DNA of 64,000 bases from positions 4,640,870 to 4,704,869 of the forward strand of contig NZ_CP132480.1 in assembly GCF_030770395.1 (NCBI RefSeq). Reading direction: 5' to 3'. Shown piece after piece: positions 1-64,000 of this stretch. Under the pieces are notes generated by a model. It worked only from the letters and a program-made list of their open reading frames with translations, was not told the origin of the DNA and did not search any database. How positions within the stretch are numbered: the stretch's first letter is position 1; each line of letters opens with the position of its first letter. Position numbers and translations under genes: made by a program. The DNA is from Telluria beijingensis (lineage in GTDB: Bacteria > Pseudomonadota > Gammaproteobacteria > Burkholderiales > Burkholderiaceae_D).

Positions 1-570
1 CAACTCGAAGTCGTCGTTGACCACCAGCACGCGCTCCAGGCGGTGCTTGTTCATCAGGCGCTTTGCTTCCGCCGTGTCCGCGTCCTCCTTCACGGTCACC
101 AGCTTGTCGCGCGGCGTCATCTTGGCGCGCGCTTCCGCGTCCAGGTCTTCCTCGAAGCGCAGGTCGCGGTTGGTGATGATGCCCACCACCTGGCTGCCCT
201 CGACCACCGGGAAGCCACTGATGCCGTGCTGCTGCGAAAGCGCCAGAACTTCACGGATCTTCATGGTCGGCGGGATCGTGATCGGGTCGCGCAGCACGCC
301 GGCCTCGAAACGCTTCACCCGCGCCACCTCGCGCGCCTGGTCGGCCGGGCGCAGGTTCTTGTGGATGATGCCGATGCCGCCCTCTTGCGCCATTGCGATC
401 GCCAGGCGCGATTCGGTCACGGTGTCCATCGCCGCCGACAGCAGCGGAATGTTCAATGTGATATTGCGCGTGAGCTTCGTGCGCAGCGAAGTTGCAGCCG
501 GAAGAATGTTGGAGTAAGCGGGGACGAGCAGCACGTCATCGAAGGTGAGTGCTTTTTGGAGGAGACGCAT
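1..570 (-). CDS. guaB: IMP dehydrogenase, N-terminal part (cut by window edge)
   Basis: Oxidises IMP to XMP with NAD+, the committed step of GTP synthesis in the cytoplasm. The first 190 codons are present and begin MRLLQKALTFDDVLLVPAYS, the hallmark GuaB start. The barrel segment PLLSAAMDTVTESRLAIAMAQEGGIGIIHKN follows, and from about residue 95 the regulatory CBS pair begins (ISGFPVVEGSQVVGIITNRDL). The catalytic Cys loop lies beyond the window edge. An AGGAAA ribosome site sits just before the ATG and a TATAAT hexamer lies at 597-602 on the same strand, but no good -35 is visible. The missing 3' part is due only to the window boundary. Identification is secure from the N-terminus alone. 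Confidence 0.97.
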   Translation of the reverse strand, partial: MRLLQKALTFDDVLLVPAYSNILPAATSLRTKLTRNITLNIPLLSAAMDTVTESRLAIAMAQEGGIGIIHKNLRPADQAREVARVKRFEAGVLRDPITIPPTMKIREVLALSQQHGISGFPVVEGSQVVGIITNRDLRFEEDLDAEARAKMTPRDKLVTVKEDADTAEAKRLMNKHRLERVLVVNDDFEL

Positions 571-720
571 AGTATTTCCTATAGGCGCAAAAGCAAATTA
601 TACAGAAACTCTCAATTTCCGTCGCCGGGGAGGCCAAAATTTCTTCCGCACGGTGCGGCCGGCGATTGACAGCCGGGCCAGGACATGGCGAAATCGAGCG
701 GCTTATCCAGGAACCCATCG

Positions 721-1218
721 ATGCCTCCTTTCTCCAGACACACCCTCGCCGCCCTGCTCCTGCTTGCAGCCAGCACTGCCCACGCCCAGTACGTCTGGAT
801 CGGCCCGAATGGCACGCGCCAGTATTCCGACCGGCCTCCACCGCCCGGCACGCCGGCCAGCAAGATCCTCAAGGGGCCCGACCGCCCCGCCTTCGCCGCG
901 CCGGAGTCGACAGTCCCCGCGGCCGGAGAAGACCCCGCTGCCCAGGCCAAAACGCCGCCCGCGCTGGCCGAGCGCGAGGCTGCCTTTCAACAACGCAGCA
1001 AGGAGCGCCAGGAAGCGGAACAGAAACGGCAGGAAGAAGCGACGCGCCAGCGCCGGCTGGCCGAGCACTGCGCGGCCGCGCGCGACACCCAGGCCCAGCT
1101 CGCGTCCGGCATCCGCATCTCCCGCATCGGCGCGGATGGGCAAAAAACCTACCTGAGCGACGAAGAAAAAGCCGCGCGCAGCGAGCAGGTCAGGCGCGCG
1201 CTCCAGGACTGCCGCTGA
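721..1218 (+). CDS. Secreted DUF4124-type protein of unknown function
   Basis: Predicted periplasmic protein of 165 residues. The start at 721 is preferred over an in-frame ATG at 685, because it has an AGGA ribosome site nine bases upstream and gives a clean signal peptide (hydrophobic LAALLLLAAS, cleavage after AHA). The mature N-terminus, YVWIGPNGTRQYSDRPPPPGTP, is the DUF4124 signature found at the front of many betaproteobacterial envelope proteins. A charged coiled-coil stretch follows (about residues 95-125), then a two-Cys tail. The 3' end overlaps the convergent cyclase gene by 29 bases. Function is not known for the family. Confidence 0.75.
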   Translation: MPPFSRHTLAALLLLAASTAHAQYVWIGPNGTRQYSDRPPPPGTPASKILKGPDRPAFAAPESTVPAAGEDPAAQAKTPPALAEREAAFQQRSKERQEAEQKRQEEATRQRRLAEHCAAARDTQAQLASGIRISRIGADGQKTYLSDEEKAARSEQVRRALQDCR

Positions 1219-2401
1219 GCCCATCCGGGGGCGGCGCGCCCGGCTTCTCCGGCGCGTCCGCCACCTCCACCCGGTTGCGCCCGCCCGCCTTGGCCGCGTA
1301 CAGCGCCGCATCGGCGCGCGCCATCAGGCCGGCGACGTTCTCGCCCGGCTCCAGCATCGCCACTCCGATGCTCACCGTGTAGGCCACCCGGCCCGCGCCC
1401 GGCGCCACCTGCGGCGCACGCTCGAGCGCGGCGCGCAGGGGCTGGGCCACCGCCAGCACCGTGCGGCTGTCGGCATCGGGCAGCAGTACCGCGAATTCCT
1501 CGCCGCCGAGCCGGGCGCAGTAATCGATCTTGCGGATCACCTGCTGGGTGCGCTCGACCAGGTCGCGCAGCACCAGGTCGCCGACGCCGTGGCCAAAGGT
1601 GTCGTTGATGCGCTTGAAGTGGTCGGCATCCACCAGCAGCAGGCCCAGGCCGCTGCCGCGGCGCTCGGCGCGCGCCAGTTCGCGTTCGGCGAAGGCGAAG
1701 AAGGCGCGGCGCGAGGCGGCGCCGGTCAGGTGGTCGTGGTCGGCGGCATGGGCGCTGGCCGCGATCAGGCGCGCGTTGGCCATCATCACCGCGCCCAGGG
1801 TCAGCGCCGGCAGCGCCAGCGTGCCGACGGCGAAGAACACCAGGTTATAGAAGCTCGCCTCGAGCAGCGAATAGGGTTGATAGGCATCGACTATGTAGAA
1901 GCCCGCGCGCCAGGCGTGCCCCAATGCCAGCACCAGGGCGGCGCAGCGGGTGAAAGCGAAGGGATAGCGCAGGCGCGGTTCGGCAGGCCGGCGCACGGCG
2001 ATGCCGATCGCGGCGCAGACCACGCCGTGGAAGATCGATACCGACACGATGCGCAGCGCCGCCGACTCGACCATGTAGTGGAAGAACACGACCCCGGACA
2101 GCGCCCCGAGCGCCCCGCCCGCCAGCAGGCGCCACGGCACCGGCAAGCCCAGGAAACGCCGGAAACCGGCGCAGATCATCGTGATCGTGCCCAGGTAGAG
2201 GGCGTTGGCCAGCTCGATGCTCAGCACGTCGGGCACTGCCCCGCGCGCGGCGAACAGCAGCAGGGCCACCACCGCCATCAGGTTGGCCTGCTTCCATTCG
2301 CGGATGCCCGCGACCTCGCTCCGGGTGAGGGAAGACAGGACCAGCAGCATGACCACCGACAAGGCGGTGGTCACCAATAGCAGACTCAAGGCATTCAGCA
2401 T
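1190..2401 (-). CDS. Membrane-bound diguanylate cyclase
   Basis: Makes cyclic di-GMP from two GTP. The N-terminal half has about six hydrophobic segments without a recognised ligand domain. The C-terminal half is a GGDEF domain with the active-site loop GGEEF at residues 299-303, the DADHFKRINDTFGH metal and base site before it, and the SIGVA strand after it. The inhibitory I-site is intact: RKID at 290-293, exactly five residues before GGEEF, so product inhibition is expected. The start is uncertain: ATG at 2401 begins directly with the first membrane helix, while an ATG at 2458 would add 19 charged residues; neither has a strong ribosome site. No EAL domain is present. Confidence 0.9.
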   Translation of the reverse strand: MLNALSLLLVTTALSVVMLLVLSSLTRSEVAGIREWKQANLMAVVALLLFAARGAVPDVLSIELANALYLGTITMICAGFRRFLGLPVPWRLLAGGALGALSGVVFFHYMVESAALRIVSVSIFHGVVCAAIGIAVRRPAEPRLRYPFAFTRCAALVLALGHAWRAGFYIVDAYQPYSLLEASFYNLVFFAVGTLALPALTLGAVMMANARLIAASAHAADHDHLTGAASRRAFFAFAERELARAERRGSGLGLLLVDADHFKRINDTFGHGVGDLVLRDLVERTQQVIRKIDYCARLGGEEFAVLLPDADSRTVLAVAQPLRAALERAPQVAPGAGRVAYTVSIGVAMLEPGENVAGLMARADAALYAAKAGGRNRVEVADAPEKPGAPPPDGLSGSPGARA

Positions 2402-2530
2402 CGGGCAGGAGGACGGCAGGTAGCGCGACGCGACAATGCGCCAGCGGGGTGACGCCATGATACCAAGAAATACCGATGAATCTATTCGATTGTTACGAAT
2501 GAGAAACTAGTTGTAATATCCTGTCATCGG

Positions 2531-2845
2531 CTATCCGACGGCGTCGGAGGGGCGCACTACCTCATCACGCTTGGCCGCGCGCTTGCGGCGCGATTCCTTG
2601 GGATCGGCCACCAGCGGCCGGTAGATCTCGATGCGGTCGCGCGCGCGCAGCACGGTGTCGAGCGTCTTTTTCTTGGCGTAGATGCCGACCGGCTGGGTGG
2701 CGAGATTGATGTCCGGGAAGGCTTCCAGCACGCCGCTGCGCTCGATCGCCGCGCCGATCGTCGTGCCGGCCTCGACCTGCAGCGCGCGCAGCCATTCGTG
2801 GCGGTCGCTGGCGTAGCACACCGAAATCTCCAGCATCTCAGCCAT
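2531..2845 (-). CDS. rnfH: RnfH family ubiquitin-fold protein
   Basis: A 104-residue beta-grasp protein of the RnfH/UPF0125 family. Family landmarks are present in order: ISVCYASDRHEWLRALQVEAGTT, AIERSGVLEAFPDI, VGIYAKKK, and the C-terminal RIEIYRPLVADPKESRRKRA. The molecular role is not established; the name comes from linkage to rnf clusters in other bacteria, and no rnf genes are near. The gene overlaps the end of ratA by eight bases, a pairing conserved widely in beta- and gammaproteobacteria next to smpB, which implies translational coupling. Confidence 0.92.
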   Translation of the reverse strand: MAEMLEISVCYASDRHEWLRALQVEAGTTIGAAIERSGVLEAFPDINLATQPVGIYAKKKTLDTVLRARDRIEIYRPLVADPKESRRKRAAKRDEVVRPSDAVG

Positions 2846-3269
2846 ACAATGTCTCGGCGCGCTTGCAGAACGAATCGACCATGCTGTTGGCGATCATGCC
2901 GAACACGGGCCCGACGATCTGGGCCAGGATCACGCTCGAGAACTCGTACTGCATGTCGAAGTCGATCTTGCAGGCGTCTTCACGCAGGGGCTTGAAACTC
3001 CAGGTCGCCTCCAGCATCTTGAAAGGACCGTCGACCAGGTGCATCTTCATCTGGGTCGGGCGCTGGTTGTGGTTCGAGGTCGTGAAGCTCTGTTTCACGC
3101 CATGGAAATTGATCTGCAGGCTGGCGACCAGCTTGTCATCGGTCTGCTCGACGATCTTGACGCCTGCACACCAGGGCAGGAACTTGGGATAATCCTCGAC
3201 CTTGGCGACCAGGTCGAACATCTGTTCTGCGCTATAGCCAAGGAAAACTGATTTGTGCACTACTGCCAT
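2838..3269 (-). CDS. ratA: RatA-type START/COQ10 family protein
   Basis: A 143-residue single START-like domain protein (polyketide cyclase/COQ10 type). MAVVHKSVFLGYSAEQMFDLVAKVEDYPKFLPWC is the characteristic front end; the family motif FEFSS-like is seen as YEFSSVILAQIVGPVF near residue 110. In E. coli the homologue RatA (PasT) was described as a ribosome association toxin, while eukaryotic COQ10 binds ubiquinone; which role applies here cannot be told from sequence. First gene of a two-gene minus-strand unit with rnfH, divergent from smpB with 94 bases between the starts. The synteny with smpB supports the assignment. Confidence 0.92.
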   Translation of the reverse strand: MAVVHKSVFLGYSAEQMFDLVAKVEDYPKFLPWCAGVKIVEQTDDKLVASLQINFHGVKQSFTTSNHNQRPTQMKMHLVDGPFKMLEATWSFKPLREDACKIDFDMQYEFSSVILAQIVGPVFGMIANSMVDSFCKRAETLYG

Positions 3270-3363
3270 TGGTCAACCGTTTGTTATGATGTTGGTCATT
3301 TACCCGCGCCGTATGCTGGCGCTATGGCATTAGTTTAACCGACACGCGAAATTTCGCCTTTTC

Positions 3364-3813
3364 ATGAGCATCGCTGACAATAAAAAAGCATTTTTTGACT
3401 ACTTCATCGAAGACCGCTACGAGGCCGGCCTGGTACTGGAGGGTTGGGAAGTCAAAGCCATCCGCGAAGGGCGGGTGCAGATCAAGGAAGCCTATGTGCT
3501 CGTCCGTAATGGCGAGCTCTACCTGTTTGGCGCGCACGTCAGTGCGCTGACCACCACTTCCACCTTCAGCCACCCGGAAGCACTGCGCTCGCGCAAGCTG
3601 CTGCTGCACCGCGCCGAGATCGACAAGCTGATCGGCAAGGTCGAGCGCGCCGGCTTCACGCTGGTGCCGCTCAACCTGCACATGAAGAAGGGCCGTGTGA
3701 AGTGCGAAATCGGCCTGGCCAAGGGCAAGAAGCAGCACGACAAGCGCGCCACCGAGAAAGACCGTGACGCCAAGCGCGAAGTCAATCAGGCGATGAAGAC
3801 CAACCGCCGCTGA
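3364..3813 (+). CDS. smpB: SsrA-binding protein SmpB
   Basis: RNA-binding partner of tmRNA in trans-translation, which rescues stalled ribosomes and tags the nascent peptide. At 149 residues it is the normal length. The beta-barrel core runs from [40 protein letters not shown] through [11 protein letters not shown]; the conserved HPE (here [17 protein letters not shown]) lies mid-protein. The basic C-terminal tail, [23 protein letters not shown], is the part that folds into the ribosomal mRNA channel. The ssrA RNA gene is not in this window. No strong ribosome site is visible ahead of the ATG. Confidence 0.97.
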
Positions 3814-3824
3814 CAAGGCAGGCT

Positions 3825-3853
3825 CGTCGCTCCCGCGCAGGCGGGAGCCCAGG
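3825..3853. repeat. Single REP-like palindrome
   Basis: A lone copy of the REP-like family seen as inverted pairs elsewhere in this window. The perfect 8-bp stem GCTCCCGC/GCGGGAGC (3829-3836 and 3841-3848) encloses a GCAG loop, with the family flanks CGTCG before and CCCAGG after. It lies between the convergent ends of smpB and the MFS exporter gene and could act as a transcription barrier or mRNA end protector; no U-tract follows. Confidence 0.75.
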
Positions 3854-3864
3854 TATCCGCAGTG

Positions 3865-5049
3865 TCAGGCGCCCGTCGCCTGCGCCATGCGCACTGACAG
3901 CCGCCAGGCGCCAAAGCTCAGCGCCAGCCCGCCCGCCACGCCCAGCGCCAACCTGAGGGCGCTCTCGAACAGCAGCGGCGCCACCAGTCCCGAGACCAGG
4001 GCGAAGGCCATCATCTGGATGAAGCCGACCATCGACGAGGCCAGCCCGCGGTTGCGCGGGAACAGGCCCATCGCGGTCAGCTGCACCGCCGGCATCGCCA
4101 CCGCCAGCCCGAAGGTATACACGAACAGCGGCAACACCGACCAGGGCACGGCCGCCGGCATCAAGAGGTGGTAGCCGACGTTGAGCGCCGTGCCCAGCGC
4201 CATCACTCCGTAGCCGGTCCACATCATGCCGGCCGGCGTCGAACCGTGGGCGCGCTTGCCGGCCCAGGCCGAGCCCACCACCATGCCGCCCACCAGCGGG
4301 ATGAACATCCAGGCGAAGGCGGTTTCGGGCAGGCCCAGGATCACCATCACGAAGTTCGAGGCCGAGCCGATGTACAGCGACAGGCCGCTGAAGGCCAGGC
4401 CGACCGACAGCGCCAGGAACACGAATTGCGGATTGCGCAGCACCATCAGGTAGTTGCGGCCGATGGTCCCCGGATGGAAGGCCTGGCGCTTCTCGCGCGG
4501 CAGGCTTTCGGGCAGCAGTTTCAGGCACAGCACGATCATGGCGGCGCCGAACACGGCCAGGAACACGAACGACGAGCGCCAGCCGAACGTCACGTGCAGC
4601 CAGCCGCCCAGGATCGGCGCGATCGCCGGCGCCAGGCCAAACACCATCATGATGTGCGACATCATGCGCTGGGCCTGGGCGCCTTCGAAGCGGTCCTGCA
4701 CGATGGCCTGGCCGATCACCGACCCGGCGCCGGCCGACAGGCCCTGCAGCGCGCGGAACACCAGCAGCCAGCCGAAGCTCGGCGCCCAGGCCGCGCCGAC
4801 CGAGGCCAGCGTATACACCGCCAGTGCGGCCAGGATCACGGGCCGCCGGCCGAAGGAATCGGACAGCGTCCCGTAGAACAGCATCATGAAGGCGAACGTG
4901 AACAGGAACACGCTCAGGGTCTGCTGCACGGCCACCGACCCGACCCCGAACTCGGTGCCGATCGCCGGCATCGACGGCAGGTAGGTGTCGATGGCCAGGG
5001 CGCCGATCATGCCCAGGCAGGCGAGGATGACGGTGAGGAGCTTTTGCAT
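3865..5049 (-). CDS. Bcr/CflA family MFS drug-type exporter
   Basis: Inner-membrane proton antiporter of 394 residues with 12 predicted helices. It begins in helix 1 with ACLGMIGALAIDTYLPSMPAIGTEFGV, the Bcr/CflA signature (DTYLPSMPxI). The MFS loop 2-3 motif is GTLSDSFGRRPVIL near residue 60, and the antiporter motif of helix 5 is visible as APAIAPILGGWL. Family members export bicyclomycin, chloramphenicol or sulfonamides; the substrate here is unknown. The gene stands alone, convergent with smpB and upstream-to-upstream of nothing closely spaced. The 3' spacer holds a REP-like palindrome. Confidence 0.9.
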   Translation of the reverse strand: MQKLLTVILACLGMIGALAIDTYLPSMPAIGTEFGVGSVAVQQTLSVFLFTFAFMMLFYGTLSDSFGRRPVILAALAVYTLASVGAAWAPSFGWLLVFRALQGLSAGAGSVIGQAIVQDRFEGAQAQRMMSHIMMVFGLAPAIAPILGGWLHVTFGWRSSFVFLAVFGAAMIVLCLKLLPESLPREKRQAFHPGTIGRNYLMVLRNPQFVFLALSVGLAFSGLSLYIGSASNFVMVILGLPETAFAWMFIPLVGGMVVGSAWAGKRAHGSTPAGMMWTGYGVMALGTALNVGYHLLMPAAVPWSVLPLFVYTFGLAVAMPAVQLTAMGLFPRNRGLASSMVGFIQMMAFALVSGLVAPLLFESALRLALGVAGGLALSFGAWRLSVRMAQATGA

Positions 5050-5160
5050 GTACTACACTTTCGGTGTCAGTGCCAACACCGCACCATGCGAGCGTCAGGG
5101 GGACGGGATTGTACGCTATTTCTTTGGTCCCGATCCTCACCCTTCCCCACGCCAGGGCGT

Positions 5161-5832
5161 CTACGGCGCCCGCAGCGACATCCCGAAGCGGTCCAGGCGC
5201 GGCATCCAGTCTTCCTGGTAGGCGGCCGACACCAGGATGCGCTCGGCGCGCCCGATCAGCTTTTCGCGCAACACCAGGCCGATGGCGCGCGAATCGGCGC
5301 TGTCGTTGCGGTTGTCGCCCAACATCAGGTACTGGCCGGCCGGGATGCGCACCGGGTCGAAACTGCGCGGCGCCGCCACCCCGGGCAGCACCTGGATGCG
5401 CTGGCGGGTGCCGGCCACCTGCTCTTCCAGGCGGATGGCGTCGACCACCAGGCCGCGGCTGCGTTCGCGCGTTTCTCCCAGTACCGCATAGCTGGCGCCC
5501 TCACCGTTGACGAACAGCCGGTCGCCGCGCATTTCGACCAGGTCGCCCGGCACCGCCAGCACGCGCTTGATCAGGCGGACGTCATCCTGCGGCGAGTGAA
5601 ACACCACCATGTCGCCGCGCGCCGGCTCGCCCAGGTGCGCCACGCTGTGTCCGGTCAGTGGTATCTTGAGGTCGAAGGCCATGCGGTTGATCAGCACCAC
5701 GTCGCCCTCGAGCAGGTTGGGCCGCATCGAGCCACTCAGGATCGGGCTCCAGTCGGCGACCGCGCTGCGAAACACGCCGAACAACAGCAAAAAGACCAGG
5801 AAGCCCTTGTTGGCGCGGACGAAGTTTTTCAT
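5161..5832 (-). CDS. lepB: Signal peptidase I, short single-anchor form
   Basis: Type I leader peptidase that cleaves exported preproteins at the outer face of the inner membrane. The S26 Ser/Lys dyad is visible: SGSM with the nucleophile at Ser35, and RLIKR with Lys89. The structural box GDNRNDSADSR is present near residue 175. Only one N-terminal membrane anchor is seen (residues about 10-26), in contrast to the two of E. coli LepB, and at 223 residues it is shorter. It is not next to lepA, the usual partner of the main lepB, so it may be an accessory signal peptidase; the gene symbol is therefore by family. Confidence 0.87.
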   Translation of the reverse strand: MKNFVRANKGFLVFLLLFGVFRSAVADWSPILSGSMRPNLLEGDVVLINRMAFDLKIPLTGHSVAHLGEPARGDMVVFHSPQDDVRLIKRVLAVPGDLVEMRGDRLFVNGEGASYAVLGETRERSRGLVVDAIRLEEQVAGTRQRIQVLPGVAAPRSFDPVRIPAGQYLMLGDNRNDSADSRAIGLVLREKLIGRAERILVSAAYQEDWMPRLDRFGMSLRAP

Positions 5833-5921
5833 GGATGGCTCCGGGGATGAATGGAGCGCCCAGCTTAACCGTCGCCCTCAAGCCATGGCTTAGCAGTTCA
5901 TTAGGACGACGGCGGGGCGAA

Positions 5922-5939
5922 GTGTCACCGGGCTGTCAT
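5922..5939 (+). promoter_or_regulatory. Possible PhoB box before ppk1
   Basis: Two direct repeats in Pho-box register, GTGTCAC and CTGTCAT, are separated by four bases (11-base period). The second repeat matches the consensus fully and the first in five of seven positions. A TACACT hexamer lies ten bases downstream, where the -10 of PhoB-activated promoters is expected. The spacer is CGGG rather than A/T-rich, which weakens the case. PhoB control of polyphosphate kinase is known in other proteobacteria. Confidence 0.45.
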
Positions 5940-5983
5940 ATTTGACATCTACACTACCTGCGGGACGACTACGACCGCAGACC

Positions 5984-8146
5984 ATGGACATGAAAAAAAA
6001 GGCCATCGAGGCTGAGCTCAAACAATTTTCCGACGGCGGCGCCTACCTGAACCGCGAGCTGTCGCTGCTCGAATTCAACCGCCGCGTGCTGGCCCAGGCC
6101 GAAGACCCCGCCATTCCCCTGCTCGAACGCCTGCGCTTTTTATGCATCGTGGCGAGCAACCTGGACGAATTCTTCGAAGTGCGGGTGGCCAGCCTGCTGG
6201 CCCAGTACCAGATGGACCGCGCCAGCGGCGCCCTGCCCGACGGCCTGGCGGCAAGCCTCGAACGCGCCAGCGCCGAATGCCGCCACCTGATCGCGCGCCA
6301 GTACAGCCTGTTCAACACCGAGATCCAGCCGCAGTTGTCGGAGCACGGCATCCACCTGCTGCACCGCAGCGACCGCAACGCCGCCCAGCGCGCCTGGGTC
6401 AAGCAGTACTTCGACCGCGAGGTGCGCCCGCTCCTGACGCCGATCAGCCTCGACCCGGCCCACCCCTTCCCGCGCGTGATCAACAAGAGCCTCAACTTCA
6501 TCGTCGAACTGGGCGGCAAGGATGCCTTCGGGCGCGGCTCGGGCATCGCCATCATGAAGGCGCCGCGCGTGCTGCCGCGCGTGATCCGGCTGCCGGACGA
6601 GCTCTCGGACAAGAAAGGCGCGTCCTACTGCATGCTGTCGTCGGTGATCCAGGCCCATATGGCCGACCTGTTCACCGGCCGCGAAGTGGTGTCGTACTCG
6701 CAGTTCCGGGTCACCCGCAACAGCGACCTGTGGGTCGACGAAGAAGAGGTGAAAAACCTGCGCCAGGCCTTGCAGAGCGAGTTGCACGGCCGCCAGTACG
6801 GCTTCGCGGTGCGGCTCGAGGTGGGCCGCTCCTGCCCCGAGCATTTGTCCGACTTCTTGCTCAACCAGTTCCACATCGACCGCAGCCGCCTGTTCACGGT
6901 CGACGGCCCGGTCAACCTGGGCCGGCTGCTGGAAATCGTCAACAGCAACGACCAGGCCGAGCTGAAATTCCCGCCCTATGTCGCCGGCCATCCGGCCAAG
7001 CTGTCCGGCCCCGACCTGTTCGCCACCCTGCGCAAGAACGACGCGCTGCTGCACCATCCGTTCGAATCGTTCCAGCCGGTGATCAACTTCATCGCCTGCG
7101 CGGCGGCCGATCCGAACGTGGTGGCGATCAAGCAGACCATCTACCGCGCGGGCAGCAATTCGGAACTGGTCGAGGCCCTGATCGAGGCCGCGCGGCGCGG
7201 CAAGGAAGTCACCGTCATCGTCGAACTGATGGCGCGCTTCGACGAAGAAGCCAATATCAACTGGGCCGAGAAGCTCGAGCAGGCCGGGGCCCAGGTGGTG
7301 TACGGCGTGGTCGGGCTCAAGACCCATGCCAAGATGGCGCTGGTGCTGCGTCGCGAGCCGAACGGCCTGCGCCGCTACGCCCACCTCGGCACCGGCAACT
7401 ACAACCCGACCACGGCCCGGTTCTATACCGACATGGGCCTGCTGACGGCCGATCCAGACCTGACCGCCGACGTCAACGAGGTCTTCATCCACCTCACCAG
7501 CATGACCCGCCCCAAGCAGCTCGCGAGCATCTGGCTGGCGCCGTTCTCGCTGCAGAAGGAGGTCGTGCGCGCGATCCGGCAAGAGGCCGACATCGCGCGC
7601 CAGGGCCGACCGGGGCGCATCATCGCCAAGATGAATTCGCTCACCGACGAATCGGTGATCAAGGCGCTGTACGACGCGTCCCAGGCCGGGGTCAGGATCG
7701 ACCTGGTCATTCGCGGCGCCTGCTCGCTGCGGCCTGGCGTGGCGGGGCTGTCCGAGAACATCAAGGTGCGCTCGATCGTCGGCCGCTTTTTGGAGCACAC
7801 GCGCATCTTCTACTTCCGCAACGACCTGAAGCACGATGTGGTGCTCAGCAGCGCCGACTGGATGAACCGCAACCTGTTCCGCCGGGTCGAAGTGGCATTC
7901 CCGATCCGCTCCACTGCGCTCAAGCGACGCGTGATGCGCGAAGGGCTGCATCCCTACCTGAAGGACAACGTCAACGCCTGGGAACTGGCGCCCGACGGCC
8001 GTTACCGCCGCCGCAAGGCGCGCGGCAAGCAGCAGCAGTACAGCGCGCAACAGGTGTTGATGGACATGCTGGGCGCCGACAACCCCGATCACGATAGTAA
8101 CGACAAGGAGACCGAGCATGGAACTGATCCTGTGGCGCCACGCTGA
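5984..8146 (+). CDS. ppk1: Polyphosphate kinase 1
   Basis: Reversibly transfers the ATP gamma-phosphate onto polyphosphate chains. The N-domain starts YLNRELSLLEFNRRVLAQA, diagnostic of PPK1. The two catalytic histidines are His448 (GLKTHAKMALVLRR) and His467 (RYAHLGTGNYNP), 19 residues apart as in E. coli PPK. The C-terminal domain holds the second phospholipase D-like half with DLVIRGACSLRPGV. The start at 5984 gives 720 residues; a TTG-initiated extension from 5942 would run through the promoter and is rejected. The end overlaps sixA by 29 bases, so the two are translationally linked; the opposing enzyme gene ppx is convergent just downstream. Confidence 0.97.
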   Translation: MDMKKKAIEAELKQFSDGGAYLNRELSLLEFNRRVLAQAEDPAIPLLERLRFLCIVASNLDEFFEVRVASLLAQYQMDRASGALPDGLAASLERASAECRHLIARQYSLFNTEIQPQLSEHGIHLLHRSDRNAAQRAWVKQYFDREVRPLLTPISLDPAHPFPRVINKSLNFIVELGGKDAFGRGSGIAIMKAPRVLPRVIRLPDELSDKKGASYCMLSSVIQAHMADLFTGREVVSYSQFRVTRNSDLWVDEEEVKNLRQALQSELHGRQYGFAVRLEVGRSCPEHLSDFLLNQFHIDRSRLFTVDGPVNLGRLLEIVNSNDQAELKFPPYVAGHPAKLSGPDLFATLRKNDALLHHPFESFQPVINFIACAAADPNVVAIKQTIYRAGSNSELVEALIEAARRGKEVTVIVELMARFDEEANINWAEKLEQAGAQVVYGVVGLKTHAKMALVLRREPNGLRRYAHLGTGNYNPTTARFYTDMGLLTADPDLTADVNEVFIHLTSMTRPKQLASIWLAPFSLQKEVVRAIRQEADIARQGRPGRIIAKMNSLTDESVIKALYDASQAGVRIDLVIRGACSLRPGVAGLSENIKVRSIVGRFLEHTRIFYFRNDLKHDVVLSSADWMNRNLFRRVEVAFPIRSTALKRRVMREGLHPYLKDNVNAWELAPDGRYRRRKARGKQQQYSAQQVLMDMLGADNPDHDSNDKETEHGTDPVAPR

Positions 8147-8576
8147 GGCCGAGCCGGGAGAACCGGACCTCTCGCGCGAACTGACGCCCAAGGGCCAACG
8201 CCACGCCGCGCGCATGGGCGCCTGGCTCGACCGCAAACTGCCGCCCGCCTGCCGCATCCTGGTGAGCCCCGCCACGCGCTGCATCCAGACCGTCGAGGCG
8301 CTGGGGCGGCGCTACGAGGTGGTCGAGGCGCTCGGCACCGAGTCGAACGCCGAGGCGATCATCGAAGCCTGCGGCTGGCCGGAGCACCGCCAGCCGGCGC
8401 TGATCGTCGGCCACCAGCCCCTGCTGGGGCAAGTGGCGTCGATGGTGCTGTGCGGGGACAAGCAGGACTGGCGCATCCGCAAGGCGGGGGTGTTCTGGAT
8501 CGAGCACAAGGAACCGGAAGGCGTTCCGTATATCCGGCTGGTGGCGGGGCCGGATGTGATTGGCAAGTTGCGCTGA
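8118..8576 (+). CDS. sixA: Phosphohistidine phosphatase SixA family
   Basis: Small histidine-phosphatase-fold enzyme of 152 residues. The RH motif with nucleophile His8 is seen as LWRHAEAEPGEPDLSRELTPKGQRHA, and the second catalytic His in VGHQPLL near residue 97. SixA removes phosphate from phosphohistidine in phosphorelay or PTS-Ntr proteins in E. coli; the substrate here is not shown. It starts within the end of ppk1 (29-base overlap), an arrangement found in many betaproteobacteria. Linkage to ppk1 and ppx suggests a role in phosphate or polyphosphate physiology, but this is inference. Confidence 0.88.
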   Translation: MELILWRHAEAEPGEPDLSRELTPKGQRHAARMGAWLDRKLPPACRILVSPATRCIQTVEALGRRYEVVEALGTESNAEAIIEACGWPEHRQPALIVGHQPLLGQVASMVLCGDKQDWRIRKAGVFWIEHKEPEGVPYIRLVAGPDVIGKLR

Positions 8577-8615
8577 ACCGGGCCACACCGCCCACACGTC
8601 GATCACGCCAATCAA

Positions 8616-8720
8616 CGTCGTTCCCGCGGAGGCGGGAACCCAAGACTTCTGCCTGGCGGACTGCCTTGAACTGATCGTCAACTCAAGCACGCTTGGGTTC
8701 CCGCCTGCGCGGGAACGACG
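8616..8720. repeat. REPIN-like inverted pair of REP elements (copy 1)
   Basis: Two 29-bp REP-like elements face each other: 8616-8644 and 8692-8720, differing from perfect inversion at one loop base, with a 47-bp spacer. Each is itself a short palindrome (TTCCCGC...GCGGGAA) flanked by GTCG and CCCAAG. The pair fills the space between the convergent ends of sixA and ppx. The same arrangement recurs at 32310-32409 and 47287-47390 with nearly the same spacer length. Confidence 0.85.
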
Positions 8721-8753
8721 GTGGTGGTGTGGGGATTTCGGGCCAGGTCAGGG

Positions 8754-10202
8754 TCAGCGTACCTGGAAGCCTAATCCCACGTCGTTCCAGCTGCACTCTT
8801 CCTTCTCGAACCACGGCGCCAGCGTCGGATGCCGCGCCAGCAGTTCCGGCGGCAGGTCGATCTCGATCTTGCCTTTCATGCGCAGCCGCAGGCCGCCGAT
8901 ATCGTTGTCGGCGCGCGCATGCATGAACACGACCGCGAGGCGCAGCGCCAGCACCGCCTTGGCCAGGTCGGGCTCCACCAGCGCTTCGCGGATCTTGCGC
9001 AGATTGCCCTTCTGTCCCAGCACCAGGGTCGCCAGCAGGCGCTGCTCGCGCGTGGTGAAGCCGCCCAGGTCGGCATGCTCGACGATGTAGGCGCCGTGCT
9101 TGTGGGCGCCGCTCATCGAGATCGCCAGGCCGATCTCGTGCAGCATCGCGCTCCAGGCCAGGTAGTGCGGCTGGCTGTCGGCCTGCGGCTGCAGGCGTTC
9201 GTACAGCAGGGTCGCGATGCCGCAGGTGCGCAGCGCGCGCTGGGTATCGACCCGGAAGCGCTGCATGCACGAGCGGATCGCGGCGTCGCGCCGGTCGCGC
9301 CGGTTGGCGCGCAGCTCGAGGTCGGACAGCACGCCCAGGCGCAGCCCGGCATTGATCGCCTGCAGGCGCTCGACTTTCAGCTCTTGCATGGCGCCGATCA
9401 GCACCGTCAGCCCGCCCACCATCACCGGCACCCGGTCGCGCTTCACGCCCTGCAGGGCGAAGGCGTCCACGTGGCCCAGTTCGATCAGGATGTCGCGCAA
9501 GGCGTGCAGGCTGGCCTGCGACACCGTGCCGTCGCCGATCGCGTTGCGGCCAATGACTTCGGAAATCGCGCGCATGGTGCCGGACGAGCCGTAGGCGGCG
9601 TCCCAGCCCTGGGCATGGTACAGCGAGGCGGCGTCCTCGAAGCGGGCGCGCGCCGCGGTGACGGCGGCGTCGAAGGCGCGCGCCGTGATGCGGCCGTCCT
9701 CGAAGTAGGCGCGGGTCTGCGGCTGGGTGCCGATGCCGAACGATTCGACCAGGTGGATCTCGCTGCCGGTGCCGGCGATGACCTCGGTCGAGCCGCCGCC
9801 GATGTCGATGATCAGGCGCCGCTCGTCCTGGCGTTCGATGGCGCGCGTCACGCCCATATAGATCAGGCGCCCTTCTTCCTCGCCCGAGATGATCTCGATC
9901 GGGTACCCGATCGCCGCCTCGAGCTGCGGCAGCAGCTGGTCGGCGTTCCGGGCCACGCGCATGGTGTTGGTGGCCACCACGCGCACGGCGTCGAGGTGGT
10001 ATTCGTCGAGGATCTTGCGGAATTCGCCCAGGCAGCGGATGGCGCTGCGCATCGCCGCCTCGGTGAGCATGTTCTCGCTGTCGAGCCCCGCGGCAAGGCG
10101 GATCGGGTCGCGCGCCGTGCGCACGATGTGCATGCGGGCGCCGAGCGGCTCGCCGATGTGCAGGCGGAAGCTGTTGGACCCGAGATCGACTGCTGCAAAC
10201 AT
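8754..10202 (-). CDS. ppx: Exopolyphosphatase / guanosine pentaphosphatase
   Basis: Hydrolyses terminal phosphate from polyphosphate and, in some members, converts pppGpp to ppGpp. The ASKHA-fold phosphate loops are clear: AAVDLGSNSFRLHIG at residues 4-18, the SGEEEGRLIY catalytic Glu segment near residue 120, and LIIDIGGGSTEVI near 145. The C-terminal half has the helical HD-like region (WSAMLHEIGLAISMSGAHKHGAYIVEHAD). Full length at 482 residues. It runs convergent to ppk1-sixA, so synthesis and breakdown of polyphosphate are encoded tail to tail. Confidence 0.96.
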   Translation of the reverse strand: MFAAVDLGSNSFRLHIGEPLGARMHIVRTARDPIRLAAGLDSENMLTEAAMRSAIRCLGEFRKILDEYHLDAVRVVATNTMRVARNADQLLPQLEAAIGYPIEIISGEEEGRLIYMGVTRAIERQDERRLIIDIGGGSTEVIAGTGSEIHLVESFGIGTQPQTRAYFEDGRITARAFDAAVTAARARFEDAASLYHAQGWDAAYGSSGTMRAISEVIGRNAIGDGTVSQASLHALRDILIELGHVDAFALQGVKRDRVPVMVGGLTVLIGAMQELKVERLQAINAGLRLGVLSDLELRANRRDRRDAAIRSCMQRFRVDTQRALRTCGIATLLYERLQPQADSQPHYLAWSAMLHEIGLAISMSGAHKHGAYIVEHADLGGFTTREQRLLATLVLGQKGNLRKIREALVEPDLAKAVLALRLAVVFMHARADNDIGGLRLRMKGKIEIDLPPELLARHPTLAPWFEKEECSWNDVGLGFQVR

Positions 10203-10341
10203 GATGCCTCTCGAAAGTGAACGAATCCCGCGGGCAGCTCGCTGCTGCGCGCGGGATCAGGCGTCAAGTATACAGCGTCAAGCGGCGCAGGCCAAATCCG
10301 GCGCACCGGAACGGGACCGCCAAGGCGCCGACTGTTGCGGT

Positions 10342-10533
10342 TCAGCCTTCCCGGCGCGCGGCGGGACGGCGGCGCAGGCAGTACCAGGCGCCCACCAGGC
10401 AGGGAATGCCGAGCGTGACGGCCGACAATGCGTCCCAGATGCCGTCGCCCAGCAGGGCCGAGATCAGGCCAATGGTGGTCAGGATCGCGAGCACGATCGG
10501 CGCGCCCCAGATTTGCATCGGTGTGCGGCTCAC
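10342..10533 (-). CDS. Small two-helix membrane protein
   Basis: A 63-residue protein with two hydrophobic segments (about 10-28 and 36-52) and a basic C-terminus. It starts with GTG, whose bases overlap the stop of the PepSY gene by four (GTGA), so translation is coupled to that gene. No family is recognised. Position right after an iron-regulated-type PepSY membrane protein suggests an accessory membrane subunit, but that is inferred from position only. Confidence 0.7.
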   Translation of the reverse strand: MSRTPMQIWGAPIVLAILTTIGLISALLGDGIWDALSAVTLGIPCLVGAWYCLRRRPAARREG

Positions 10534-11699
10534 GATGCGCCTCCTTCACGCGCCAGGACCGGCACGCCGGAGTTCTTGTCGAGCGCCGCGGCCTTGGCGC
10601 TCGCGTTGGCGGTCTTGCCGCGCTTGACCCACAGGTACAGGCCGGTGACCAGGATCACGATGGTCGCAATGTCGAGCAGCGCCCACAGGAATTTCATCCA
10701 CTGTCCGCCGTAGTCGCCGAAGTGCAGCGGCTGCGACACCAGCAGCGCCTTCAGGTACCACGGCAGTTGCGGGGCGTCGGTCAGTTCGCCGGTATGGGCG
10801 TCGACCAGCACCGGCTGGTACATGCGCGAGCTGAATGGTTCGTCGCCATTCATGAAGATGCCGTAGTGGTGGGCGCTGCTGAAGTCGGTGCCGGGGAAGG
10901 CCACGAAGGCGACCCGCATGCCAGGCAGGCGTTCCTTCGCTTTTTCGATCGCGTCGTGCACCGACGCGGTGTGCGGCTGCGGCGTCTTGTCCTTGTACTG
11001 GGCCAGGATCTGGGACAGTTCGTTGTGCTGGTAATACTTGAGCATCAGGTCGGCCCAGGTATTGATCATGCCGGTGCCGCCGACCACGAACAGCCAGGTG
11101 AGCGTGACGATGCCCAGCAGGTTGTGCATGTCGAGCCATTTGAGGCGGCTGCTCTTTTCCTTGCGCACGGTGCCGAAATCGAGCTTGCGCATGAAGGGTG
11201 AGTACAGGACCGCGCCGCTGACGATCGCTACCAGAAGCAATAGGGCCATGAACCCCAAAAACAGCTTGCCGGCCAGGCCCATGAACAGGTCGACGTGCAG
11301 CGCCAGCATGGTCGACATGAACACGCCGCCCTCGAAAGCCGGCTCCACGATCACCTTGGTGGTGCGCGCGTCGACCGCGATCGGCTTGTAGTCGTGGTCG
11401 TGCATATGGTCGGCCAGGGTCACGTGCCAGATCTCGGGGACGCCCGCCTCCTGCGAGATGAACATCGGCTTCTTGGTCGGGTACAGCTCCTTGGCCGAGG
11501 CGATCACGGCGTCGACGTTGCCCATCGGGGTCGGCTGCGCCAGCACCGGCGGCTCGACCTCGTTGCCCAGCAGGTGGCCGATCTCGTGGTGGTAGATGAG
11601 CGGCAGGCCGGTCAGGCATAGCAGCAGCATGAAGATGGTGCAGACCAGGCTGCTCCACTTGTGGATCCAGCCCCAGCGGCGCAAGGAAACGGGTGACAT
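10530..11699 (-). CDS. PepSY-associated TM domain protein (PiuB-like)
   Basis: Inner-membrane protein of 389 residues with four predicted helices: one near residues 15-35, a pair around 140-165 and 200-225, and one near 345-365. It starts RRWGWIHKWSSLVCTIFMLLLCLTGLPLIYHHEI, typical of the PepSY_TM family (PF03929), which includes iron-regulated PiuB-like proteins proposed to reduce or process ferric siderophores in the periplasm. It is divergent from a siderophore-type TonB receptor, with a Fur-like site between them, which fits co-regulation by iron. The electron donor and exact reaction are not known. Confidence 0.87.
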   Translation of the reverse strand: MSPVSLRRWGWIHKWSSLVCTIFMLLLCLTGLPLIYHHEIGHLLGNEVEPPVLAQPTPMGNVDAVIASAKELYPTKKPMFISQEAGVPEIWHVTLADHMHDHDYKPIAVDARTTKVIVEPAFEGGVFMSTMLALHVDLFMGLAGKLFLGFMALLLLVAIVSGAVLYSPFMRKLDFGTVRKEKSSRLKWLDMHNLLGIVTLTWLFVVGGTGMINTWADLMLKYYQHNELSQILAQYKDKTPQPHTASVHDAIEKAKERLPGMRVAFVAFPGTDFSSAHHYGIFMNGDEPFSSRMYQPVLVDAHTGELTDAPQLPWYLKALLVSQPLHFGDYGGQWMKFLWALLDIATIVILVTGLYLWVKRGKTANASAKAAALDKNSGVPVLAREGGAS

Positions 11700-11738
11700 G
11701 TTATTGGGTAGGCTTTATAGCTAGAGATACAGACCATG

Positions 11739-11759
11739 AATAATAATCGTTCTCATTTA
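11739..11759. promoter_or_regulatory. Putative Fur box between divergent iron genes
   Basis: The segment AATAATAATCGTTCTCATT resembles the 19-bp Fur consensus in its AATAAT and TCATT halves, and read on the minus strand gives AATGAGAACGATTATTATT, a common form in proteobacteria. It lies in the 119-bp spacer between the PepSY gene and the siderophore receptor, placed to repress both. Found by eye only; not scored against a matrix. Confidence 0.6.
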
Positions 11760-11818
11760 CATAATCAAGCATCCGGCATAGAATGCGCGTTACTTTTAAC
11801 GCATAAAAAGAGCACGCC

Positions 11819-14017
11819 ATGAAACCCCGCCGCTTCACCCCGACACCGGCCGCGCTGGCCGCCGCCCTCCTCGTATCCGGCACCGCATTCGCGCAACAGG
11901 CGAACAGCGCGCAGGGCAACGTGCAGGACAGCGATCCGGCCGTCGCGACCGTCGTCATCACCGCCTCGGCCGACGCCTCGGCCCAGGGCTTGCCGGCCGC
12001 CTATGCCGGCGGCCAGGTGGCGCGCGGCGGACGTCTCGGCCTGCTGGGCAACGTCGACATCATGGACACCCCGTTCAACAGCACCAACTACACCCATGCG
12101 CTGATCCAGGACCAGCAGGCGCGCAGCGTGGCCGACGTAGTGCAGAACGATCCATCGGTGCGGGTGGCGCGCGGCTTCGGCAACTACCAGGAGCTGTACA
12201 TGATCCGCGGCTTCGCCGTCGGCTCCGACGACACGGCCTACAACGGCCTGTATGGCCTGCTGCCGCGCCAGTTCATCGCGACCGAGCTGATGGAACGGGT
12301 CGAGGTGCTGCGCGGCGCGCACAGCTTCATCAACGGCGCGGCGCCGGCCGGCGGCAGCATCGGCGGCTCGATCAACATCCTGCCCAAGCGCGCCCCGAAC
12401 CAGGAACTGAGCGAAGTCACGCTCGGCGTCGAGACCGGCGGCCAGGGCTATGGCGCCATCGACCTGGGCCGCCGCTTCGGCGAGCAGGGCCGCGCCGGCA
12501 TCCGCGTCAACGTCGCCCACCGCAACGGCGACACGGCGGTCGACCGCGAAGAGCGCGAACTGTCCGTGTATTCGATCGGCGTCGACTACCGCGGCCGCGG
12601 CTACCGCCTGTCGGCCGACATCGGCGCGCAAGACCATCAACTCACCAATGCCCGCCCCAGCGTCAACCTGGCGGCCGGCGTGCCACTGGTCGCGGCGCCC
12701 GAGGCCGACCGCAACTTCGCCCAGCCCTGGACCGTCTCGAACGAGCGCCACACCTTCGGCACCGTGCGCGCCGAGGTCGACCTGGGCCGCGACGCGGTGG
12801 CCTGGGCCGCGGCCGGCGCGCGCAGCGGCCAGGAATTCAACATCCTGTCGGGCATCACGGTCAACAACGTCGCCGGCGACGCCACCATGGACCGCTTCGA
12901 CAATATCCGCAAGGACCAGGTGCGCACCGGCGAGGTGGGCGTGCGCGGCTCGCTGCGCACCGGCTTCGTCAAGCACGTGCTGAGCGCCTCGGCATCTAGC
13001 TTCCATTCCAAGTCGCGCAATGCCTACGGCATGGCCGATTTCGCCGGCTTCGGCTCGAACCTGTACCGTCCGCGCGACGTGGCGGCGCCGCCATCGACCT
13101 TCTTCACCGGCGGCGACATGCGCAATCCGCTGGTGACCTCGAAGACGATCCTGTCGGGCCTGGCGATCGCCGACACCATGTCGTTCATGGACGACATGGT
13201 GCTGGTCAACGTCGGCCTGCGCCACCAGCGCATCAAGGACTTCGGCTACGACTACAACACGGGCCTCGAGAACGCCGGCTACGAGCAGAGCAAGAACACG
13301 CCGTTCGCCGCCATCGTCTACAAGCCGCGCAACGACCTGTCGGTATACGCCAACTACAGCGAAGGCCTGCAGCGCGGCGCCACCGCCTCGGGCGACGACA
13401 TCATCAACCAGGGCGAGATCTTCGCGCCCTACGTCGCGCGCCAGCGCGAGGCCGGCGTCAAGTACGACAGCGGCCGCTATGGCTTGACCGCGGCCGTGTT
13501 CACCACCAGCCAGCCGAGCGCCTACGTGCAGGATCGCGTGTTCGGCATCTATGGCGAGCAGCGCAACCGCGGCCTCGAGCTGTCGGTGTTCGGCAATCCG
13601 GTGCGCGGCCTGCGCCTGCTGGGCGGCCTGACCCTGATCGACGCCGAGCAACGCATCACCGCCGGCGGCATCAACCAGGGCAAGGACGCGATCGGCGTGC
13701 CGGGGACGCAGCTGAACATGGGCGCCGACTGGGACGTGCCGGGCGTGGACGGCCTGGCGCTCAATGCGCGCACCGTCTACACCTCGAAACAGTATGCCGA
13801 TGGCGCCAATACCCGCGAGCTGCCGTCGTGGACCCGCCTGGACCTGGGCGCCACCTACCACACCCGCTTCATGGAGCGCGACCTGACCCTGCGCGCGCGC
13901 GTGGACAACGTCACCGACAAGAATTACTGGGCGTCGGCCGGCGGTTATCCGGGGTCGAGCTACCTGGTGCTGGCGGCGCCGCGCAGCGTGGTGGTGTCGG
14001 CGACGCTGGGGTTCTAG
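11819..14017 (+). CDS. TonB-dependent siderophore receptor (FhuE-like)
   Basis: Outer-membrane gated channel of 732 residues for ferric siderophore uptake. A signal peptide (LAAALLVSGTAFA) is followed by a plug domain with NYTHALIQDQQARSVADVVQNDPSVRVARGFGNYQELYMIRGF and VEVLRGAHSFINGAAPAGGSIGGSINILPKR. The 22-strand barrel ends with the family C-terminus VVVSATLGF, terminal Phe included. There is no N-terminal signalling (STN) domain, so it is not a transducer. Family resemblance is to hydroxamate receptors such as FhuE, but the ligand is a guess. No siderophore biosynthesis genes are near, so it may take up siderophores made by others. Confidence 0.93.
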   Translation: MKPRRFTPTPAALAAALLVSGTAFAQQANSAQGNVQDSDPAVATVVITASADASAQGLPAAYAGGQVARGGRLGLLGNVDIMDTPFNSTNYTHALIQDQQARSVADVVQNDPSVRVARGFGNYQELYMIRGFAVGSDDTAYNGLYGLLPRQFIATELMERVEVLRGAHSFINGAAPAGGSIGGSINILPKRAPNQELSEVTLGVETGGQGYGAIDLGRRFGEQGRAGIRVNVAHRNGDTAVDREERELSVYSIGVDYRGRGYRLSADIGAQDHQLTNARPSVNLAAGVPLVAAPEADRNFAQPWTVSNERHTFGTVRAEVDLGRDAVAWAAAGARSGQEFNILSGITVNNVAGDATMDRFDNIRKDQVRTGEVGVRGSLRTGFVKHVLSASASSFHSKSRNAYGMADFAGFGSNLYRPRDVAAPPSTFFTGGDMRNPLVTSKTILSGLAIADTMSFMDDMVLVNVGLRHQRIKDFGYDYNTGLENAGYEQSKNTPFAAIVYKPRNDLSVYANYSEGLQRGATASGDDIINQGEIFAPYVARQREAGVKYDSGRYGLTAAVFTTSQPSAYVQDRVFGIYGEQRNRGLELSVFGNPVRGLRLLGGLTLIDAEQRITAGGINQGKDAIGVPGTQLNMGADWDVPGVDGLALNARTVYTSKQYADGANTRELPSWTRLDLGATYHTRFMERDLTLRARVDNVTDKNYWASAGGYPGSSYLVLAAPRSVVVSATLGF

Positions 14018-14026
14018 ACCAGCCGC

Positions 14027-14836
14027 TCATTGCGGGCGCAGGTCGTCTTTCACGGCGGCCAGCGCCATCTTCTCCACCACGCCGGGCGCAATCAGCTTGA
14101 GCCAGCGCCCTAGCCGGCCCTGCGTGGTCATCACGACTTCCCGTTCGCGCCGCTCCATGGCGCGCACGATCAGGCGCGCGCATTCCTCCACTGGCATCGC
14201 CCTTTCTTCCTTCAGCGCGCTGGCGCCGGCTTCTTCGCCCCTGGCGTTGAAGCCGCGGTAGCGGATGCGGGTGGCTACCACGCCCGGATAGGCGGTGGTG
14301 ACGCTGACGCCATGGTCTTTCATCTCGGCCCGCAGCGCCTCGAAAAAGCCGCTCATCGCGAACTTGGTGGCGCAATAGGCGGTGCGGCCCGGCACGCCGA
14401 CCAGGCCGGCCAGCGAGGACACGGCGACGATGGCGCCGCGGCTGGCTTTCAGCTGCGGCAGCGCGGCCCGGGTGCACCACACGCTGCCCCACACGTTCAC
14501 CCGCATCAGCTCTTCATACCAGGCCAGGTCGTCGACCTCCTCGAATAGCGCGTGCGCCGAGCGGCCGGCATTATTGACCAGCACGTCGATGCGGCCGAAG
14601 CGTTCGACTGCCTGCGCCACCAGGCGCCGGCAATCGTCATGGCGGCCGGCATCGAAGGCCACCGTGAGCGTCTCGGCGCCCAGCGCCCGGCACTGGCCGG
14701 CGACCAGCTCGAGCGGCCCCTGGTTGCGCGCGGCGAGGACCAGCGCGATGGCGGCGCCGTCGCGGGCCGCGAGCTGGCGCGCGATCTCGGCGCCAATGCC
14801 GTCCGAGCCGCCGGTGACGATGACGACGCGCTTCAC
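14027..14836 (-). CDS. Short-chain dehydrogenase/reductase
   Basis: Classical SDR of 269 residues. It has the Rossmann motif TGGSDGIG near residue 8, NNAGRSAHA near 88, Ser in VSSLAG and the catalytic YCATK (Tyr/Lys) near 155. The C-terminal part resembles the DHRS7-like group of membrane-linked reductases. The substrate is unknown. Its start overlaps the end of the SPFH gene by four bases (ATGA), so it is the third gene of an nfeD-SPFH-SDR operon; why an SDR sits with a membrane-raft pair is not clear. It is convergent with the siderophore receptor, with nine bases between. Confidence 0.88.
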   Translation of the reverse strand: MKRVVIVTGGSDGIGAEIARQLAARDGAAIALVLAARNQGPLELVAGQCRALGAETLTVAFDAGRHDDCRRLVAQAVERFGRIDVLVNNAGRSAHALFEEVDDLAWYEELMRVNVWGSVWCTRAALPQLKASRGAIVAVSSLAGLVGVPGRTAYCATKFAMSGFFEALRAEMKDHGVSVTTAYPGVVATRIRYRGFNARGEEAGASALKEERAMPVEECARLIVRAMERREREVVMTTQGRLGRWLKLIAPGVVEKMALAAVKDDLRPQ

Positions 14837-15753
14837 TTCTGCGCCTTCACGATCTGCAGGGCGCTGGCGATGACGGTGCTCATATCGCCCAGGTTGGCCG
14901 GCACGATCAGGGTATTGTTGGTCTTGGCCAGGTTGGCGAAGGCGTCCACGTAGTGCTCGGCCACGCGCAGGTTGACGGCATCCATGCCGCCCGGCGAGGC
15001 AATCGCATCGCCGACCTGACGCAGGGCCGCTGCGCTGGCGTCGGCCAGGGCCACGATGGCGGCCGCCTCGCCCTGGGCGCGGTTGATCTCGGCCTGCTTC
15101 TCGCCTTCCGAGCGCGCGATGGCGGCCTCGCGTTCGCCGCTGGCGATATTGATCTGCTCCTGGCGCCGCCCCTCGGAGGCCGCGATCAGGGCCCGCTTCT
15201 CGCGCTCGGCCGTGATCTGCGCCTGCATCGCGTGCAGGATCTCGGCCGGCGGGGTCAGGTCCTTGATCTCGTAGCGCAGCACCTTGACGCCCCAGTTGGC
15301 GGCCGATTCGTCGATCGCGTTGACGATGTGGGTGTTGATGTGGTCGCGCTCCTCGAACGTCTTGTCCAGTTCCATGCGGCCGATCACCGAGCGCAGGGTG
15401 GTCTGGGCCAGCTGGGTGATGGCCTGGATATAGTTGGACGAGCCGTAGGACGCGCGCATGGCGTCGGTCACCTGGAAGTACAGGATGCCGTCCACCTGCA
15501 ATTGCGTGTTGTCGCGCGTGATGCAGACCTGCGGCGGGACGTCGAGCGGGATCTCCTTCAGGCTGTGCTTATAGGCGACGCGGTCGACGAAGGGCACCAC
15601 GATGTTCAGGCCGGGGGCCAGGGTGGCGTGGTACTTGCCGAGGCGCTCGACGACCCAGGCGTTCTGCTGCGGCACCACGTTGATGGTCTTGAACACGAAG
15701 ACCAGGGCGATGGCGAAGATCACGATCGCGACCACGCTGAAAGACAGTTCCAT
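14833..15753 (-). CDS. SPFH/stomatin-like membrane protein (QmcA-like)
   Basis: An N-terminal anchor helix (residues about 3-22) is followed by the SPFH domain (NVVPQQNAWVVERLGKYHATLAPGLNIVVPFVDRVAY) and a long Ala/Glu-rich coiled coil (ITAEREKRALIAASEGRRQEQINIASGEREAAIARSEGEKQAEINRAQGEAAAI). This is the E. coli QmcA/stomatin pattern; such proteins form large membrane ring assemblies linked to membrane microdomains and FtsH quality control. The start at 15753 is chosen because GGG lies six bases upstream; an ATG two codons earlier abuts the ribosome site. It is paired with an upstream NfeD protein as in most bacteria. Confidence 0.93.
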   Translation of the reverse strand: MELSFSVVAIVIFAIALVFVFKTINVVPQQNAWVVERLGKYHATLAPGLNIVVPFVDRVAYKHSLKEIPLDVPPQVCITRDNTQLQVDGILYFQVTDAMRASYGSSNYIQAITQLAQTTLRSVIGRMELDKTFEERDHINTHIVNAIDESAANWGVKVLRYEIKDLTPPAEILHAMQAQITAEREKRALIAASEGRRQEQINIASGEREAAIARSEGEKQAEINRAQGEAAAIVALADASAAALRQVGDAIASPGGMDAVNLRVAEHYVDAFANLAKTNNTLIVPANLGDMSTVIASALQIVKAQK

Positions 15754-15798
15754 GTGCATCCCTTTTTATAATGAGTTGTTGTTGCGTTGCGTGCGCCG

Positions 15799-16221
15799 TC
15801 AGCGTCGGGCCACGATCAGGCGGTTGCCCTGCACCTCGACGATCTCGAAGTCGCCCGGCTGCGGTTCGGTCCCGGCGCGCAGCTCGACGTCCCACAGGGC
15901 GCCGCGGTACATCACGCGCGCGCGCCGGTCCTGCCACTGCGGCACCGTGACGCGCTGGCCGATGTCGAGGTTGATGCTGGGATCGTTCGCGGCCTGGCCG
16001 CGACCCGGCCTGGCGTAGCGGGTGCGGCGCAGGACCAGGGTGGCGGCGATGCCGACACTTGCCGCCACCAGCGTCTGCAGCGGGCCACTGGCGCCGAGCC
16101 AGGCGGCGAGCGCTCCGAACAGCAGGCCGATCGCAATCATCAAGAGGTAGAACGTGCCGATGAACAGCTCGGCCACGATCAGGATGCCGGCCCCAATGAG
16201 CCAGTACGTCCAGTCGGACAT
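15799..16221 (-). CDS. NfeD-like membrane protein
   Basis: A 140-residue protein with two or three N-terminal helices (WLIGAGILIVAELFIGTFYLLMIAIGLLFGALAAWLG and a following segment) and a C-terminal OB-fold of about 60 residues (IGQRVTVPQWQDRRARVMYRGALWDVELRAG...GDFEIVEVQGNRLIV). This is the short NfeD form that acts with stomatin-like SPFH proteins, encoded directly downstream. The ClpP-like protease domain of long NfeD forms is absent. First gene of the three-gene operon. Confidence 0.9.
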   Translation of the reverse strand: MSDWTYWLIGAGILIVAELFIGTFYLLMIAIGLLFGALAAWLGASGPLQTLVAASVGIAATLVLRRTRYARPGRGQAANDPSINLDIGQRVTVPQWQDRRARVMYRGALWDVELRAGTEPQPGDFEIVEVQGNRLIVARR

Positions 16222-16246
16222 GGCAGGGTCTCCTTTGTCGTTATTG

Positions 16247-16288
16247 AATAAAAAAACCCTCGCTACCCGGGATGGGTAAGGAGGGTTT
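16247..16288 (-). terminator. Rho-independent terminator of ppsA
   Basis: On the minus strand an AAACCCTC...GAGGGTTT stem, with an inner ACCC/GGGT stem, is followed by a run of seven T. It lies 110 bases after the ppsA stop and just before the nfeD start, so it separates the two minus-strand units. Confidence 0.85.
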
Positions 16289-16397
16289 GTCGGACCGCGC
16301 TAGTAACTGCGGCGGTCGTGGTCGAGGGCTCGGAAATCGGGTCATCCCCGCCAGTGTAGCACCGCCCGCACCGCTTGGGGCAAGGCGGCGCCTCGGA

Positions 16398-18830
<2,433 letters not shown>

Positions 18831-19030
18831 GGTAAAACACCCTTACTTGATGATGGAAACCTGTTGGCGCATGGGCGCACAAGCGGGGGCGTACATGACG
18901 TGTTCTTGTTATTCTGGCCCGCGTGCAGCACAATGCAAAACCCGTTGCCGAGCATTCTACCCTGCGACAGGGTGATGTGCAGCGCACTTTTCATGCATCT
19001 TTGTCAGCAAAGCATCCCGATCCAGCCATC

Positions 19031-19879
19031 ATGACCGACGATACCCTGCCCCCTCCCGCCACCGCCTCGCGCACCGTGTTCTTCGTGTCGGACGGCACCG
19101 GCATCACGGCGGAGACCTTCGGCCACGCCGTGCTGAGCCAGTTCGACCTGCGCTTCCGGCAGATCCGGCTGCCGTTCGTGGATTCGATCGAGAAGGCGCA
19201 CGACGCCGCACGCCGCATCAACGAGAGTTTCGCGCTGCACGGCCAGCGGCCGATCGTGTTCTCGACCCTGGTCAAGCACGACCTGTCGAGCGTGATCCGG
19301 GCCGCGAACGGCATGCACATGGACCTGTTCCAGACTTTCGTGGCGCCGCTCGAACAGGAACTGGACGTCAAGTCGACGCACACGATCGGGCGCATCCACA
19401 ATGCGGTGGACACCGAGGAATACAAGAACCGCATCGAAGCCATCAACTTCTCGCTGGCGCACGACGACGGCCAATCGCACAAGAACCTGGCCGAGGCCGA
19501 CGTGATCCTGGTGGGCGTCTCACGCTCCGGAAAAACGCCGACGAGCCTGTACCTGGCGATGCAATACGGCCTGAAAGCCGCGAACTACCCATTGATCCCC
19601 GACGACTTCGAACGCGGCAAGCTCCCGAGCTCGCTGCCCCCGTTCAAGGCAAAACTGTTCGGCCTGACGATCACCCCCGAGCGCCTGTCGCAGATCCGAA
19701 ACGAGCGCCGCGCCGGCAGCAAATACGCCTCCCTCGAAAACTGCCGCTACGAAGTCAACGAAGCCGAGCACCTGATGCGCCGCGAAGGCATCCGCTGGCT
19801 TTCCTCGACGACAAAATCCATCGAAGAAATCGCCACGACCATCCTCCAAGAAATCAAACCCGACCGCCGCGAATACTAA
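19031..19879 (+). CDS. ppsR: PEP synthase regulatory protein (bifunctional kinase/pyrophosphorylase)
   Basis: DUF299 enzyme that inactivates PEP synthase by ADP-dependent phosphorylation of a Thr near the catalytic His and reactivates it by phosphate-dependent removal. The N-terminus after the chosen start reads [28 protein letters not shown], the family hallmark. The P-loop GVSRSGKT is at residues 162-169. The start at 19031 gives 282 residues, the family norm; an upstream in-frame ATG at 18923 would add 36 atypical residues. It lies divergent from its target ppsA, as in many proteobacteria. Confidence 0.95.
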
Positions 19880-19888
19880 TCCGCCAAT

Positions 19889-20307
19889 AGGGTCAGTGTA
19901 GAATTATCGAGAAAGATTTCTAGACACCTATTTACCCTATACAAGCGAGCCTCAGCTTGCCTTAAAACTTTTGCAAAATAATTAGGGTCGGAGTCGAATT
20001 CTTTGACAACTTTGAGGAATTGCTCAGTAATTCTACTCTGACCCTCATTGTTTTTCGCCGTGTCAGCGCCCTTCGTCCAGCGTCTGGGAAACCAAATAAC
20101 GCCTGGAATCGACCGCCCTTTCTGTTAGCGCTAAAACCACCCAAATTTAAATAGGGGTCGGAGTCGAATTGTTTGACAACTATTACAGATGAGCCTTTAA
20201 ATCGACACCGACCCTAATTATCCGCTGAGCAATTGGCCAATAATTCTACTCCGACCCTCATTATTCATTGGGCGAATTTGGGAAATTGTTCAACAATTCT
20301 ACTCTGA
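19889..20307. repeat. Cluster of GGGTCGGAGT-type inverted repeats
   Basis: This fills most of the 533-bp gene-free stretch after ppsR. Seven copies of a 17-base motif (AGGGTCGGAGTCGAATT and variants) occur: plus at 19889, 19984 and 20154; minus ending at 20045, 20215, 20258 and, truncated, at 20295-20307. Two units, 19984-20045 and 20154-20215, are each exactly 62 bp with inverted 17-base ends and a 28-base middle beginning with a TTTGACAAC core. Local base composition is clearly more A/T-rich than the genes around it. The motif resembles sequences found beside REP-type transposases, but none is encoded here. Confidence 0.8.
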
Positions 20308-20311
20308 GGTG

Positions 20312-20366
20312 GCCCGGGTTTGGTGGACATCCGAATGTGGGGGTTCGAGTCCCTCCGTGGGCACCA
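20312..20366 (+). pseudogene. Decayed tRNA-Leu remnant
   Basis: The 45 bases 20336-20380 are identical to 20467-20511, that is the T arm, acceptor strand, CCA and 14 following bases of the intact tRNA-Leu downstream. The preceding bases hold a GCCC start and a TTGGTGGAC D-loop-like stretch, but the anticodon arm is missing. It looks like a former tandem tRNA-Leu copy with its middle lost, abutting a truncated member of the upstream repeat cluster. An integration-type duplication of the tRNA 3' end is the alternative. Confidence 0.6.
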
Positions 20367-20412
20367 AAATCTACCTGGTTGTAAAGCAGTATCGTAGTCA
20401 AGCAGCATCAGT

Positions 20413-20497
20413 GCCCACGTGGCGGAATTGGTAGACGCGCATGGTTCAGGTCCATGTGCCGCGAGGTGTGGGGGTTCGAGTCCCTCCGTGGGCACCA
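20413..20497 (+). tRNA. tRNA-Leu(CAG)
   Basis: An 85-base tRNA with encoded CCA. The acceptor stem GCCCACG pairs with CGTGGGC, the anticodon stem CATGG/CCATG holds loop TTCAGGT with anticodon CAG at 20447-20449, there is a long class II variable arm (TGCCGCGAGGTG region) and the T arm reads GGGGGTTCGAGTCCCTC. It reads CUG, the main leucine codon in GC-rich genomes. Followed by an inverted-repeat terminator. Confidence 0.97.
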
Positions 20498-20527
20498 AAA
20501 TCTACCTGGTTTTCGGACGCAAGTCCC

Positions 20528-20569
20528 GCAAAACGCCGTAGCCTTTACAAAAGGGTTACGGCGTTTTGC
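20528..20569. terminator. Bidirectional-looking terminator after tRNA-Leu and merR-type gene
   Basis: A perfect 13-bp stem, GCAAAACGCCGTA (20528-20540) with TACGGCGTTTTGC (20557-20569), has an inner CCTTT/AAAGG extension. The plus-strand side is followed by GTTTCT. It sits between the convergent tRNA gene and the CueR-like gene and could end both. Confidence 0.75.
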
Positions 20570-20583
20570 GTTTCTCCCCCGCT

Positions 20584-20991
20584 TTATTGCGCCGCCAGGT
20601 CATCCAGGATCGGGCAATCCGACCGCGCATCGCCATGGCAGGACGTCGCCAGGCTCTCCAGGGTTTGCTTCATCGCCTCCATTTCCGCGATCTTGCGGTT
20701 GAGTTCCGTAATATGCGCTTGCGCCAACGCCCGCACATCGGCGCTGGCCCGATGTTTATCCTCCCACAGCGCCAGTAAATCCCCGATCTGCTCCAGCGAA
20801 AACCCCAACGCCCGCCCGCGATGGATGAATTGCAGCACCCGCACATCCTGCTCGCAGTACACGCGATAGCCGGCCTCGGTGCGGCGCGGTTCCTTCACCA
20901 GGCCAATCGACTCGTAATGACGGATCATCTTGGCCGTCACGCCGGACGCGCGCGCGGCGTCGCCGATATTCATCCCGGGTGCATGCTGCAT
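20584..20991 (-). CDS. CueR-like MerR family copper regulator
   Basis: A 135-residue MerR-family activator. The helix-turn-helix is MNIGDAARASGVTAKMIRHYESIGLVKEPRRTEAGYRVY, and the dimer helix follows. The metal loop CHGDARSDCPILDDLA has the two Cys and the spacing (C-x7-C) of CueR-type monovalent metal sensors. The start at 20991 has a perfect AGGAGG four to five bases upstream; upstream in-frame starts lack one. Its own promoter has the long 19-bp spacer with an internal dyad. No copper ATPase, oxidase or chaperone is encoded within reach, so its targets are probably elsewhere. Confidence 0.9.
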   Translation of the reverse strand: MQHAPGMNIGDAARASGVTAKMIRHYESIGLVKEPRRTEAGYRVYCEQDVRVLQFIHRGRALGFSLEQIGDLLALWEDKHRASADVRALAQAHITELNRKIAEMEAMKQTLESLATSCHGDARSDCPILDDLAAQ

Positions 20992-21018
20992 GGCGTCCTC
21001 CTGTTGTTTCAGAGCCCA

Positions 21019-21049
21019 AGCATACACCTTCCCACCATGGGAAGCTCAA
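21019..21049 (-). promoter_or_regulatory. MerR/CueR-type promoter with 19-bp spacer
   Basis: On the minus strand TTGAGC (-35) and TATGCT (-10) are 19 bases apart and the spacer carries the dyad CTTCCC-ATGGT-GGGAAG. Such overlong spacers are the hallmark of promoters remodelled by MerR-family activators. It reads into the CueR-like gene itself, implying autoregulation. Confidence 0.8.
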
Positions 21050-21092
21050 GCACCGCTTGACTTGCGGCCGAGAACGCCCGAGCATAGCCAGC

Positions 21093-21299
21093 ATGCAGAT
21101 TCTCCGACCGGCAGCCCTCGCGGCCGCACTCGTGCTCATCCTCTCCTCGGCCCTGGCCGCGCCGGCGCCGTATTACCAGTATCGCAGCAAGCTCACCGGC
21201 GAACTGGCCTGCTCCCAGACCCCGCTCGGCGAAGGCTGGGAAAAAACAAACGGTCCCTATCGGGACATGCGTTGCGAAAAACTCATTGTTGTTAAATAA
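21093..21299 (+). CDS. Small secreted protein, unknown
   Basis: A 68-residue protein starting MQILRPAALAAALVLILSSALAAPAP, a clear Sec signal peptide, leaving a mature piece of about 45 residues with two Cys (LACSQ and MRCEK) that could form one disulfide. No family is recognised. It is divergent from the CueR-like gene and its start lies about 45 bases from the -35 of that regulator's promoter, so copper-linked regulation is possible but unproven. The in-frame extension back to 20979 crosses the regulator's promoter and is not used. Confidence 0.6.
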   Translation: MQILRPAALAAALVLILSSALAAPAPYYQYRSKLTGELACSQTPLGEGWEKTNGPYRDMRCEKLIVVK

Positions 21300-21380
21300 T
21301 GAAAGTGGAAGACGCGGCCTTTTGACAAACACGGCCGCCACACTTCATTCAAATAACAGAGCATCCACTGAGGAGACACC

Positions 21381-21953
21381 ATGTTTACCAGCCCGGAACA
21401 GTTCGCGAACGCCACCAAGACCCTGTTCGACCTCCAGATGCAGACTTTCAACGCCCTGGCCGGCAAAACCGTCAAGGGCGTCGAGCAAGTCGTGGCGCTG
21501 AACATGAACGCCGCAAAAAATTCGGTCGACACCACCCTGGCCGCGGGGCGTGACATGGCCCAGGCCGGCAATCCGAAAGCCGCCTTCGACACCCTGGCCG
21601 CGCGCATGCAGCCGGCCGCCGGCGTCACCACGGCCGCCGAATACACCACGCAGCTCAAATCCATCATCGACGAGATGCACGATGAATTCCGCGGCGCTGC
21701 GGACGCCCACGTGGCCGAGGCCAAGAACACGCTGTCGGCCCTGATCTACGACGTCACCCAGAACGTCAAGCCGGGCTCCGAGAATGCGGTCGAGATCATC
21801 AAGGCGGCGATCGAGAACGCCTTCAAGGGCTACGAGCAGGTCACCCAGGCCACGCGCCAGGCGGTGCAGACCGTCGAAGCCCAGTTCGAGCGCGCCAGCG
21901 CGATCGTGACTCCCAACACCACCAACACCGCCAAGACCGACAACGCCGGCTGA
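21381..21953 (+). CDS. Phasin family protein
   Basis: A 190-residue amphipathic helical protein that coats polyhydroxyalkanoate granules. The start FTSPEQFANATKTLFDLQMQTFNALAGKTVKGVEQVVALNMNAAK is the standard betaproteobacterial phasin front (PF09361). The rest is almost entirely helical with heptad-like Ala/Val spacing, and the tail is Thr/Asn-rich. Ribosome site GAGGAG sits ahead of the ATG. PHA synthase genes are not in the window. The gene lies between the small secreted protein and the T6SS locus and appears to stand alone. Confidence 0.93.
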   Translation: MFTSPEQFANATKTLFDLQMQTFNALAGKTVKGVEQVVALNMNAAKNSVDTTLAAGRDMAQAGNPKAAFDTLAARMQPAAGVTTAAEYTTQLKSIIDEMHDEFRGAADAHVAEAKNTLSALIYDVTQNVKPGSENAVEIIKAAIENAFKGYEQVTQATRQAVQTVEAQFERASAIVTPNTTNTAKTDNAG

Positions 21954-21976
21954 GCGGCGCCATCGCGCCTCCGGCG

Positions 21977-22966
21977 TCACGGCGCCGGTGGCTCGATCCC
22001 CAGTAAATCCTCCAGCCGCGCCAGCGCGGCGTCATCCTTGATCACCGAACGCAGCCAGGCGTGCAGCGGCTGCTCGCCCCAGCGCGCCGCCTTCTCCGCC
22101 AGGTAGGCCACGGGGCTGTGCGGTTCGGTGCGGCGGAAGAATTCGGCCACCTGGCGCAGCTGGGCCAGGGCCTGGTCGCGGTGCTGGAGCGGGCCGTCGA
22201 TCTGCGGCGCCTTCGCCCGTACCGTGCCGGCGCCGGTCGCTACGACAGAATCCGCCAGCGCCTGGACGGTACCCGGCGTGGCCGCCGGCGCGACCAGGTC
22301 GAGCACATCGCGCAGGGCCGCGCGTCCCAGGCTGTAGCCAGGACCGTCGGCGCCCAGCCTGTCGTCGACCACCCGCTCCAGCCCCTCGAGCGTGGCCAGG
22401 CAGGCTTCGGTATCGTCGCGCAGGGTCTGCACGAAGGCGGGACTGGCGCGCGCACGCGCCGCCTCCAGTTCCGCCACCGCTTCCGGCCCCTTGGCGCGCG
22501 CGATGTCGCGCGCCTGCAGGGTCACCGCGCCACCCTCGGCAAGGGGGACGGCCTTGACCAGCGGCGCGATCCGGCTCGCCAGCCACGACAGATTACCGAT
22601 GCGGCGCTCGAAGCCATCCTCGTCGGCCCGCGGATGCAGGCCATCCCAGTAGCGTTCGCACAGCGCGGCCACCAGTCCCACACCGTCGGCCAGCCCGCGC
22701 ATGCCGCCGGTCTTGGCATTGGCTTCGGCCAGCCACACGGCCAGCTGCAAATCCTTGCTGCGGGTTTCGAGCAGGCCCGTGCAGCGCTTGCCGACCAGCT
22801 TCCAGTCGGCTTCCTTGAGCGCCGTGACCCAGGCTCCCTGCTCCAGCGACGGATCGTCGGCCAGCCGCGCGCGGACGATCTCGTCGACCTCGGCCGAGAA
22901 AGCCAGGTCGGCGCCGCACGGATTCTCCGGCGCGATCGGCGCCAGCAACGTTTCGATATCCAGCAT
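21977..22966 (-). CDS. tssA: T6SS protein TssA (ImpA N-terminal family)
   Basis: Assembly factor that caps or primes the contractile tail during type VI sheath polymerisation. The ImpA_N signature is at the front (LLAPIAPENPCGADLAFSAEVDEIVRARLADDPSLEQGAWVTALKEADWKLVGKRCTGLLETRSKDLQLAVWLAEA). The short C-terminal part (SPVAYLAEKAARWGEQPLHAWLRSVIKDDAALARLEDLLGIE) marks the short TssA class. Last gene of the long minus-strand T6SS unit, nine bases after tssH. It is convergent with the phasin gene. Confidence 0.94.
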   Translation of the reverse strand: MLDIETLLAPIAPENPCGADLAFSAEVDEIVRARLADDPSLEQGAWVTALKEADWKLVGKRCTGLLETRSKDLQLAVWLAEANAKTGGMRGLADGVGLVAALCERYWDGLHPRADEDGFERRIGNLSWLASRIAPLVKAVPLAEGGAVTLQARDIARAKGPEAVAELEAARARASPAFVQTLRDDTEACLATLEGLERVVDDRLGADGPGYSLGRAALRDVLDLVAPAATPGTVQALADSVVATGAGTVRAKAPQIDGPLQHRDQALAQLRQVAEFFRRTEPHSPVAYLAEKAARWGEQPLHAWLRSVIKDDAALARLEDLLGIEPPAP

Positions 22967-22975
22967 GCCGCCTCC

Positions 22976-25633
<2,658 letters not shown>

Positions 25634-25660
25634 CGTGTCTCCTGTCGGGGAAGGGCCGTC

Positions 25661-26131
25661 TCAGCCGCGCGCGGGCCGGGCGGTCCGGTTGATTTCGTAG
25701 TGCAGCGACGACGGCTGCAGCACCGCATTGAAATTGACTGGCTCGAGCAGGCCGTCGACATTCAATCGCGCATGGATCGCGAAATGCAGCCGGTTGACGT
25801 CGCCCGCTTGCGGCTCGAGCACGGCGCGCGCATCCTGCAGGCGCGGTTCGTGGGTGGCGATCGCATCCTCGATGCTGGCGCAGACGGCGGCGCGATCGAG
25901 GCTGCTGGTCAGGCAAAAACCGGCGAAGTCGATCAGGCCGTAGTGCAGGATCGAGGCCCGCGCCTGCGGGTAGGCGTCCAGGTGCGCGACATCGAGCGCG
26001 ATGCGGGTATTGAGCAGGGCTTCGAGGTCGCGCGCCACGCTGTCCTTGAGCCCCTCGACGCCCAGCGCGCTGCCCGCCGCCCCCGGCTCGACCATCAGGC
26101 GGTCGAGCAGGCCCGGTGTGAAGCCTTTCAT
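25661..26131 (-). CDS. tssE: T6SS baseplate protein TssE (gp25-like)
   Basis: A 156-residue member of the phage gp25 lysozyme-like fold that forms part of the baseplate wedge. Recognisable elements are GLLDRLM, the conserved DLEALLNTRI segment and YGLIDFAG. The start at 26131 has GGGAGG seven bases upstream; a much longer open frame upstream only runs through hcp in another frame. It follows hcp after 89 bases that contain a strong hairpin. Normally tssE is followed by tssF and tssG; here tssH follows at once. Confidence 0.92.
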   Translation of the reverse strand: MKGFTPGLLDRLMVEPGAAGSALGVEGLKDSVARDLEALLNTRIALDVAHLDAYPQARASILHYGLIDFAGFCLTSSLDRAAVCASIEDAIATHEPRLQDARAVLEPQAGDVNRLHFAIHARLNVDGLLEPVNFNAVLQPSSLHYEINRTARPARG

Positions 26132-26161
26132 GGAGCCTCCCGGGAAGGCCAGATGTTCGAG

Positions 26162-26199
26162 GCGCGGCGGCAGGCATTGCGAAATGCGTGCCGCCGCGC
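26162..26199 (-). promoter_or_regulatory. Strong hairpin between hcp and tssE
   Basis: An 11-bp perfect stem (GCGCGGCGGCA at 26162-26172 with its complement at 26189-26199) carries an inner 5-bp stem and a four-base loop. It lies 21 bases past the hcp stop and has no following T-run, so it is more likely an mRNA stabiliser or partial attenuator than a full terminator. Confidence 0.7.
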
Positions 26200-26220
26200 G
26201 AGGATGACGGCGGATGCCGT

Positions 26221-26712
26221 TCAGGCGACCTTGTTGGCCGCCAGGTCCCAGCCGCCCGAGGTATTGCCGCCGGCGCCGCCGGTCACCTTCTGCTGGGTGT
26301 ACTTCCACTTGATCTTCGAGAATTTCAGGCCGACCTGCTCCTGGATGATGCTGCCTTCGGCCACGCTGGGGCTGATGCCGCCGATCAGCACGTTCTCGAG
26401 CTCGATCTCGAAGTACTTGATGCGCTCGCCCTGGCCGTCGGCGCGCATGAATTCCAGCTTGGCCTTGGGGATCGTCTTGCCGGCCGAGCAGGTCTGCAGC
26501 AGGATCGGCGACGATAGGTCGGCCAGCTTGGTCAGCGCGATCTCCTGGTGCTCGCAGCGCTCGGCCGTGTGGCCGCCGCCGGTGGACGCGGTGGCCGAGC
26601 GGGGCTGGGTCACGCCCCACGAGACCGAGGTGCACTCGATCCAGTCCTTGTGCTTGTCGTCCATCGATTCGCCCTTGATCCCGTCGATCTGCAAGTACAC
26701 GTCAATTGCCAT
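26221..26712 (-). CDS. hcp: T6SS tube protein Hcp
   Basis: Forms the hexameric inner tube expelled by the type VI machine. The 163-residue protein starts MAIDVYLQIDGIKGESMDDKHKDWIECTSVSWGVTQP, typical of Hcp (PF05638), and ends with the beta-strand segment FSKIKWKYTQQKVTGG. No C-terminal effector extension is present. It follows tssC by 30 bases and is separated from tssE by a hairpin, which fits the high Hcp demand relative to baseplate parts. Confidence 0.96.
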   Translation of the reverse strand: MAIDVYLQIDGIKGESMDDKHKDWIECTSVSWGVTQPRSATASTGGGHTAERCEHQEIALTKLADLSSPILLQTCSAGKTIPKAKLEFMRADGQGERIKYFEIELENVLIGGISPSVAEGSIIQEQVGLKFSKIKWKYTQQKVTGGAGGNTSGGWDLAANKVA

Positions 26713-26742
26713 GTTCTACTCCAAGTAGGTTAAAGATGAGGT

Positions 26743-28233
26743 CTAGCTTTTGGTCGACTGCGGAAGCTCCGCGACCAAACGGAGCGAAACGGAAAGCTCG
26801 TCGAGCTGGAAGTGCGGGCGCAGGAAGGACACCGCGCGGTACACGCCCGGCCTGCCCGGCACTTCGGACACCTGAACGCTGGCCTCGCGCAGCGGGAACT
26901 GCGCCTTCTGGTCCTGGCTCGCGTTATCGTCGAGCAGCACGTACTGGGTCAGCCAGCGGTTCAGGTAGTCCTCGACATTGGACGCCGCGGCGAAACTGCC
27001 GATCTTGTCGCGCATCATGGACTTCATGTAGTGGGCGATGCGCGAGACGGCGAAGATGTACTGCAGCTGCGACGACAGCACCGCATTGGCATTGGCCGCC
27101 TCGTTGTTGTACTTGCGCGCCTTCTGGGCCGACTGGGCGCCGAAGAAGGCTGCGTACGAGGTGTTCTTGCAGTGCACCAGCGAGATGAAGCCGAGGTCCG
27201 ACAATTCCTTCTCGCGGCGGTCGGTGATCGCCACCTCGGTCGGGCATTTCAGCGCCACCTCGCCTTCGTCGGTTTTAAAGGTGTGGGTCGGCAGGTTCTC
27301 GACCAGGCCCCCGCCCTCGACCCCGCGGATCGCCGCGCACCAGCCATAGTCCTCGAAGGCGCGCGTCAGGCGGGCGCCGAAGGCATAGGCCGCGTTGCAC
27401 CACAGGTAGCGGGAGTGGTCGCTGCCATCGACATCCTCGACATAGTTGAAGCCCTCGGTGGTCATGCCGTCGGCCGGATGGTAAGGCAGGCGGCCCAGGA
27501 AGCGCGGCAGGCACAGGCCGACGTAGCGCGAATCTTCCGATTCCCTGAAGGCTTTCCACTTGGCGTATTCGACGGTGTCGAACACCTTGGCCAGGTCGCG
27601 TGGTTTACCCAGGTCGCCGAAGCCCTCGACCCCGAACAGTTCCGGGCTGCTGGAGGTGATGAAGGGCGCGTGGCTGGCGGCGGCTACATGCGACATCTGC
27701 TCGAGAAAATAGATGTCCTCGGGCTGGCGCGAGATCTCGAAGTCGCCGATCAGGGTGCCGTAGGGGGCGCCGCCGAAGGTGCCGAATTCTTCTTCGTAGA
27801 TCTTGTTGAACATCGTGCTCTGGTCGAATTCCATGGCCGACTGGAAGTCCTTGACCAGTTCGCGCTTGCTGGCATTGAGCATGCGGATCTGCAGGTTGGC
27901 GCTGGTGCTGCTGTTCTTGACCAGGTATTGCAGGCCGGTCCAGCTGCGCTCGAGCTTCTGGAATTCGGGCGCGTGCATGATGGAGGACAGCTGGTCCGAG
28001 ATCATCCGGTCCAGTTCGGCCAGGCGCGCATCGATCGTGGCCGACAGGTTGGACGAGACGACCATCGTTCCCTGCATCACTTGCGTGACCAGTTCCGAGA
28101 TCAGGTCGCGCGCGCGTTCGTGCTCGCTGCTCGACGCGGCCACGCGGCTCTCTTCGACGATCTGGTCGAGCAGCGACGCGTCGAGTTCAGGCGCTGCCGC
28201 CGCGGGCTTGGTGGATTCGAGTACCGCCGCCAT
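26743..28233 (-). CDS. tssC: T6SS sheath large subunit TssC
   Basis: Large sheath protein that assembles with TssB around the Hcp tube. Family landmarks: DRMISDQLSSIMHAPEFQKLERSWTGLQYLV near residue 85, EFGTFGGAPYGTLIGDFEISRQPEDIYFLEQMSHVAAASHAPFI near 170, the PYHPADGMTTEGFNYVEDVDGSDHSRYLWCNAAYAFGARLTRAF region and the C-terminal PGVYRAVSFLRPHFQLDELSVSLRLVAELP. At 496 residues it is the usual length. It starts one base after the tssB stop, so the two sheath subunits are tightly coupled. Confidence 0.97.
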   Translation of the reverse strand: MAAVLESTKPAAAAPELDASLLDQIVEESRVAASSSEHERARDLISELVTQVMQGTMVVSSNLSATIDARLAELDRMISDQLSSIMHAPEFQKLERSWTGLQYLVKNSSTSANLQIRMLNASKRELVKDFQSAMEFDQSTMFNKIYEEEFGTFGGAPYGTLIGDFEISRQPEDIYFLEQMSHVAAASHAPFITSSSPELFGVEGFGDLGKPRDLAKVFDTVEYAKWKAFRESEDSRYVGLCLPRFLGRLPYHPADGMTTEGFNYVEDVDGSDHSRYLWCNAAYAFGARLTRAFEDYGWCAAIRGVEGGGLVENLPTHTFKTDEGEVALKCPTEVAITDRREKELSDLGFISLVHCKNTSYAAFFGAQSAQKARKYNNEAANANAVLSSQLQYIFAVSRIAHYMKSMMRDKIGSFAAASNVEDYLNRWLTQYVLLDDNASQDQKAQFPLREASVQVSEVPGRPGVYRAVSFLRPHFQLDELSVSLRLVAELPQSTKS

Positions 28234-28234
28234 C

Positions 28235-28738
28235 TCACTCCTCCTTGCCGTGCTTGCGCAGGCTGTCGAGTTTCTCGGTATTGCCCAGCACCTCGGTCAG
28301 GATGTCCTCGAGCTTGTCGTTGCCGGCCAGCTTGTTGCGCAGGTCGGCCAGCTTGGTGCGCGCGTCCAGCAGGCCGGCCAGCGGCGCCACCTGGCGCACC
28401 ACCGACTCGGGCCGGAAATCGTCCATCTCGCGAAACTGCAGCTGCACCCCGAACTGGCCGCCTTCCGGCGACAGGTGGTTGTCGACCTTGAAGGTGGCCA
28501 CTGGCGCCACCGCGCCGAGCACCTCGTCGAAGTTGCCGGCATCGACGTTGACGAACTTGCGGTCCTTGAGGCGCTTCTTCTCGGCCGCGGGATCGACGCC
28601 GAAGTCGCCGACCACGCCGACCACGAAGGGCAGCTCCTTGTTTTCGATCGCGTCGCCGATCTCGACGTCGTACGTCATCTGCACGCGCGGCGCGCGCACC
28701 TTCTGCAAGCGTTTTTGTACGCTTTCGCTCTTGGCCAT
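28235..28738 (-). CDS. tssB: T6SS sheath small subunit TssB
   Basis: Small sheath subunit. The 167-residue protein shows the TssB pattern: SVQKRLQKVRAPRVQMTYDVEIGDAIENKELPFVVGVVGDFG, then KDRKFVNVDAGNFDEVL, and the C-terminal helix that pairs with TssC and is freed for ClpV on contraction (LADLRNKLAGNDKLEDILTEVLGNTEKL). GGGAG lies ahead of the ATG. Second gene of the minus-strand unit behind a lipoprotein gene. Confidence 0.96.
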   Translation of the reverse strand: MAKSESVQKRLQKVRAPRVQMTYDVEIGDAIENKELPFVVGVVGDFGVDPAAEKKRLKDRKFVNVDAGNFDEVLGAVAPVATFKVDNHLSPEGGQFGVQLQFREMDDFRPESVVRQVAPLAGLLDARTKLADLRNKLAGNDKLEDILTEVLGNTEKLDSLRKHGKEE

Positions 28739-28759
28739 GGCGGCTCCCGGATAGGTGGA

Positions 28760-29341
28760 TTACTTCAGCACGTCGAAGGGACTGGCATTGCCGGCCGCCG
28801 GGCGCTGCGGCGCGGCGACGGCCGGCTGGGTCGGCGTGCGGCGGGTCGAAGCCGCGGGCTTGGCGGCCGGACGGTTCGTGACCAGCACTTCCTCGCCCAG
28901 GCTGGTGCGCAGCAGCTTGGCCAGGTCTTGCGCCTCGCTGCGCACCGACCCTTGCAGATTGTTCTTGCGGGTCAGGTCGGCCAGCGCCTTGCTGGCCACG
29001 CGCAGGCCGCTGACGGCCAGGATGCTGTAGGCCAGGGTGTCGTCGGGATCGCGCGCCAGCGCCTCTTGCGCGTTGCTGATGGCGTCGCCGTACTGGGTGG
29101 CGTCGAAGCGGATTTGCGCCATGCGCACCCAGGGTTTCTTGTCGACCGGATGCGCGGCGCTGGCGGCCTTGAGCAGTCCCAGGGCTTTCTCGCCCTGGCC
29201 GGCCGCGAGGGCGGCATCGGCTTCGGCATAGATATTCTCGGACACGGCGGCGCGCTTGGCGTTCGCGTCCGTGCCGTCGGTGGCGCACCCGGCCAGGGCG
29301 GCAACCCCGACCAGCAGGGGTAACAGGCGTTTGCGGATCAT
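28760..29341 (-). CDS. T6SS-linked lipoprotein with TPR-like repeats
   Basis: Predicted lipoprotein of 193 residues. The start at 29341 gives IRKRLLPLLVGVAALAGC with lipobox LAGC; the in-frame extension to 29413 is less plausible. The mature part has two or three TPR-like helical pairs (IYAEADAALAAGQGEKALGLLKAASAAHPVDKKPWVRMAQIRFDATQYGDAISNAQEALARDPDD) followed by a proline/alanine-rich tail. Similar lipoproteins precede tssB in other betaproteobacterial loci, but the function is not known. It heads the long minus-strand unit, divergent from tssJ with 196 bases between the starts. Confidence 0.75.
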   Translation of the reverse strand: MIRKRLLPLLVGVAALAGCATDGTDANAKRAAVSENIYAEADAALAAGQGEKALGLLKAASAAHPVDKKPWVRMAQIRFDATQYGDAISNAQEALARDPDDTLAYSILAVSGLRVASKALADLTRKNNLQGSVRSEAQDLAKLLRTSLGEEVLVTNRPAAKPAASTRRTPTQPAVAAPQRPAAGNASPFDVLK

Positions 29342-29537
29342 GCTCGGCTCTCCAGTGGGTGGACAAGCTCCCATTATTCGCATCGGGCTTGGCGAACAGT
29401 TGTGCACTGTCAATGAAAAGCGAGTTCAGCAACAGACCGTTGGATGTGGCTTGCGTTTGCGCCGTGTCAGCGCGCCCCGTCGCCGATGGGGTTCAATCCA
29501 ACGCTGATGCGATAGAACAATTGTGAGGAGAACAGTG

Positions 29538-30104
29538 ATGAGGATGTATTACCTGATCCCGGCGAGCGCGCTGGCGGCACTGCTGGCCGGCTGCGGCGGC
29601 GCCGCGCTGGCGCCGCTGGCCAGCGTCGCGCTGGAAGCGGCCGGCTTGCGCAAGCCGCCCGAACTGCCCGAATCGCAAAAGCCGCCGCGCAATGTGCCGC
29701 TCAAGCTGCACGCCGCCACGCGCCTGAACGTCGACGCGGGCGGCCAGCCGCTGGCCCTTGCCGTGCGGCTGTACAAGCTGCGCCAGAAGGATGCCTTCGA
29801 GGGCGCGCCCTATGCCGCCTTCCTCGATCCGCAACTGGAACGCGAGCGCCTGGGCGCCGACCTGGTCGAGGTGCGCGAGATCATGCTGGTGCCCGGCCAG
29901 CGCTACGAGGTGACCGAAAAAGTCGCGCGCGAGGCCGGCCACCTGGGCATCGTGGCGCTATTCCACACCCCGGCCGCCGGCCGCTGGCGCACCGCGGTCA
30001 GCAGCCTGGACGCTGAACGCGACGGCCTGAACATCGGCCTGCACGCCTGCGCGATGAGCGTCGGATCGTCCGCCGCCGCACTCGCCTCTGTGCGCTGTCA
30101 ATAG
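29538..30104 (+). CDS. tssJ: T6SS outer-membrane lipoprotein TssJ
   Basis: Lipoprotein that anchors TssM to the outer membrane. The start at 29538, with AGGAGA upstream, gives MRMYYLIPASALAALLAGC with a good lipobox. The C-terminal transthyretin-like domain shows the family pattern: VPLKLHAATRLNVDAGGQPLALAVRLYKLRQKDAFEGAPYAAFLDPQLERERLGADLVEVREIMLVPGQRYEV, then HLGIVALFHTPAAGRWR. First gene of the plus-strand unit tssJ-tssK-tssL. Confidence 0.93.
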   Translation: MRMYYLIPASALAALLAGCGGAALAPLASVALEAAGLRKPPELPESQKPPRNVPLKLHAATRLNVDAGGQPLALAVRLYKLRQKDAFEGAPYAAFLDPQLERERLGADLVEVREIMLVPGQRYEVTEKVAREAGHLGIVALFHTPAAGRWRTAVSSLDAERDGLNIGLHACAMSVGSSAAALASVRCQ

Positions 30105-30161
30105 CCGATTACAACTTTCCTGCAAGCTTGTCCTTTCTGAACAGCGAGGGAGGCGATTGTG

Positions 30162-31520
30162 ATGCCATCGAAGGTCTTATGGGGCGAGGGATTGTTCCTG
30201 CGCCCCCAGCACTTCCAGCAGCAGGACCGCTACCACGAAGCGCGCCTGAACCAGACCGCCTGCGCCCTGCACCCGTATTGCTGGGGCGTGCGCAAGCTGG
30301 CGGTCGACCTCGACGCGCTGCGCAGCGACGTGCTGCGCATCGACGAGCTGTCGCTGCTGTTCCCCGATGGCGAAGTGGTGCGCGCACCTGGCGACGATCC
30401 GCTGCCGCCCCAGGTGCGCCTGGGCGACCTGCCGCCGGCGCTGCAGAGCGTCACCTACCACGCCGCACTGCCGGCCCTGCGCACCCACGGCGACAACTGC
30501 GCCACCGGCTTCGAGGGCCAGGAAGCGGTCGACGTGCGCTTCGGCCGCCATGAACGCGAGACCCAGGACCTGTACACCCAGGCCGCCGACGCCCCGGTGA
30601 CCTATCTGCGCAAGGCGCTGCGCCTGGTGCCCGACAGCGAGCCGCTGGAAGCCTACGAGAGCTTTCCGCTGCTGCGCCTGCGACGCGTGGCCACCGGCGG
30701 CTTCGAGATCGATCCCGGCTTCATCCCGCCCAGCCTGTCGATCGACGCCGTGGGCAGTCCCGGCGCCGGCCTGCACGTCGGCCTGGCGCGGCTGATGGAA
30801 AAGCTGCTGGCCAAGGTCGGCGCGCTGTACGGCGACCTGCGCGAGCCGAGCCGCAACGTGGTCGAGATCCGCGGCGGCGACGTCTCGGCGTTCTGGCTGC
30901 TGCACACGGCCAGTGCCGGCTACGCGGCGCTGGCGCACTTCCTGCACCACCGCGAGCTGCACCCCGAGCGCCTGTACGGCGCCCTGCTGGCCCTGGCCGG
31001 CGGCCTGATGACCTATTCGCGCAGCTACCGGCTGGAAGACCTGCCCTCCTACGTCCACGCCGATCCCGGCCCGCAGTTCGCGCGCCTGGACGGCATCATC
31101 CGCGACCTCCTCGATACCGTGATCTCATCCCGCTACTTCACCATCGCCCTGCACAAGGACCGTCCGTCGTATTACCTGGGCGCCCTCGATTCGGGCCGCA
31201 TCAATGCCCAGACGACGCTCTACCTGGCGGTGGCGGCCGACATGCCGGCGCTGCGCCTGGTCGAGGCGGTGCCGCTGCAGTTCAAGGTCGGCGCCCCGGA
31301 AGACGTCGACAAGTTCGTGCTGTCGGCGCTGCCCGGCGTGAAGCTGGCGCATGCGCCGCAGGTGCCGAGCGCCATTCCCGTGCGGCCCGACACGTATTAT
31401 TTCGTGCTCGAGGGCCGCGGCCCGCTGTACGAGGCGATGCTCAAGGCCCAGGCGATCTCGGTGTATGTGCCGAACGGCCTGCGCGAACTGCGCCTCGAAC
31501 TGATCGCGGTGTCGGCATGA
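30162..31520 (+). CDS. tssK: T6SS baseplate linker TssK
   Basis: Connects the baseplate to the TssJLM membrane complex. The start VLWGEGLFLRPQHFQQQDRYHEARLNQTACALHPYCWGV is the TssK signature (PF05936). The final domain (SAIPVRPDTYYFVLEGRGPLYEAMLKAQAISVYVPNGLRELRLELIAV) binds TssL and TssM in studied systems. GTG at 30159 and ATG at 30162 are both possible; the ATG is used because GGGAGG is better spaced. About 452 residues, normal. The stop overlaps the tssL start by four bases. Confidence 0.96.
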   Translation: MPSKVLWGEGLFLRPQHFQQQDRYHEARLNQTACALHPYCWGVRKLAVDLDALRSDVLRIDELSLLFPDGEVVRAPGDDPLPPQVRLGDLPPALQSVTYHAALPALRTHGDNCATGFEGQEAVDVRFGRHERETQDLYTQAADAPVTYLRKALRLVPDSEPLEAYESFPLLRLRRVATGGFEIDPGFIPPSLSIDAVGSPGAGLHVGLARLMEKLLAKVGALYGDLREPSRNVVEIRGGDVSAFWLLHTASAGYAALAHFLHHRELHPERLYGALLALAGGLMTYSRSYRLEDLPSYVHADPGPQFARLDGIIRDLLDTVISSRYFTIALHKDRPSYYLGALDSGRINAQTTLYLAVAADMPALRLVEAVPLQFKVGAPEDVDKFVLSALPGVKLAHAPQVPSAIPVRPDTYYFVLEGRGPLYEAMLKAQAISVYVPNGLRELRLELIAVSA

Positions 31521-32281
31521 GCGCCTTCGTCGAGCGCCGCGCCGCGCAAAAAGGCGACAAGGGCGAACCGGGCAGCCGCCGCCAGCGCCTGGTGGACATC
31601 ATGTACGAAGGCTTCCACGCCCTGTTCCTGCTCACGAACGGCTGCGGCCCGCAGGACAAGGGTGCTTTCGCCGACAATATGACGGCCTTCCTGGCCGACG
31701 TCGACCGCAGCGCCAAGGCGCTCGGCATCGCCGCCGAGGACGTGACCGCCGCCAAGTACGCCTACTGCTCGGCGGTCGACGAGATCATCCTGCGCTCGTC
31801 GTACGAGGTGCGCGAGGCCTGGGAAACCCGGCCGCTGCAGCTGCGCGTGTTCGGCGACCAGCTCGCCGGCGAGCATTTCTTTCATCGGCTCGAAGACCTG
31901 CGCGCGAAGGGTGCGCAGCAGGTCGAGGCGCTCGAGGTGTTCCATATGTGCCTGCTGCTGGGCTTCCAGGGCCGCTATGCGCTGGACGGCAAGGACAAGC
32001 TGGACTACCTGGTGGCGCGCCTGGGCGACGAGATCGCGCGCATGCGCGGCCGCACGCGCGGCTTCGCGCCGCACGCCGAGCGGCCGGACCAGGTGGTCAA
32101 CCGGCTGCGCAGCGATTTGTCGCTGTGGGTGCTGGCGGCGGTGTTCACGCTCGCAGGCATGGGCGCCTACCTGGGCTTTCGCACGGTGCTGGGCAATGAG
32201 TCGGAGTTCGCGCTGGCGCACTACAACGACCTGGTGAAACTGCCGCCGAAGGCGGCGCATGTGACCATCACCCTGCCCTAG
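31517..32281 (+). CDS. tssL: T6SS membrane protein TssL (DotU family)
   Basis: Inner-membrane component with a cytoplasmic DotU domain and one C-terminal anchor. The domain shows LVDIMYEGFHALFLLTNGCG, AAKYAYCSAVDEIILRSSYEVREAWETRPLQLRVFGDQLAGEHFFHRLEDLR and EALEVFHMCLLLGFQGRYAL. The anchor is at about residues 205-226. It is the short form: no peptidoglycan-binding OmpA domain is fused, but a separate OmpA-like gene lies convergent just downstream, which probably supplies that function. Translationally coupled to tssK by an ATGA overlap. Confidence 0.95.
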   Translation: MSAFVERRAAQKGDKGEPGSRRQRLVDIMYEGFHALFLLTNGCGPQDKGAFADNMTAFLADVDRSAKALGIAAEDVTAAKYAYCSAVDEIILRSSYEVREAWETRPLQLRVFGDQLAGEHFFHRLEDLRAKGAQQVEALEVFHMCLLLGFQGRYALDGKDKLDYLVARLGDEIARMRGRTRGFAPHAERPDQVVNRLRSDLSLWVLAAVFTLAGMGAYLGFRTVLGNESEFALAHYNDLVKLPPKAAHVTITLP

Positions 32282-32286
32282 CCACC

Positions 32287-32313
32287 GTCGTTACTGCCAC
32301 TGGCAGTAACGAC
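32287..32313. terminator. 13-bp stem after tssL
   Basis: A near-perfect palindrome (GTCGTTACTGCCA, one central base, TGGCAGTAACGAC) begins six bases after the tssL stop. It has no T-run on either side, so it may be a Rho-dependent or stabilising stem. It runs directly into the REP-like pair. Confidence 0.55.
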
Positions 32314-32409
32314 TCCCCGCGAAGACGGGGACCCAAGTTTGCTTGCGTGGCGCTAAACACATTCCTGCCACCCACGCTGACTTGGGTTCCCGCCTCCGCG
32401 GAAACGACG
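32310..32409. repeat. REPIN-like inverted pair (copy 2)
   Basis: REP-like elements at 32310-32336 (slightly degenerate, CTCCCCGC...GACGGGGA) and, inverted, at 32381-32409, with a 44-bp spacer, lie between the convergent ends of tssL and the OmpA-like gene. Same family as 8616-8720 and 47287-47390. Confidence 0.8.
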
Positions 32410-32452
32410 TTTCGAAGGTGCGGGACTACGTGCTGGCGCAGCTGACCGAGTA

Positions 32453-33229
32453 TTACTGGATCACCTTGAACTCGATCCGCCGATTGCGCGCCTTGCCTTC
32501 CGGCGTGCGGTTGTCGGCCACCGGCCGGTCCGGGCCTTCGCCCGACACCGCGATCGACTCTTCCGCGATGCCCTGGCTGACCACATAGGCCTTGACCGCC
32601 TCGGCGCGCGCCTGGCTCAGCGACAGGTTGCCGGCGCGCGAGCCGGCGTTGTCGGTGTGGCCGATCACCTCGACCTTCACGCCGTTTAGCTGCTTCAGCG
32701 CCGCCGCCATCCCGTCCAGGACTTCGGTGCCGGCCGGCGTCAGGGTCGCCTTGCCCGATTCGAATTCGATGATGCGGTCGGCCAGCGCCGCGTCCAGCAC
32801 GCCCTGCTGCGACACCGTCACGCGCAGGCCGTTGTTGACCGTATAGGTCGGGTTCAGGCTGGCCGCGATCGCGCCGGCGATCTGCTGGCGCTGGGCTTCG
32901 CTGGCGACGTCGCCGCGCAGGCTGACGTTGTTGCCCTCGACCTTCAGCTGGCCGCCCTTCACCAGGCGCAGGTTGGGGCCGATCAGGCTGCCCACGTAGG
33001 CGCTCCAGTTGGCCGGCGTCGACACGCTGCCGACCGATAGCTGGTCGACCACCCGTGGCGCACCGTACAGCGTGCGCAGGCGCTCGAGCAGCGCGGCCTT
33101 GGTGGCTTCGTCGGCCACCATGCCGCTGACCACGACCGGTGCATCGGCTGCGGCCGCAGCCGGGGTTTGCGCCGCTGGCGGCAGGGCCGCGGTGGCGCCG
33201 AAGAGCAGGATCAGGATGCGAGCTTTCAC
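32453..33229 (-). CDS. T6SS-linked OmpA/BON domain protein
   Basis: Predicted periplasmic or outer-membrane peptidoglycan-binding protein of 258 residues. The GTG at 33229 is chosen: GGAG lies six bases upstream and it yields a signal peptide (KARILILLFGATAALPPAAQ), while an in-frame TTG at 33241 would sit inside tagF. A BON-like domain lies at about 30-145, then a C-terminal OmpA domain with the peptidoglycan contact motif GHTDNAGSRAGNLSLSQARAEAVKAYV and GPDRPVADNRTPEGKARNRRIEF. It likely anchors the secretion machine to the cell wall, replacing the domain absent from TssL. It begins one base after tagF. Confidence 0.88.
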   Translation of the reverse strand: MKARILILLFGATAALPPAAQTPAAAAADAPVVVSGMVADEATKAALLERLRTLYGAPRVVDQLSVGSVSTPANWSAYVGSLIGPNLRLVKGGQLKVEGNNVSLRGDVASEAQRQQIAGAIAASLNPTYTVNNGLRVTVSQQGVLDAALADRIIEFESGKATLTPAGTEVLDGMAAALKQLNGVKVEVIGHTDNAGSRAGNLSLSQARAEAVKAYVVSQGIAEESIAVSGEGPDRPVADNRTPEGKARNRRIEFKVIQ

Positions 33230-33230
33230 G

Positions 33231-34181
33231 TCAGGCTCCAATGAAGGTCTTCATGAACAGGTCGCGCGCCAGCGACAGCGGCAGGTCGGACTGGGCCAGG
33301 TGGCTCGAGAGCTGGCGCACATCGGCGTCGAATTGCAGCTGCTCGTCGATCCAGGCCGTATCCAGCAGCCGCACCTGCTGCTCGGCGCCGACCAGCGGGT
33401 CGATCACGGCGCGCAGCGTCTCGGCCAGCGCCGCGCAAAAGCCCACCACCAGCACCGGCCGTTCTTCCTGGCGCGTGATGAACAGCGCCAGGTCGAATTG
33501 CGCGCGGCGCAGGAAAGGCACGATCAGTTCGAGCCAGAAGCCGGCGACGGAAAAGCGCGCCGCGGCATTGCGCGGCAGCGGCAGCACCAGGCTTTTGTGC
33601 AGCTCGGCCGGCTGGCTGTGCATCACCGGCTGCAGCAGCAGGCCCAGCGCCAGCACCAGGCGGGCAACGCCGCAGCGCTCCAGCAAGGCGTCGAGCGAAG
33701 CGATCGTGCCGTGCTCCATCCAGCGCGCCAGCGCCGCCTCGTCCCCGAGCCCGATCGCGCTGTCGGCGATCGCCTGCAGGTAGGCCGCCGGATCGTCGTC
33801 GCCCAGCACCTTGGGGCAGATCTCTTCCAGGAATACCCACAGCGGCGCGAAGGCCAGCGGACAGCGGGCGACGAAGGCCGCCGGGTCGCCCACCGCCAGG
33901 GTGCGGGTGGCGAGGAAGGGAAAGCGCCGTCCCGACTGGTCATGGCTGGCCAGCAGGTGGCCAGCCACCGCGTGGTGGCGCGCCGGGCCGACCAGGGCGA
34001 AGCTCACCGGCGCCATGGCGTCGTAGTGGAAGCGCCAGCGCGCATCCGACGGCAGCAGCGTCATCACCTGCGCCAGCCAGGCGTCGAGCATGCCGATCGC
34101 GGCCGGATCGTGGGCCAGCTTGACGAAGTCGGCGCGCGCCGGCACCTTGCCGAAATAGCCGATGCGGTCGGCGCGCATCAT
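33231..34181 (-). CDS. tagF: T6SS accessory protein TagF
   Basis: Post-translational repressor of type VI firing in Pseudomonas and other systems (DUF2094). The 316-residue protein starts MMRADRIGYFGKVPARADFVKLAHDPAAIGMLDAWLAQVM, the TagF/ImpM signature, and has SFALVGPARHHAVAGHLLASHDQSGRRFPFLA further on. The longer open frame upstream reads through tssM out of frame and is not real. Its ATG overlaps the tssM stop by four bases. No Ser/Thr kinase or phosphatase partner (PpkA/PppA) is fused or nearby. Confidence 0.93.
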   Translation of the reverse strand: MMRADRIGYFGKVPARADFVKLAHDPAAIGMLDAWLAQVMTLLPSDARWRFHYDAMAPVSFALVGPARHHAVAGHLLASHDQSGRRFPFLATRTLAVGDPAAFVARCPLAFAPLWVFLEEICPKVLGDDDPAAYLQAIADSAIGLGDEAALARWMEHGTIASLDALLERCGVARLVLALGLLLQPVMHSQPAELHKSLVLPLPRNAAARFSVAGFWLELIVPFLRRAQFDLALFITRQEERPVLVVGFCAALAETLRAVIDPLVGAEQQVRLLDTAWIDEQLQFDADVRQLSSHLAQSDLPLSLARDLFMKTFIGA

Positions 34182-37100
34182 TGCGCTCCCGCGCCGGCCA
34201 GCGCAGGCGGCGCTGGATCGTGACGGCCGACGATGGCCGGCGGCAGCCGCAGTCCCCGGAATCCCTGGGCCTGGCCCCCGCCGCCGCCATTCGACTGCGG
34301 GCTGCTGACGATCTTCAGGTCGACCGCCACCGACACATTGTGGGCGCTCCAGCGCAGCTCGAACACGCCGCCGTCCTTGCGCTTGCGCTGGGCCGCCTCG
34401 AACAGGCGCTGCAGGCCAAACTGGCCGGGCTGGTTGAACAGCTCCACCGTGCGGCCGTCGAAGGTCACCGCCGAGACCCGGGCCCCGGACACGCCCTGCG
34501 GCCCCGGATGGACCATATTGCTCCAGCTGGGGGGCGTGTTCCGGTAGCGCAGCTGCTGGCCGTCGATCTCGAGCGTGTATTCGAGCGTGCCGGGCGCGCT
34601 CAGGGGCAGCACCTGGAACACGGTCTGGGCCGCGCCGCTGGCGGCCACGCCATTGTTCGACAGCGGCGCCACCCAGCCCGGGAAGGCCGCCACCGCCTGC
34701 GGCGCCAGCGCGATGCCGATGTCGGCCCAGGTGCGCGCCGCCAGCACGTCGCCCCGACGCACCACCAGCGGGCCCATGGCCGTGTTGACGAACTTGGCCA
34801 CCGCGCCCTCGGGGCCGAATACCTGGCCGATCTCGCCCGGCGTGGCCTCGACGCTTGACTCCTGGGTGAACGGGTACTTGGTGGCCAGGGTGCGCGTGAA
34901 CGGCTCGACGACCTGGGCCTGCCAGGTCTTGTTGATTTCGGCCTCGGACGGCAGCACGATCATGGCGAAGGTCTGGGTCAGCGGACGAACCAGCAGCGGC
35001 CGCAAGGCCTGCTTCTGGCTGTCGCTCATCCCGGTCAGCATCTGCTCGTCGACGTAGCGCAGCGCGTCGGCCAGCTCGGAACCGCTGCCTTCCAGCGTCT
35101 GCTGCATGAACTGCTTGGCGCCGGGCCCCGGATCGCCCTGGTTCTTGAGCGCGTTCAGGCGCGTGCGCAGGCGCGACAGCGCGTCCATGTAGCCGCTCAT
35201 CAGGGACGCTTCCTTCTCCTTTGCCCCGACCAGGCGCGCCACGCCGGCGAATTCGCGGCCGATCGGCCCCGCGCCCTGTTGTTGCTGGGCCAGCAGCTGG
35301 GCCGGGTCGACGGTATCGGCCAGGGTGCGCGCATCGGACGGCGCGCGCCGCAGGATCACCTGCTTGATCCACTCCATCACGCCGCGCTCGGTCTTGCCGG
35401 CGGGCAGGCGCAGGCCGCCCGGATTGTCCCAGGCTGTCTCTTCGTGAATGGTGCGCAGCAGCCTGGCGATCGGCGACGATTGCGGGTCGCCCAGGCGGTT
35501 CATGGCCTGCACGCTGGCATCGAAACCGCGCAGGTCGGCGATGGCCACGCCCTGCACGAACTTCAGCCACTCGCGCGCATACTCGGCCTTGTAAAGGTCG
35601 ATCAGCGCCTTCTGGATCTGTTCAGGGCTGCCTTCCAGCGTCAGGTCGTCGCGCGCCGTGGTCTTGAGCACCCAGTCGACCGTGTTCAGTTCTTTATTGG
35701 AGGCGTCGCGGATCGCGCCCAGCACGAACTTGTCCCAAGCCGCGCGGGTGAAGGCGCCACTGACGGCGTGGCTGCCGGCCACCAGCGCCGCATCCTGCTC
35801 GCCGACGATGCGCGCCACCGTCACCGCCGGGAAGCGGGTAGCGGCGCGGGTCTTGATGTCGGCATACACGCGCTCGCGCGCCGGCGTGCCGCGCACCACG
35901 CGGCGCAGGTGTTCGCGCGTGGTGTCGAGCAGGCCCAGCTTGGTGGCGATCTGCGGCCAGGCCGGATCGTCGATATGGGCCAGGTGGAAGGTGATCAGGC
36001 GCTCGGCGCTGCGGATCATCTGCTCGCGCGGCATGCTGCCGCGGTTCGCCTCCAGCCAGCCGCGCCAGTAGCGGGTGAGCTGGTCGTTCAGGTGGCCCGG
36101 CTCGGCATACGACTTGGCGCCCAGCATCAGATAGGTCTTGAGCGCGTTGTAGGCATCGCCGACGTCGGTCGGCGAGGCATCCTGGTAGGGCTGGCCGAGC
36201 CGGGGCGCGGACGTGGATGCCGGCGCCGGGGCAGCAGCTTCGCCCGCCGCCGCGAGGGCGGCCGCGTTCTCGTTCACCTGCGCCAGCATCGTCTCGAGCG
36301 CCTGGGCCACCGGCTCGACCATCACCGCGCGCACGCCGGCGAAGTATTCGTCGCGCAGCTTGCGCGCCAATACGTCGCCCTGGTACAGGCCGAAGCCCAG
36401 CGCCCACGGCTTGTCCTCGGCATGGCGCTCGAGCTGCTCGATGCGGTCCTGCAGGATGTCGAGCGCCTCCAGGCGCGATTGCAGGTCGATGCGGCCGGCC
36501 TGCAGCTTCATCACCTTGTCGAGGTCGGACTGCACATTGGCGACCAGCTGGCGGTTGCCCATGTACGACCACGACCAGCCGCCCATCGCGCCCCCCAGCA
36601 CGATGGTGGCGGCGAAGAAGGCGCCCAGTTTCCAGCGCGCCGCCGCCGGATTCGTGTAGCGCTTGACCAGGTCGCGGTCGGCGAAGATCACCTTGCGGAA
36701 CAGCTCCAGCAAGAAGTACCCCGACTGGGTGGCAGCGGCCTCGCTAGCCGGCTCGCTGCCCTTCTTGTCTTGCAGCGCCAGGTCGAAGCGGCTGGCCACG
36801 CGCCGGCTCGACAGGTCTTGCACGCTGCCTTCCTGCAGCGCGCTGGTGAAATAAAAGCCGCGGAATACCGGCTTGAACTGGTAGGTGTTTTCCTCGAACA
36901 GCGTGGCCAGGAAGGCCCGCAGCGGCGTGCGGATCGCGGCGAATTCCAGCGGAAAGGTGAATACGCCGGAACGCAGCGCCGCGCTGCGGTTGGCGCCCAT
37001 GCCGGCCAGGCTCATTTCCTTGAGGCCGTCGACCAGCTCGTCGAAGTGCTCGTCGAAGAAGGCCAGCACGTCCTGCGGCGCGCTGCGCCGGTTGTAGCGC

Positions 37101-37936
37101 AGGGTCGCGCCCCAGATGCGCTCGCGCTCGGCCGCTTCGCTGTCGTGGAAGAAGTCGAGGAAGCCGGCAACCAGGTCGGCCTTGGTGAAGACCACGTAGA
37201 CCGGCGCATGCACGCCCAGCCGCTCGGTCAGTTCCTGGACCCGCGTGCGCAGGTTCTTGGCCAGCTCGTGCGAGGCGGTGGCCGGCCCGGCCACCAGCTC
37301 GGCCACGCTGACCGCGATCAGGATGCCGTTGATCGGCGCGCGCTGGCGGTATTTTTTCAGCAGGTCGAGGAAGCCGAACCACTCGTCGCGGTCGGCGTCC
37401 TGCACCGAATAGCGGCCGGCGGTGTCGAGCAGGATGCCATCCGTCGTGAAGAACCAGTCACAGTTGCGGGTGCCGCCCACGCCCTGCAAGGCCTTGTTGC
37501 CGGGGATCGGGAAGGTCAGCCCGGAATGCGCGATGGCGCTGCTCTTGCCGGCCGCCGGATTCCCGATGATCATGTACCACGGCAGCTCATACAGCGCCGC
37601 CGCGCCGCGCATCAGGCCCAGCTTGGAGCTCTTGATGGTGCCGACCGCCTCCAGCAGGTTCTTGCGCAGCACCGCGACGTCGTCCTTGCCGTTGTCGTCG
37701 GCCGCCCCGCCGCCGGCGATCGCGCCGGCCAGCTTGCGCGCCTTGCGCGCGCGCCAGGCACGCCGCAGCATCCACCAGATGCCCCAGCAGGCCAGCAGCG
37801 CCAGGCCACCGATCGCGGCCCAGACGATGCCGATGCCGAGCAGGCCGGCGCCGATAACCAGGATGGCCGCCAGCGCGGCAAGACCGATCGTGGCCAGCAC
37901 GCGGCTGTCGGTCAGGAACTTCCACAGTCGTGACAT
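34178..37936 (-). CDS. tssM: T6SS membrane core protein TssM (IcmF)
   Basis: Large inner-membrane protein that spans the periplasm and forms the export channel with TssJ and TssL. Two N-terminal helices lie at about 14-57. The cytoplasmic NTPase domain has a Walker A, GNPAAGKS, with Lys131 and keeps DTAGRY as Walker B, so nucleotide binding is likely intact. The third helix is near residue 440 (LGAFFAATIVLGGAMGGWSW). The periplasmic IcmF-related and C-terminal TssJ-binding domains follow (PLSAPGTLEYTLEIDGQQLRYRN...WSNMVHPGPQGVSGARVSAVTFDGRTVELF). Length of 1252 residues is typical. First T6SS core gene after the M15 peptidase. Confidence 0.96.
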   Translation of the reverse strand: MSRLWKFLTDSRVLATIGLAALAAILVIGAGLLGIGIVWAAIGGLALLACWGIWWMLRRAWRARKARKLAGAIAGGGAADDNGKDDVAVLRKNLLEAVGTIKSSKLGLMRGAAALYELPWYMIIGNPAAGKSSAIAHSGLTFPIPGNKALQGVGGTRNCDWFFTTDGILLDTAGRYSVQDADRDEWFGFLDLLKKYRQRAPINGILIAVSVAELVAGPATASHELAKNLRTRVQELTERLGVHAPVYVVFTKADLVAGFLDFFHDSEAAERERIWGATLRYNRRSAPQDVLAFFDEHFDELVDGLKEMSLAGMGANRSAALRSGVFTFPLEFAAIRTPLRAFLATLFEENTYQFKPVFRGFYFTSALQEGSVQDLSSRRVASRFDLALQDKKGSEPASEAAATQSGYFLLELFRKVIFADRDLVKRYTNPAAARWKLGAFFAATIVLGGAMGGWSWSYMGNRQLVANVQSDLDKVMKLQAGRIDLQSRLEALDILQDRIEQLERHAEDKPWALGFGLYQGDVLARKLRDEYFAGVRAVMVEPVAQALETMLAQVNENAAALAAAGEAAAPAPASTSAPRLGQPYQDASPTDVGDAYNALKTYLMLGAKSYAEPGHLNDQLTRYWRGWLEANRGSMPREQMIRSAERLITFHLAHIDDPAWPQIATKLGLLDTTREHLRRVVRGTPARERVYADIKTRAATRFPAVTVARIVGEQDAALVAGSHAVSGAFTRAAWDKFVLGAIRDASNKELNTVDWVLKTTARDDLTLEGSPEQIQKALIDLYKAEYAREWLKFVQGVAIADLRGFDASVQAMNRLGDPQSSPIARLLRTIHEETAWDNPGGLRLPAGKTERGVMEWIKQVILRRAPSDARTLADTVDPAQLLAQQQQGAGPIGREFAGVARLVGAKEKEASLMSGYMDALSRLRTRLNALKNQGDPGPGAKQFMQQTLEGSGSELADALRYVDEQMLTGMSDSQKQALRPLLVRPLTQTFAMIVLPSEAEINKTWQAQVVEPFTRTLATKYPFTQESSVEATPGEIGQVFGPEGAVAKFVNTAMGPLVVRRGDVLAARTWADIGIALAPQAVAAFPGWVAPLSNNGVAASGAAQTVFQVLPLSAPGTLEYTLEIDGQQLRYRNTPPSWSNMVHPGPQGVSGARVSAVTFDGRTVELFNQPGQFGLQRLFEAAQRKRKDGGVFELRWSAHNVSVAVDLKIVSSPQSNGGGGGQAQGFRGLRLPPAIVGRHDPAPPALAGAGAQ

Positions 37937-38049
37937 GGCGCAGCCTCTGTAGTTGAAAAAATCTCACAGGAAATGGTCGCATGGGCCTAGGTGGCGCTGC
38001 TTGACTCTGCACAATGCAGCCCAGATCCGGAAAAATGCGCAACACGCCC

Positions 38050-38889
38050 TCAGCGCTGCATGACGCCGCGCATCCGCAATTCGATATGGCCCAGGTCCAT
38101 CATCTTCCAGCGCCCACCCCAGGTCAGGCCCAGCGATTCGGCCACCTGGCCATACAGCTGGTAGCCGCGCATGGCCCAGGGATCTTTTTCGGTAATCACC
38201 AGCTTGCCGTCGCGCAGAAAGGCGCAATCGGCCGCCAGGCCGTACTGGTGCCAGCTCTGGAAGGCGCGCGCATTGGTGACGTGGCCGCCGGCGGCCGCCA
38301 GCTCGTCCTGGCGCGCCGGGCTGCGATAGCCCTCGAGCAAGGCCATCTCGTAGCCGTGCTGTTCCTTCATGATCTTGAACGCCAGCAGCAGGCGCTGGCT
38401 GAAGTCGGGATGCAGCAAGCCCCAGTTGCGGCTGGCCGTGACCAGCATCGGCCGCACCAGTTCGACCTCGGCCGTGGTGAACACGCTCGGCGGCAGGGCC
38501 ACCGGCGGCACCAGTTGCTCGCCGGCCAGCAGCGCCGCCACCTGCGCGTCAGGGAGGGCGGCATTGCCCTCGTACACCGGCAGCATGGCCGGATTGCTCA
38601 GGGCCAGCGCCAGCAGCGACGGGATCAGCACCGCCGGCGCGCCGATCGCCAGCAGCACCCGGTGCCGGCGCACCCCCTGCAGCACCCGCTCGCGCAGCGA
38701 CAGCGTCACGCCGTCGTACACGGCGCCGGCGGCGCGCGCGCCGGCATGGCGCAAGCCGCCCGCGCGCCCCGCCAGGCCGCGCACGATGTGCATGCCGCGC
38801 GCCACCAGCGAGCGTCCACTTGGAAAAAGAACAAGCCAGGCCAGGCCGGATGCGAGACAAACGTACAGAAGGGCGATAAAGATCAGCAT
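38050..38889 (-). CDS. Membrane-anchored M15 peptidoglycan peptidase (TagX-like)
   Basis: Predicted periplasmic peptidase of 279 residues with an N-terminal anchor (LIFIALLYVCLASGLAWLVLF) and a second helix near 80-100. The C-terminal domain has the M15 zinc site: SWHQYGLAADCAF (His and Asp of the SxHxxGxAxD motif) and DLGHIELR with the last His ligand; ALLEGYRSPARQDEL is the substrate-side loop. It lies 113 bases upstream of tssM on the same strand. In Acinetobacter the M15 enzyme TagX opens peptidoglycan for T6SS assembly; the same role is inferred here from context. Bond specificity cannot be read from the sequence. Confidence 0.85.
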   Translation of the reverse strand: MLIFIALLYVCLASGLAWLVLFPSGRSLVARGMHIVRGLAGRAGGLRHAGARAAGAVYDGVTLSLRERVLQGVRRHRVLLAIGAPAVLIPSLLALALSNPAMLPVYEGNAALPDAQVAALLAGEQLVPPVALPPSVFTTAEVELVRPMLVTASRNWGLLHPDFSQRLLLAFKIMKEQHGYEMALLEGYRSPARQDELAAAGGHVTNARAFQSWHQYGLAADCAFLRDGKLVITEKDPWAMRGYQLYGQVAESLGLTWGGRWKMMDLGHIELRMRGVMQR

Positions 38890-38948
38890 CGGTTTCCCCA
38901 GGATTGTTTCTAATCAGAACAGCAGAAGCCAATCTTAGGAGTAATGTC

Positions 38949-39581
38949 GTGCGTCCATCAGACGAAAATCAAGACAACCGCATGCATGCCCATATGCGCC
39001 CCAACCTGATGTCGTCGCCACGCCGCGGCGGCCGTGAAGACAGCATTCTCGCCAGGCTCGAGCGCGAACCGGCCCGGCGTGCCGGCGCCAGCCAGGGTAT
39101 GCGCCTGGCCTGGTACGGGGCGGCGTCCGTGGTGGCGATGGGATTGACGGCAACCCTGGCCTGGCTGGCGGCCGGGACCGGGCCGGCGCCGCTCGAGATG
39201 GCCGTTCCTGACGCCCCGGCTCCGGTCGCGAGCGCACCGCCCGCGCCGGTCGAGACGGCCGTGATCGTCGACGCGGCGCCGGTTCCTCCGCTGCGCCTGC
39301 TGGAACCCGCCCCCGCCGCGCCCGCGCCAGTCCTGGCGGCGCCCCCGGTCGTGGCCAGAACCGCCTCGCCACGCATCGCGGCGCAGGCCCGGCCCCGTGC
39401 CCAGGCCACGCGACCGGCGCCGCGCCAGGCCGCGCGTCCGGCCCGGACGGTCAATCCGGCCCGCGCCGGCGAGGCCCAGGACGATAGCGACGTCGCCCTG
39501 ATCTCGGCCGTGATCTACCACGCGAACGGCCACGCCGCCCCTGCGGAAGACGAGGCGCCGGCGGTACCGCCAGCCCGCTAG
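38949..39581 (+). CDS. Single-pass membrane protein with Pro/Ala-rich tail, unknown
   Basis: About 210 residues from a GTG start at 38949, chosen for the AGGAG seven bases upstream; ATG codons at 38982 and later are alternatives. A charged N-terminus (about 55 residues) is followed by one helix (AWYGAASVVAMGLTATLAWLAAG) and a long Pro/Ala/Val-rich, basic extracytoplasmic region with no recognisable fold. The layout resembles membrane proteins that stretch across the periplasm (TonB-like in composition), but no TonB C-terminal domain is seen. Divergent from the M15 gene; next gene downstream has its own promoter. Confidence 0.6.
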   Translation: MRPSDENQDNRMHAHMRPNLMSSPRRGGREDSILARLEREPARRAGASQGMRLAWYGAASVVAMGLTATLAWLAAGTGPAPLEMAVPDAPAPVASAPPAPVETAVIVDAAPVPPLRLLEPAPAAPAPVLAAPPVVARTASPRIAAQARPRAQATRPAPRQAARPARTVNPARAGEAQDDSDVALISAVIYHANGHAAPAEDEAPAVPPAR

Positions 39582-39606
39582 CCCATCGTGGCCGGAACGC
39601 GCTATA

Positions 39607-39622
39607 CTGTATATAAGTACAG
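39607..39622 (+). promoter_or_regulatory. LexA (SOS) box before the FAN1-helicase operon
   Basis: CTGTATATAAGTACAG carries the full CTGT-N8-ACAG frame of the LexA operator with an alternating A/T core. It overlaps the downstream edge of a TATACT -10-like hexamer and lies 14 bases before the ATG of the FAN1-type nuclease gene, where LexA would block transcription. Confidence 0.85.
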
Positions 39623-39636
39623 GTGGGCGTTCGGTC

Positions 39637-41310
39637 ATGATCAGGGTGTTGGAAAACGAGTTTTATTATCTGGATAACTTCCAGCGTGTCCTCGACTGGA
39701 TCGGCGAACGCTATGGCGACCTGCTCGACGACGGCGAGCACGCCTTCCTGGCGGCCTTCCCCGCCCTGCCGCGCAATGCGCGCGCCCTGTTCGTGCGCAT
39801 GGTCATGCGCAAGGGGCAGCTGTTCCGCGCCAGCAAGCTGAACTATGCCGAGATCGGCTGCCCGGTCGACGCCGCGCGGCACCTGCTCGGCACCGGCTGG
39901 ATCGAAGCCGATCCCGAGATGTCGCTCGACGAATTGTTCGACCTGCTGTCCAAGCCCGAGCTGGCCGACGCCTTCGGCGCCCGCCTGCAGCGCAAGACCG
40001 CGCGCAAGGAAGAACAGCTCGAAGCGCTGCGCCCCGTGTGCCCCGACGCCCAACGCTTTTCAAGCTGGCATCCAGCCTGCCCCGACGTCGCCTGGCGCAT
40101 CCTGGTCAAGCCGCTGTGCGACCGCCTGCGCCTGGTCTTCTTCGGCAACCTGCACCAGGGCTGGACCGACTTCGTGCTGTCCGACCTCGGCCTGTTCCGC
40201 TACGAGACGGTGGACATCTCGTCCGCCTCGCGCGGTTTCCGCAAGCGGGCCGACGTCGACCACTACCTGCAGCTGTACGCCTGCCGCGAACGCTTCGCCG
40301 CCGGCGAGGATGTCGACGAGGTGGTGCGCGACCTGCCCCGGCACGCCTTCGACAACGACTGGCTCGAGAGCCGGCGCGAGAAGCTCACCTTCCAGATCGG
40401 CCAACACTACGAAAAGCTGAAAAACTGGGACGGCGCCTACGCCGCCTATGCAGCCTGCCGCTTCCCCGGCGCGCGCGGGCGCGCGATCCGCGTGCTCGAG
40501 AAGCACGAGCGCTTCGAGCAGGCCCATGCCCTATTGCTTGAAGCGCAATCTGCGCCCGAGAACGAGGCCGAGCGCCAGCACCTGGCCCGCATCGCGCCGC
40601 GCCTGGCGCGCCGCCTCGGCCACGCGCGCCTGCCCGCGCGCGGCAAGACCCCGGTCGAGCGCATCGAGCTGTGCCTGGCGCCGCCGAACGGCGAACGCTG
40701 GGTCGAAGGCGCCGTGCGCGGCCACCTGTCGACCGACGCGGCGCCCGTATTCTACGTCGAGAATGCGCTGGCCAATACCCTGTTCGGCCTGTTGTGCTGG
40801 CGCGCCGTGTTCGCCGCCATTCCGGGCGCCTTCTTCCACCCCTTCCACCGCGGACCGGCCGACCTGCACAGCGCCGACTTCCACACGCGCAGGCAGCACG
40901 AATTCGCCGCCTGCCTGGCGGAGCTGGACGACGGCAGCTACCGCGACTCGATCCGGCGCACGTACCACGAAAAAGCCGGCCTGCAGTCCCCGTTCGTGCA
41001 CTGGGACGGCATGCCGCTGGACGTCATCGAGCTGGCCCTTGCCTGCATCCCGCCCGCCCACCTGCGCAAGTGGTGCGAGCGCATCCTGGCCGACGTCAAG
41101 GAGAACCGCAACGGCTTCCCCGACCTGATCCAGTTCTGGCCGGGCGAAGGCCGCTACCTGATGATCGAGGTGAAGGGACCGGGCGACCGCCTGCAGGACA
41201 ACCAGCTGCGCTGGATCGACTACTGCGCCGCGCACGGCATGCCGGTCTCGGTGTGCTACCTGCAGTGGGCCGAAGTCTCACAGTTGGCGGCATCAGAGAT
41301 GGCGGCATAA
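39637..41310 (+). CDS. FAN1-type VRR-NUC nuclease
   Basis: Bacterial homologue of FAN1, a structure-specific nuclease that cuts near DNA interstrand crosslinks. The 557-residue protein has the FAN1 order: N-terminal region with ALFVRMVMRKGQLFRASKLNYAEIG (a SAP/winged-helix-like DNA-binding part), a helical TPR-like middle (HYEKLKNWDGAYAAYAACRFPGARGRAIRVLEKHERFEQA) and the C-terminal VRR-NUC domain with NRNGFPDLIQFWPGEGRYLMIEVKGPGDRLQDNQLRWIDYC. The catalytic PD...EVK residues are present. It is followed after six bases by a nuclease-helicase and preceded by a LexA box. Confidence 0.93.
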   Translation: MIRVLENEFYYLDNFQRVLDWIGERYGDLLDDGEHAFLAAFPALPRNARALFVRMVMRKGQLFRASKLNYAEIGCPVDAARHLLGTGWIEADPEMSLDELFDLLSKPELADAFGARLQRKTARKEEQLEALRPVCPDAQRFSSWHPACPDVAWRILVKPLCDRLRLVFFGNLHQGWTDFVLSDLGLFRYETVDISSASRGFRKRADVDHYLQLYACRERFAAGEDVDEVVRDLPRHAFDNDWLESRREKLTFQIGQHYEKLKNWDGAYAAYAACRFPGARGRAIRVLEKHERFEQAHALLLEAQSAPENEAERQHLARIAPRLARRLGHARLPARGKTPVERIELCLAPPNGERWVEGAVRGHLSTDAAPVFYVENALANTLFGLLCWRAVFAAIPGAFFHPFHRGPADLHSADFHTRRQHEFAACLAELDDGSYRDSIRRTYHEKAGLQSPFVHWDGMPLDVIELALACIPPAHLRKWCERILADVKENRNGFPDLIQFWPGEGRYLMIEVKGPGDRLQDNQLRWIDYCAAHGMPVSVCYLQWAEVSQLAASEMAA

Positions 41311-41316
41311 GCGTTC

Positions 41317-43581
41317 GTGACCTACACCATCGCCGTCCGCGCCCTGTGCGAGTTCACCGCCAAGCAGGGTGACCTCGACCTGCGCTTCACGCCCTCGCCC
41401 AGCGCCCAGGAAGGCATCCAGGGCCACGTCGTCGTCGCTGGCCGCCGCGGCGACGGCTACCGCTGCGAAGTATCGCTGTCCGGGCAGTGGAACGACCTGC
41501 ACGTGCGCGGCCGCGCCGATGGCTACGACGTCAACGAGAACCTGATCGAAGAGGTCAAGACCCACCGCGGCCGGGTCGACGCCATCCCCGACAACCACCG
41601 CCACCTGCACTGGGCCCAGTTGCGCGTGTACGGCCACCTGCTGTGCGAGGAGCAGGACATGGCGTCGGTCAACCTGGCCCTGGTCTACTACGACATCGGC
41701 AGCGGCGCCGAGACGGTGCTGCGCGAGACGCGCGAGCGCGCCTGGCTGCGCGAGCATTTCGAGGCACTGTGCGCGCGTTTCTCGGACTGGGCTGCCAGCG
41801 AAGCGGCGCACCGCGCGGCGCGCGACGCCGCCCTGGCTGAGTTGCGCTTCCCGCACGCCGACTTCCGGCCCGGCCAGCGCCAGCTCGCCGAGAACATCTA
41901 CCGCGCCAATGCCAGCGGCCGCTGCCTGCTGGCGCAAGCCCCGACCGGCATCGGCAAGACCGTGGGCAGCCTGTTCCCGGTGCTCAAGGCCATGCCACGG
42001 GAAAAACTCGACAAGGTGTTCTTCCTGGCCGCGAAGACGCCCGGCCGGCGCCTGGCGCTCGATGGCGCCGAGAAGCTGTGCGCCGATGGCCGGGCGCCGC
42101 TGCGGGTGCTGGAACTGACCGCGCGCGACAAGGCCTGCGAACATCCCGACAAGGAATGCCACGGCTTGTCCTGCCCGCTGGCCCGTGGATTCTACGACCG
42201 CCTGCCGGCGGCGCGCGCGGCGGCCGCGGCGACCGTGCAGGTGCTGGACCGCGACGCGCTGCGCGAAGTCGCGCTGGCGCACGAGGTCTGCCCCTACTAC
42301 CTGGGCAGCGAAATGGCGCGCTGGTCCGACCTGATCGTCGGCGACTACAATTATTATTTCGACGGCAGCGCCATGCTGTACGCGCTGGGGCTGGCCAATG
42401 GCTGGAAGACCAGCGTGCTGGTCGACGAGGCCCACAACCTGGTCGGCCGCGCGCGCTCGATGTACAGCACCGAACTCGATCGCGAACTGCTACGCCTGGC
42501 GCGCGCCGATGCGCCGCCAGCCGTCAGGAAGACGCTGGAGAAGGTCGGTCGCGCCTGGACCGCGGTCGACAAGACGGCGCCGGCGCCGTATCAACTACTT
42601 GAAAAAATCCCGTCGAAGCTGGTGGATGCACTGCAGGAAATGGGCAGCGCCATCAACGAACACCTGGCCGCCTTCCCCGGCCCGCTCGAGCGCGACCTGC
42701 AGCGCTTTTATTTCGATGCGATGCAGTTCGTGCGCCTGGCGGAATCGTTCGGACCGCACTCGCTGTGCGACCTGGGCCGGGACGCCGACCGCCCCACCCT
42801 GCGCGACTCGACCATCTGCATCCGCAACGTGGTGCCGGCGCCCTTCCTCGGCCCGCGCTTCGCGGCGACGCACTCGAGCACCCTGTTCTCGGCCACGCTC
42901 GGTCCCTGGCACTACTGCCTCGACACGCTCGGCCTGCCGGCCGATACCGCCTGGGTCGAGGTCGAGTCCCCGTTCAGGGCCAGCCAGCTCGACGTCCACG
43001 TGGCGCACGGCATCTCGACCCGCTACCAAAGGCGCGCCGCGTCGGTGCAGCCGATCGCCGAACTGATCGCGCGCCAATACGCCGAACGGCCGGGTAACTA
43101 CCTGGCCTTCTTCAGCAGCTTCGATTACCTGGACCAGGTGGCGCAGGCGCTGGCGCGCCTCGACCCCGGCGTGCCGACCTGGCGCCAGGAGCGCCGCATG
43201 AGCGAGCATGAACGGCAAGGCTTCATCGACCGTTTCGCCGTTGGTGGATCGGGCATCGGTTTCGCCGTGCTGGGCGGCGCCTTCGGCGAAGGCGTCGACC
43301 TGCCGGGCGAGCGCCTGATCGGCGCTTTCGTCGCCACCCTCGGCCTGCCGCAGGTGAACCCGGTCAACGAGCAGCTGCGCGAACGGATGCAGGCGCTGTT
43401 CGGCGCCGGCTACGACTACACCTACCTGTACCCCGGCATCCAGAAGGTGGTGCAGGCGGCCGGCCGGGTGATCCGCACCGAGCAGGATCGCGGCGTGGTG
43501 TGGCTGATCGACGACCGCTTCTCCCAGCCGGGCATCAGGTCATTGATGCCCACCTGGTGGGAGCTCGACTCACGCCAGTAG
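41317..43581 (+). CDS. DinG/XPD-class helicase with N-terminal PD-(D/E)XK domain
   Basis: A 754-residue superfamily 2 helicase with GTG start. Residues about 1-140 form a nuclease-like domain (VRGRADGYDVNENLIEEVKTHRGRVDAI, PD-(D/E)XK pattern). Helicase motifs: Walker A APTGIGKT with Lys214, DEAH at 370-373 (VLVDEAHNL), and motif VI VQAAGRVIRTEQDRG. Cys274, Cys281, Cys286 and Cys325 sit between motifs Ia and II, where XPD/DinG enzymes bind a 4Fe-4S cluster. It likely unwinds damaged or crosslinked DNA in concert with the FAN1-type nuclease encoded six bases upstream. Its end overlaps the convergent LytTR regulator gene by 12 bases. Confidence 0.9.
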   Translation: MTYTIAVRALCEFTAKQGDLDLRFTPSPSAQEGIQGHVVVAGRRGDGYRCEVSLSGQWNDLHVRGRADGYDVNENLIEEVKTHRGRVDAIPDNHRHLHWAQLRVYGHLLCEEQDMASVNLALVYYDIGSGAETVLRETRERAWLREHFEALCARFSDWAASEAAHRAARDAALAELRFPHADFRPGQRQLAENIYRANASGRCLLAQAPTGIGKTVGSLFPVLKAMPREKLDKVFFLAAKTPGRRLALDGAEKLCADGRAPLRVLELTARDKACEHPDKECHGLSCPLARGFYDRLPAARAAAAATVQVLDRDALREVALAHEVCPYYLGSEMARWSDLIVGDYNYYFDGSAMLYALGLANGWKTSVLVDEAHNLVGRARSMYSTELDRELLRLARADAPPAVRKTLEKVGRAWTAVDKTAPAPYQLLEKIPSKLVDALQEMGSAINEHLAAFPGPLERDLQRFYFDAMQFVRLAESFGPHSLCDLGRDADRPTLRDSTICIRNVVPAPFLGPRFAATHSSTLFSATLGPWHYCLDTLGLPADTAWVEVESPFRASQLDVHVAHGISTRYQRRAASVQPIAELIARQYAERPGNYLAFFSSFDYLDQVAQALARLDPGVPTWRQERRMSEHERQGFIDRFAVGGSGIGFAVLGGAFGEGVDLPGERLIGAFVATLGLPQVNPVNEQLRERMQALFGAGYDYTYLYPGIQKVVQAAGRVIRTEQDRGVVWLIDDRFSQPGIRSLMPTWWELDSRQ

Positions 43582-44316
43582 GTCGCGCACCTTCTGGTAA
43601 CCGCTGCGGCTGATCGGCAGCTTCACGCCGCTTTTCAGCACCGCGCAATGGTTGTCCTTGCTGACCGGCTCGATGCGCTCGACCGCGCCGACATTGACGA
43701 TGTAGGAGCGGTGGATGCGCACGAACACGCCCGGGTCCAGCTGCGCTTCGAGTTCCGACAGCCGCTGGTGCTTCAGGTAGCCCTTGCCATCGGCATTGAC
43801 CTGCACATAATCGTCCTGGGCCTCGATATAGTCGATGCTGCCGGCCGCCACCACGTGCACGCGGGCGCCGTCGCGGATCAGGATCCGTTCCAGCGGCTGC
43901 TGGCGCGCCTGGGCCTCCTTGACCACGGCCTCGATCCGGGCCGGCTGCGGCGCACGCAGGCGTACCTGCGCCAGCGCCTCGGCCAGCCGCTCGCGCGAAA
44001 ACGGCTTGAGCAGGTAGTCGACCGCATGCACTTCGAAGGCGCGCAGCGCGAACTGGTCATAGGCGGTGGCGAACACATAGTGCGGCTTGCTGCCGGCCAG
44101 CTCCACCACCTCGAAGCCATCGAGCTTGGGCATCTGGATGTCCAGAAAGACCAGGTCGGGATCGTGCTCGGCGATCGCCTTCACCGCCTCGAAGCCGTTG
44201 GCGCATTCGCCGACGATCTCGACGTCCGCATGCGCCGCCAGGTATTCGCGCAGGACCGCCCGCGCCAGGTGTTCATCGTCCACGATCAGGGTTCGCATCC
44301 CTCGTTCTCCGCTCAT
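43570..44316 (-). CDS. LytTR-family response regulator
   Basis: A two-domain regulator of 248 residues. The receiver domain starts MRTLIVDDEHLARAVLREYL; the phospho-acceptor is Asp59 in LVFLDIQMP, with the conserved Lys in VDYLLKPFSRERL. The C-terminal LytTR domain (IDYIEAQDDYVQVNADGKGYLKHQRLSELEAQLDPGVFVRIHRSYIVNVGAVERIEP) binds DNA by beta strands. The start at 44316 overlaps the sensor kinase stop by four bases (ATGA) and has GGAGG upstream; an internal ATG at 44298 is possible. Last gene of a four-gene unit with two membrane proteins and the kinase. Confidence 0.94.
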   Translation of the reverse strand: MSGERGMRTLIVDDEHLARAVLREYLAAHADVEIVGECANGFEAVKAIAEHDPDLVFLDIQMPKLDGFEVVELAGSKPHYVFATAYDQFALRAFEVHAVDYLLKPFSRERLAEALAQVRLRAPQPARIEAVVKEAQARQQPLERILIRDGARVHVVAAGSIDYIEAQDDYVQVNADGKGYLKHQRLSELEAQLDPGVFVRIHRSYIVNVGAVERIEPVSKDNHCAVLKSGVKLPISRSGYQKVRDLLA

Positions 44317-45380
44317 TGTTCCACCTCCGCGGGCAGCACAAGGTCCACCCGGAACAGATTGTCCACGCGTGTCGCATGCACGCTCGCTTCGATGCCATAC
44401 GCGGCGCGCAGGCGCTCGCGCACATTGGCCAGGCCGATGCCGCCGCCAGCCGCCTTCGCGCTCGCATCCGGATCGACGTCGTTCTCGACCCGCAGCTTCA
44501 GCTGCGACCCGGCGCGCTCGGCCCGCACGCGCACCACGCCGCCGTCCAGCAACTGGCCGATGCCGTGCTTGACCGCGTTCTCGACCAGCGGCTGCAGGAT
44601 CATCGGCGGCAGCAGGCAGGCTTCGGCATCCGCGCCCGCCTGGCATTCGAAGGCCAGGCGCGGCCCGAAGCGCACCTGCTCGATCGCCACGAAGCGCTCG
44701 ACCAGCTCCACCTCGGCCAGCAGCGTCACCTTGCGGTGTGCTTCCAGCCCCAGCGTATGGCGAAAGAACCCCGCCAGCTGCAAGGTCATGTCGCGCGCCG
44801 CGCCGGCATCGATCGCGGTCAGGGCGCTGATCGAATTGAGGCTGTTGAACAGGAAGTGCGGATCGATCTGGGTGCGCAACATGCGCAGTTCGGCGTCCTG
44901 GGCCAGCAGCTTCAGCTCCAGCTCGCGCCGCTCCAGGCCGCGCGCCCGCTCGAACTCCAGCGCCAGGTAGTGGGCGCAGGCGCTCATCCCGTACAGCAGC
45001 ACCCCGACCCCGAACATCGCCGCGGTGAGCGGCCGCGACATCACGACGCCTTCGGTCCGCGGCGCCAGCCACTGCCAGCCGGCGGCCCAGGCGGATGCGG
45101 CCGAGCACCACAGCAGGGCCGCAAATACGGCGCTGGCGAAGAACACGGCCAGCACCGCCGGCGTCGACCTGCGCCCCAGTGGATAGGCGCGGCACAGGTA
45201 ATAGGCCGAGAAGCCGCACACGGCGGCGTAGACCAGCACCAGCGGCAGCGCGAATACCAGGCTGGCCGCCAGGCCGGCGCCGCTGGTAGCGTCCAGCAGC
45301 CCGGCCAGCATCAGCCCCAGCATCAGCCACGCCGCCAGGTACAGCGCGGCGCTGCGCCGGGCCCAGAAGCCGCCGCCCAT
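44313..45380 (-). CDS. LytS/YehU-type sensor histidine kinase
   Basis: A 355-residue kinase: four or five N-terminal helices (residues about 10-130) followed by the His_kinase (PF06580) domain. The phosphorylated His175 is in RTQIDPHFLFNSLNSISAL; N box LQPLVENAVKHGI and G box GGGIGLANVRERL are intact. No extracellular ligand domain is present, so sensing is within the membrane or through a partner. Its ATG shares one base with the stop of the upstream LiaF-like gene. A much longer frame open to 45929 is out of frame with the LiaF-like gene and is not used. Confidence 0.93.
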   Translation of the reverse strand: MGGGFWARRSAALYLAAWLMLGLMLAGLLDATSGAGLAASLVFALPLVLVYAAVCGFSAYYLCRAYPLGRRSTPAVLAVFFASAVFAALLWCSAASAWAAGWQWLAPRTEGVVMSRPLTAAMFGVGVLLYGMSACAHYLALEFERARGLERRELELKLLAQDAELRMLRTQIDPHFLFNSLNSISALTAIDAGAARDMTLQLAGFFRHTLGLEAHRKVTLLAEVELVERFVAIEQVRFGPRLAFECQAGADAEACLLPPMILQPLVENAVKHGIGQLLDGGVVRVRAERAGSQLKLRVENDVDPDASAKAAGGGIGLANVRERLRAAYGIEASVHATRVDNLFRVDLVLPAEVEQ

Positions 45381-46096
45381 CAGTTGCGGATTTCCACGCC
45401 ACCCATGATCGCGTAGCCGCGGATGACCAGGCGCTTGCTGTCGTCCGGCGGCGCGATGGTCTTTTCCTCGAAGCCGCCCAGGATCGGCGTGCCTTGCAGG
45501 CTCACCGACCAGTCGGGCGGGCACTTGATGGTCACGCCGCCCCAGAAGGCGAACACATTGATCACCGCCTCGCCGCGGATCGAGGCGCCGCGCATATCGA
45601 GTTCGCAGCCGCCCATCACCGCCGTGATCTCGCCGCCGCGGAAGTCCTGGGTGGTCACGCGGCGTTCGTAGGCGCCCAGGATGGCGGTGACGTCGATCAC
45701 TTCGCCGGCGCCGACCGGGGCGCCATCGAGCATCGCCACCCCGCTCTCCTGCGCACGCTTGCCGCGGATTGCCTTCGCAACCAAAAAGCCGCCCAGGCCG
45801 ATCAGGACCAGCGGCCAGATGGTGCGCCAGCTGAAGTCGATGATGTCCATCCGGTCCAGCATCAACAGGACGCCGATGCCGACCATCGCTGCGCCCAGCA
45901 TGGTGCCGCCCTGGGTCCGGGTGTCGCACAGCTTGACGGTGCCGACGATCACGAACAGCATCGGCCAGAACGAGAAGGCGCGGTGCATGTCGACGAAGCC
46001 CAGGTTATCGAGCAGGAACAGCAGGCCCATCGCGATGACGAGCAGGCCGAGCACCACCTGGGTGGTCGCGTTTCTTGGGTGCGGATCATTTTTCAT
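45380..46096 (-). CDS. LiaF-like membrane protein
   Basis: A 238-residue protein with four N-terminal helices (VVLGLLVIAMGLLFLLDNLGF, SFWPMLFVIVGTVKL, MLGAAMVGIGVLLMLDRM, IWPLVLIGLGGFLVA) and a C-terminal beta-helix-like domain (EVIDVTAILGAYERRVTTQDFRGGEITAVMGGCELDMRGASIRGEAVINVFAFWGGVTIKCPPDWSV) as in LiaF/DUF5668 proteins. In Firmicutes LiaF inhibits its partner kinase in response to cell envelope damage. Tight linkage to a LytS-type kinase suggests it is the sensing or inhibiting partner here. The first 11 bases overlap the upstream small membrane protein gene. Confidence 0.85.
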   Translation of the reverse strand: MKNDPHPRNATTQVVLGLLVIAMGLLFLLDNLGFVDMHRAFSFWPMLFVIVGTVKLCDTRTQGGTMLGAAMVGIGVLLMLDRMDIIDFSWRTIWPLVLIGLGGFLVAKAIRGKRAQESGVAMLDGAPVGAGEVIDVTAILGAYERRVTTQDFRGGEITAVMGGCELDMRGASIRGEAVINVFAFWGGVTIKCPPDWSVSLQGTPILGGFEEKTIAPPDDSKRLVIRGYAIMGGVEIRN

Positions 46097-46463
46097 GGCG
46101 GTTGCCCCGGTTGTTATTGGCGAAGCGGCGTGCGATGAACGGGTCGAGCACCAGCTTGACGCCCCACATCAGGATGAACAGCGGCCAGCTGTTGCGGAAA
46201 GTGAGGCCGAAGGCGTTCTCGAACACGGCGAACAGCCACAGGCCGGTGAACACGGTCCACAGGCCGTTGCCGAATTCCTTCGGGCTCGGATAGCCGATGG
46301 TCTGGTTGATGCCCACCACGACCAGCAGCAACGGTGCGTAATGCCAGTAGTCCTGGGCATCGATATAGTACAGGCGGTCGAGCAGCACCACGGCGCCGAC
46401 GACGATCAGGAGCAGGCCCCAGAGCACCTGCTTGCGCCAGCGGTAGGCATCTTCGGAATTCAT
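46086..46463 (-). CDS. Small DUF5668/LiaF N-terminal-like membrane protein
   Basis: A 125-residue protein with four predicted helices (WGLLLIVVGAVVLLDRLYYI, YAPLLLVVVGINQTIGY, GLWTVFTGLWLFAVFENAFGL, WPLFILMWGVKLVLDPFIA), matching only the transmembrane part of LiaF-like proteins; the C-terminal domain is absent. The start at 46463 has AGGAG eight bases upstream, and the extension to 46598 lacks support. First gene of the four-gene envelope-sensing unit; its 3' end overlaps the full LiaF-like gene by 11 bases. Confidence 0.82.
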   Translation of the reverse strand: MNSEDAYRWRKQVLWGLLLIVVGAVVLLDRLYYIDAQDYWHYAPLLLVVVGINQTIGYPSPKEFGNGLWTVFTGLWLFAVFENAFGLTFRNSWPLFILMWGVKLVLDPFIARRFANNNRGNRHEK

Positions 46464-46608
46464 GTCGTTCACTCCTCTTGTTATCGAACTGGATACACGA
46501 TAACAAGGTGGAAGGCAACCGCGAAAGCGGTATTCGGCGAATGGCGGACGGGAGGCGGCGAATGGCGAATGCTTCGGCGAGCTGCGCCACTTTGGCACCG
46601 CAAGGACG

Positions 46609-46634
46609 AAAAAAAGCCCACCTCGCGGGTGGGC
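46609..46634 (-). terminator. Rho-independent terminator of the small basic gene
   Basis: Read on the minus strand, GCCCACC, a five-base loop and GGTGGGC are followed by seven T. It lies 23 bases after the stop of the 58-residue gene at 46657-46833, which supports that gene being expressed as a unit. Confidence 0.92.
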
Positions 46635-46656
46635 CGTGTGCTGCAGGTACGGTGGA

Positions 46657-46833
46657 TCAGGCGGCGGTTTGCGCCTGTTCGCGCTGGGCCTGGCCTTTCG
46701 GCTGGTTGCGGTACTTGGCGCGGGCCTCGGCCTGGCGCACGGCTTCGCGGGCCACGTTGGCGCGCTTGATCTCCTGGCGTTCCTTCTTGCCGCGGTGCTG
46801 GGCGATGTGTTTGCTGCCGATCTTGCTGGTCAT
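46657..46833 (-). CDS. Small basic protein, 58 residues, unknown
   Basis: Begins MTSKIGSKHIAQHRGKKERQ and continues as one long charged helix rich in Lys, Arg, Glu, Ala and Gln (EIKRANVAREAVRQAEARAK), ending QTAA. The gene is supported by an AGGAGA ribosome site five bases before the ATG and by a strong terminator directly after the stop. No family is recognised; the composition suggests an RNA- or DNA-binding or ribosome-associated protein, but that is only a composition argument. Easily missed by gene callers because of its length. Confidence 0.8.
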   Translation of the reverse strand: MTSKIGSKHIAQHRGKKERQEIKRANVAREAVRQAEARAKYRNQPKGQAQREQAQTAA

Positions 46834-46899
46834 GGATGTCTCCTGTGGTGGGGCTGGGCGCCGGTCCCGGTGCGGTGCCGGCGCAAGAAACAGTGGCGC

Positions 46900-47061
46900 T
46901 CAGGAGCGGGTGGTGCCCATCTTGAGATCGGCCGGCATCAGCATGCCCCAGCCAAGCTGGCGCCGGATCTCCTCGGGCGTCGGCGGCGGCTTCGGATCGC
47001 GCGAGCGACGCTCGAGATAGGCGCGCACCAGGTGCTTGGGTGGATGCTTGACATCGGACAT
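46900..47061 (-). CDS. Small proline-rich protein, 53 residues, unknown
   Basis: Begins MSDVKHPPKHLVRAYLERRS, continues RDPKPPPTPEEIRRQLGWGM and ends LMPADLKMGTTRS. A GGAGG ribosome site lies five bases before the ATG. The PTPEEIRRQLGWGM stretch looks like a short conserved helix motif and is in the same direction as the 58-residue gene 66 bases downstream. No family is recognised. Coding evidence is the ribosome site and the sensible composition only. Confidence 0.65.
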   Translation of the reverse strand: MSDVKHPPKHLVRAYLERRSRDPKPPPTPEEIRRQLGWGMLMPADLKMGTTRS

Positions 47062-47423
47062 GACGACCTCCGCTTCCGTTGCGGGCCCGCGCTTCGCCTG
47101 CGGCTGGCGCGGTCCCCGAATCTGGTGCCGATCCTCGAGGCGACCGGCTAACCTGTCGAGGTGTTGGATGGCAGCGAATCGAATCGCGCGTTCCTCACTC
47201 GGACAGATGCATCTTATCGAAACCGGGGCGGTAGCACCGTTAGGTGACGCACACTGTGCGCGTCAATACTCCCCGCAGGTAAACGACGTCGTCCCCGCGA
47301 AGGCGGGGACCCAAGTTTCCGAGCGCAGTGGCCACATAAAATGCAGTGGCTACACAAAGGACTTGGGTCCCCGCCTGCGCGGGGACGACGTACGGTGCGG
47401 TGCGAACGATCCGCCCTACCCGA
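47062..47423. other. Gene-free spacer with REP pair
   Basis: This 362-bp stretch lies between the 3' end of the large TonB receptor and the start of the 53-residue gene. Apart from the REP-like pair at 47287-47390 and a short imperfect palindrome near 47244-47265 (TGACGCACA...TGTGCGCGTCA) nothing recognisable was seen; it must hold the promoter of the two small minus-strand genes. Confidence 0.6.
47287..47390. repeat. REPIN-like inverted pair (copy 3)
   Basis: REP-like elements at 47287-47315 and, inverted, at 47362-47390 with a 46-bp spacer. The cores read GTCCCCGCG...GGCGGGGAC, the CCCC variant of the family whose TTCCC variant is at 8616-8720. It follows the 3' end of the large TonB receptor gene (minus strand). 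Confidence 0.85.
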
Positions 47424-50400
47424 TCAGAACTTGTAGCGCAGGTTCAGGTAATACTGGCGGCCGCTGACGTCCAGCTTCTGCGGCTCGGCTTCGCTGTAGC
47501 GATACTGGGCGCGCTTGGCATTGGTCAGGTTGGTCGCGCTGAACGCGAGTTCCAGGTTCTTGGTGAAGTAGTAGTTGGCGGAGAACGCCAGCGTGGTCAC
47601 CGCGTCGGCATAGGTCGGCGCGGTCGGCATCGCGATACCGTTGATCACCGAGAGACCCTGGCTGTTGGCGGTCGGCGACGGCGCGGTAGTGCTGTTCACG
47701 TACTCGCCGCGGTAGTTCGCCACCAGGCGCGACGACAGCTTGGCGTCCTCGTAGTACAGGCCGATATTGCCGGTCCATTCGGACGCGCCCACCATCGGAC
47801 GGCCGTCGTCGACCTTGGTCTTGGCGCGGCTGACGTTCGAGGTAAAGCCGAAGTTGGTCTTGCCGAACGGCTGCTCGTACTGCAGCTCGATGCCGTTGAT
47901 CTTGGCGCCCTGCTGCGATGCCGTGTTGATGAAGAAGGTCTTCACGGTCTGGTCGCGCGGGTCGAGCAGGTCGACGGTGGAGCTGCCCACGGCGCCGGTC
48001 TTCGGATAGCCGTCGATCGACGAGTGGAACACGCTCACCGCCACGATCGAACGCGGCGCGAAGTACCACGACCACGACAGGTCGAGGTTGTCCGCGGTCT
48101 GCGGTTCCATGTCCGGGTTCGGACCGGTCACGCGGCAGCCGTTGGCGTCGCAGCCCGGGGTGCCGAAGCCGCTGCCCAGCAGGTTGTAGTTCTGGCGGCC
48201 GATGGTGCGGCTGACGCCGAAGCGCGCCAGCATGCTGTTGCCCATGTCGTAGCGCAGGTTCAGGCTTGGCAGCCAGTCGTCGAAGGTGCGCTTGGTCGGC
48301 GTCTTGTAGTACATGATGCCGCCCAGCGGATTGAACGGCATACCGTCGAAGTAGGCGGTGGCGTCGCCGGCATCGGTGATCGCACCCGGGTAGGCGGCGC
48401 AGGTGACCGGCGGGCTGCCCGGCTCCACGCGCTGGCAGGCGCCGGCCGGGATCGGGGTGGCGATATTGGCCTTGACCTCGGTGCGGGTGAAGCGCACGCC
48501 GACGTTGCCCGACCAGCGCTCGCCTTCCAGGTTGGCCATCACGTAGGCCGCGCTCTGGCGCTCCTGCATGTCGATCTCGGAGTTGACGCGGCGCTCCCAG
48601 GCATCGCTGGTGACCTTGGTGTTATTGGCGATGTATTCCTTGATCGCTTCCGGCGTGTAGGTGAAGCCTGTGTTGTCCCAGCCCGCCGGGCCATCGAGGC
48701 CGTCGCCGAAGTCGCCCGGGAACGCCTGCCAGCCGGTGGTCGGCGTCGGCGTGTTGGACACCACGCGGCCGGTGACCGGGTCGACCGTAATGCCGTTGCG
48801 GAAGGCAGGGCCGCGACGGCCGCTGGTACGCTTGTGGTCGGCGAAACGCACGCCGCTTTCCAGCGACTGGAAGATGCCGCGATCGAGGCGGTACTCGGCG
48901 TCGAACTGCGCGCTCCACTCCTTGTCGACGGTCTTCACGCCGGAAGCGGCGCGGTCGACGATGGTGTAGCCGCTGCCATCGGCGTTCAGGCCCGGCTGGT
49001 TGCTGCCGGCGTTGTGGTACTGGACGAATGGCGCGTCGTGCAGGTCGCCCAGCGCATACGAGATGCCGGTGCCGTAGCGCGCCAGCGTCAGGCCCTGGTC
49101 GAGCTTGGTCTGGCCGACGCCGCGGGTGGCCGACAGCAGGGTCTTGACGGTCAGGTCGTCGTTGACGCGGTACTTGGCGTCGAGGTCGAGGAAGGAGCTT
49201 TCGGCCTTGGCGCCGTCGCGGAAGAAGCCTTCCGAGTTGCCGACGTATTGCGGCGTGGTCTCGTCGGGGAACATGATGTCGGCGGACTTCAGCACCTTCA
49301 GCGGGTGGCCGTAGACCGTGGTCTCGTCGACGATCACCGGATTGCGGATTTGCGCGTACACGCGCTGGCCGTTGGAATTGGTGTTGGCGGCGGTGGCGAC
49401 CGTCGATCCCAGAGGCTGGTTTTTACCGAGCAGCATGGAGTAGATGGCGCTCGAACTCAGGCGGCCATGGTTGTCCGCATCCATCGCCGAGTGAAAGCCC
49501 GTCATGGTGACGTCGAGGTCGCGGTTCGGCTTGAACTGCAGCGACAGCATGCCGCCCTTGCGGTCGCGCACCGATTCGACGAACTCGGAGCTCATCGAGC
49601 CCGGCAGGCGCACGCCATTCAGGTCGGCGGCGGTGTAGCCGGTGCCGGCCAGCGAGGCGTCGGTAATCCCGAGCATGGTCGAGGTATTGATCACGTCCCA
49701 GCCGCTATTGGTGCCGTAGGCGAAACGCGACACCGAGTCGCGCCGCACGTGACGTTTTTCGGCGAACAGCGCGGCCAACACGCCAAAGGTGCCTTCTTCA
49801 TTCTTCCAGGTGACCGAACCGTTCATGTCCGGCGCGTAGCGGCCCGGCAGGTCGGCGTAGCTGGCGCCGACGCTGACCACGCCCGAGAAGCGCTCTTTCT
49901 GCGACAGGGGCTTGCGGGTGGAGACATTGATGGTGCCGGCCAGGCCGCCATCGACGATGTTCGCCTGCGAGGATTTGTAGACCACGGCCTGCTGCAGCAC
50001 GTGCGACGGCATCAGCGACAGGCTGGTCGAGCGCGAGCTCGAGGCCTGGTCGGCGACGTACCAGTCGGCGCTGCTGACCGCGTGGCCGTTGAAGATGATC
50101 AGCGACATATCCGGGTTGGTACCGCGCATCGAGACTTTTTCCGCCTCGTCGTAGTCGGTACGCACCGCGACGCCGGCCAGGCGCTGCAGCGAATCGGCCA
50201 GGTTCTTGTCCGGCATCTTGCCCACGTCTTCGGCCGTGATCACCTCGACGTTGGCCGACGCGTCGCGCTTGACCGACAGCGACTTGGCCAGCGAGGCCCG
50301 GATACCGGTCACCTCCACGGTCTGCATCGGAACGTCGGGCGTGGCTTCCTGGGCCATGGCCGGCAGGGCCGCAAGACTCCAGACTGCCATCGATACGGCC

Positions 50401-50429
50401 GCTGCCAGCGGCTTCTGCTTGAACATCAT
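47424..50429 (-). CDS. Large TonB-dependent receptor (Caulobacter/Xanthomonas type)
   Basis: Outer-membrane receptor of about 1001 residues. Two adjacent ATG codons start it, with AGGAGA upstream. A signal peptide ends at AMA. The TonB box region is MQTVEVTGIRASLAKSLSVKR and the plug reads VEVITAEDVGKMPDKNLADSLQRLAGVAV...KVSMRGTNPDMSLIIFNGHAVSSADW, the pattern of the TIGR01782 group, whose studied members often import oligosaccharides. The barrel ends YYLNLRYKF with terminal Phe. No hydrolase or inner-membrane transporter genes are adjacent, so the substrate is unknown. The frame stays open up to 50666, but that extension only reads through the palindromic element upstream. Confidence 0.92.
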   Translation of the reverse strand: MMFKQKPLAAAVSMAVWSLAALPAMAQEATPDVPMQTVEVTGIRASLAKSLSVKRDASANVEVITAEDVGKMPDKNLADSLQRLAGVAVRTDYDEAEKVSMRGTNPDMSLIIFNGHAVSSADWYVADQASSSRSTSLSLMPSHVLQQAVVYKSSQANIVDGGLAGTINVSTRKPLSQKERFSGVVSVGASYADLPGRYAPDMNGSVTWKNEEGTFGVLAALFAEKRHVRRDSVSRFAYGTNSGWDVINTSTMLGITDASLAGTGYTAADLNGVRLPGSMSSEFVESVRDRKGGMLSLQFKPNRDLDVTMTGFHSAMDADNHGRLSSSAIYSMLLGKNQPLGSTVATAANTNSNGQRVYAQIRNPVIVDETTVYGHPLKVLKSADIMFPDETTPQYVGNSEGFFRDGAKAESSFLDLDAKYRVNDDLTVKTLLSATRGVGQTKLDQGLTLARYGTGISYALGDLHDAPFVQYHNAGSNQPGLNADGSGYTIVDRAASGVKTVDKEWSAQFDAEYRLDRGIFQSLESGVRFADHKRTSGRRGPAFRNGITVDPVTGRVVSNTPTPTTGWQAFPGDFGDGLDGPAGWDNTGFTYTPEAIKEYIANNTKVTSDAWERRVNSEIDMQERQSAAYVMANLEGERWSGNVGVRFTRTEVKANIATPIPAGACQRVEPGSPPVTCAAYPGAITDAGDATAYFDGMPFNPLGGIMYYKTPTKRTFDDWLPSLNLRYDMGNSMLARFGVSRTIGRQNYNLLGSGFGTPGCDANGCRVTGPNPDMEPQTADNLDLSWSWYFAPRSIVAVSVFHSSIDGYPKTGAVGSSTVDLLDPRDQTVKTFFINTASQQGAKINGIELQYEQPFGKTNFGFTSNVSRAKTKVDDGRPMVGASEWTGNIGLYYEDAKLSSRLVANYRGEYVNSTTAPSPTANSQGLSVINGIAMPTAPTYADAVTTLAFSANYYFTKNLELAFSATNLTNAKRAQYRYSEAEPQKLDVSGRQYYLNLRYKF

Positions 50430-50464
50430 GTCTCTCCTGGGAATAGTGCTATCGTTATTGCTTT

Positions 50465-50620
50465 GAGCCTGTCCCGGTAGGTGGGGGGAAGCTCTTGGCG
50501 ATGCATGGCTGGCGTGGGCAAGGCGCGAGGAGGCCGCATGGCGGGCCATGCAACGACGGGCAACGTAGCACACGCCAGCCAGGCGCGCCAGGAGCGACTC
50601 CCACCTGCCGGGATAGGCTC
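50465..50620. repeat. 156-bp nested palindromic element
   Basis: The gene-free stretch 50430-50815 contains one long imperfect palindrome. Outer arms 50465-50486 and 50599-50620 pair over 22 positions, with three G-U pairs if read as plus-strand RNA. Middle arms 50491-50500 and 50586-50595 pair over 10 with one G-U. Inner arms 50506-50516 and 50571-50581 pair over 11 perfectly. A central GCATGGC/GCCATGC hairpin sits at 50536-50551. All four non-Watson-Crick positions are G-U on the plus strand. It lies between the receptor start and the DUF1460 gene. The remaining 50621-50815 shows no gene. Confidence 0.8.
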
Positions 50621-50815
50621 TCAAGGCAGGCTTAGGGCTGCCATGTTCTGAGTATTCATGATCCATCAGGCCCGTGAATAATCACTTGTGATCGCTTCTA
50701 TATAACTTGAAGGAATGTACATAATCGGCGCCCCACGGAGGTTATGGCTGGATGAAGAAATTTCATTACCCAAGCCGGGCGCACCAGATTAGCGTGACGT
50801 TTTTTCACCACATTG

Positions 50816-51772
50816 ATGAACGCCATGCGCCTTGCCTGCCTGCTGCTTGCCAGCGCCGTCCTGACCGGGTGCGCGACCGCGCCCGCCACCAAGCCCATCC
50901 CCGGTGCGCCACCGCCGCCGACGCCGCTGTCGACCCTGTTGCAAAAGCAGATCTACCAGATGTCGCCGTTCGAAGCGGGACAGTACATCGCGCACATGCA
51001 GGGCGCCGAGCCGGACTTGCGCAAGCGCATCGCCGCCATCGGCCGCCAGAACATCGGCCAGCCCTACTCGCTGCACCTGCTGGGCGAGTTCCCCTACGAG
51101 CTGCACGACAGCCTGCCTTTATATAGTCTTGCGCAAAGCGACTGCGTGGTGTTCGCCGAGCACACCTATGCGATGGCCTTGTCCGGCTCGTGGGAAGAGT
51201 TCTTCTGGATGTTGCAGCGGATTCGCTACCGCGACGGCGTGATCGGCGTGGCCACGCGCAACCACTATACCGAGATGGACTGGAACGTCGCCAACGGCTG
51301 GCTGGTGACCGACGTCAGCGCCGAACTGGCGGGCGCCGCCGGCCCCTCGTATGCGATGAAGGTCGATCGCGCGCGCTTCCTGCGCACCCGCCACAACACG
51401 GTGCGCGACATTCCCGTCGAAACCAGCCGCCAGGCCTATGTGCCGACGGAACAGGTGGCCGCCATCGCCAGCCAGTTGCAGGAAGGAGATTTCGTCAACG
51501 TCATCTCGACCCGCGACGGCGAATACTGGGCCTCGCACGTCGGCCTGGTGGTGCTGGGACCGAACGGCGAGCGCCACTTCCTGCACTCGGCCGAACCGAA
51601 GGTGCGCGAAGAGACCTTCGAATCGTATATCGGGCGCACGCTCGAGCGCCAGGCGCGCAACGCGCGCGCGGGCAAGCCCGGCCAGGCGCTGGCCGGTTTC
51701 AAGTTCCTGCGCCTGAACCAGCAGGTCACGGTGCCGCCGATGGCGCCGCAGCCGCGTCCCGGCCAGTCCTGA
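50816..51772 (+). CDS. DUF1460 family lipoprotein (amidase-like)
   Basis: A 318-residue protein with a lipoprotein signal (RLACLLLASAVLTGC) and an NlpC/P60-like DUF1460 domain. Family members studied structurally are N-acetylmuramoyl-L-alanine amidase-like cysteine hydrolases. Candidate catalytic residues are Cys in LAQSDCVVFAEHTYAMAL and His in YWASHVGLVV. ATG codons at 50816 and 50825 are both possible and no clear ribosome site helps; the lipobox favours either. It stands alone, with stem-loops on both sides. A role in cell wall turnover is inferred from the family. Confidence 0.82.
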   Translation: MNAMRLACLLLASAVLTGCATAPATKPIPGAPPPPTPLSTLLQKQIYQMSPFEAGQYIAHMQGAEPDLRKRIAAIGRQNIGQPYSLHLLGEFPYELHDSLPLYSLAQSDCVVFAEHTYAMALSGSWEEFFWMLQRIRYRDGVIGVATRNHYTEMDWNVANGWLVTDVSAELAGAAGPSYAMKVDRARFLRTRHNTVRDIPVETSRQAYVPTEQVAAIASQLQEGDFVNVISTRDGEYWASHVGLVVLGPNGERHFLHSAEPKVREETFESYIGRTLERQARNARAGKPGQALAGFKFLRLNQQVTVPPMAPQPRPGQS

Positions 51773-51787
51773 AGCCTGTTTGCTCCT

Positions 51788-51814
51788 GCGTTCCGGCCTG
51801 CCGGGCCGGAACGC
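51788..51814 (+). terminator. Stem-loop after the DUF1460 gene
   Basis: A perfect 11-bp stem (GCGTTCCGGCC/GGCCGGAACGC) with a five-base loop starts 15 bases after the stop codon. Only a weak T-rich stretch follows, so termination efficiency is uncertain. Confidence 0.65.
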
Positions 51815-51878
51815 ATTGTCGACTATTCCATTCCATCGGCTATATTGCCGACCCGCCTGCATGTACCTGCACTAAATA

Positions 51879-51913
51879 AAATAGCCACTGGAAATTATTA
51901 TCAGTGGCTATTT
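51879..51913 (+). terminator. 12-bp stem-loop before the polysaccharide locus
   Basis: A perfect 12-bp inverted repeat (AAATAGCCACTG/CAGTGGCTATTT) with an 11-base A/T loop is followed by CTTATTTTC. It probably insulates the polysaccharide locus. The 223 bases between it and the first gene (51914-52136) are A/T-rich compared with the genes and hold no other recognisable feature, so they are likely promoter and leader. Confidence 0.65.
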
Positions 51914-52136
51914 CTTATTTTCACTTCCGCATTTCAACTTGGCCGTTCGCGCATTATATCCCTGATCGCTGTTGAGTGATCTCAAACCTGCCATTCAATC
52001 GGGGACAGATAATAAAATTATAAATACCAAGTCAATACAATCAACGCGCCATTATATTCAACCGCCCTTTCGTGCAGTAAACCACTATTTTGAATGCAGC
52101 AGCACGTCGTTCTCTTTTTGCGAGAAGCCGATTGCC

Positions 52137-54155
<2,019 letters not shown>

Positions 54156-54270
54156 CCGGGGCCACCGTCCAGGCCCTCCGCGTCACAGCCACAGCATCAC
54201 AGCCATAGCACTACAGACACAGTACTACAGCCAAACCTTTACCGTCATACCGTCACTGTCGAGGAAACCC

Positions 54271-55599
54271 ATGCGAGACGAGAACCAATCAGTTCACCTG
54301 GAGCAGCTGCTGGCCCGGCTGCGCGACCGCCAAGCCGTGATCGGTATCATCGGCCTGGGCTATGTCGGCCTGCCGCTGGCGCTGCGCTACGCCGCCGAGG
54401 GTTTCCGCGTGCTCGGGATCGACGTCGATGCCGACAAGGTCGCCCGCCTCAACCGCGGCGCCAGCTATATCGCCCATATCGGCGCGGCGGCGATCGAGGC
54501 GGCGCGCGCCGCCGGCTTCGTCGCCAGCACCGATTTCGCGCGCACGAGCGAGGCCGATGCCCTGGTGATCTGCGTTCCCACCCCGCTCACCGCCTACCGC
54601 GAACCCGACCTGTCGTTCGTGACCGGCACCGTCGAGTCGCTGCTGCCGCATATGCGGCCCGGCCAGCTGCTGTCGCTCGAGAGCACCACCTATCCCGGCA
54701 CCACCGAAGAAGAACTGCGGCCGCGCCTGGAGTCGCGCGGCCTGCGCGTCGGCCAGGACGTGTTCCTCGTGTTCTCGCCCGAGCGCGAAGACCCGGGCAA
54801 TCCAGATTTCCATACCCGCACCATTCCCAAGGTCTGCGGCGGCTCGACCGATGCCTGCCTGGAAGCCGGCCTGGCCCTGTACCGCGCCGCGATCGACACC
54901 GTGGTGCCGGTCAGCTCGACCCGCGCGGCCGAACTCACCAAGCTGCTCGAGAACATCCACCGCGCCGTCAACATCGGCCTGGTCAACGAAATGAAGATCA
55001 TCGCCGACCGCATGGGCATCGACATCCACGAGGTGATCCGCGCCGCCGCCACCAAGCCGTTCGGCTTCACGCCCTATTATCCCGGCCCCGGCCTGGGCGG
55101 ACACTGCATCCCGATCGACCCCTTCTACCTCACCTGGAAAGCGCGCCAGTACGGCCTGCACACCCGCTTCATCGAACTGGCCGGCGAGATCAACAGCGAT
55201 ATGCCGGCCTGGGTGGTTGCCAAGGTGGCCGACGCCCTCAACGAACGCGGCCGCGCCGTGATGGGCAGCCGCATCCTGGTGCTGGGCATCGCCTATAAAA
55301 AAGATGTCGAGGACATGCGCGAATCGCCATCGGTGGCGCTGATGGAGTTGCTGCGCGCGCGCGGCGCCGCGGTCGATTATTCCGACCCGCACGTGCCGGT
55401 CTTCCCGCGCATGCGCGAACACCGCTTCGAGCTCTCCAGCGTACCGCTCACCCCATCGTCGCTGGCGTCCTACGACGTGGTGCTGCTGGCCACCAGCCAC
55501 AGCGCCTTCGACTACGACCTGGTGCGCCAGTACGCCAACCTGATCGTCGATACCCGCGGCGTCTACCCGAACCGGCTGCCGAACGTGGTGCAGGCCTGA
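54271..55599 (+). CDS. wbpA: UDP-N-acetylglucosamine 6-dehydrogenase (WbpA-like)
   Basis: Oxidises UDP-GlcNAc at C6 to UDP-GlcNAcA with two NAD+. The UDP-glucose/GDP-mannose dehydrogenase fold is clear: [29 protein letters not shown] at residue 26 onward, [26 protein letters not shown] and the catalytic Cys279 in [12 protein letters not shown]. The C-terminal domain holds [25 protein letters not shown]. About 442 residues, the family norm. GAGG sits ahead of the ATG. It begins the A-B-D-E sugar set. Confidence 0.93.
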
Positions 55600-55610
55600 A
55601 CGGCCTGCCC

Positions 55611-55680
55611 TTGCCCAACCATTACCCAACCATTGCCCAACCTTCGCCAGCCCTCGTCCAGCCTTCGTCCAGCCTTTGCC
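55611..55680 (+). repeat. Degenerate 11-bp tandem repeats
   Basis: About six head-to-tail copies of an 11-base unit (TTGCCCAACCA, TTACCCAACCA, TTGCCCAACCT, then TCGCCAGCCCT, TCGTCCAGCCT and similar) fill the spacer between the wbpA- and wbpB-like genes, ending 28 bases before the wbpB start. The unit is not a multiple of three, in contrast to repeats inside the genes of this locus. Confidence 0.8.
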
Positions 55681-55707
55681 ACTACGCCATCCACGCCCGG
55701 AGCCCGC

Positions 55708-56769
55708 ATGCGCCACTACCCTCCTCCCATCCTCGACCGCAAGATCCGCTTCGCCCTGGTCGGCTGCGGCCGCATTGCCCGCAACCACATGAACGCCATG
55801 CGCGAGCACGCCGCCCGCTGCGAACTGGCCGGCGTGTGCGACGTCGACCCGCGCGCCCTGGAAGAAGCCGCCGGCGGCACCGGCGCCCGTCCCTATCCCA
55901 GCCTCGAGCGCATGCTGGCCGAGCTCGACGCCGACGCCTACGTGCTGGCCACCCCATCCGGCCTGCACCCGGGCCAGGCGGTGCGCATCGCCCAGGCCGG
56001 GCGCCACGTGATCACCGAAAAACCCATGGCCACGCGCTGGGAAGACGGCAAGCGCATGGTCGCCGCCGCCGACGAAGCCGGCGTGCGCCTGTTCGTGGTC
56101 AAGCAGAACCGCCGCAACGCCACCCTGCAGCTGCTCAAGCGCGCGGTCGAGAAGAAACGCTTCGGCCGCATCTATATGGTCAACCTCAACGTCTTCTGGA
56201 GCCGGCCCGAAACGTATTACCGCAGCGCCGGCTGGCGCGGCACCTGGGAATTCGACGGCGGCGCCTTCATGAACCAGGCCAGCCACTACGTCGACCTGCT
56301 CGAATGGATCGTCGGCCCGATCGAAAGCCTGCAAGCCTATACCGCCACCCTGGCGCGCGACATCGAGGTCGAGGATACCGGCGTGCTGAGCCTGCGCTGG
56401 CGCAATGGCGCGCTGGGCTCGATGAACGTCACCATGCTGACCTGGCCGCGCAATCTCGAAGGCTCGATCACCATCCTCGGCGAGCACGGCAGCGCGCGCA
56501 TCGGCGGCGTCGCCGTCAACGAAGTCCAGCAATGGGAATTCGCCCAGCCCGACGCGGACGACGCGCTGGTGGCCCAGGCCAGCTACCAGACCACCTCGGT
56601 CTACGGCTTCGGCCACCCGCTCTACTATGACAATGTGATCCGCGTGCTGCGCGGCGAAGCCGAACCCGAGACCGACGGCCGCGAAGGCTTGAAATCGCTC
56701 GAGGTGCTGGTCGCCGCCTACCGCTCGGCGCGCGACGGCCGCCGCGTCGCCCTGCCGCTGGAGTATTGA
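55708..56769 (+). CDS. wbpB: UDP-GlcNAcA 3-dehydrogenase (WbpB-like, Gfo/Idh/MocA)
   Basis: Oxidises C3 of UDP-GlcNAcA to give the 3-keto sugar for transamination. A 353-residue Gfo/Idh protein: [17 protein letters not shown] for NAD binding, [14 protein letters not shown] with the conserved EKP, and the catalytic His region [20 protein letters not shown]. The start at 55708 has GGAG five bases upstream and avoids an upstream in-frame ATG lying within the tandem repeats. It ends two bases before the wbpD-like ATG. Confidence 0.9.
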
Positions 56770-56771
56770 TC

Positions 56772-57467
56772 ATGGCCGTCATCGTCCATTCCAGCGCCAT
56801 CGTCGACCGCGGCGCCCAGCTCGGCGACGACACCCACGTCTGGCACTTCGCCCACATCTGCGCCGGCGCCCGCATCGGCGCCGCCTGCTCGCTCGGCCAG
56901 AACGTCTTCGTCGGCAACGACGTCCAGATAGGCAACGGCGTCAAGATCCAGAACAATGTCTCGATCTACGATGCGGTGACGCTCGAAGACGACGTCTTCT
57001 GCGGCCCCAGCATGGTGTTCACCAACGTCTATAACCCGCGCGCCGCGGTGCCGCGCAAGCACGAATACCGGCGCACCCTGGTGCGGCGTGGCGCCACCAT
57101 CGGCGCCAACGCCACCGTCGTGTGCGGGGTAACGATCGGGCAATACGCCTTCGTGGCCGCCGGCGCCGTGGTCAACCGCGACGTCGCGCCGCATGCGCTG
57201 GTCGCCGGCGTGCCGGCGCGCCAGATCGGCTGGATCAGCCGCACCGGCGACCGCCTGGCGCTGCCGCTCACCGGCAACGGCGAAGCGCGCTGCCCCCATA
57301 CCGGCGAACCCTACATCCTGCACGACGGCGCCTGCCGCCCCGCCGCCTCGCCGTTCGGGGCCGACGCCTGGAGCGGGCTGGCCGAGGCCGGCGCTGGCGC
57401 CGGCAGCGGCGCCAGCCCCAACCCCGGCCCCAGCAACAGCAACAGCAACAGCACCGCACGAGGATAA
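56772..57467 (+). CDS. wbpD: UDP-GlcNAc3NA N-acetyltransferase (WbpD-like)
   Basis: Left-handed beta-helix acetyltransferase that acetylates the 3-amino group made by the aminotransferase. Hexapeptide repeats run from [67 protein letters not shown] to [47 protein letters not shown]. The extra C-terminal tail ends in a low-complexity stretch encoded by 3.5 copies of the hexamer AGCAAC (57432-57452, Ser-Asn repeats), unusual for the family. The ATG at 56772 has GGAG upstream. Confidence 0.9.
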
Positions 57468-57470
57468 TCC

Positions 57471-58700
57471 ATGGAATTCATCGATCTCAAATCCCAGTAC
57501 CTGGCCTCGCGCGCGCTGATCGACGGCCGCATCCAGGCCGTGCTCGACCACGGCCAGTACATCATGGGCCCCGAAGTGGCCGAACTCGAGGCGCGCCTGG
57601 CCGAGCGCAGCGGCGCGCGCCACTGCATCACCGTGTCGTCGGGCACCGAGGCGCTCGTGATCGCCCTGATGGCGCTGGGCATCAAGGCCGGCGACGAGGT
57701 GATCACCACCCCGTTCTCCTTCATCGCCGCGGCCGAGGCCGTGCTGCTGGTAGGGGCCACCCCGGTATTCGCCGACGTCGAAGCCGCCACCGGCAATCTC
57801 GATGCGCGCCTGGTCGCCGAGCGCATCACGCCGCGCACCCGCGCCATCCTGCCCGTCTCGCTCTACGGCCAGCCGGCCGACATGGACGCCCTCGCGGCCA
57901 TCGCCGAACCGTATGGCATCGCCGTCATCGAAGACGCGGCCCAGAGCTTCGGCGCCACCTACCGCGGCCGCCAGAGCTGCCACCTGTCCACGATCGGCTG
58001 CACCAGCTTCTTCCCCAGCAAGCCCCTGGGCTGCTACGGCGACGGCGGAGCCCTGTTCACCGACGACGACGTGCTGGCCCAGGCGATGCGCGAGATCCGC
58101 GTCCACGGCCAGTCGCACCGCTACGTGCACACGCGGCTGGGCGTGGGCGGACGCATGGACACGCTGCAATGCGCCGTGGTGCTGGCCAAGCTGGAGCGCT
58201 TCGACTGGGAGATCGAACAACGCCAGCGCGCCGCCGCCGACTACGACGCGCTGCTGCGCCACCAGGTCCCGGTCCTCGCCGTGCGGCCCGACCGCAGCAG
58301 CGTCCACGCCCAGTACACGGTGCTGGTCGACGAGCGCGAGCGGGTGCGCGCCGCCCTCGCCGCGGCCGGCATCCCGACCGCGGTCCACTATCCGCTGCCG
58401 ATCCACCACCAGGCCGCCTATGCCCACCTGGCGCCCGGCGCTTCGTACCCGGTGGCCGAAGGGCTGGCCCGGCGCGTCCTGAGCCTGCCGATGGGACCGT
58501 TCCTGGACCGGGCCGACGCGGAGCAGGTGGCTGTGGCCCTGCTCGGCGCCTGCCGCCCGGACGGCGCCGCGGCGCCAGCCGCAGCCAGGACGGCCATGGC
58601 GGCAACGGCGGCCACGGCGGCTACGGCGGCTACGGCAGCGACAGCGGCCACGGCGGCCACCCCGGCCGCGACGGACGCCACGACGGCCACCGCTTCATGA
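57471..58700 (+). CDS. wbpE: DegT/DnrJ/EryC1 aminotransferase (WbpE-like)
   Basis: PLP-dependent aminotransferase that adds the 3-amino group to the 3-keto uronic acid nucleotide. It begins MEFIDLKSQYLASRALIDGRIQAVLDHGQYIMGPEV, as WbpE does; the PLP Lys184 is in TSFFPSKPLGCYGDGG, and EDAAQSFGATYRGR precedes it. The normal domain ends near residue 360 (VALLGACRP); about 45 extra residues follow, almost only Ala and Thr, encoded by a degenerate 9-bp tandem repeat. Its stop overlaps the flippase start by four bases, so the tail is genuinely translated if coupling holds. Confidence 0.92.
   Translation: MEFIDLKSQYLASRALIDGRIQAVLDHGQYIMGPEVAELEARLAERSGARHCITVSSGTEALVIALMALGIKAGDEVITTPFSFIAAAEAVLLVGATPVFADVEAATGNLDARLVAERITPRTRAILPVSLYGQPADMDALAAIAEPYGIAVIEDAAQSFGATYRGRQSCHLSTIGCTSFFPSKPLGCYGDGGALFTDDDVLAQAMREIRVHGQSHRYVHTRLGVGGRMDTLQCAVVLAKLERFDWEIEQRQRAAADYDALLRHQVPVLAVRPDRSSVHAQYTVLVDERERVRAALAAAGIPTAVHYPLPIHHQAAYAHLAPGASYPVAEGLARRVLSLPMGPFLDRADAEQVAVALLGACRPDGAAAPAAARTAMAATAATAATAATAATAATAATPAATDATTATAS
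58599..58670 (+). repeat. 9-bp tandem repeat at the end of the wbpE-like gene
   Basis: Eight degenerate copies of GCGGCNACG (GCGGCAACG, GCGGCCACG, GCGGCTACG twice, and variants) encode an Ala-Ala-Thr repeat tail in the aminotransferase frame. The unit is three codons, so copy number could change without a frameshift. Confidence 0.8.
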
Positions 58701-59944
58701 GGAAATTGCCGCCATTCTGGCGCCACGTCGCCACCGTCCTCGGTGGCGCGCTCGGCGCCCAGGCCCTGCCGCTGCTGGCGGCGCCGCTGCTGACGCGCAT
58801 GTGCACGCCGCAAGAGATGGGCGCCTACAGCGTCTGGCTCGGCGTGATCGCGCTGTCCGCGATCGGCGCCACCCTGCGCATGGAGGCGGCGATGATCCTC
58901 GACCATGAAGAACAGCACCAGCGCACCTGCTTCCGGGTCGTGTTCTACAGCGCGACCATCGCCGCTTTGCTGCTGACCCTGCTTGCCACGGCAGCGCGGC
59001 TGGCCGGCTTCGAACCGGCGCTGCACCTGCCGTGGGCGGCCCTGCTCACCATCGGCGCCGGGGCCTGGCTCACCGCCTGCATGCAGACCACGCTCGCCTA
59101 CGCCACCTCGCACAATGCCTTCGGCAAGGCAGCGCGGGCCAAGGTGGTGGCGGCGGCCGTCATCGTCCTGACCCAGCTCGCCCTGCTGACCGCCGGCCTG
59201 GGAGGATCGGGCCTGATCGCCGGCCACCTGTGCGGGCTGCTGGCCGGCTACCTGTGCGCGCGCCGCCTGCTGCGTCCGCCCCGCGCGCCCATTGGCTGGC
59301 TGCCCGATCCCGAGCAGCGCGCTTACCTGGTACGCCACCAGGCCTTCTGGCGCTACTCGCTGCCGTCGAACCTGCTCAACGGCGCCGTCAGCCAGTTGCC
59401 GCTGTTCCTGATCGGGATGCGCCACGGCGCCCTGGCGGCCGGCCTGTACGCGCTGACCCAGCGCGTGCTGTCGGCCCCGGTCTCGCTGCTGGCTGCATCG
59501 GTGCTCGAAGTCTTCAAGCGCGAATCGGTGCTCGAATTCCGCGAGCACGGCAATTGCAGCCGCACCTACCGCCACACCTTCAAGGCGCTGCTGGTGATGG
59601 GCATCGGCCCGGCGCTGCTGCTGATGGCGTTCGCGCCGACCCTGTTCGCCACCGTGTTCGGCGCATCCTGGCGCGAGGCCGGCGAACTGGCCCAGCTGAT
59701 GGCGCCGCTGTTCCTGCTCAACTTCGTCGCCAGCCCGCTCAGCTATGTGTTCTTCGTGGCCGGCCGCCAGAAAGCCGACCTGCTGTGGCAACTGACGCTG
59801 TTCGCGACCACGCTCGGCGCCTTCCTGCTGCCGGGCAGCGTGCACGAGAACGTGCTGTGGTACGTGATCGGCTATTCCTGCCTCTACCTGGTCTACCTGC
59901 ACATGTCCTGGAACTGCTCGCGCAACCGATTGGCGGCCGCATGA
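58697..59944 (+). CDS. Polysaccharide flippase (Wzx-like, MOP superfamily)
   Basis: Inner-membrane lipid-linked oligosaccharide translocase of 415 residues with about 12 helices. It begins MRKLPPFWRHVATVLGGALGAQALPLLAAPLLTRMCTPQEMGAYSVWLGVIALSAIGATLRMEAAMIL, typical of the polysaccharide synthesis export family (PF13440), with the basic loop LEVFKRESVLEFREHGNC in the second half. The start overlaps the aminotransferase stop (ATGA), and its own stop overlaps the next start the same way. Substrate: the repeat unit of this locus, by inference. Confidence 0.88.
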   Translation: MRKLPPFWRHVATVLGGALGAQALPLLAAPLLTRMCTPQEMGAYSVWLGVIALSAIGATLRMEAAMILDHEEQHQRTCFRVVFYSATIAALLLTLLATAARLAGFEPALHLPWAALLTIGAGAWLTACMQTTLAYATSHNAFGKAARAKVVAAAVIVLTQLALLTAGLGGSGLIAGHLCGLLAGYLCARRLLRPPRAPIGWLPDPEQRAYLVRHQAFWRYSLPSNLLNGAVSQLPLFLIGMRHGALAAGLYALTQRVLSAPVSLLAASVLEVFKRESVLEFREHGNCSRTYRHTFKALLVMGIGPALLLMAFAPTLFATVFGASWREAGELAQLMAPLFLLNFVASPLSYVFFVAGRQKADLLWQLTLFATTLGAFLLPGSVHENVLWYVIGYSCLYLVYLHMSWNCSRNRLAAA

Positions 59945-61281
59945 CGCCCCTGCCCGCCCCCCATCGCGACCACCTGCCCGAGACCTGGCAGGGAATGGGC
60001 CGCCCCCCGGAGGCTCAGCCGCATGGGGCGGCGCGCGCGCGGCGCGAACAGTGGCTGCTGATCGCCTGCTTCTTCATGCTGTTCCCAGGCTTTTTCTTCT
60101 ACCACACGCTGCTCGGCACCGGCACCACGGGCGCCTTCCTGGGCGGCTACTTCGCTCCGGTGGCGCTGGCCTTCGCCGGCCCGATGTGCCTGGTCTACCT
60201 CGGCCGCATGCGGCGCGATGCCCGGCGCCTGACCCTGGTCGACGTCCATTACGGCATCTTCTTCGCCTATTTCGTGGGCGTGGTATGCGTCAACGCGGCG
60301 GCCGGCGCCAACCGCGCCATCGTGGTTTACCACCTGCTCGCCATCCTGTTCATGGTGCTGGTCTACATCCAGTTCTGCTTCATCGACTTCGACAGCCGGC
60401 GCTTCCGCGCCGTCGGGCTGCTGAGCCTGGCCGGCATGTCGACCATCGTGTTCTCGTACTCGGTCGAGGGCGTGTTCTACCTCGGCGCGCTCGGCATCGC
60501 CAAGGACGCCAATGCGCTCGCCACCTACCAGGGCTTTTCGCGCTCCTACCTGTTCACCTACCTGGCGGTGGCGACCTTCACGCGCAGCCTGCCGCTGCGC
60601 CTGGGCCTGCACGCGCTGGGCGCGGCCACCCTGTTCGTCAATACCGCGCGCAGCGAATTCGTGGCCCTGCTGTTCGCCATCCCCCTGATCGAGTTCTATT
60701 ACTCGCGCCACAAGCTGTACTTCGTGCTGGCCGGCGTGTGCATCGCCACCACCCTGGGCCTGTATCTCGACCAGATCCTGGCCTCCCTGCCCTCGAACCG
60801 CATCCTCGAGCTGTTCGACCTGTCGCACTCGACCTCGGCCAACAAGCGCCAGCAACTGACGGTGCACGCGGTGCAGTCGATCGCGGCCCATCCGATCCTG
60901 GGAGACTACGGCAGCTACAAGCCCGGCCATTATTCGCACAACGTGCTGTCGGCCTGGGTCGACCTCGGCCTGTTCGGCATGGCCTACGTGGCGGCGCTCG
61001 CCGTCGTCCCGATCACGCCGATGTTCTTCCACGAGTATTTCGCCGCCCGCGCGCGACCGCTGTTCCTGCTGGCCTTCGCCTTTGCCTGCGTCACCGTCCT
61101 GTTGCTGCTGTCTTCACATTACTTCACCGACATGCTGCTCAGCGCCACCCTCGGCGCCTGCAGCCGCTATGCCTACGAGAGGAAACATGCCGCGCATCGT
61201 CCACCTGACCTCGGCGCATCCGCGCTACGACACGAGGATCTTCGTCAAGCAATGCCGCACGCTGGCCAGCCACGGGCATGA
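59941..61281 (+). CDS. O-antigen polymerase/ligase-like membrane protein (putative Wzy)
   Basis: A 446-residue protein with about ten helices and the large periplasmic loop typical of Wzy/WaaL proteins. Near the C-terminal third the stretch ANKRQQLTVHAVQSIAAHPILGDYGSYKPGHYSHNVLSAWVDLGLFGMAYVAALAV matches the O-antigen ligase pattern (AxxHPxxGxG...HNxxLxxxxxxGxxG). Assignment as polymerase rather than ligase rests on the locus having a flippase and no other candidate. The C-terminus overlaps the glycosyltransferase gene by 95 bases, unusually long, and the last 30 or so residues look non-membrane. Confidence 0.8.
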   Translation: MTPLPAPHRDHLPETWQGMGRPPEAQPHGAARARREQWLLIACFFMLFPGFFFYHTLLGTGTTGAFLGGYFAPVALAFAGPMCLVYLGRMRRDARRLTLVDVHYGIFFAYFVGVVCVNAAAGANRAIVVYHLLAILFMVLVYIQFCFIDFDSRRFRAVGLLSLAGMSTIVFSYSVEGVFYLGALGIAKDANALATYQGFSRSYLFTYLAVATFTRSLPLRLGLHALGAATLFVNTARSEFVALLFAIPLIEFYYSRHKLYFVLAGVCIATTLGLYLDQILASLPSNRILELFDLSHSTSANKRQQLTVHAVQSIAAHPILGDYGSYKPGHYSHNVLSAWVDLGLFGMAYVAALAVVPITPMFFHEYFAARARPLFLLAFAFACVTVLLLLSSHYFTDMLLSATLGACSRYAYERKHAAHRPPDLGASALRHEDLRQAMPHAGQPRA

Positions 61282-62410
61282 GGTGTTCCTGGTGGTGGCC
61301 GACGGCCTGGGCGACGAGCTGCGCGACGGCGTGAGGATCGTCGATGCCGGCGCGCCCGGCGGGCGCCTCGGGCGCATGCTCTGGACGACGCGCCGGGTGG
61401 CGGCGCACGCGCTGGCCTTCGATGCCGATGTCTGCCAGCTGCACGATCCCGAGCTGCTGCCGGCCGGCCTGCGCCTGCAGCGCGCCGGCATCCGGGTGGT
61501 ATTCGACGCCCACGAAGACGTGCCGACCCAATTGCTCGACAAACCCTATCTGGCGCCGCGCGCCGCGCGCCTGCTGGCGCGGCTGTACGCGCGCTACGAA
61601 CGTCATGCCTGCGCCCGCCTGGACGGCCTGCTGGCCGCCACGCCCCATATCCGCGAGCGGCTGGCCCACTGCAATCCGCGCACGGTGGACGTCGCCAATT
61701 TTCCGCTGCCCGAGGAGTTCCCGGCGCCCGAATCCGCGTCCCCGGATGTCGCGTCCCCGGATGTCGCGTCCCCGGATGTCGCGTCCCCGGGATGCACACC
61801 CGCGGAAGGCGCGCCGGATGGCGGCTGGCACACTCGCACCGAGGTGTGCTACGTCGGCAGTATCTCGGCGATCCGCGGCATCCGCGAACTGGTGCACGCC
61901 TGCGCGCTGCTGCGCAGCCCGGTGCAGCTGGCGCTGGCCGGCAACTTCGCCGAGCCCGCGCTCGCGCGCGAGGTGGCGCAATTGCCGGGCTGGCGCCGCA
62001 TCCGCGCGCTCGGCCACCTCGACCGGGCCGGCGTGGGCCGGGTGATGGGGCAAGCCTTCGCCGGCCTCGTCACCCTGCTGCCGATCGCCAGCTACCGCGA
62101 CGCGCTGCCGGTCAAGATGTTCGAGTACATGGCAGCCGGCATTCCCGTGATCGCTTCCGACTTCCCGCGCTGGCGCGCCATCGTCGAGGCCAGCGGCTGC
62201 GGCCTGTGCGTCGACCCGCGCGACCCGGCGGCCATCGCCGCCGCCATCGACCGCCTGGCCCAGGACCCGCTGCTGGCGCGGCGCATGGGCGCCAATGGAA
62301 GGCGCGCGATCGAGCAAACCTATAACTGGAAAAACGAAGCGCAGAAACTGCTGCGGTTCTATGCCGACCTCACCCGCCACCCATTGGCGCACCGGCTGGC
62401 GCTCACGTAG
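61187..62410 (+). CDS. Glycosyltransferase family 4-like
   Basis: A cytoplasmic or membrane-associated GT-B enzyme of 407 residues. The N-domain begins PRIVHLTSAHPRYDTRIFVKQCRTLASHGHEVFLVV; the C-domain (PF00534/PF13692 type) has TEVCYVGSISAIRGIRELVHA and the nucleotide-sugar region PVKMFEYMAAGIPVIASDFPRWRAIVEASGCGLCVDP. AGAGGAAA lies ahead of the ATG. Between the two domains sits a linker with three and a half copies of the pentapeptide SPDVA, encoded by a 15-bp tandem repeat. Donor and acceptor are unknown. Confidence 0.9.
   Translation: MPRIVHLTSAHPRYDTRIFVKQCRTLASHGHEVFLVVADGLGDELRDGVRIVDAGAPGGRLGRMLWTTRRVAAHALAFDADVCQLHDPELLPAGLRLQRAGIRVVFDAHEDVPTQLLDKPYLAPRAARLLARLYARYERHACARLDGLLAATPHIRERLAHCNPRTVDVANFPLPEEFPAPESASPDVASPDVASPDVASPGCTPAEGAPDGGWHTRTEVCYVGSISAIRGIRELVHACALLRSPVQLALAGNFAEPALAREVAQLPGWRRIRALGHLDRAGVGRVMGQAFAGLVTLLPIASYRDALPVKMFEYMAAGIPVIASDFPRWRAIVEASGCGLCVDPRDPAAIAAAIDRLAQDPLLARRMGANGRRAIEQTYNWKNEAQKLLRFYADLTRHPLAHRLALT
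61736..61790 (+). repeat. 15-bp perfect tandem repeat inside a glycosyltransferase gene
   Basis: The unit GCGTCCCCGGATGTC is present in three perfect copies plus ten bases of a fourth. It encodes the linker between the two GT-B domains (Ala-Ser-Pro-Asp-Val units). Perfect identity suggests recent expansion. Confidence 0.92.
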
Positions 62411-62506
62411 GGAATGCAGGGACGGCGAGCATGCTTCGTTTAAGCGACTTCAAGGAATGACCCGGCGATCCACCTTATCGTGGTTTGCTGACTAACAGGT
62501 GTATAT

Positions 62507-63193
62507 ATGTTCTTACAACACTGCAATACATTTATTCAGGCCATGAATCTGCCGGTAGCAAAGCTTTGCTTCCACCAGTATATCGATCCGGAAGACATCC
62601 GCAGCACCTACCGCGCCTTCACCCGCCCGCATCCGCGCTTTCGCATCATTCGCGCCAAGACGGTCGGCGCGGCGTTGATCGACCTGGCGCGCTTCGCCGA
62701 CCGGCAAGCCTACCAGGAGCAGATCAAGGCCAAGAACCATGGCGGCTACCACGCCAGACGCGCGCGCAATCGCGGCTACCGTTTCGTCGATATCGACCGC
62801 AACGACCATATCGACGACATCCACGCCATCAACACCTCGCTCGACATGCGGCAAGGCCGTCCGATGGACGAAAAATACACCGAGAAATGCGAGGCCTTCG
62901 ACACGCTGCCGCATTTCCGCCATCACGGCATTCTCGATGCCCAGGGCAAGCTGGTCGCCTATGCGAGCCTGGCCATCTACGGCAATTTCGCCGCCTTCTC
63001 GCAGATGCTGGGCTACCGCAACAACGACGGCATCATGCACCTGCTGCTGGTCGAGGCCATCAGCCGCCTGATCGACGAAAAACAGGTGCGCTACGTCATG
63101 TACGACACCTTCTTCGGCGCCCAGCCCGGCCTGCGCACCTTCAAGACCATCCTGGGCTTCCAGCCTTATCGCGCGCGCTATTCGATTCAATAA
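62507..63193 (+). CDS. GNAT/FemAB-like protein, function unknown
   Basis: A 228-residue protein starting MFLQHCNTFIQAMNLPVAKLCFHQYIDP. The central and C-terminal parts (HGILDAQGKLVAYASLAIYGNFAAFSQMLGYRNNDGIMHLLLVEAISRLIDEKQVRYVMYDTFFGAQPGLRTFKTILGFQPYRARYSI) look like the acetyl-CoA-fold core of GNAT or FemAB-like transferases, with a basic stretch KNHGGYHARRARNRGYRF before it. A modification of the surface sugar or a peptide is possible; no specific family is claimed. It is 96 bases after the glycosyltransferase and 20 before a deacetylase-like gene. Confidence 0.65.
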   Translation: MFLQHCNTFIQAMNLPVAKLCFHQYIDPEDIRSTYRAFTRPHPRFRIIRAKTVGAALIDLARFADRQAYQEQIKAKNHGGYHARRARNRGYRFVDIDRNDHIDDIHAINTSLDMRQGRPMDEKYTEKCEAFDTLPHFRHHGILDAQGKLVAYASLAIYGNFAAFSQMLGYRNNDGIMHLLLVEAISRLIDEKQVRYVMYDTFFGAQPGLRTFKTILGFQPYRARYSIQ

Positions 63194-63213
63194 TCGCTTC
63201 AACCATCGCCGCA

Positions 63214-63996
63214 ATGAAAACCCTGTTCAACCGCTTCTATGCCGATTACCTGATGCCCAGCCGCCTCGGCGAGTACGAGGCCTTGCTGCAGGCAGGGAAC
63301 GATGCCGGGTATGCGCAGGTCTCGGTGCGCAGCTTCTTCCGCGACCTGAACCGCCAGGCCCCGCCGCGCAAGACGCTGGTGCACCGCCACGACATCGACA
63401 GCGACCTGCGCACGGCAAAGAAGATGTTCGCGCTCGAGACCCGGCACGGGGTCCGGGCCAGCTATTACTTCCGCCTGTGCACGCTCGACTACGGCTTCAT
63501 GCGCGAGATCGAGGCCGCCGGCAGCGAAGCCAGCTACCACTACGAAGAAGTGGCCGATTTCGCCAAGCGCCACCGCATCCGCAAGGGCGACGAATTGCGC
63601 CTGCGCTTTCCGGAGATTCGCGAACTGTTCGCCCGCAATATCGGCCAGATCGCCGCGCGCCTGGGCGCACCGCTGGCGACGGTCGCCAGCCACGGCGACT
63701 TCGCCAACCGCCGCCTGAACGTGATCAACCACGAACTGCTGCGCGACCGCGCCCTGCGCACCCGCTGCGGCATCGAGTGCGAATCCTACGACGCCGAACT
63801 GCTGCGCGGCTTCGACCTGTATATCAGCGACCGCAAGCATCCGGTCTATTACCTGCCGATGTCGCCCTTCGCCGCCCTGGGCCACTACGAACGCATCTGC
63901 ATGCTGACCCACCCGGTGCAATGGGAAACCAACTGGATCGAGAGCACCCGCTGCAACTGGCGGCGCCTGGTTGAAGAAATGGTGTGGCGCATATGA
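63214..63996 (+). CDS. Polysaccharide deacetylase-like protein
   Basis: A 260-residue protein with a divergent NodB-like pattern: the metal-binding pair in TLVHRHDIDSDLRTAKKMFALE, RASYYFRLCTLDYGFMREIEAAGSEASYHYEEVADFA, and SHGDFANRRLNVINHELL. Proteins of this type are frequent in polysaccharide loci of proteobacteria and may remove acetyl groups from the product, but the catalytic set is incomplete compared with classical NodB, so activity is uncertain. Its stop (63994-63996) overlaps an ATG at 63993 that may begin a further gene cut by the window end. Confidence 0.72.
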   Translation: MKTLFNRFYADYLMPSRLGEYEALLQAGNDAGYAQVSVRSFFRDLNRQAPPRKTLVHRHDIDSDLRTAKKMFALETRHGVRASYYFRLCTLDYGFMREIEAAGSEASYHYEEVADFAKRHRIRKGDELRLRFPEIRELFARNIGQIAARLGAPLATVASHGDFANRRLNVINHELLRDRALRTRCGIECESYDAELLRGFDLYISDRKHPVYYLPMSPFAALGHYERICMLTHPVQWETNWIESTRCNWRRLVEEMVWRI

Positions 63997-64000
63997 ATCG

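Follow-up and report, generated by a model that had tools for sequence, protein, structure and literature searches.

A predicted LexA-controlled operon of FAN1 and an XPD/DinG-class nuclease-helicase in a Massilia-like bacterium

Described relatives of the two proteins

Among the closest described systems is the FAN1 nuclease of Pseudomonas aeruginosa (PaFAN1, PA1865; PDB 4r89 and 5y7g), which the available parts of the published accounts present as a 5′-flap nuclease tied to crosslink repair (PMC9635880, PMC4348246), with metal-binding residues E386, D507, E522 and K524 (PMC4348246) and with crosslink unhooking ascribed to it by papers that cite Gwon 2014 and Jin 2018. PaFAN1 has served as a structural stand-in for human FAN1, and its bacterial role and regulation seem little described. 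According to the accessible text of a 2026 study, PA1865 is induced by UV-C and ciprofloxacin and repressed by hydrogen peroxide, PA1866 is likewise induced by UV-C, and both genes were placed outside the known LexA-like regulons, with no LexA-like repressor known (PMC12796719). The accounts of PaFAN1, so far as their text is available, mention neither an operon partner nor a LexA box, whereas both are conserved at the locus described here and in its relatives. A 2012 study predicted LexA sites at betaproteobacterial ‘Helicase c2’ genes, left unnamed in the portion available, which does not mention FAN1 or an operon (PMC3323433). These genes share domain class, bacterial group and predicted LexA sites with the helicase gene analysed below, a possible if unproven identity, and because of those predicted sites the 2012 study may have foreseen part of the present finding.

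The locus and its two proteins

We analysed a window of 64 kb (the whole stretch of 64,000 nucleotides) from a Massilia-like genome of 6.02 Mb, in which a candidate operon extends from a LexA-type box at 39607–39622 to the end of a helicase gene at 43581. Its features are as follows.

39603..39608, + strand: −10-like hexamer TATACT, sharing its last two bases with the start of the LexA-type box; putative promoter element
39607..39622, + strand: predicted LexA-type operator CTGTATATAAGTACAG
39637..41310, + strand: fan1, bacterial FAN1 orthologue, 557 aa (Pfam; match to PaFAN1 4r89/5y7g; catalytic residues)
39661..39906, + strand: FAN1_HTH domain, residues 9–90 (Pfam)
39916..40068, + strand: FANC_SAP domain, residues 94–144 (Pfam)
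40930..41262, + strand: VRR-NUC nuclease domain, residues 432–542 (Pfam)
41317..43581, + strand: nuclease-helicase gene, XPD/DinG class, 754 aa, GTG start (Pfam; full-length match to 9kqh)
41317..41847, + strand: N-terminal PD-(D/E)XK domain of the helicase, residues 1–177 (D68, E79-x-K81, Q101-x3-Y105)
42136..42291, + strand: Fe-S type cysteines C274, C281, C286 and C325 of the XPD-class helicase (alignment conservation)

The original prediction had described a LexA-type box 14 bases before a FAN1-type VRR-NUC gene that is followed after six bases by a helicase gene, and the coordinates agree: 14 nt separate the box from the fan1 ATG at 39637, and 6 nt lie between fan1 and the helicase GTG at 41317. 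The FAN1 assignment was likewise borne out, with FAN1_HTH (126 bits), FANC_SAP (57 bits) and VRR_NUC (120 bits) together in one protein, each above its cut-off, and an alignment to PaFAN1 (4r89) of 654 bits over residues 5–544. This full-length orthology extends to the four catalytic residues, E375, D496, E511 and K513 of the window protein corresponding to E386, D507, E522 and K524 of PaFAN1; E375, D496 and K513 are conserved in 74/74 aligned proteins and E511 in 73/74. By analogy with PaFAN1, the window FAN1 is a putative 5′-flap endonuclease with putative crosslink-unhooking activity. A check for phage or mobile origin, run at E 1e-5 against 50,697 phage records, found no match to FAN1.

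The downstream protein carries Pfam Helicase_C_2 and DEAD_2 above cut-off together with a Walker A motif, a DEAH box, motif VI and four Fe-S cysteines, as is characteristic of XPD/DinG-class Fe-S helicases. Residues G211, K214, D370, E371, H373, Q713, R717 and R720 are conserved in all 74 aligned helicases, as are C274, C286 and C325, with C281 present in 69 of the 74; all four cysteines are invariant in a 50-row alignment. The predicted XPD/DinG class therefore stood, but an E. coli-type DinG or YoaA did not, the NCBIfam scores being 79.5 bits (cut-off 598) and 81.6 bits (cut-off 680), respectively. The window helicase has the XPD-class core in common with E. coli DinG and YoaA and differs from both in an extra N-terminal nuclease domain. 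There, a D...E-x-K plus Q-x3-Y motif and a matching fold identify a PD-(D/E)XK domain of the Cas4/EXO5/RecB-like kind, resembling the end-processing exonucleases EXO5, MGME1, lambda exonuclease and AddAB; the motif suggests Cas4/EXO5-type nuclease activity, and helicase polarity is probably 5′-3′. Finegoldia magna DinG (9kqh) matches over the full length, showing A at the position of D68 in the printed alignment. The helicase also matched 21 phage records, every one under 60% identity, and the ten matches listed, Listeria and Enterococcus records among them, are at 33–36%.

Matches to human proteins are more distant, at about 104 bits for FAN1, 36 bits for FANCJ (9ej9) and 28–70 bits for XPD-type entries; the fold matches of the helicase include 8rev, whose title refers to XPD stalled at a crosslink. 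In humans, FAN1 and the FANCJ/XPD-class helicases are encoded by separate genes, and we know of no ubiquitin pathway in the bacterial system. We regard the parallel with these human proteins as a functional analogy only.

The predicted operator and the gene pair among relatives

CTGTATATAAGTACAG is the sole copy of CTGTN8ACAG in the window and one of 34 in the genome; given how often the motif occurs genome-wide, 45 start positions should hold about 0.00025 copies. The box had been proposed for scoring against a LexA matrix, and with matrices built from the genome's own SOS sites it ranked third to fourth of 34 overall (third with a 7-site matrix), its score of 25.7 bits exceeding 8 of 10 leave-one-out SOS sites. 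Comparable sites precede lexA, dinB, ruvC, imuA (twice) and an error-prone DNA polymerase gene, as well as genes for radical SAM proteins of the PA0069 type and the UDG-linked kind and for a ParE-like subunit whose score is slightly below its cut-off. By its score, the fan1 operator matches the LexA sites of its own genome. When 65 named related loci were aligned on the box, its arms were invariant in all 65 and the flanks drifted near background, with TATA ahead of CTGT conserved at 88–100% per column. A consensus scan of the + strand found no canonical sigma-70 −35/−10 pair at the box; the TATACT hexamer may act as the −10 element. Outside the 60 nt before FAN1, only three more copies of CTGTN8ACAG occur in the 734 kb of these loci.

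Conservation of the box upstream of orthologous pairs, on which the prediction also depended, is evident in all 65 named loci and extends further. The box precedes FAN1 in 22/30 family loci (30 of 247 matches, hand-chosen to span the 17 genera beyond that of the window), in 25/25 genomes of genus g405, which we take to be Pseudomonas, and, together with the pair, in 3/3 Burkholderia loci examined. In family f185, 36/37 loci have a site of at least 10 bits, a score reached by 0/148 control stretches; in one f185 genome with box and pair (L302), FAN1 and PaFAN1 share 96% identity across 103 residues, and for this reason f185 is probably Pseudomonadaceae. In genus g388, 33 of 144 matches were scored. 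The operator thus appears conserved at orthologous promoters, yet not generally so: 8/30 family loci have no good site within 300 nt, and 20/21 scored Pseudomonadales loci outside f185 were under 12.9 bits in a sample (best 30 of 92 matches) that leans to close relatives. Good sites within 300 nt were likewise absent from 13/18 class loci (18 of 20 class matches, leaving out G000 itself and the sub-cut-off G630), although L168 and L181 among the 13 can hardly be judged. Among plasmid matches, 7/14 were examined (Burkholderia 3/4, Vibrio 3/5, Bradyrhizobium 1/2, Pseudoalteromonas 0/3), and the three Vibrio and one Bradyrhizobium FAN1 loci (L239, L240, L243, L241) had neither box nor adjoining helicase. 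Halomonas-like loci have in common an upstream half-site-like ATGGATNNATGAACAG, which was not counted as a box.

The two genes proved to be adjacent in most relatives, as anticipated, the helicase directly following FAN1 in 64/64 testable named loci, 29/29 testable family loci and 29/30 of the best-matching Pseudomonadales loci (best 30 of 92). With starts picked by similarity, the stop and start codons most often overlapped by 4 nt (42 of 63 gaps, counted in 63/65 named loci; L098 ends early and L100 is not among them). Of 369 evenly sampled class genomes, 14 have the helicase, 20 have FAN1 and 13 have both (hypergeometric P ~3e-18, uncorrected for relatedness), G527 being the one helicase genome without FAN1. 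Across 73 shared loci, the FAN1 distances track those of the helicase with a correlation of 0.98, consistent with long co-inheritance. The pair is not obligatory, since 7/36 testable f185 loci have a site (10.3–20.9 bits) and no helicase next to FAN1; in the class, 7/18 loci had no helicase next to FAN1, one of the seven being cut off too early to judge.

Proposed mechanism and alternatives

We consider it likely that the locus is a LexA-repressed two-gene repair operon for crosslinks or similar blocking lesions. LexA control of the pair is well supported as a prediction from the conserved box; LexA binding, a shared transcript, joint action and the type of lesion are what we infer, and a dedicated crosslink role is suggested by what is reported for PaFAN1. 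In undamaged cells, LexA bound to the box overlapping the −10 hexamer would keep the promoter closed. RecA on single-stranded DNA would trigger LexA self-cleavage, and a single transcript would then carry fan1 and the nuclease-helicase gene, their translation coupled. The Fe-S XPD-class motor, probably 5′-3′, with its Cas4/EXO5-type exonuclease would open and trim DNA at a blocked fork or adduct, after which FAN1 would cut the 5′-flap, pass the lesion and unhook an interstrand crosslink or similar blocking lesion. One published observation, the repression of PA1865 by hydrogen peroxide given in the available part of that report (PMC12796719), is not predicted by a pure LexA model.

Neither UV-C nor ciprofloxacin is mainly a crosslinker. 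The operon could be LexA-controlled and yet serve stalled forks in general (UV, quinolone damage) by trimming flaps and processing ends, with crosslinks a minor substrate, a reading we hold less probable though by no means far-fetched; it would fit the reported induction of the P. aeruginosa orthologue by those two agents (PMC12796719, as available) and the end-processing exonuclease fold of the helicase N-terminus. SOS, however, responds to single-stranded DNA of whatever origin, and the substrate cannot be read from the inducing agent; papers citing Gwon 2014 and Jin 2018 also credit PaFAN1 with a part in crosslink unhooking. It is improbable that the operon lies outside the LexA regulon, with the box serving a different SOS-like repressor or having arisen as a by-product of AT-rich promoter sequence: several genera do retain the pair without the box, and PA1865 and PA1866 were placed outside known LexA-like regulons (PMC12796719, in part), but the arms are invariant at all 65 loci between near-background flanks, the identical motif type precedes lexA, imuA and dinB of the same genome, and the box recurs in Burkholderia and f185.

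Least credible of all is that the pairing with FAN1 serves anti-phage defence, the helicase being a type IV CRISPR-type DinG or a defence protein. A PADLOC typeIV_DinG model (PDLC01439) does match at 378 bits, but only across the shared helicase part, residues 174–747; the other two typeIV_DinG models are weak (38 and 16 bits), NCBIfam csf4 reaches 17 bits where its cut-off is 400, no PADLOC model matches FAN1, and the 0.98 distance correlation over 73 shared loci also speaks against it. Type IV CRISPR DinG was therefore set aside on the csf4 score and the confined PADLOC match.

Under the preferred reading of a LexA-repressed repair operon, the pair stands behind an apparent LexA switch in many soil and water bacteria, suggestive of an inducible kit for crosslinked or blocked DNA, and the SOS regulon of major environmental genera would gain a crosslink-type repair module. 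A conserved, apparently SOS-controlled partner helicase makes this a concrete, testable pathway, and the box supplies a candidate regulator for the published UV induction of PA1865 and PA1866, an orphan DNA-damage response for which none was known before. Whether the pair is, more ambitiously, a dedicated beta- and gammaproteobacterial SOS-inducible crosslink-unhooking machine, FAN1 with a FANCJ/XPD-class helicase bearing a Cas4/EXO5-type exonuclease as a compact counterpart of the Fanconi FAN1 arm, with LexA control also explaining the PA1865–PA1866 induction and LexA perhaps recruiting FAN1 repeatedly with different partner nucleases, is nearly an even call and is put forward tentatively. 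The suggestion of repeated recruitment comes from one other lineage, in which the same kind of box precedes a fusion of FAN1 with a DnaQ-type exonuclease.

Layout of the FAN1 locus

The genome of T. beijingensis, a single contig of 6.02 Mb, contains one VRR-NUC match, that of FAN1, whose nearest relatives in a scan of named genomes were Massilia proteins. The original prediction placed a LexA-type box (CTGTN8ACAG) 14 bases before FAN1 and an XPD/DinG-class helicase six bases after it, and read the arrangement as an SOS-controlled crosslink-repair module. Both placements were confirmed, and the helicase carries an N-terminal Cas4/EXO5-type nuclease domain.

38904-39581, FAN1 strand: Pro/Ala-rich frame, 225 aa, stopping 25 nt 5′ of the box
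39607-39622: LexA-type box CTGTATATAAGTACAG, 14 nt 5′ of the FAN1 ATG
39637-41310, FAN1 strand: FAN1 gene, 557 aa, ATG start
41317-43581, FAN1 strand: helicase gene, 754 aa, GTG start, six bases 3′ of the FAN1 stop
ending at 43570, convergent: frame resembling a LytTR-type response regulator (by eye), slightly overlapping the helicase gene end

The unit on its own strand probably comprises two genes, because the helicase end (43581) overlaps the convergent frame. A relative of the Pro/Ala-rich frame was found in 42 of 65 related loci, and transcriptional read-through from it into the FAN1 unit is therefore possible.

The box within its genome and among named relatives

CTGTN8ACAG occurs 34 times in the genome, and fetched neighbourhoods placed copies 5′ of lexA, dinB, ruvC, an NAD kinase gene, two imuA genes, an error-prone DNA polymerase gene, a PA0069-type and a UDG-linked radical SAM gene, and a ParE-like gene (ParE match of 679 bits, below the cut-off of 723). 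A symmetric LexA matrix built from these ten sites, with the FAN1 box excluded, scored that box at 25.7 bits, fourth of the 34 copies and above eight of the ten leave-one-out scores; a matrix restricted to the seven sites that Pfam had identified first ranked it third of 34. The LexA consensus given for P. aeruginosa in PMC7427096 is CTG-TATAA-ATATA-CAG.

Other boxes of this genome (G000, contig C1) were also noted. The second imuA has its own LexA-type box (G000:C1:5233051, within L210, G000:C1:5230500-5235500), the other imuA being at L188. Two boxes of 19.7 and 21.3 bits, spaced by three bases, lie at L209 (G000:C1:5216705-5216739), with a PAP2-family gene and further frames nearby. At L196 a 25.1-bit box (G000:C1:2556076-2556091) stands 14 nt 5′ of a phage-integrase family gene, which suggests an SOS-controlled recombinase.

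A single scan of named genomes yielded 65 loci, all with an exact CTGTN8ACAG 11-39 nt 5′ of the FAN1 start, and the helicase followed FAN1 in all 64 with enough contig (L098 stops within FAN1, and in L095 the helicase is broken into pieces). When the 65 loci were aligned on the box, the eight arm columns averaged 2.0 bits of information, the core 1.2 and the flanks 0.32-0.38, with 0.85 bits in the 15 columns immediately 5′ of the box. The TATA preceding CTGT is 88-100% retained per column, and on this pattern we put TATACT forward as a candidate −10 hexamer overlapped by the operator. A consensus scanner gave no sigma-70 pair at the box. With gene starts picked by similarity, FAN1 and the helicase overlap by 4 nt in 42 of 63 measured named loci, and the gap is −13 to 23 nt in 61; L047, at 121 nt, and L095, with its split helicase, fall outside this range. 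FAN1 and helicase distances were correlated at 0.98 across 73 shared loci.

Distribution of the gene pair and its putative operator

FAN1 was found in 247 of 392 genomes of the family (18 of 44 genera), and in none of 24 genomes taken one each from other families of the order. Among 30 loci picked to cover 17 genera, excluding that of the window, the helicase adjoins FAN1 in 29, the remaining locus stopping at a contig edge; a site of at least 13 bits lies within 300 nt 5′ of FAN1 in 22 and is missing from eight. In 13 of the 17 genera, one or more loci carry such a site. Three of four Burkholderia matches were examined (B. stagnalis, B. arboris and B. multivorans), and all have a box of 21-22.6 bits 18 nt 5′ of FAN1 with the helicase next. 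Neither box nor adjacent helicase was present at three Vibrio loci (of five matches) or one Bradyrhizobium locus (of two).

An even sample of 369 genomes of the class contained FAN1_HTH in 20 (19 above cut-off), the helicase in 14 and both in 13 (hypergeometric P ~3e-18, kinship ignored); one of the 13, G480, has a weak helicase match on a different contig from FAN1. The helicase adjoins FAN1 in 11 of 18 fetched class loci (L169, among the other seven, stops too early to judge), and five of the 18 have a site of at least 17 bits. Three of these five, from one genus, encode FAN1 with its C-terminus fused to a DnaQ-type exonuclease (RNase_T; L178:4475-6613, L179:4424-6673 and L180:999-3155). A LexA-like site lies 28-40 nt 5′ of each fusion gene, and none of the three has a helicase beside it.

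A search of 244 Pseudomonadales genomes gave 92 matching, of which the best 30 were scored. The helicase adjoins FAN1 in 29 of these 30, and a site of at least 12.9 bits was found in 9/9 loci of family f185 versus 1/21 others. At Halomonas-like loci (e.g. L255, L262 and L264) ATGGATNNATGAACAG is conserved 5′ of FAN1 and looks like a one-sided box remnant. FAN1 is present in 144 of 149 genomes of genus g388. Of 37 f185 loci scored (33 from g388, three from g405 and one from g231), 36 have a site of at least 10 bits, frequently CTGTATGCATAACCAG; 148 control stretches taken from within FAN1 at these loci all scored below 10 bits (maximum 9.9). The helicase adjoins FAN1 in 29 of the 37; L299 is at a contig end, and at seven loci the 1.5 kb 3′ of FAN1 shows no match to the helicase (L292 was inspected in detail). 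All 25 g405 genomes combine FAN1, a site of at least 16 bits and an adjacent helicase, with FAN1 split in G1187. One g405 locus, L302, has CTGTATGCATGAACAG 21 nt 5′ of the nominal FAN1 start. Its genome is taken to be that of P. aeruginosa or of a near relative, and f185 to be Pseudomonadaceae, because the L302 FAN1 is 96% identical to P. aeruginosa FAN1 (PaFAN1, PA1865) over 103 residues. PA1866 is read as the helicase because FAN1 and helicase genes adjoin throughout g405.

Proposed role and published work

Box and gene pair recur among the named, family and g405 loci, the box at 22 of the 30 family loci, and the reading of the locus is supported. LexA control of the unit is very probable: LexA would repress the promoter, and DNA damage would free it so that FAN1 and helicase rise together. 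Joint action of the two proteins is likely, the helicase probably exposing and trimming a flap and FAN1 then cutting beyond the lesion; as the main substrate, interstrand crosslinks are slightly favoured. Both enzyme families are already known; the SOS-controlled pairing of FAN1 with a nuclease-helicase and its breadth are new, as is its fit with the published induction of PA1865 and PA1866 by UV-C (PMC12796719, which links PA1865 to PaFAN1 papers), which lacked an explanation. LexA sites were predicted in 2012 at betaproteobacterial 'Helicase c2' genes (PMC3323433), which may include the present helicase gene. Among the matches listed in full-text searches, with subscription papers and preprints outside the scope, no title or opening lines described LexA control of the pair. 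In one genome, G582, FAN1 (L166:5403-7097) has K at the equivalent of catalytic E511, which is E in 73 of 74 aligned proteins, despite the presence of both box and helicase.
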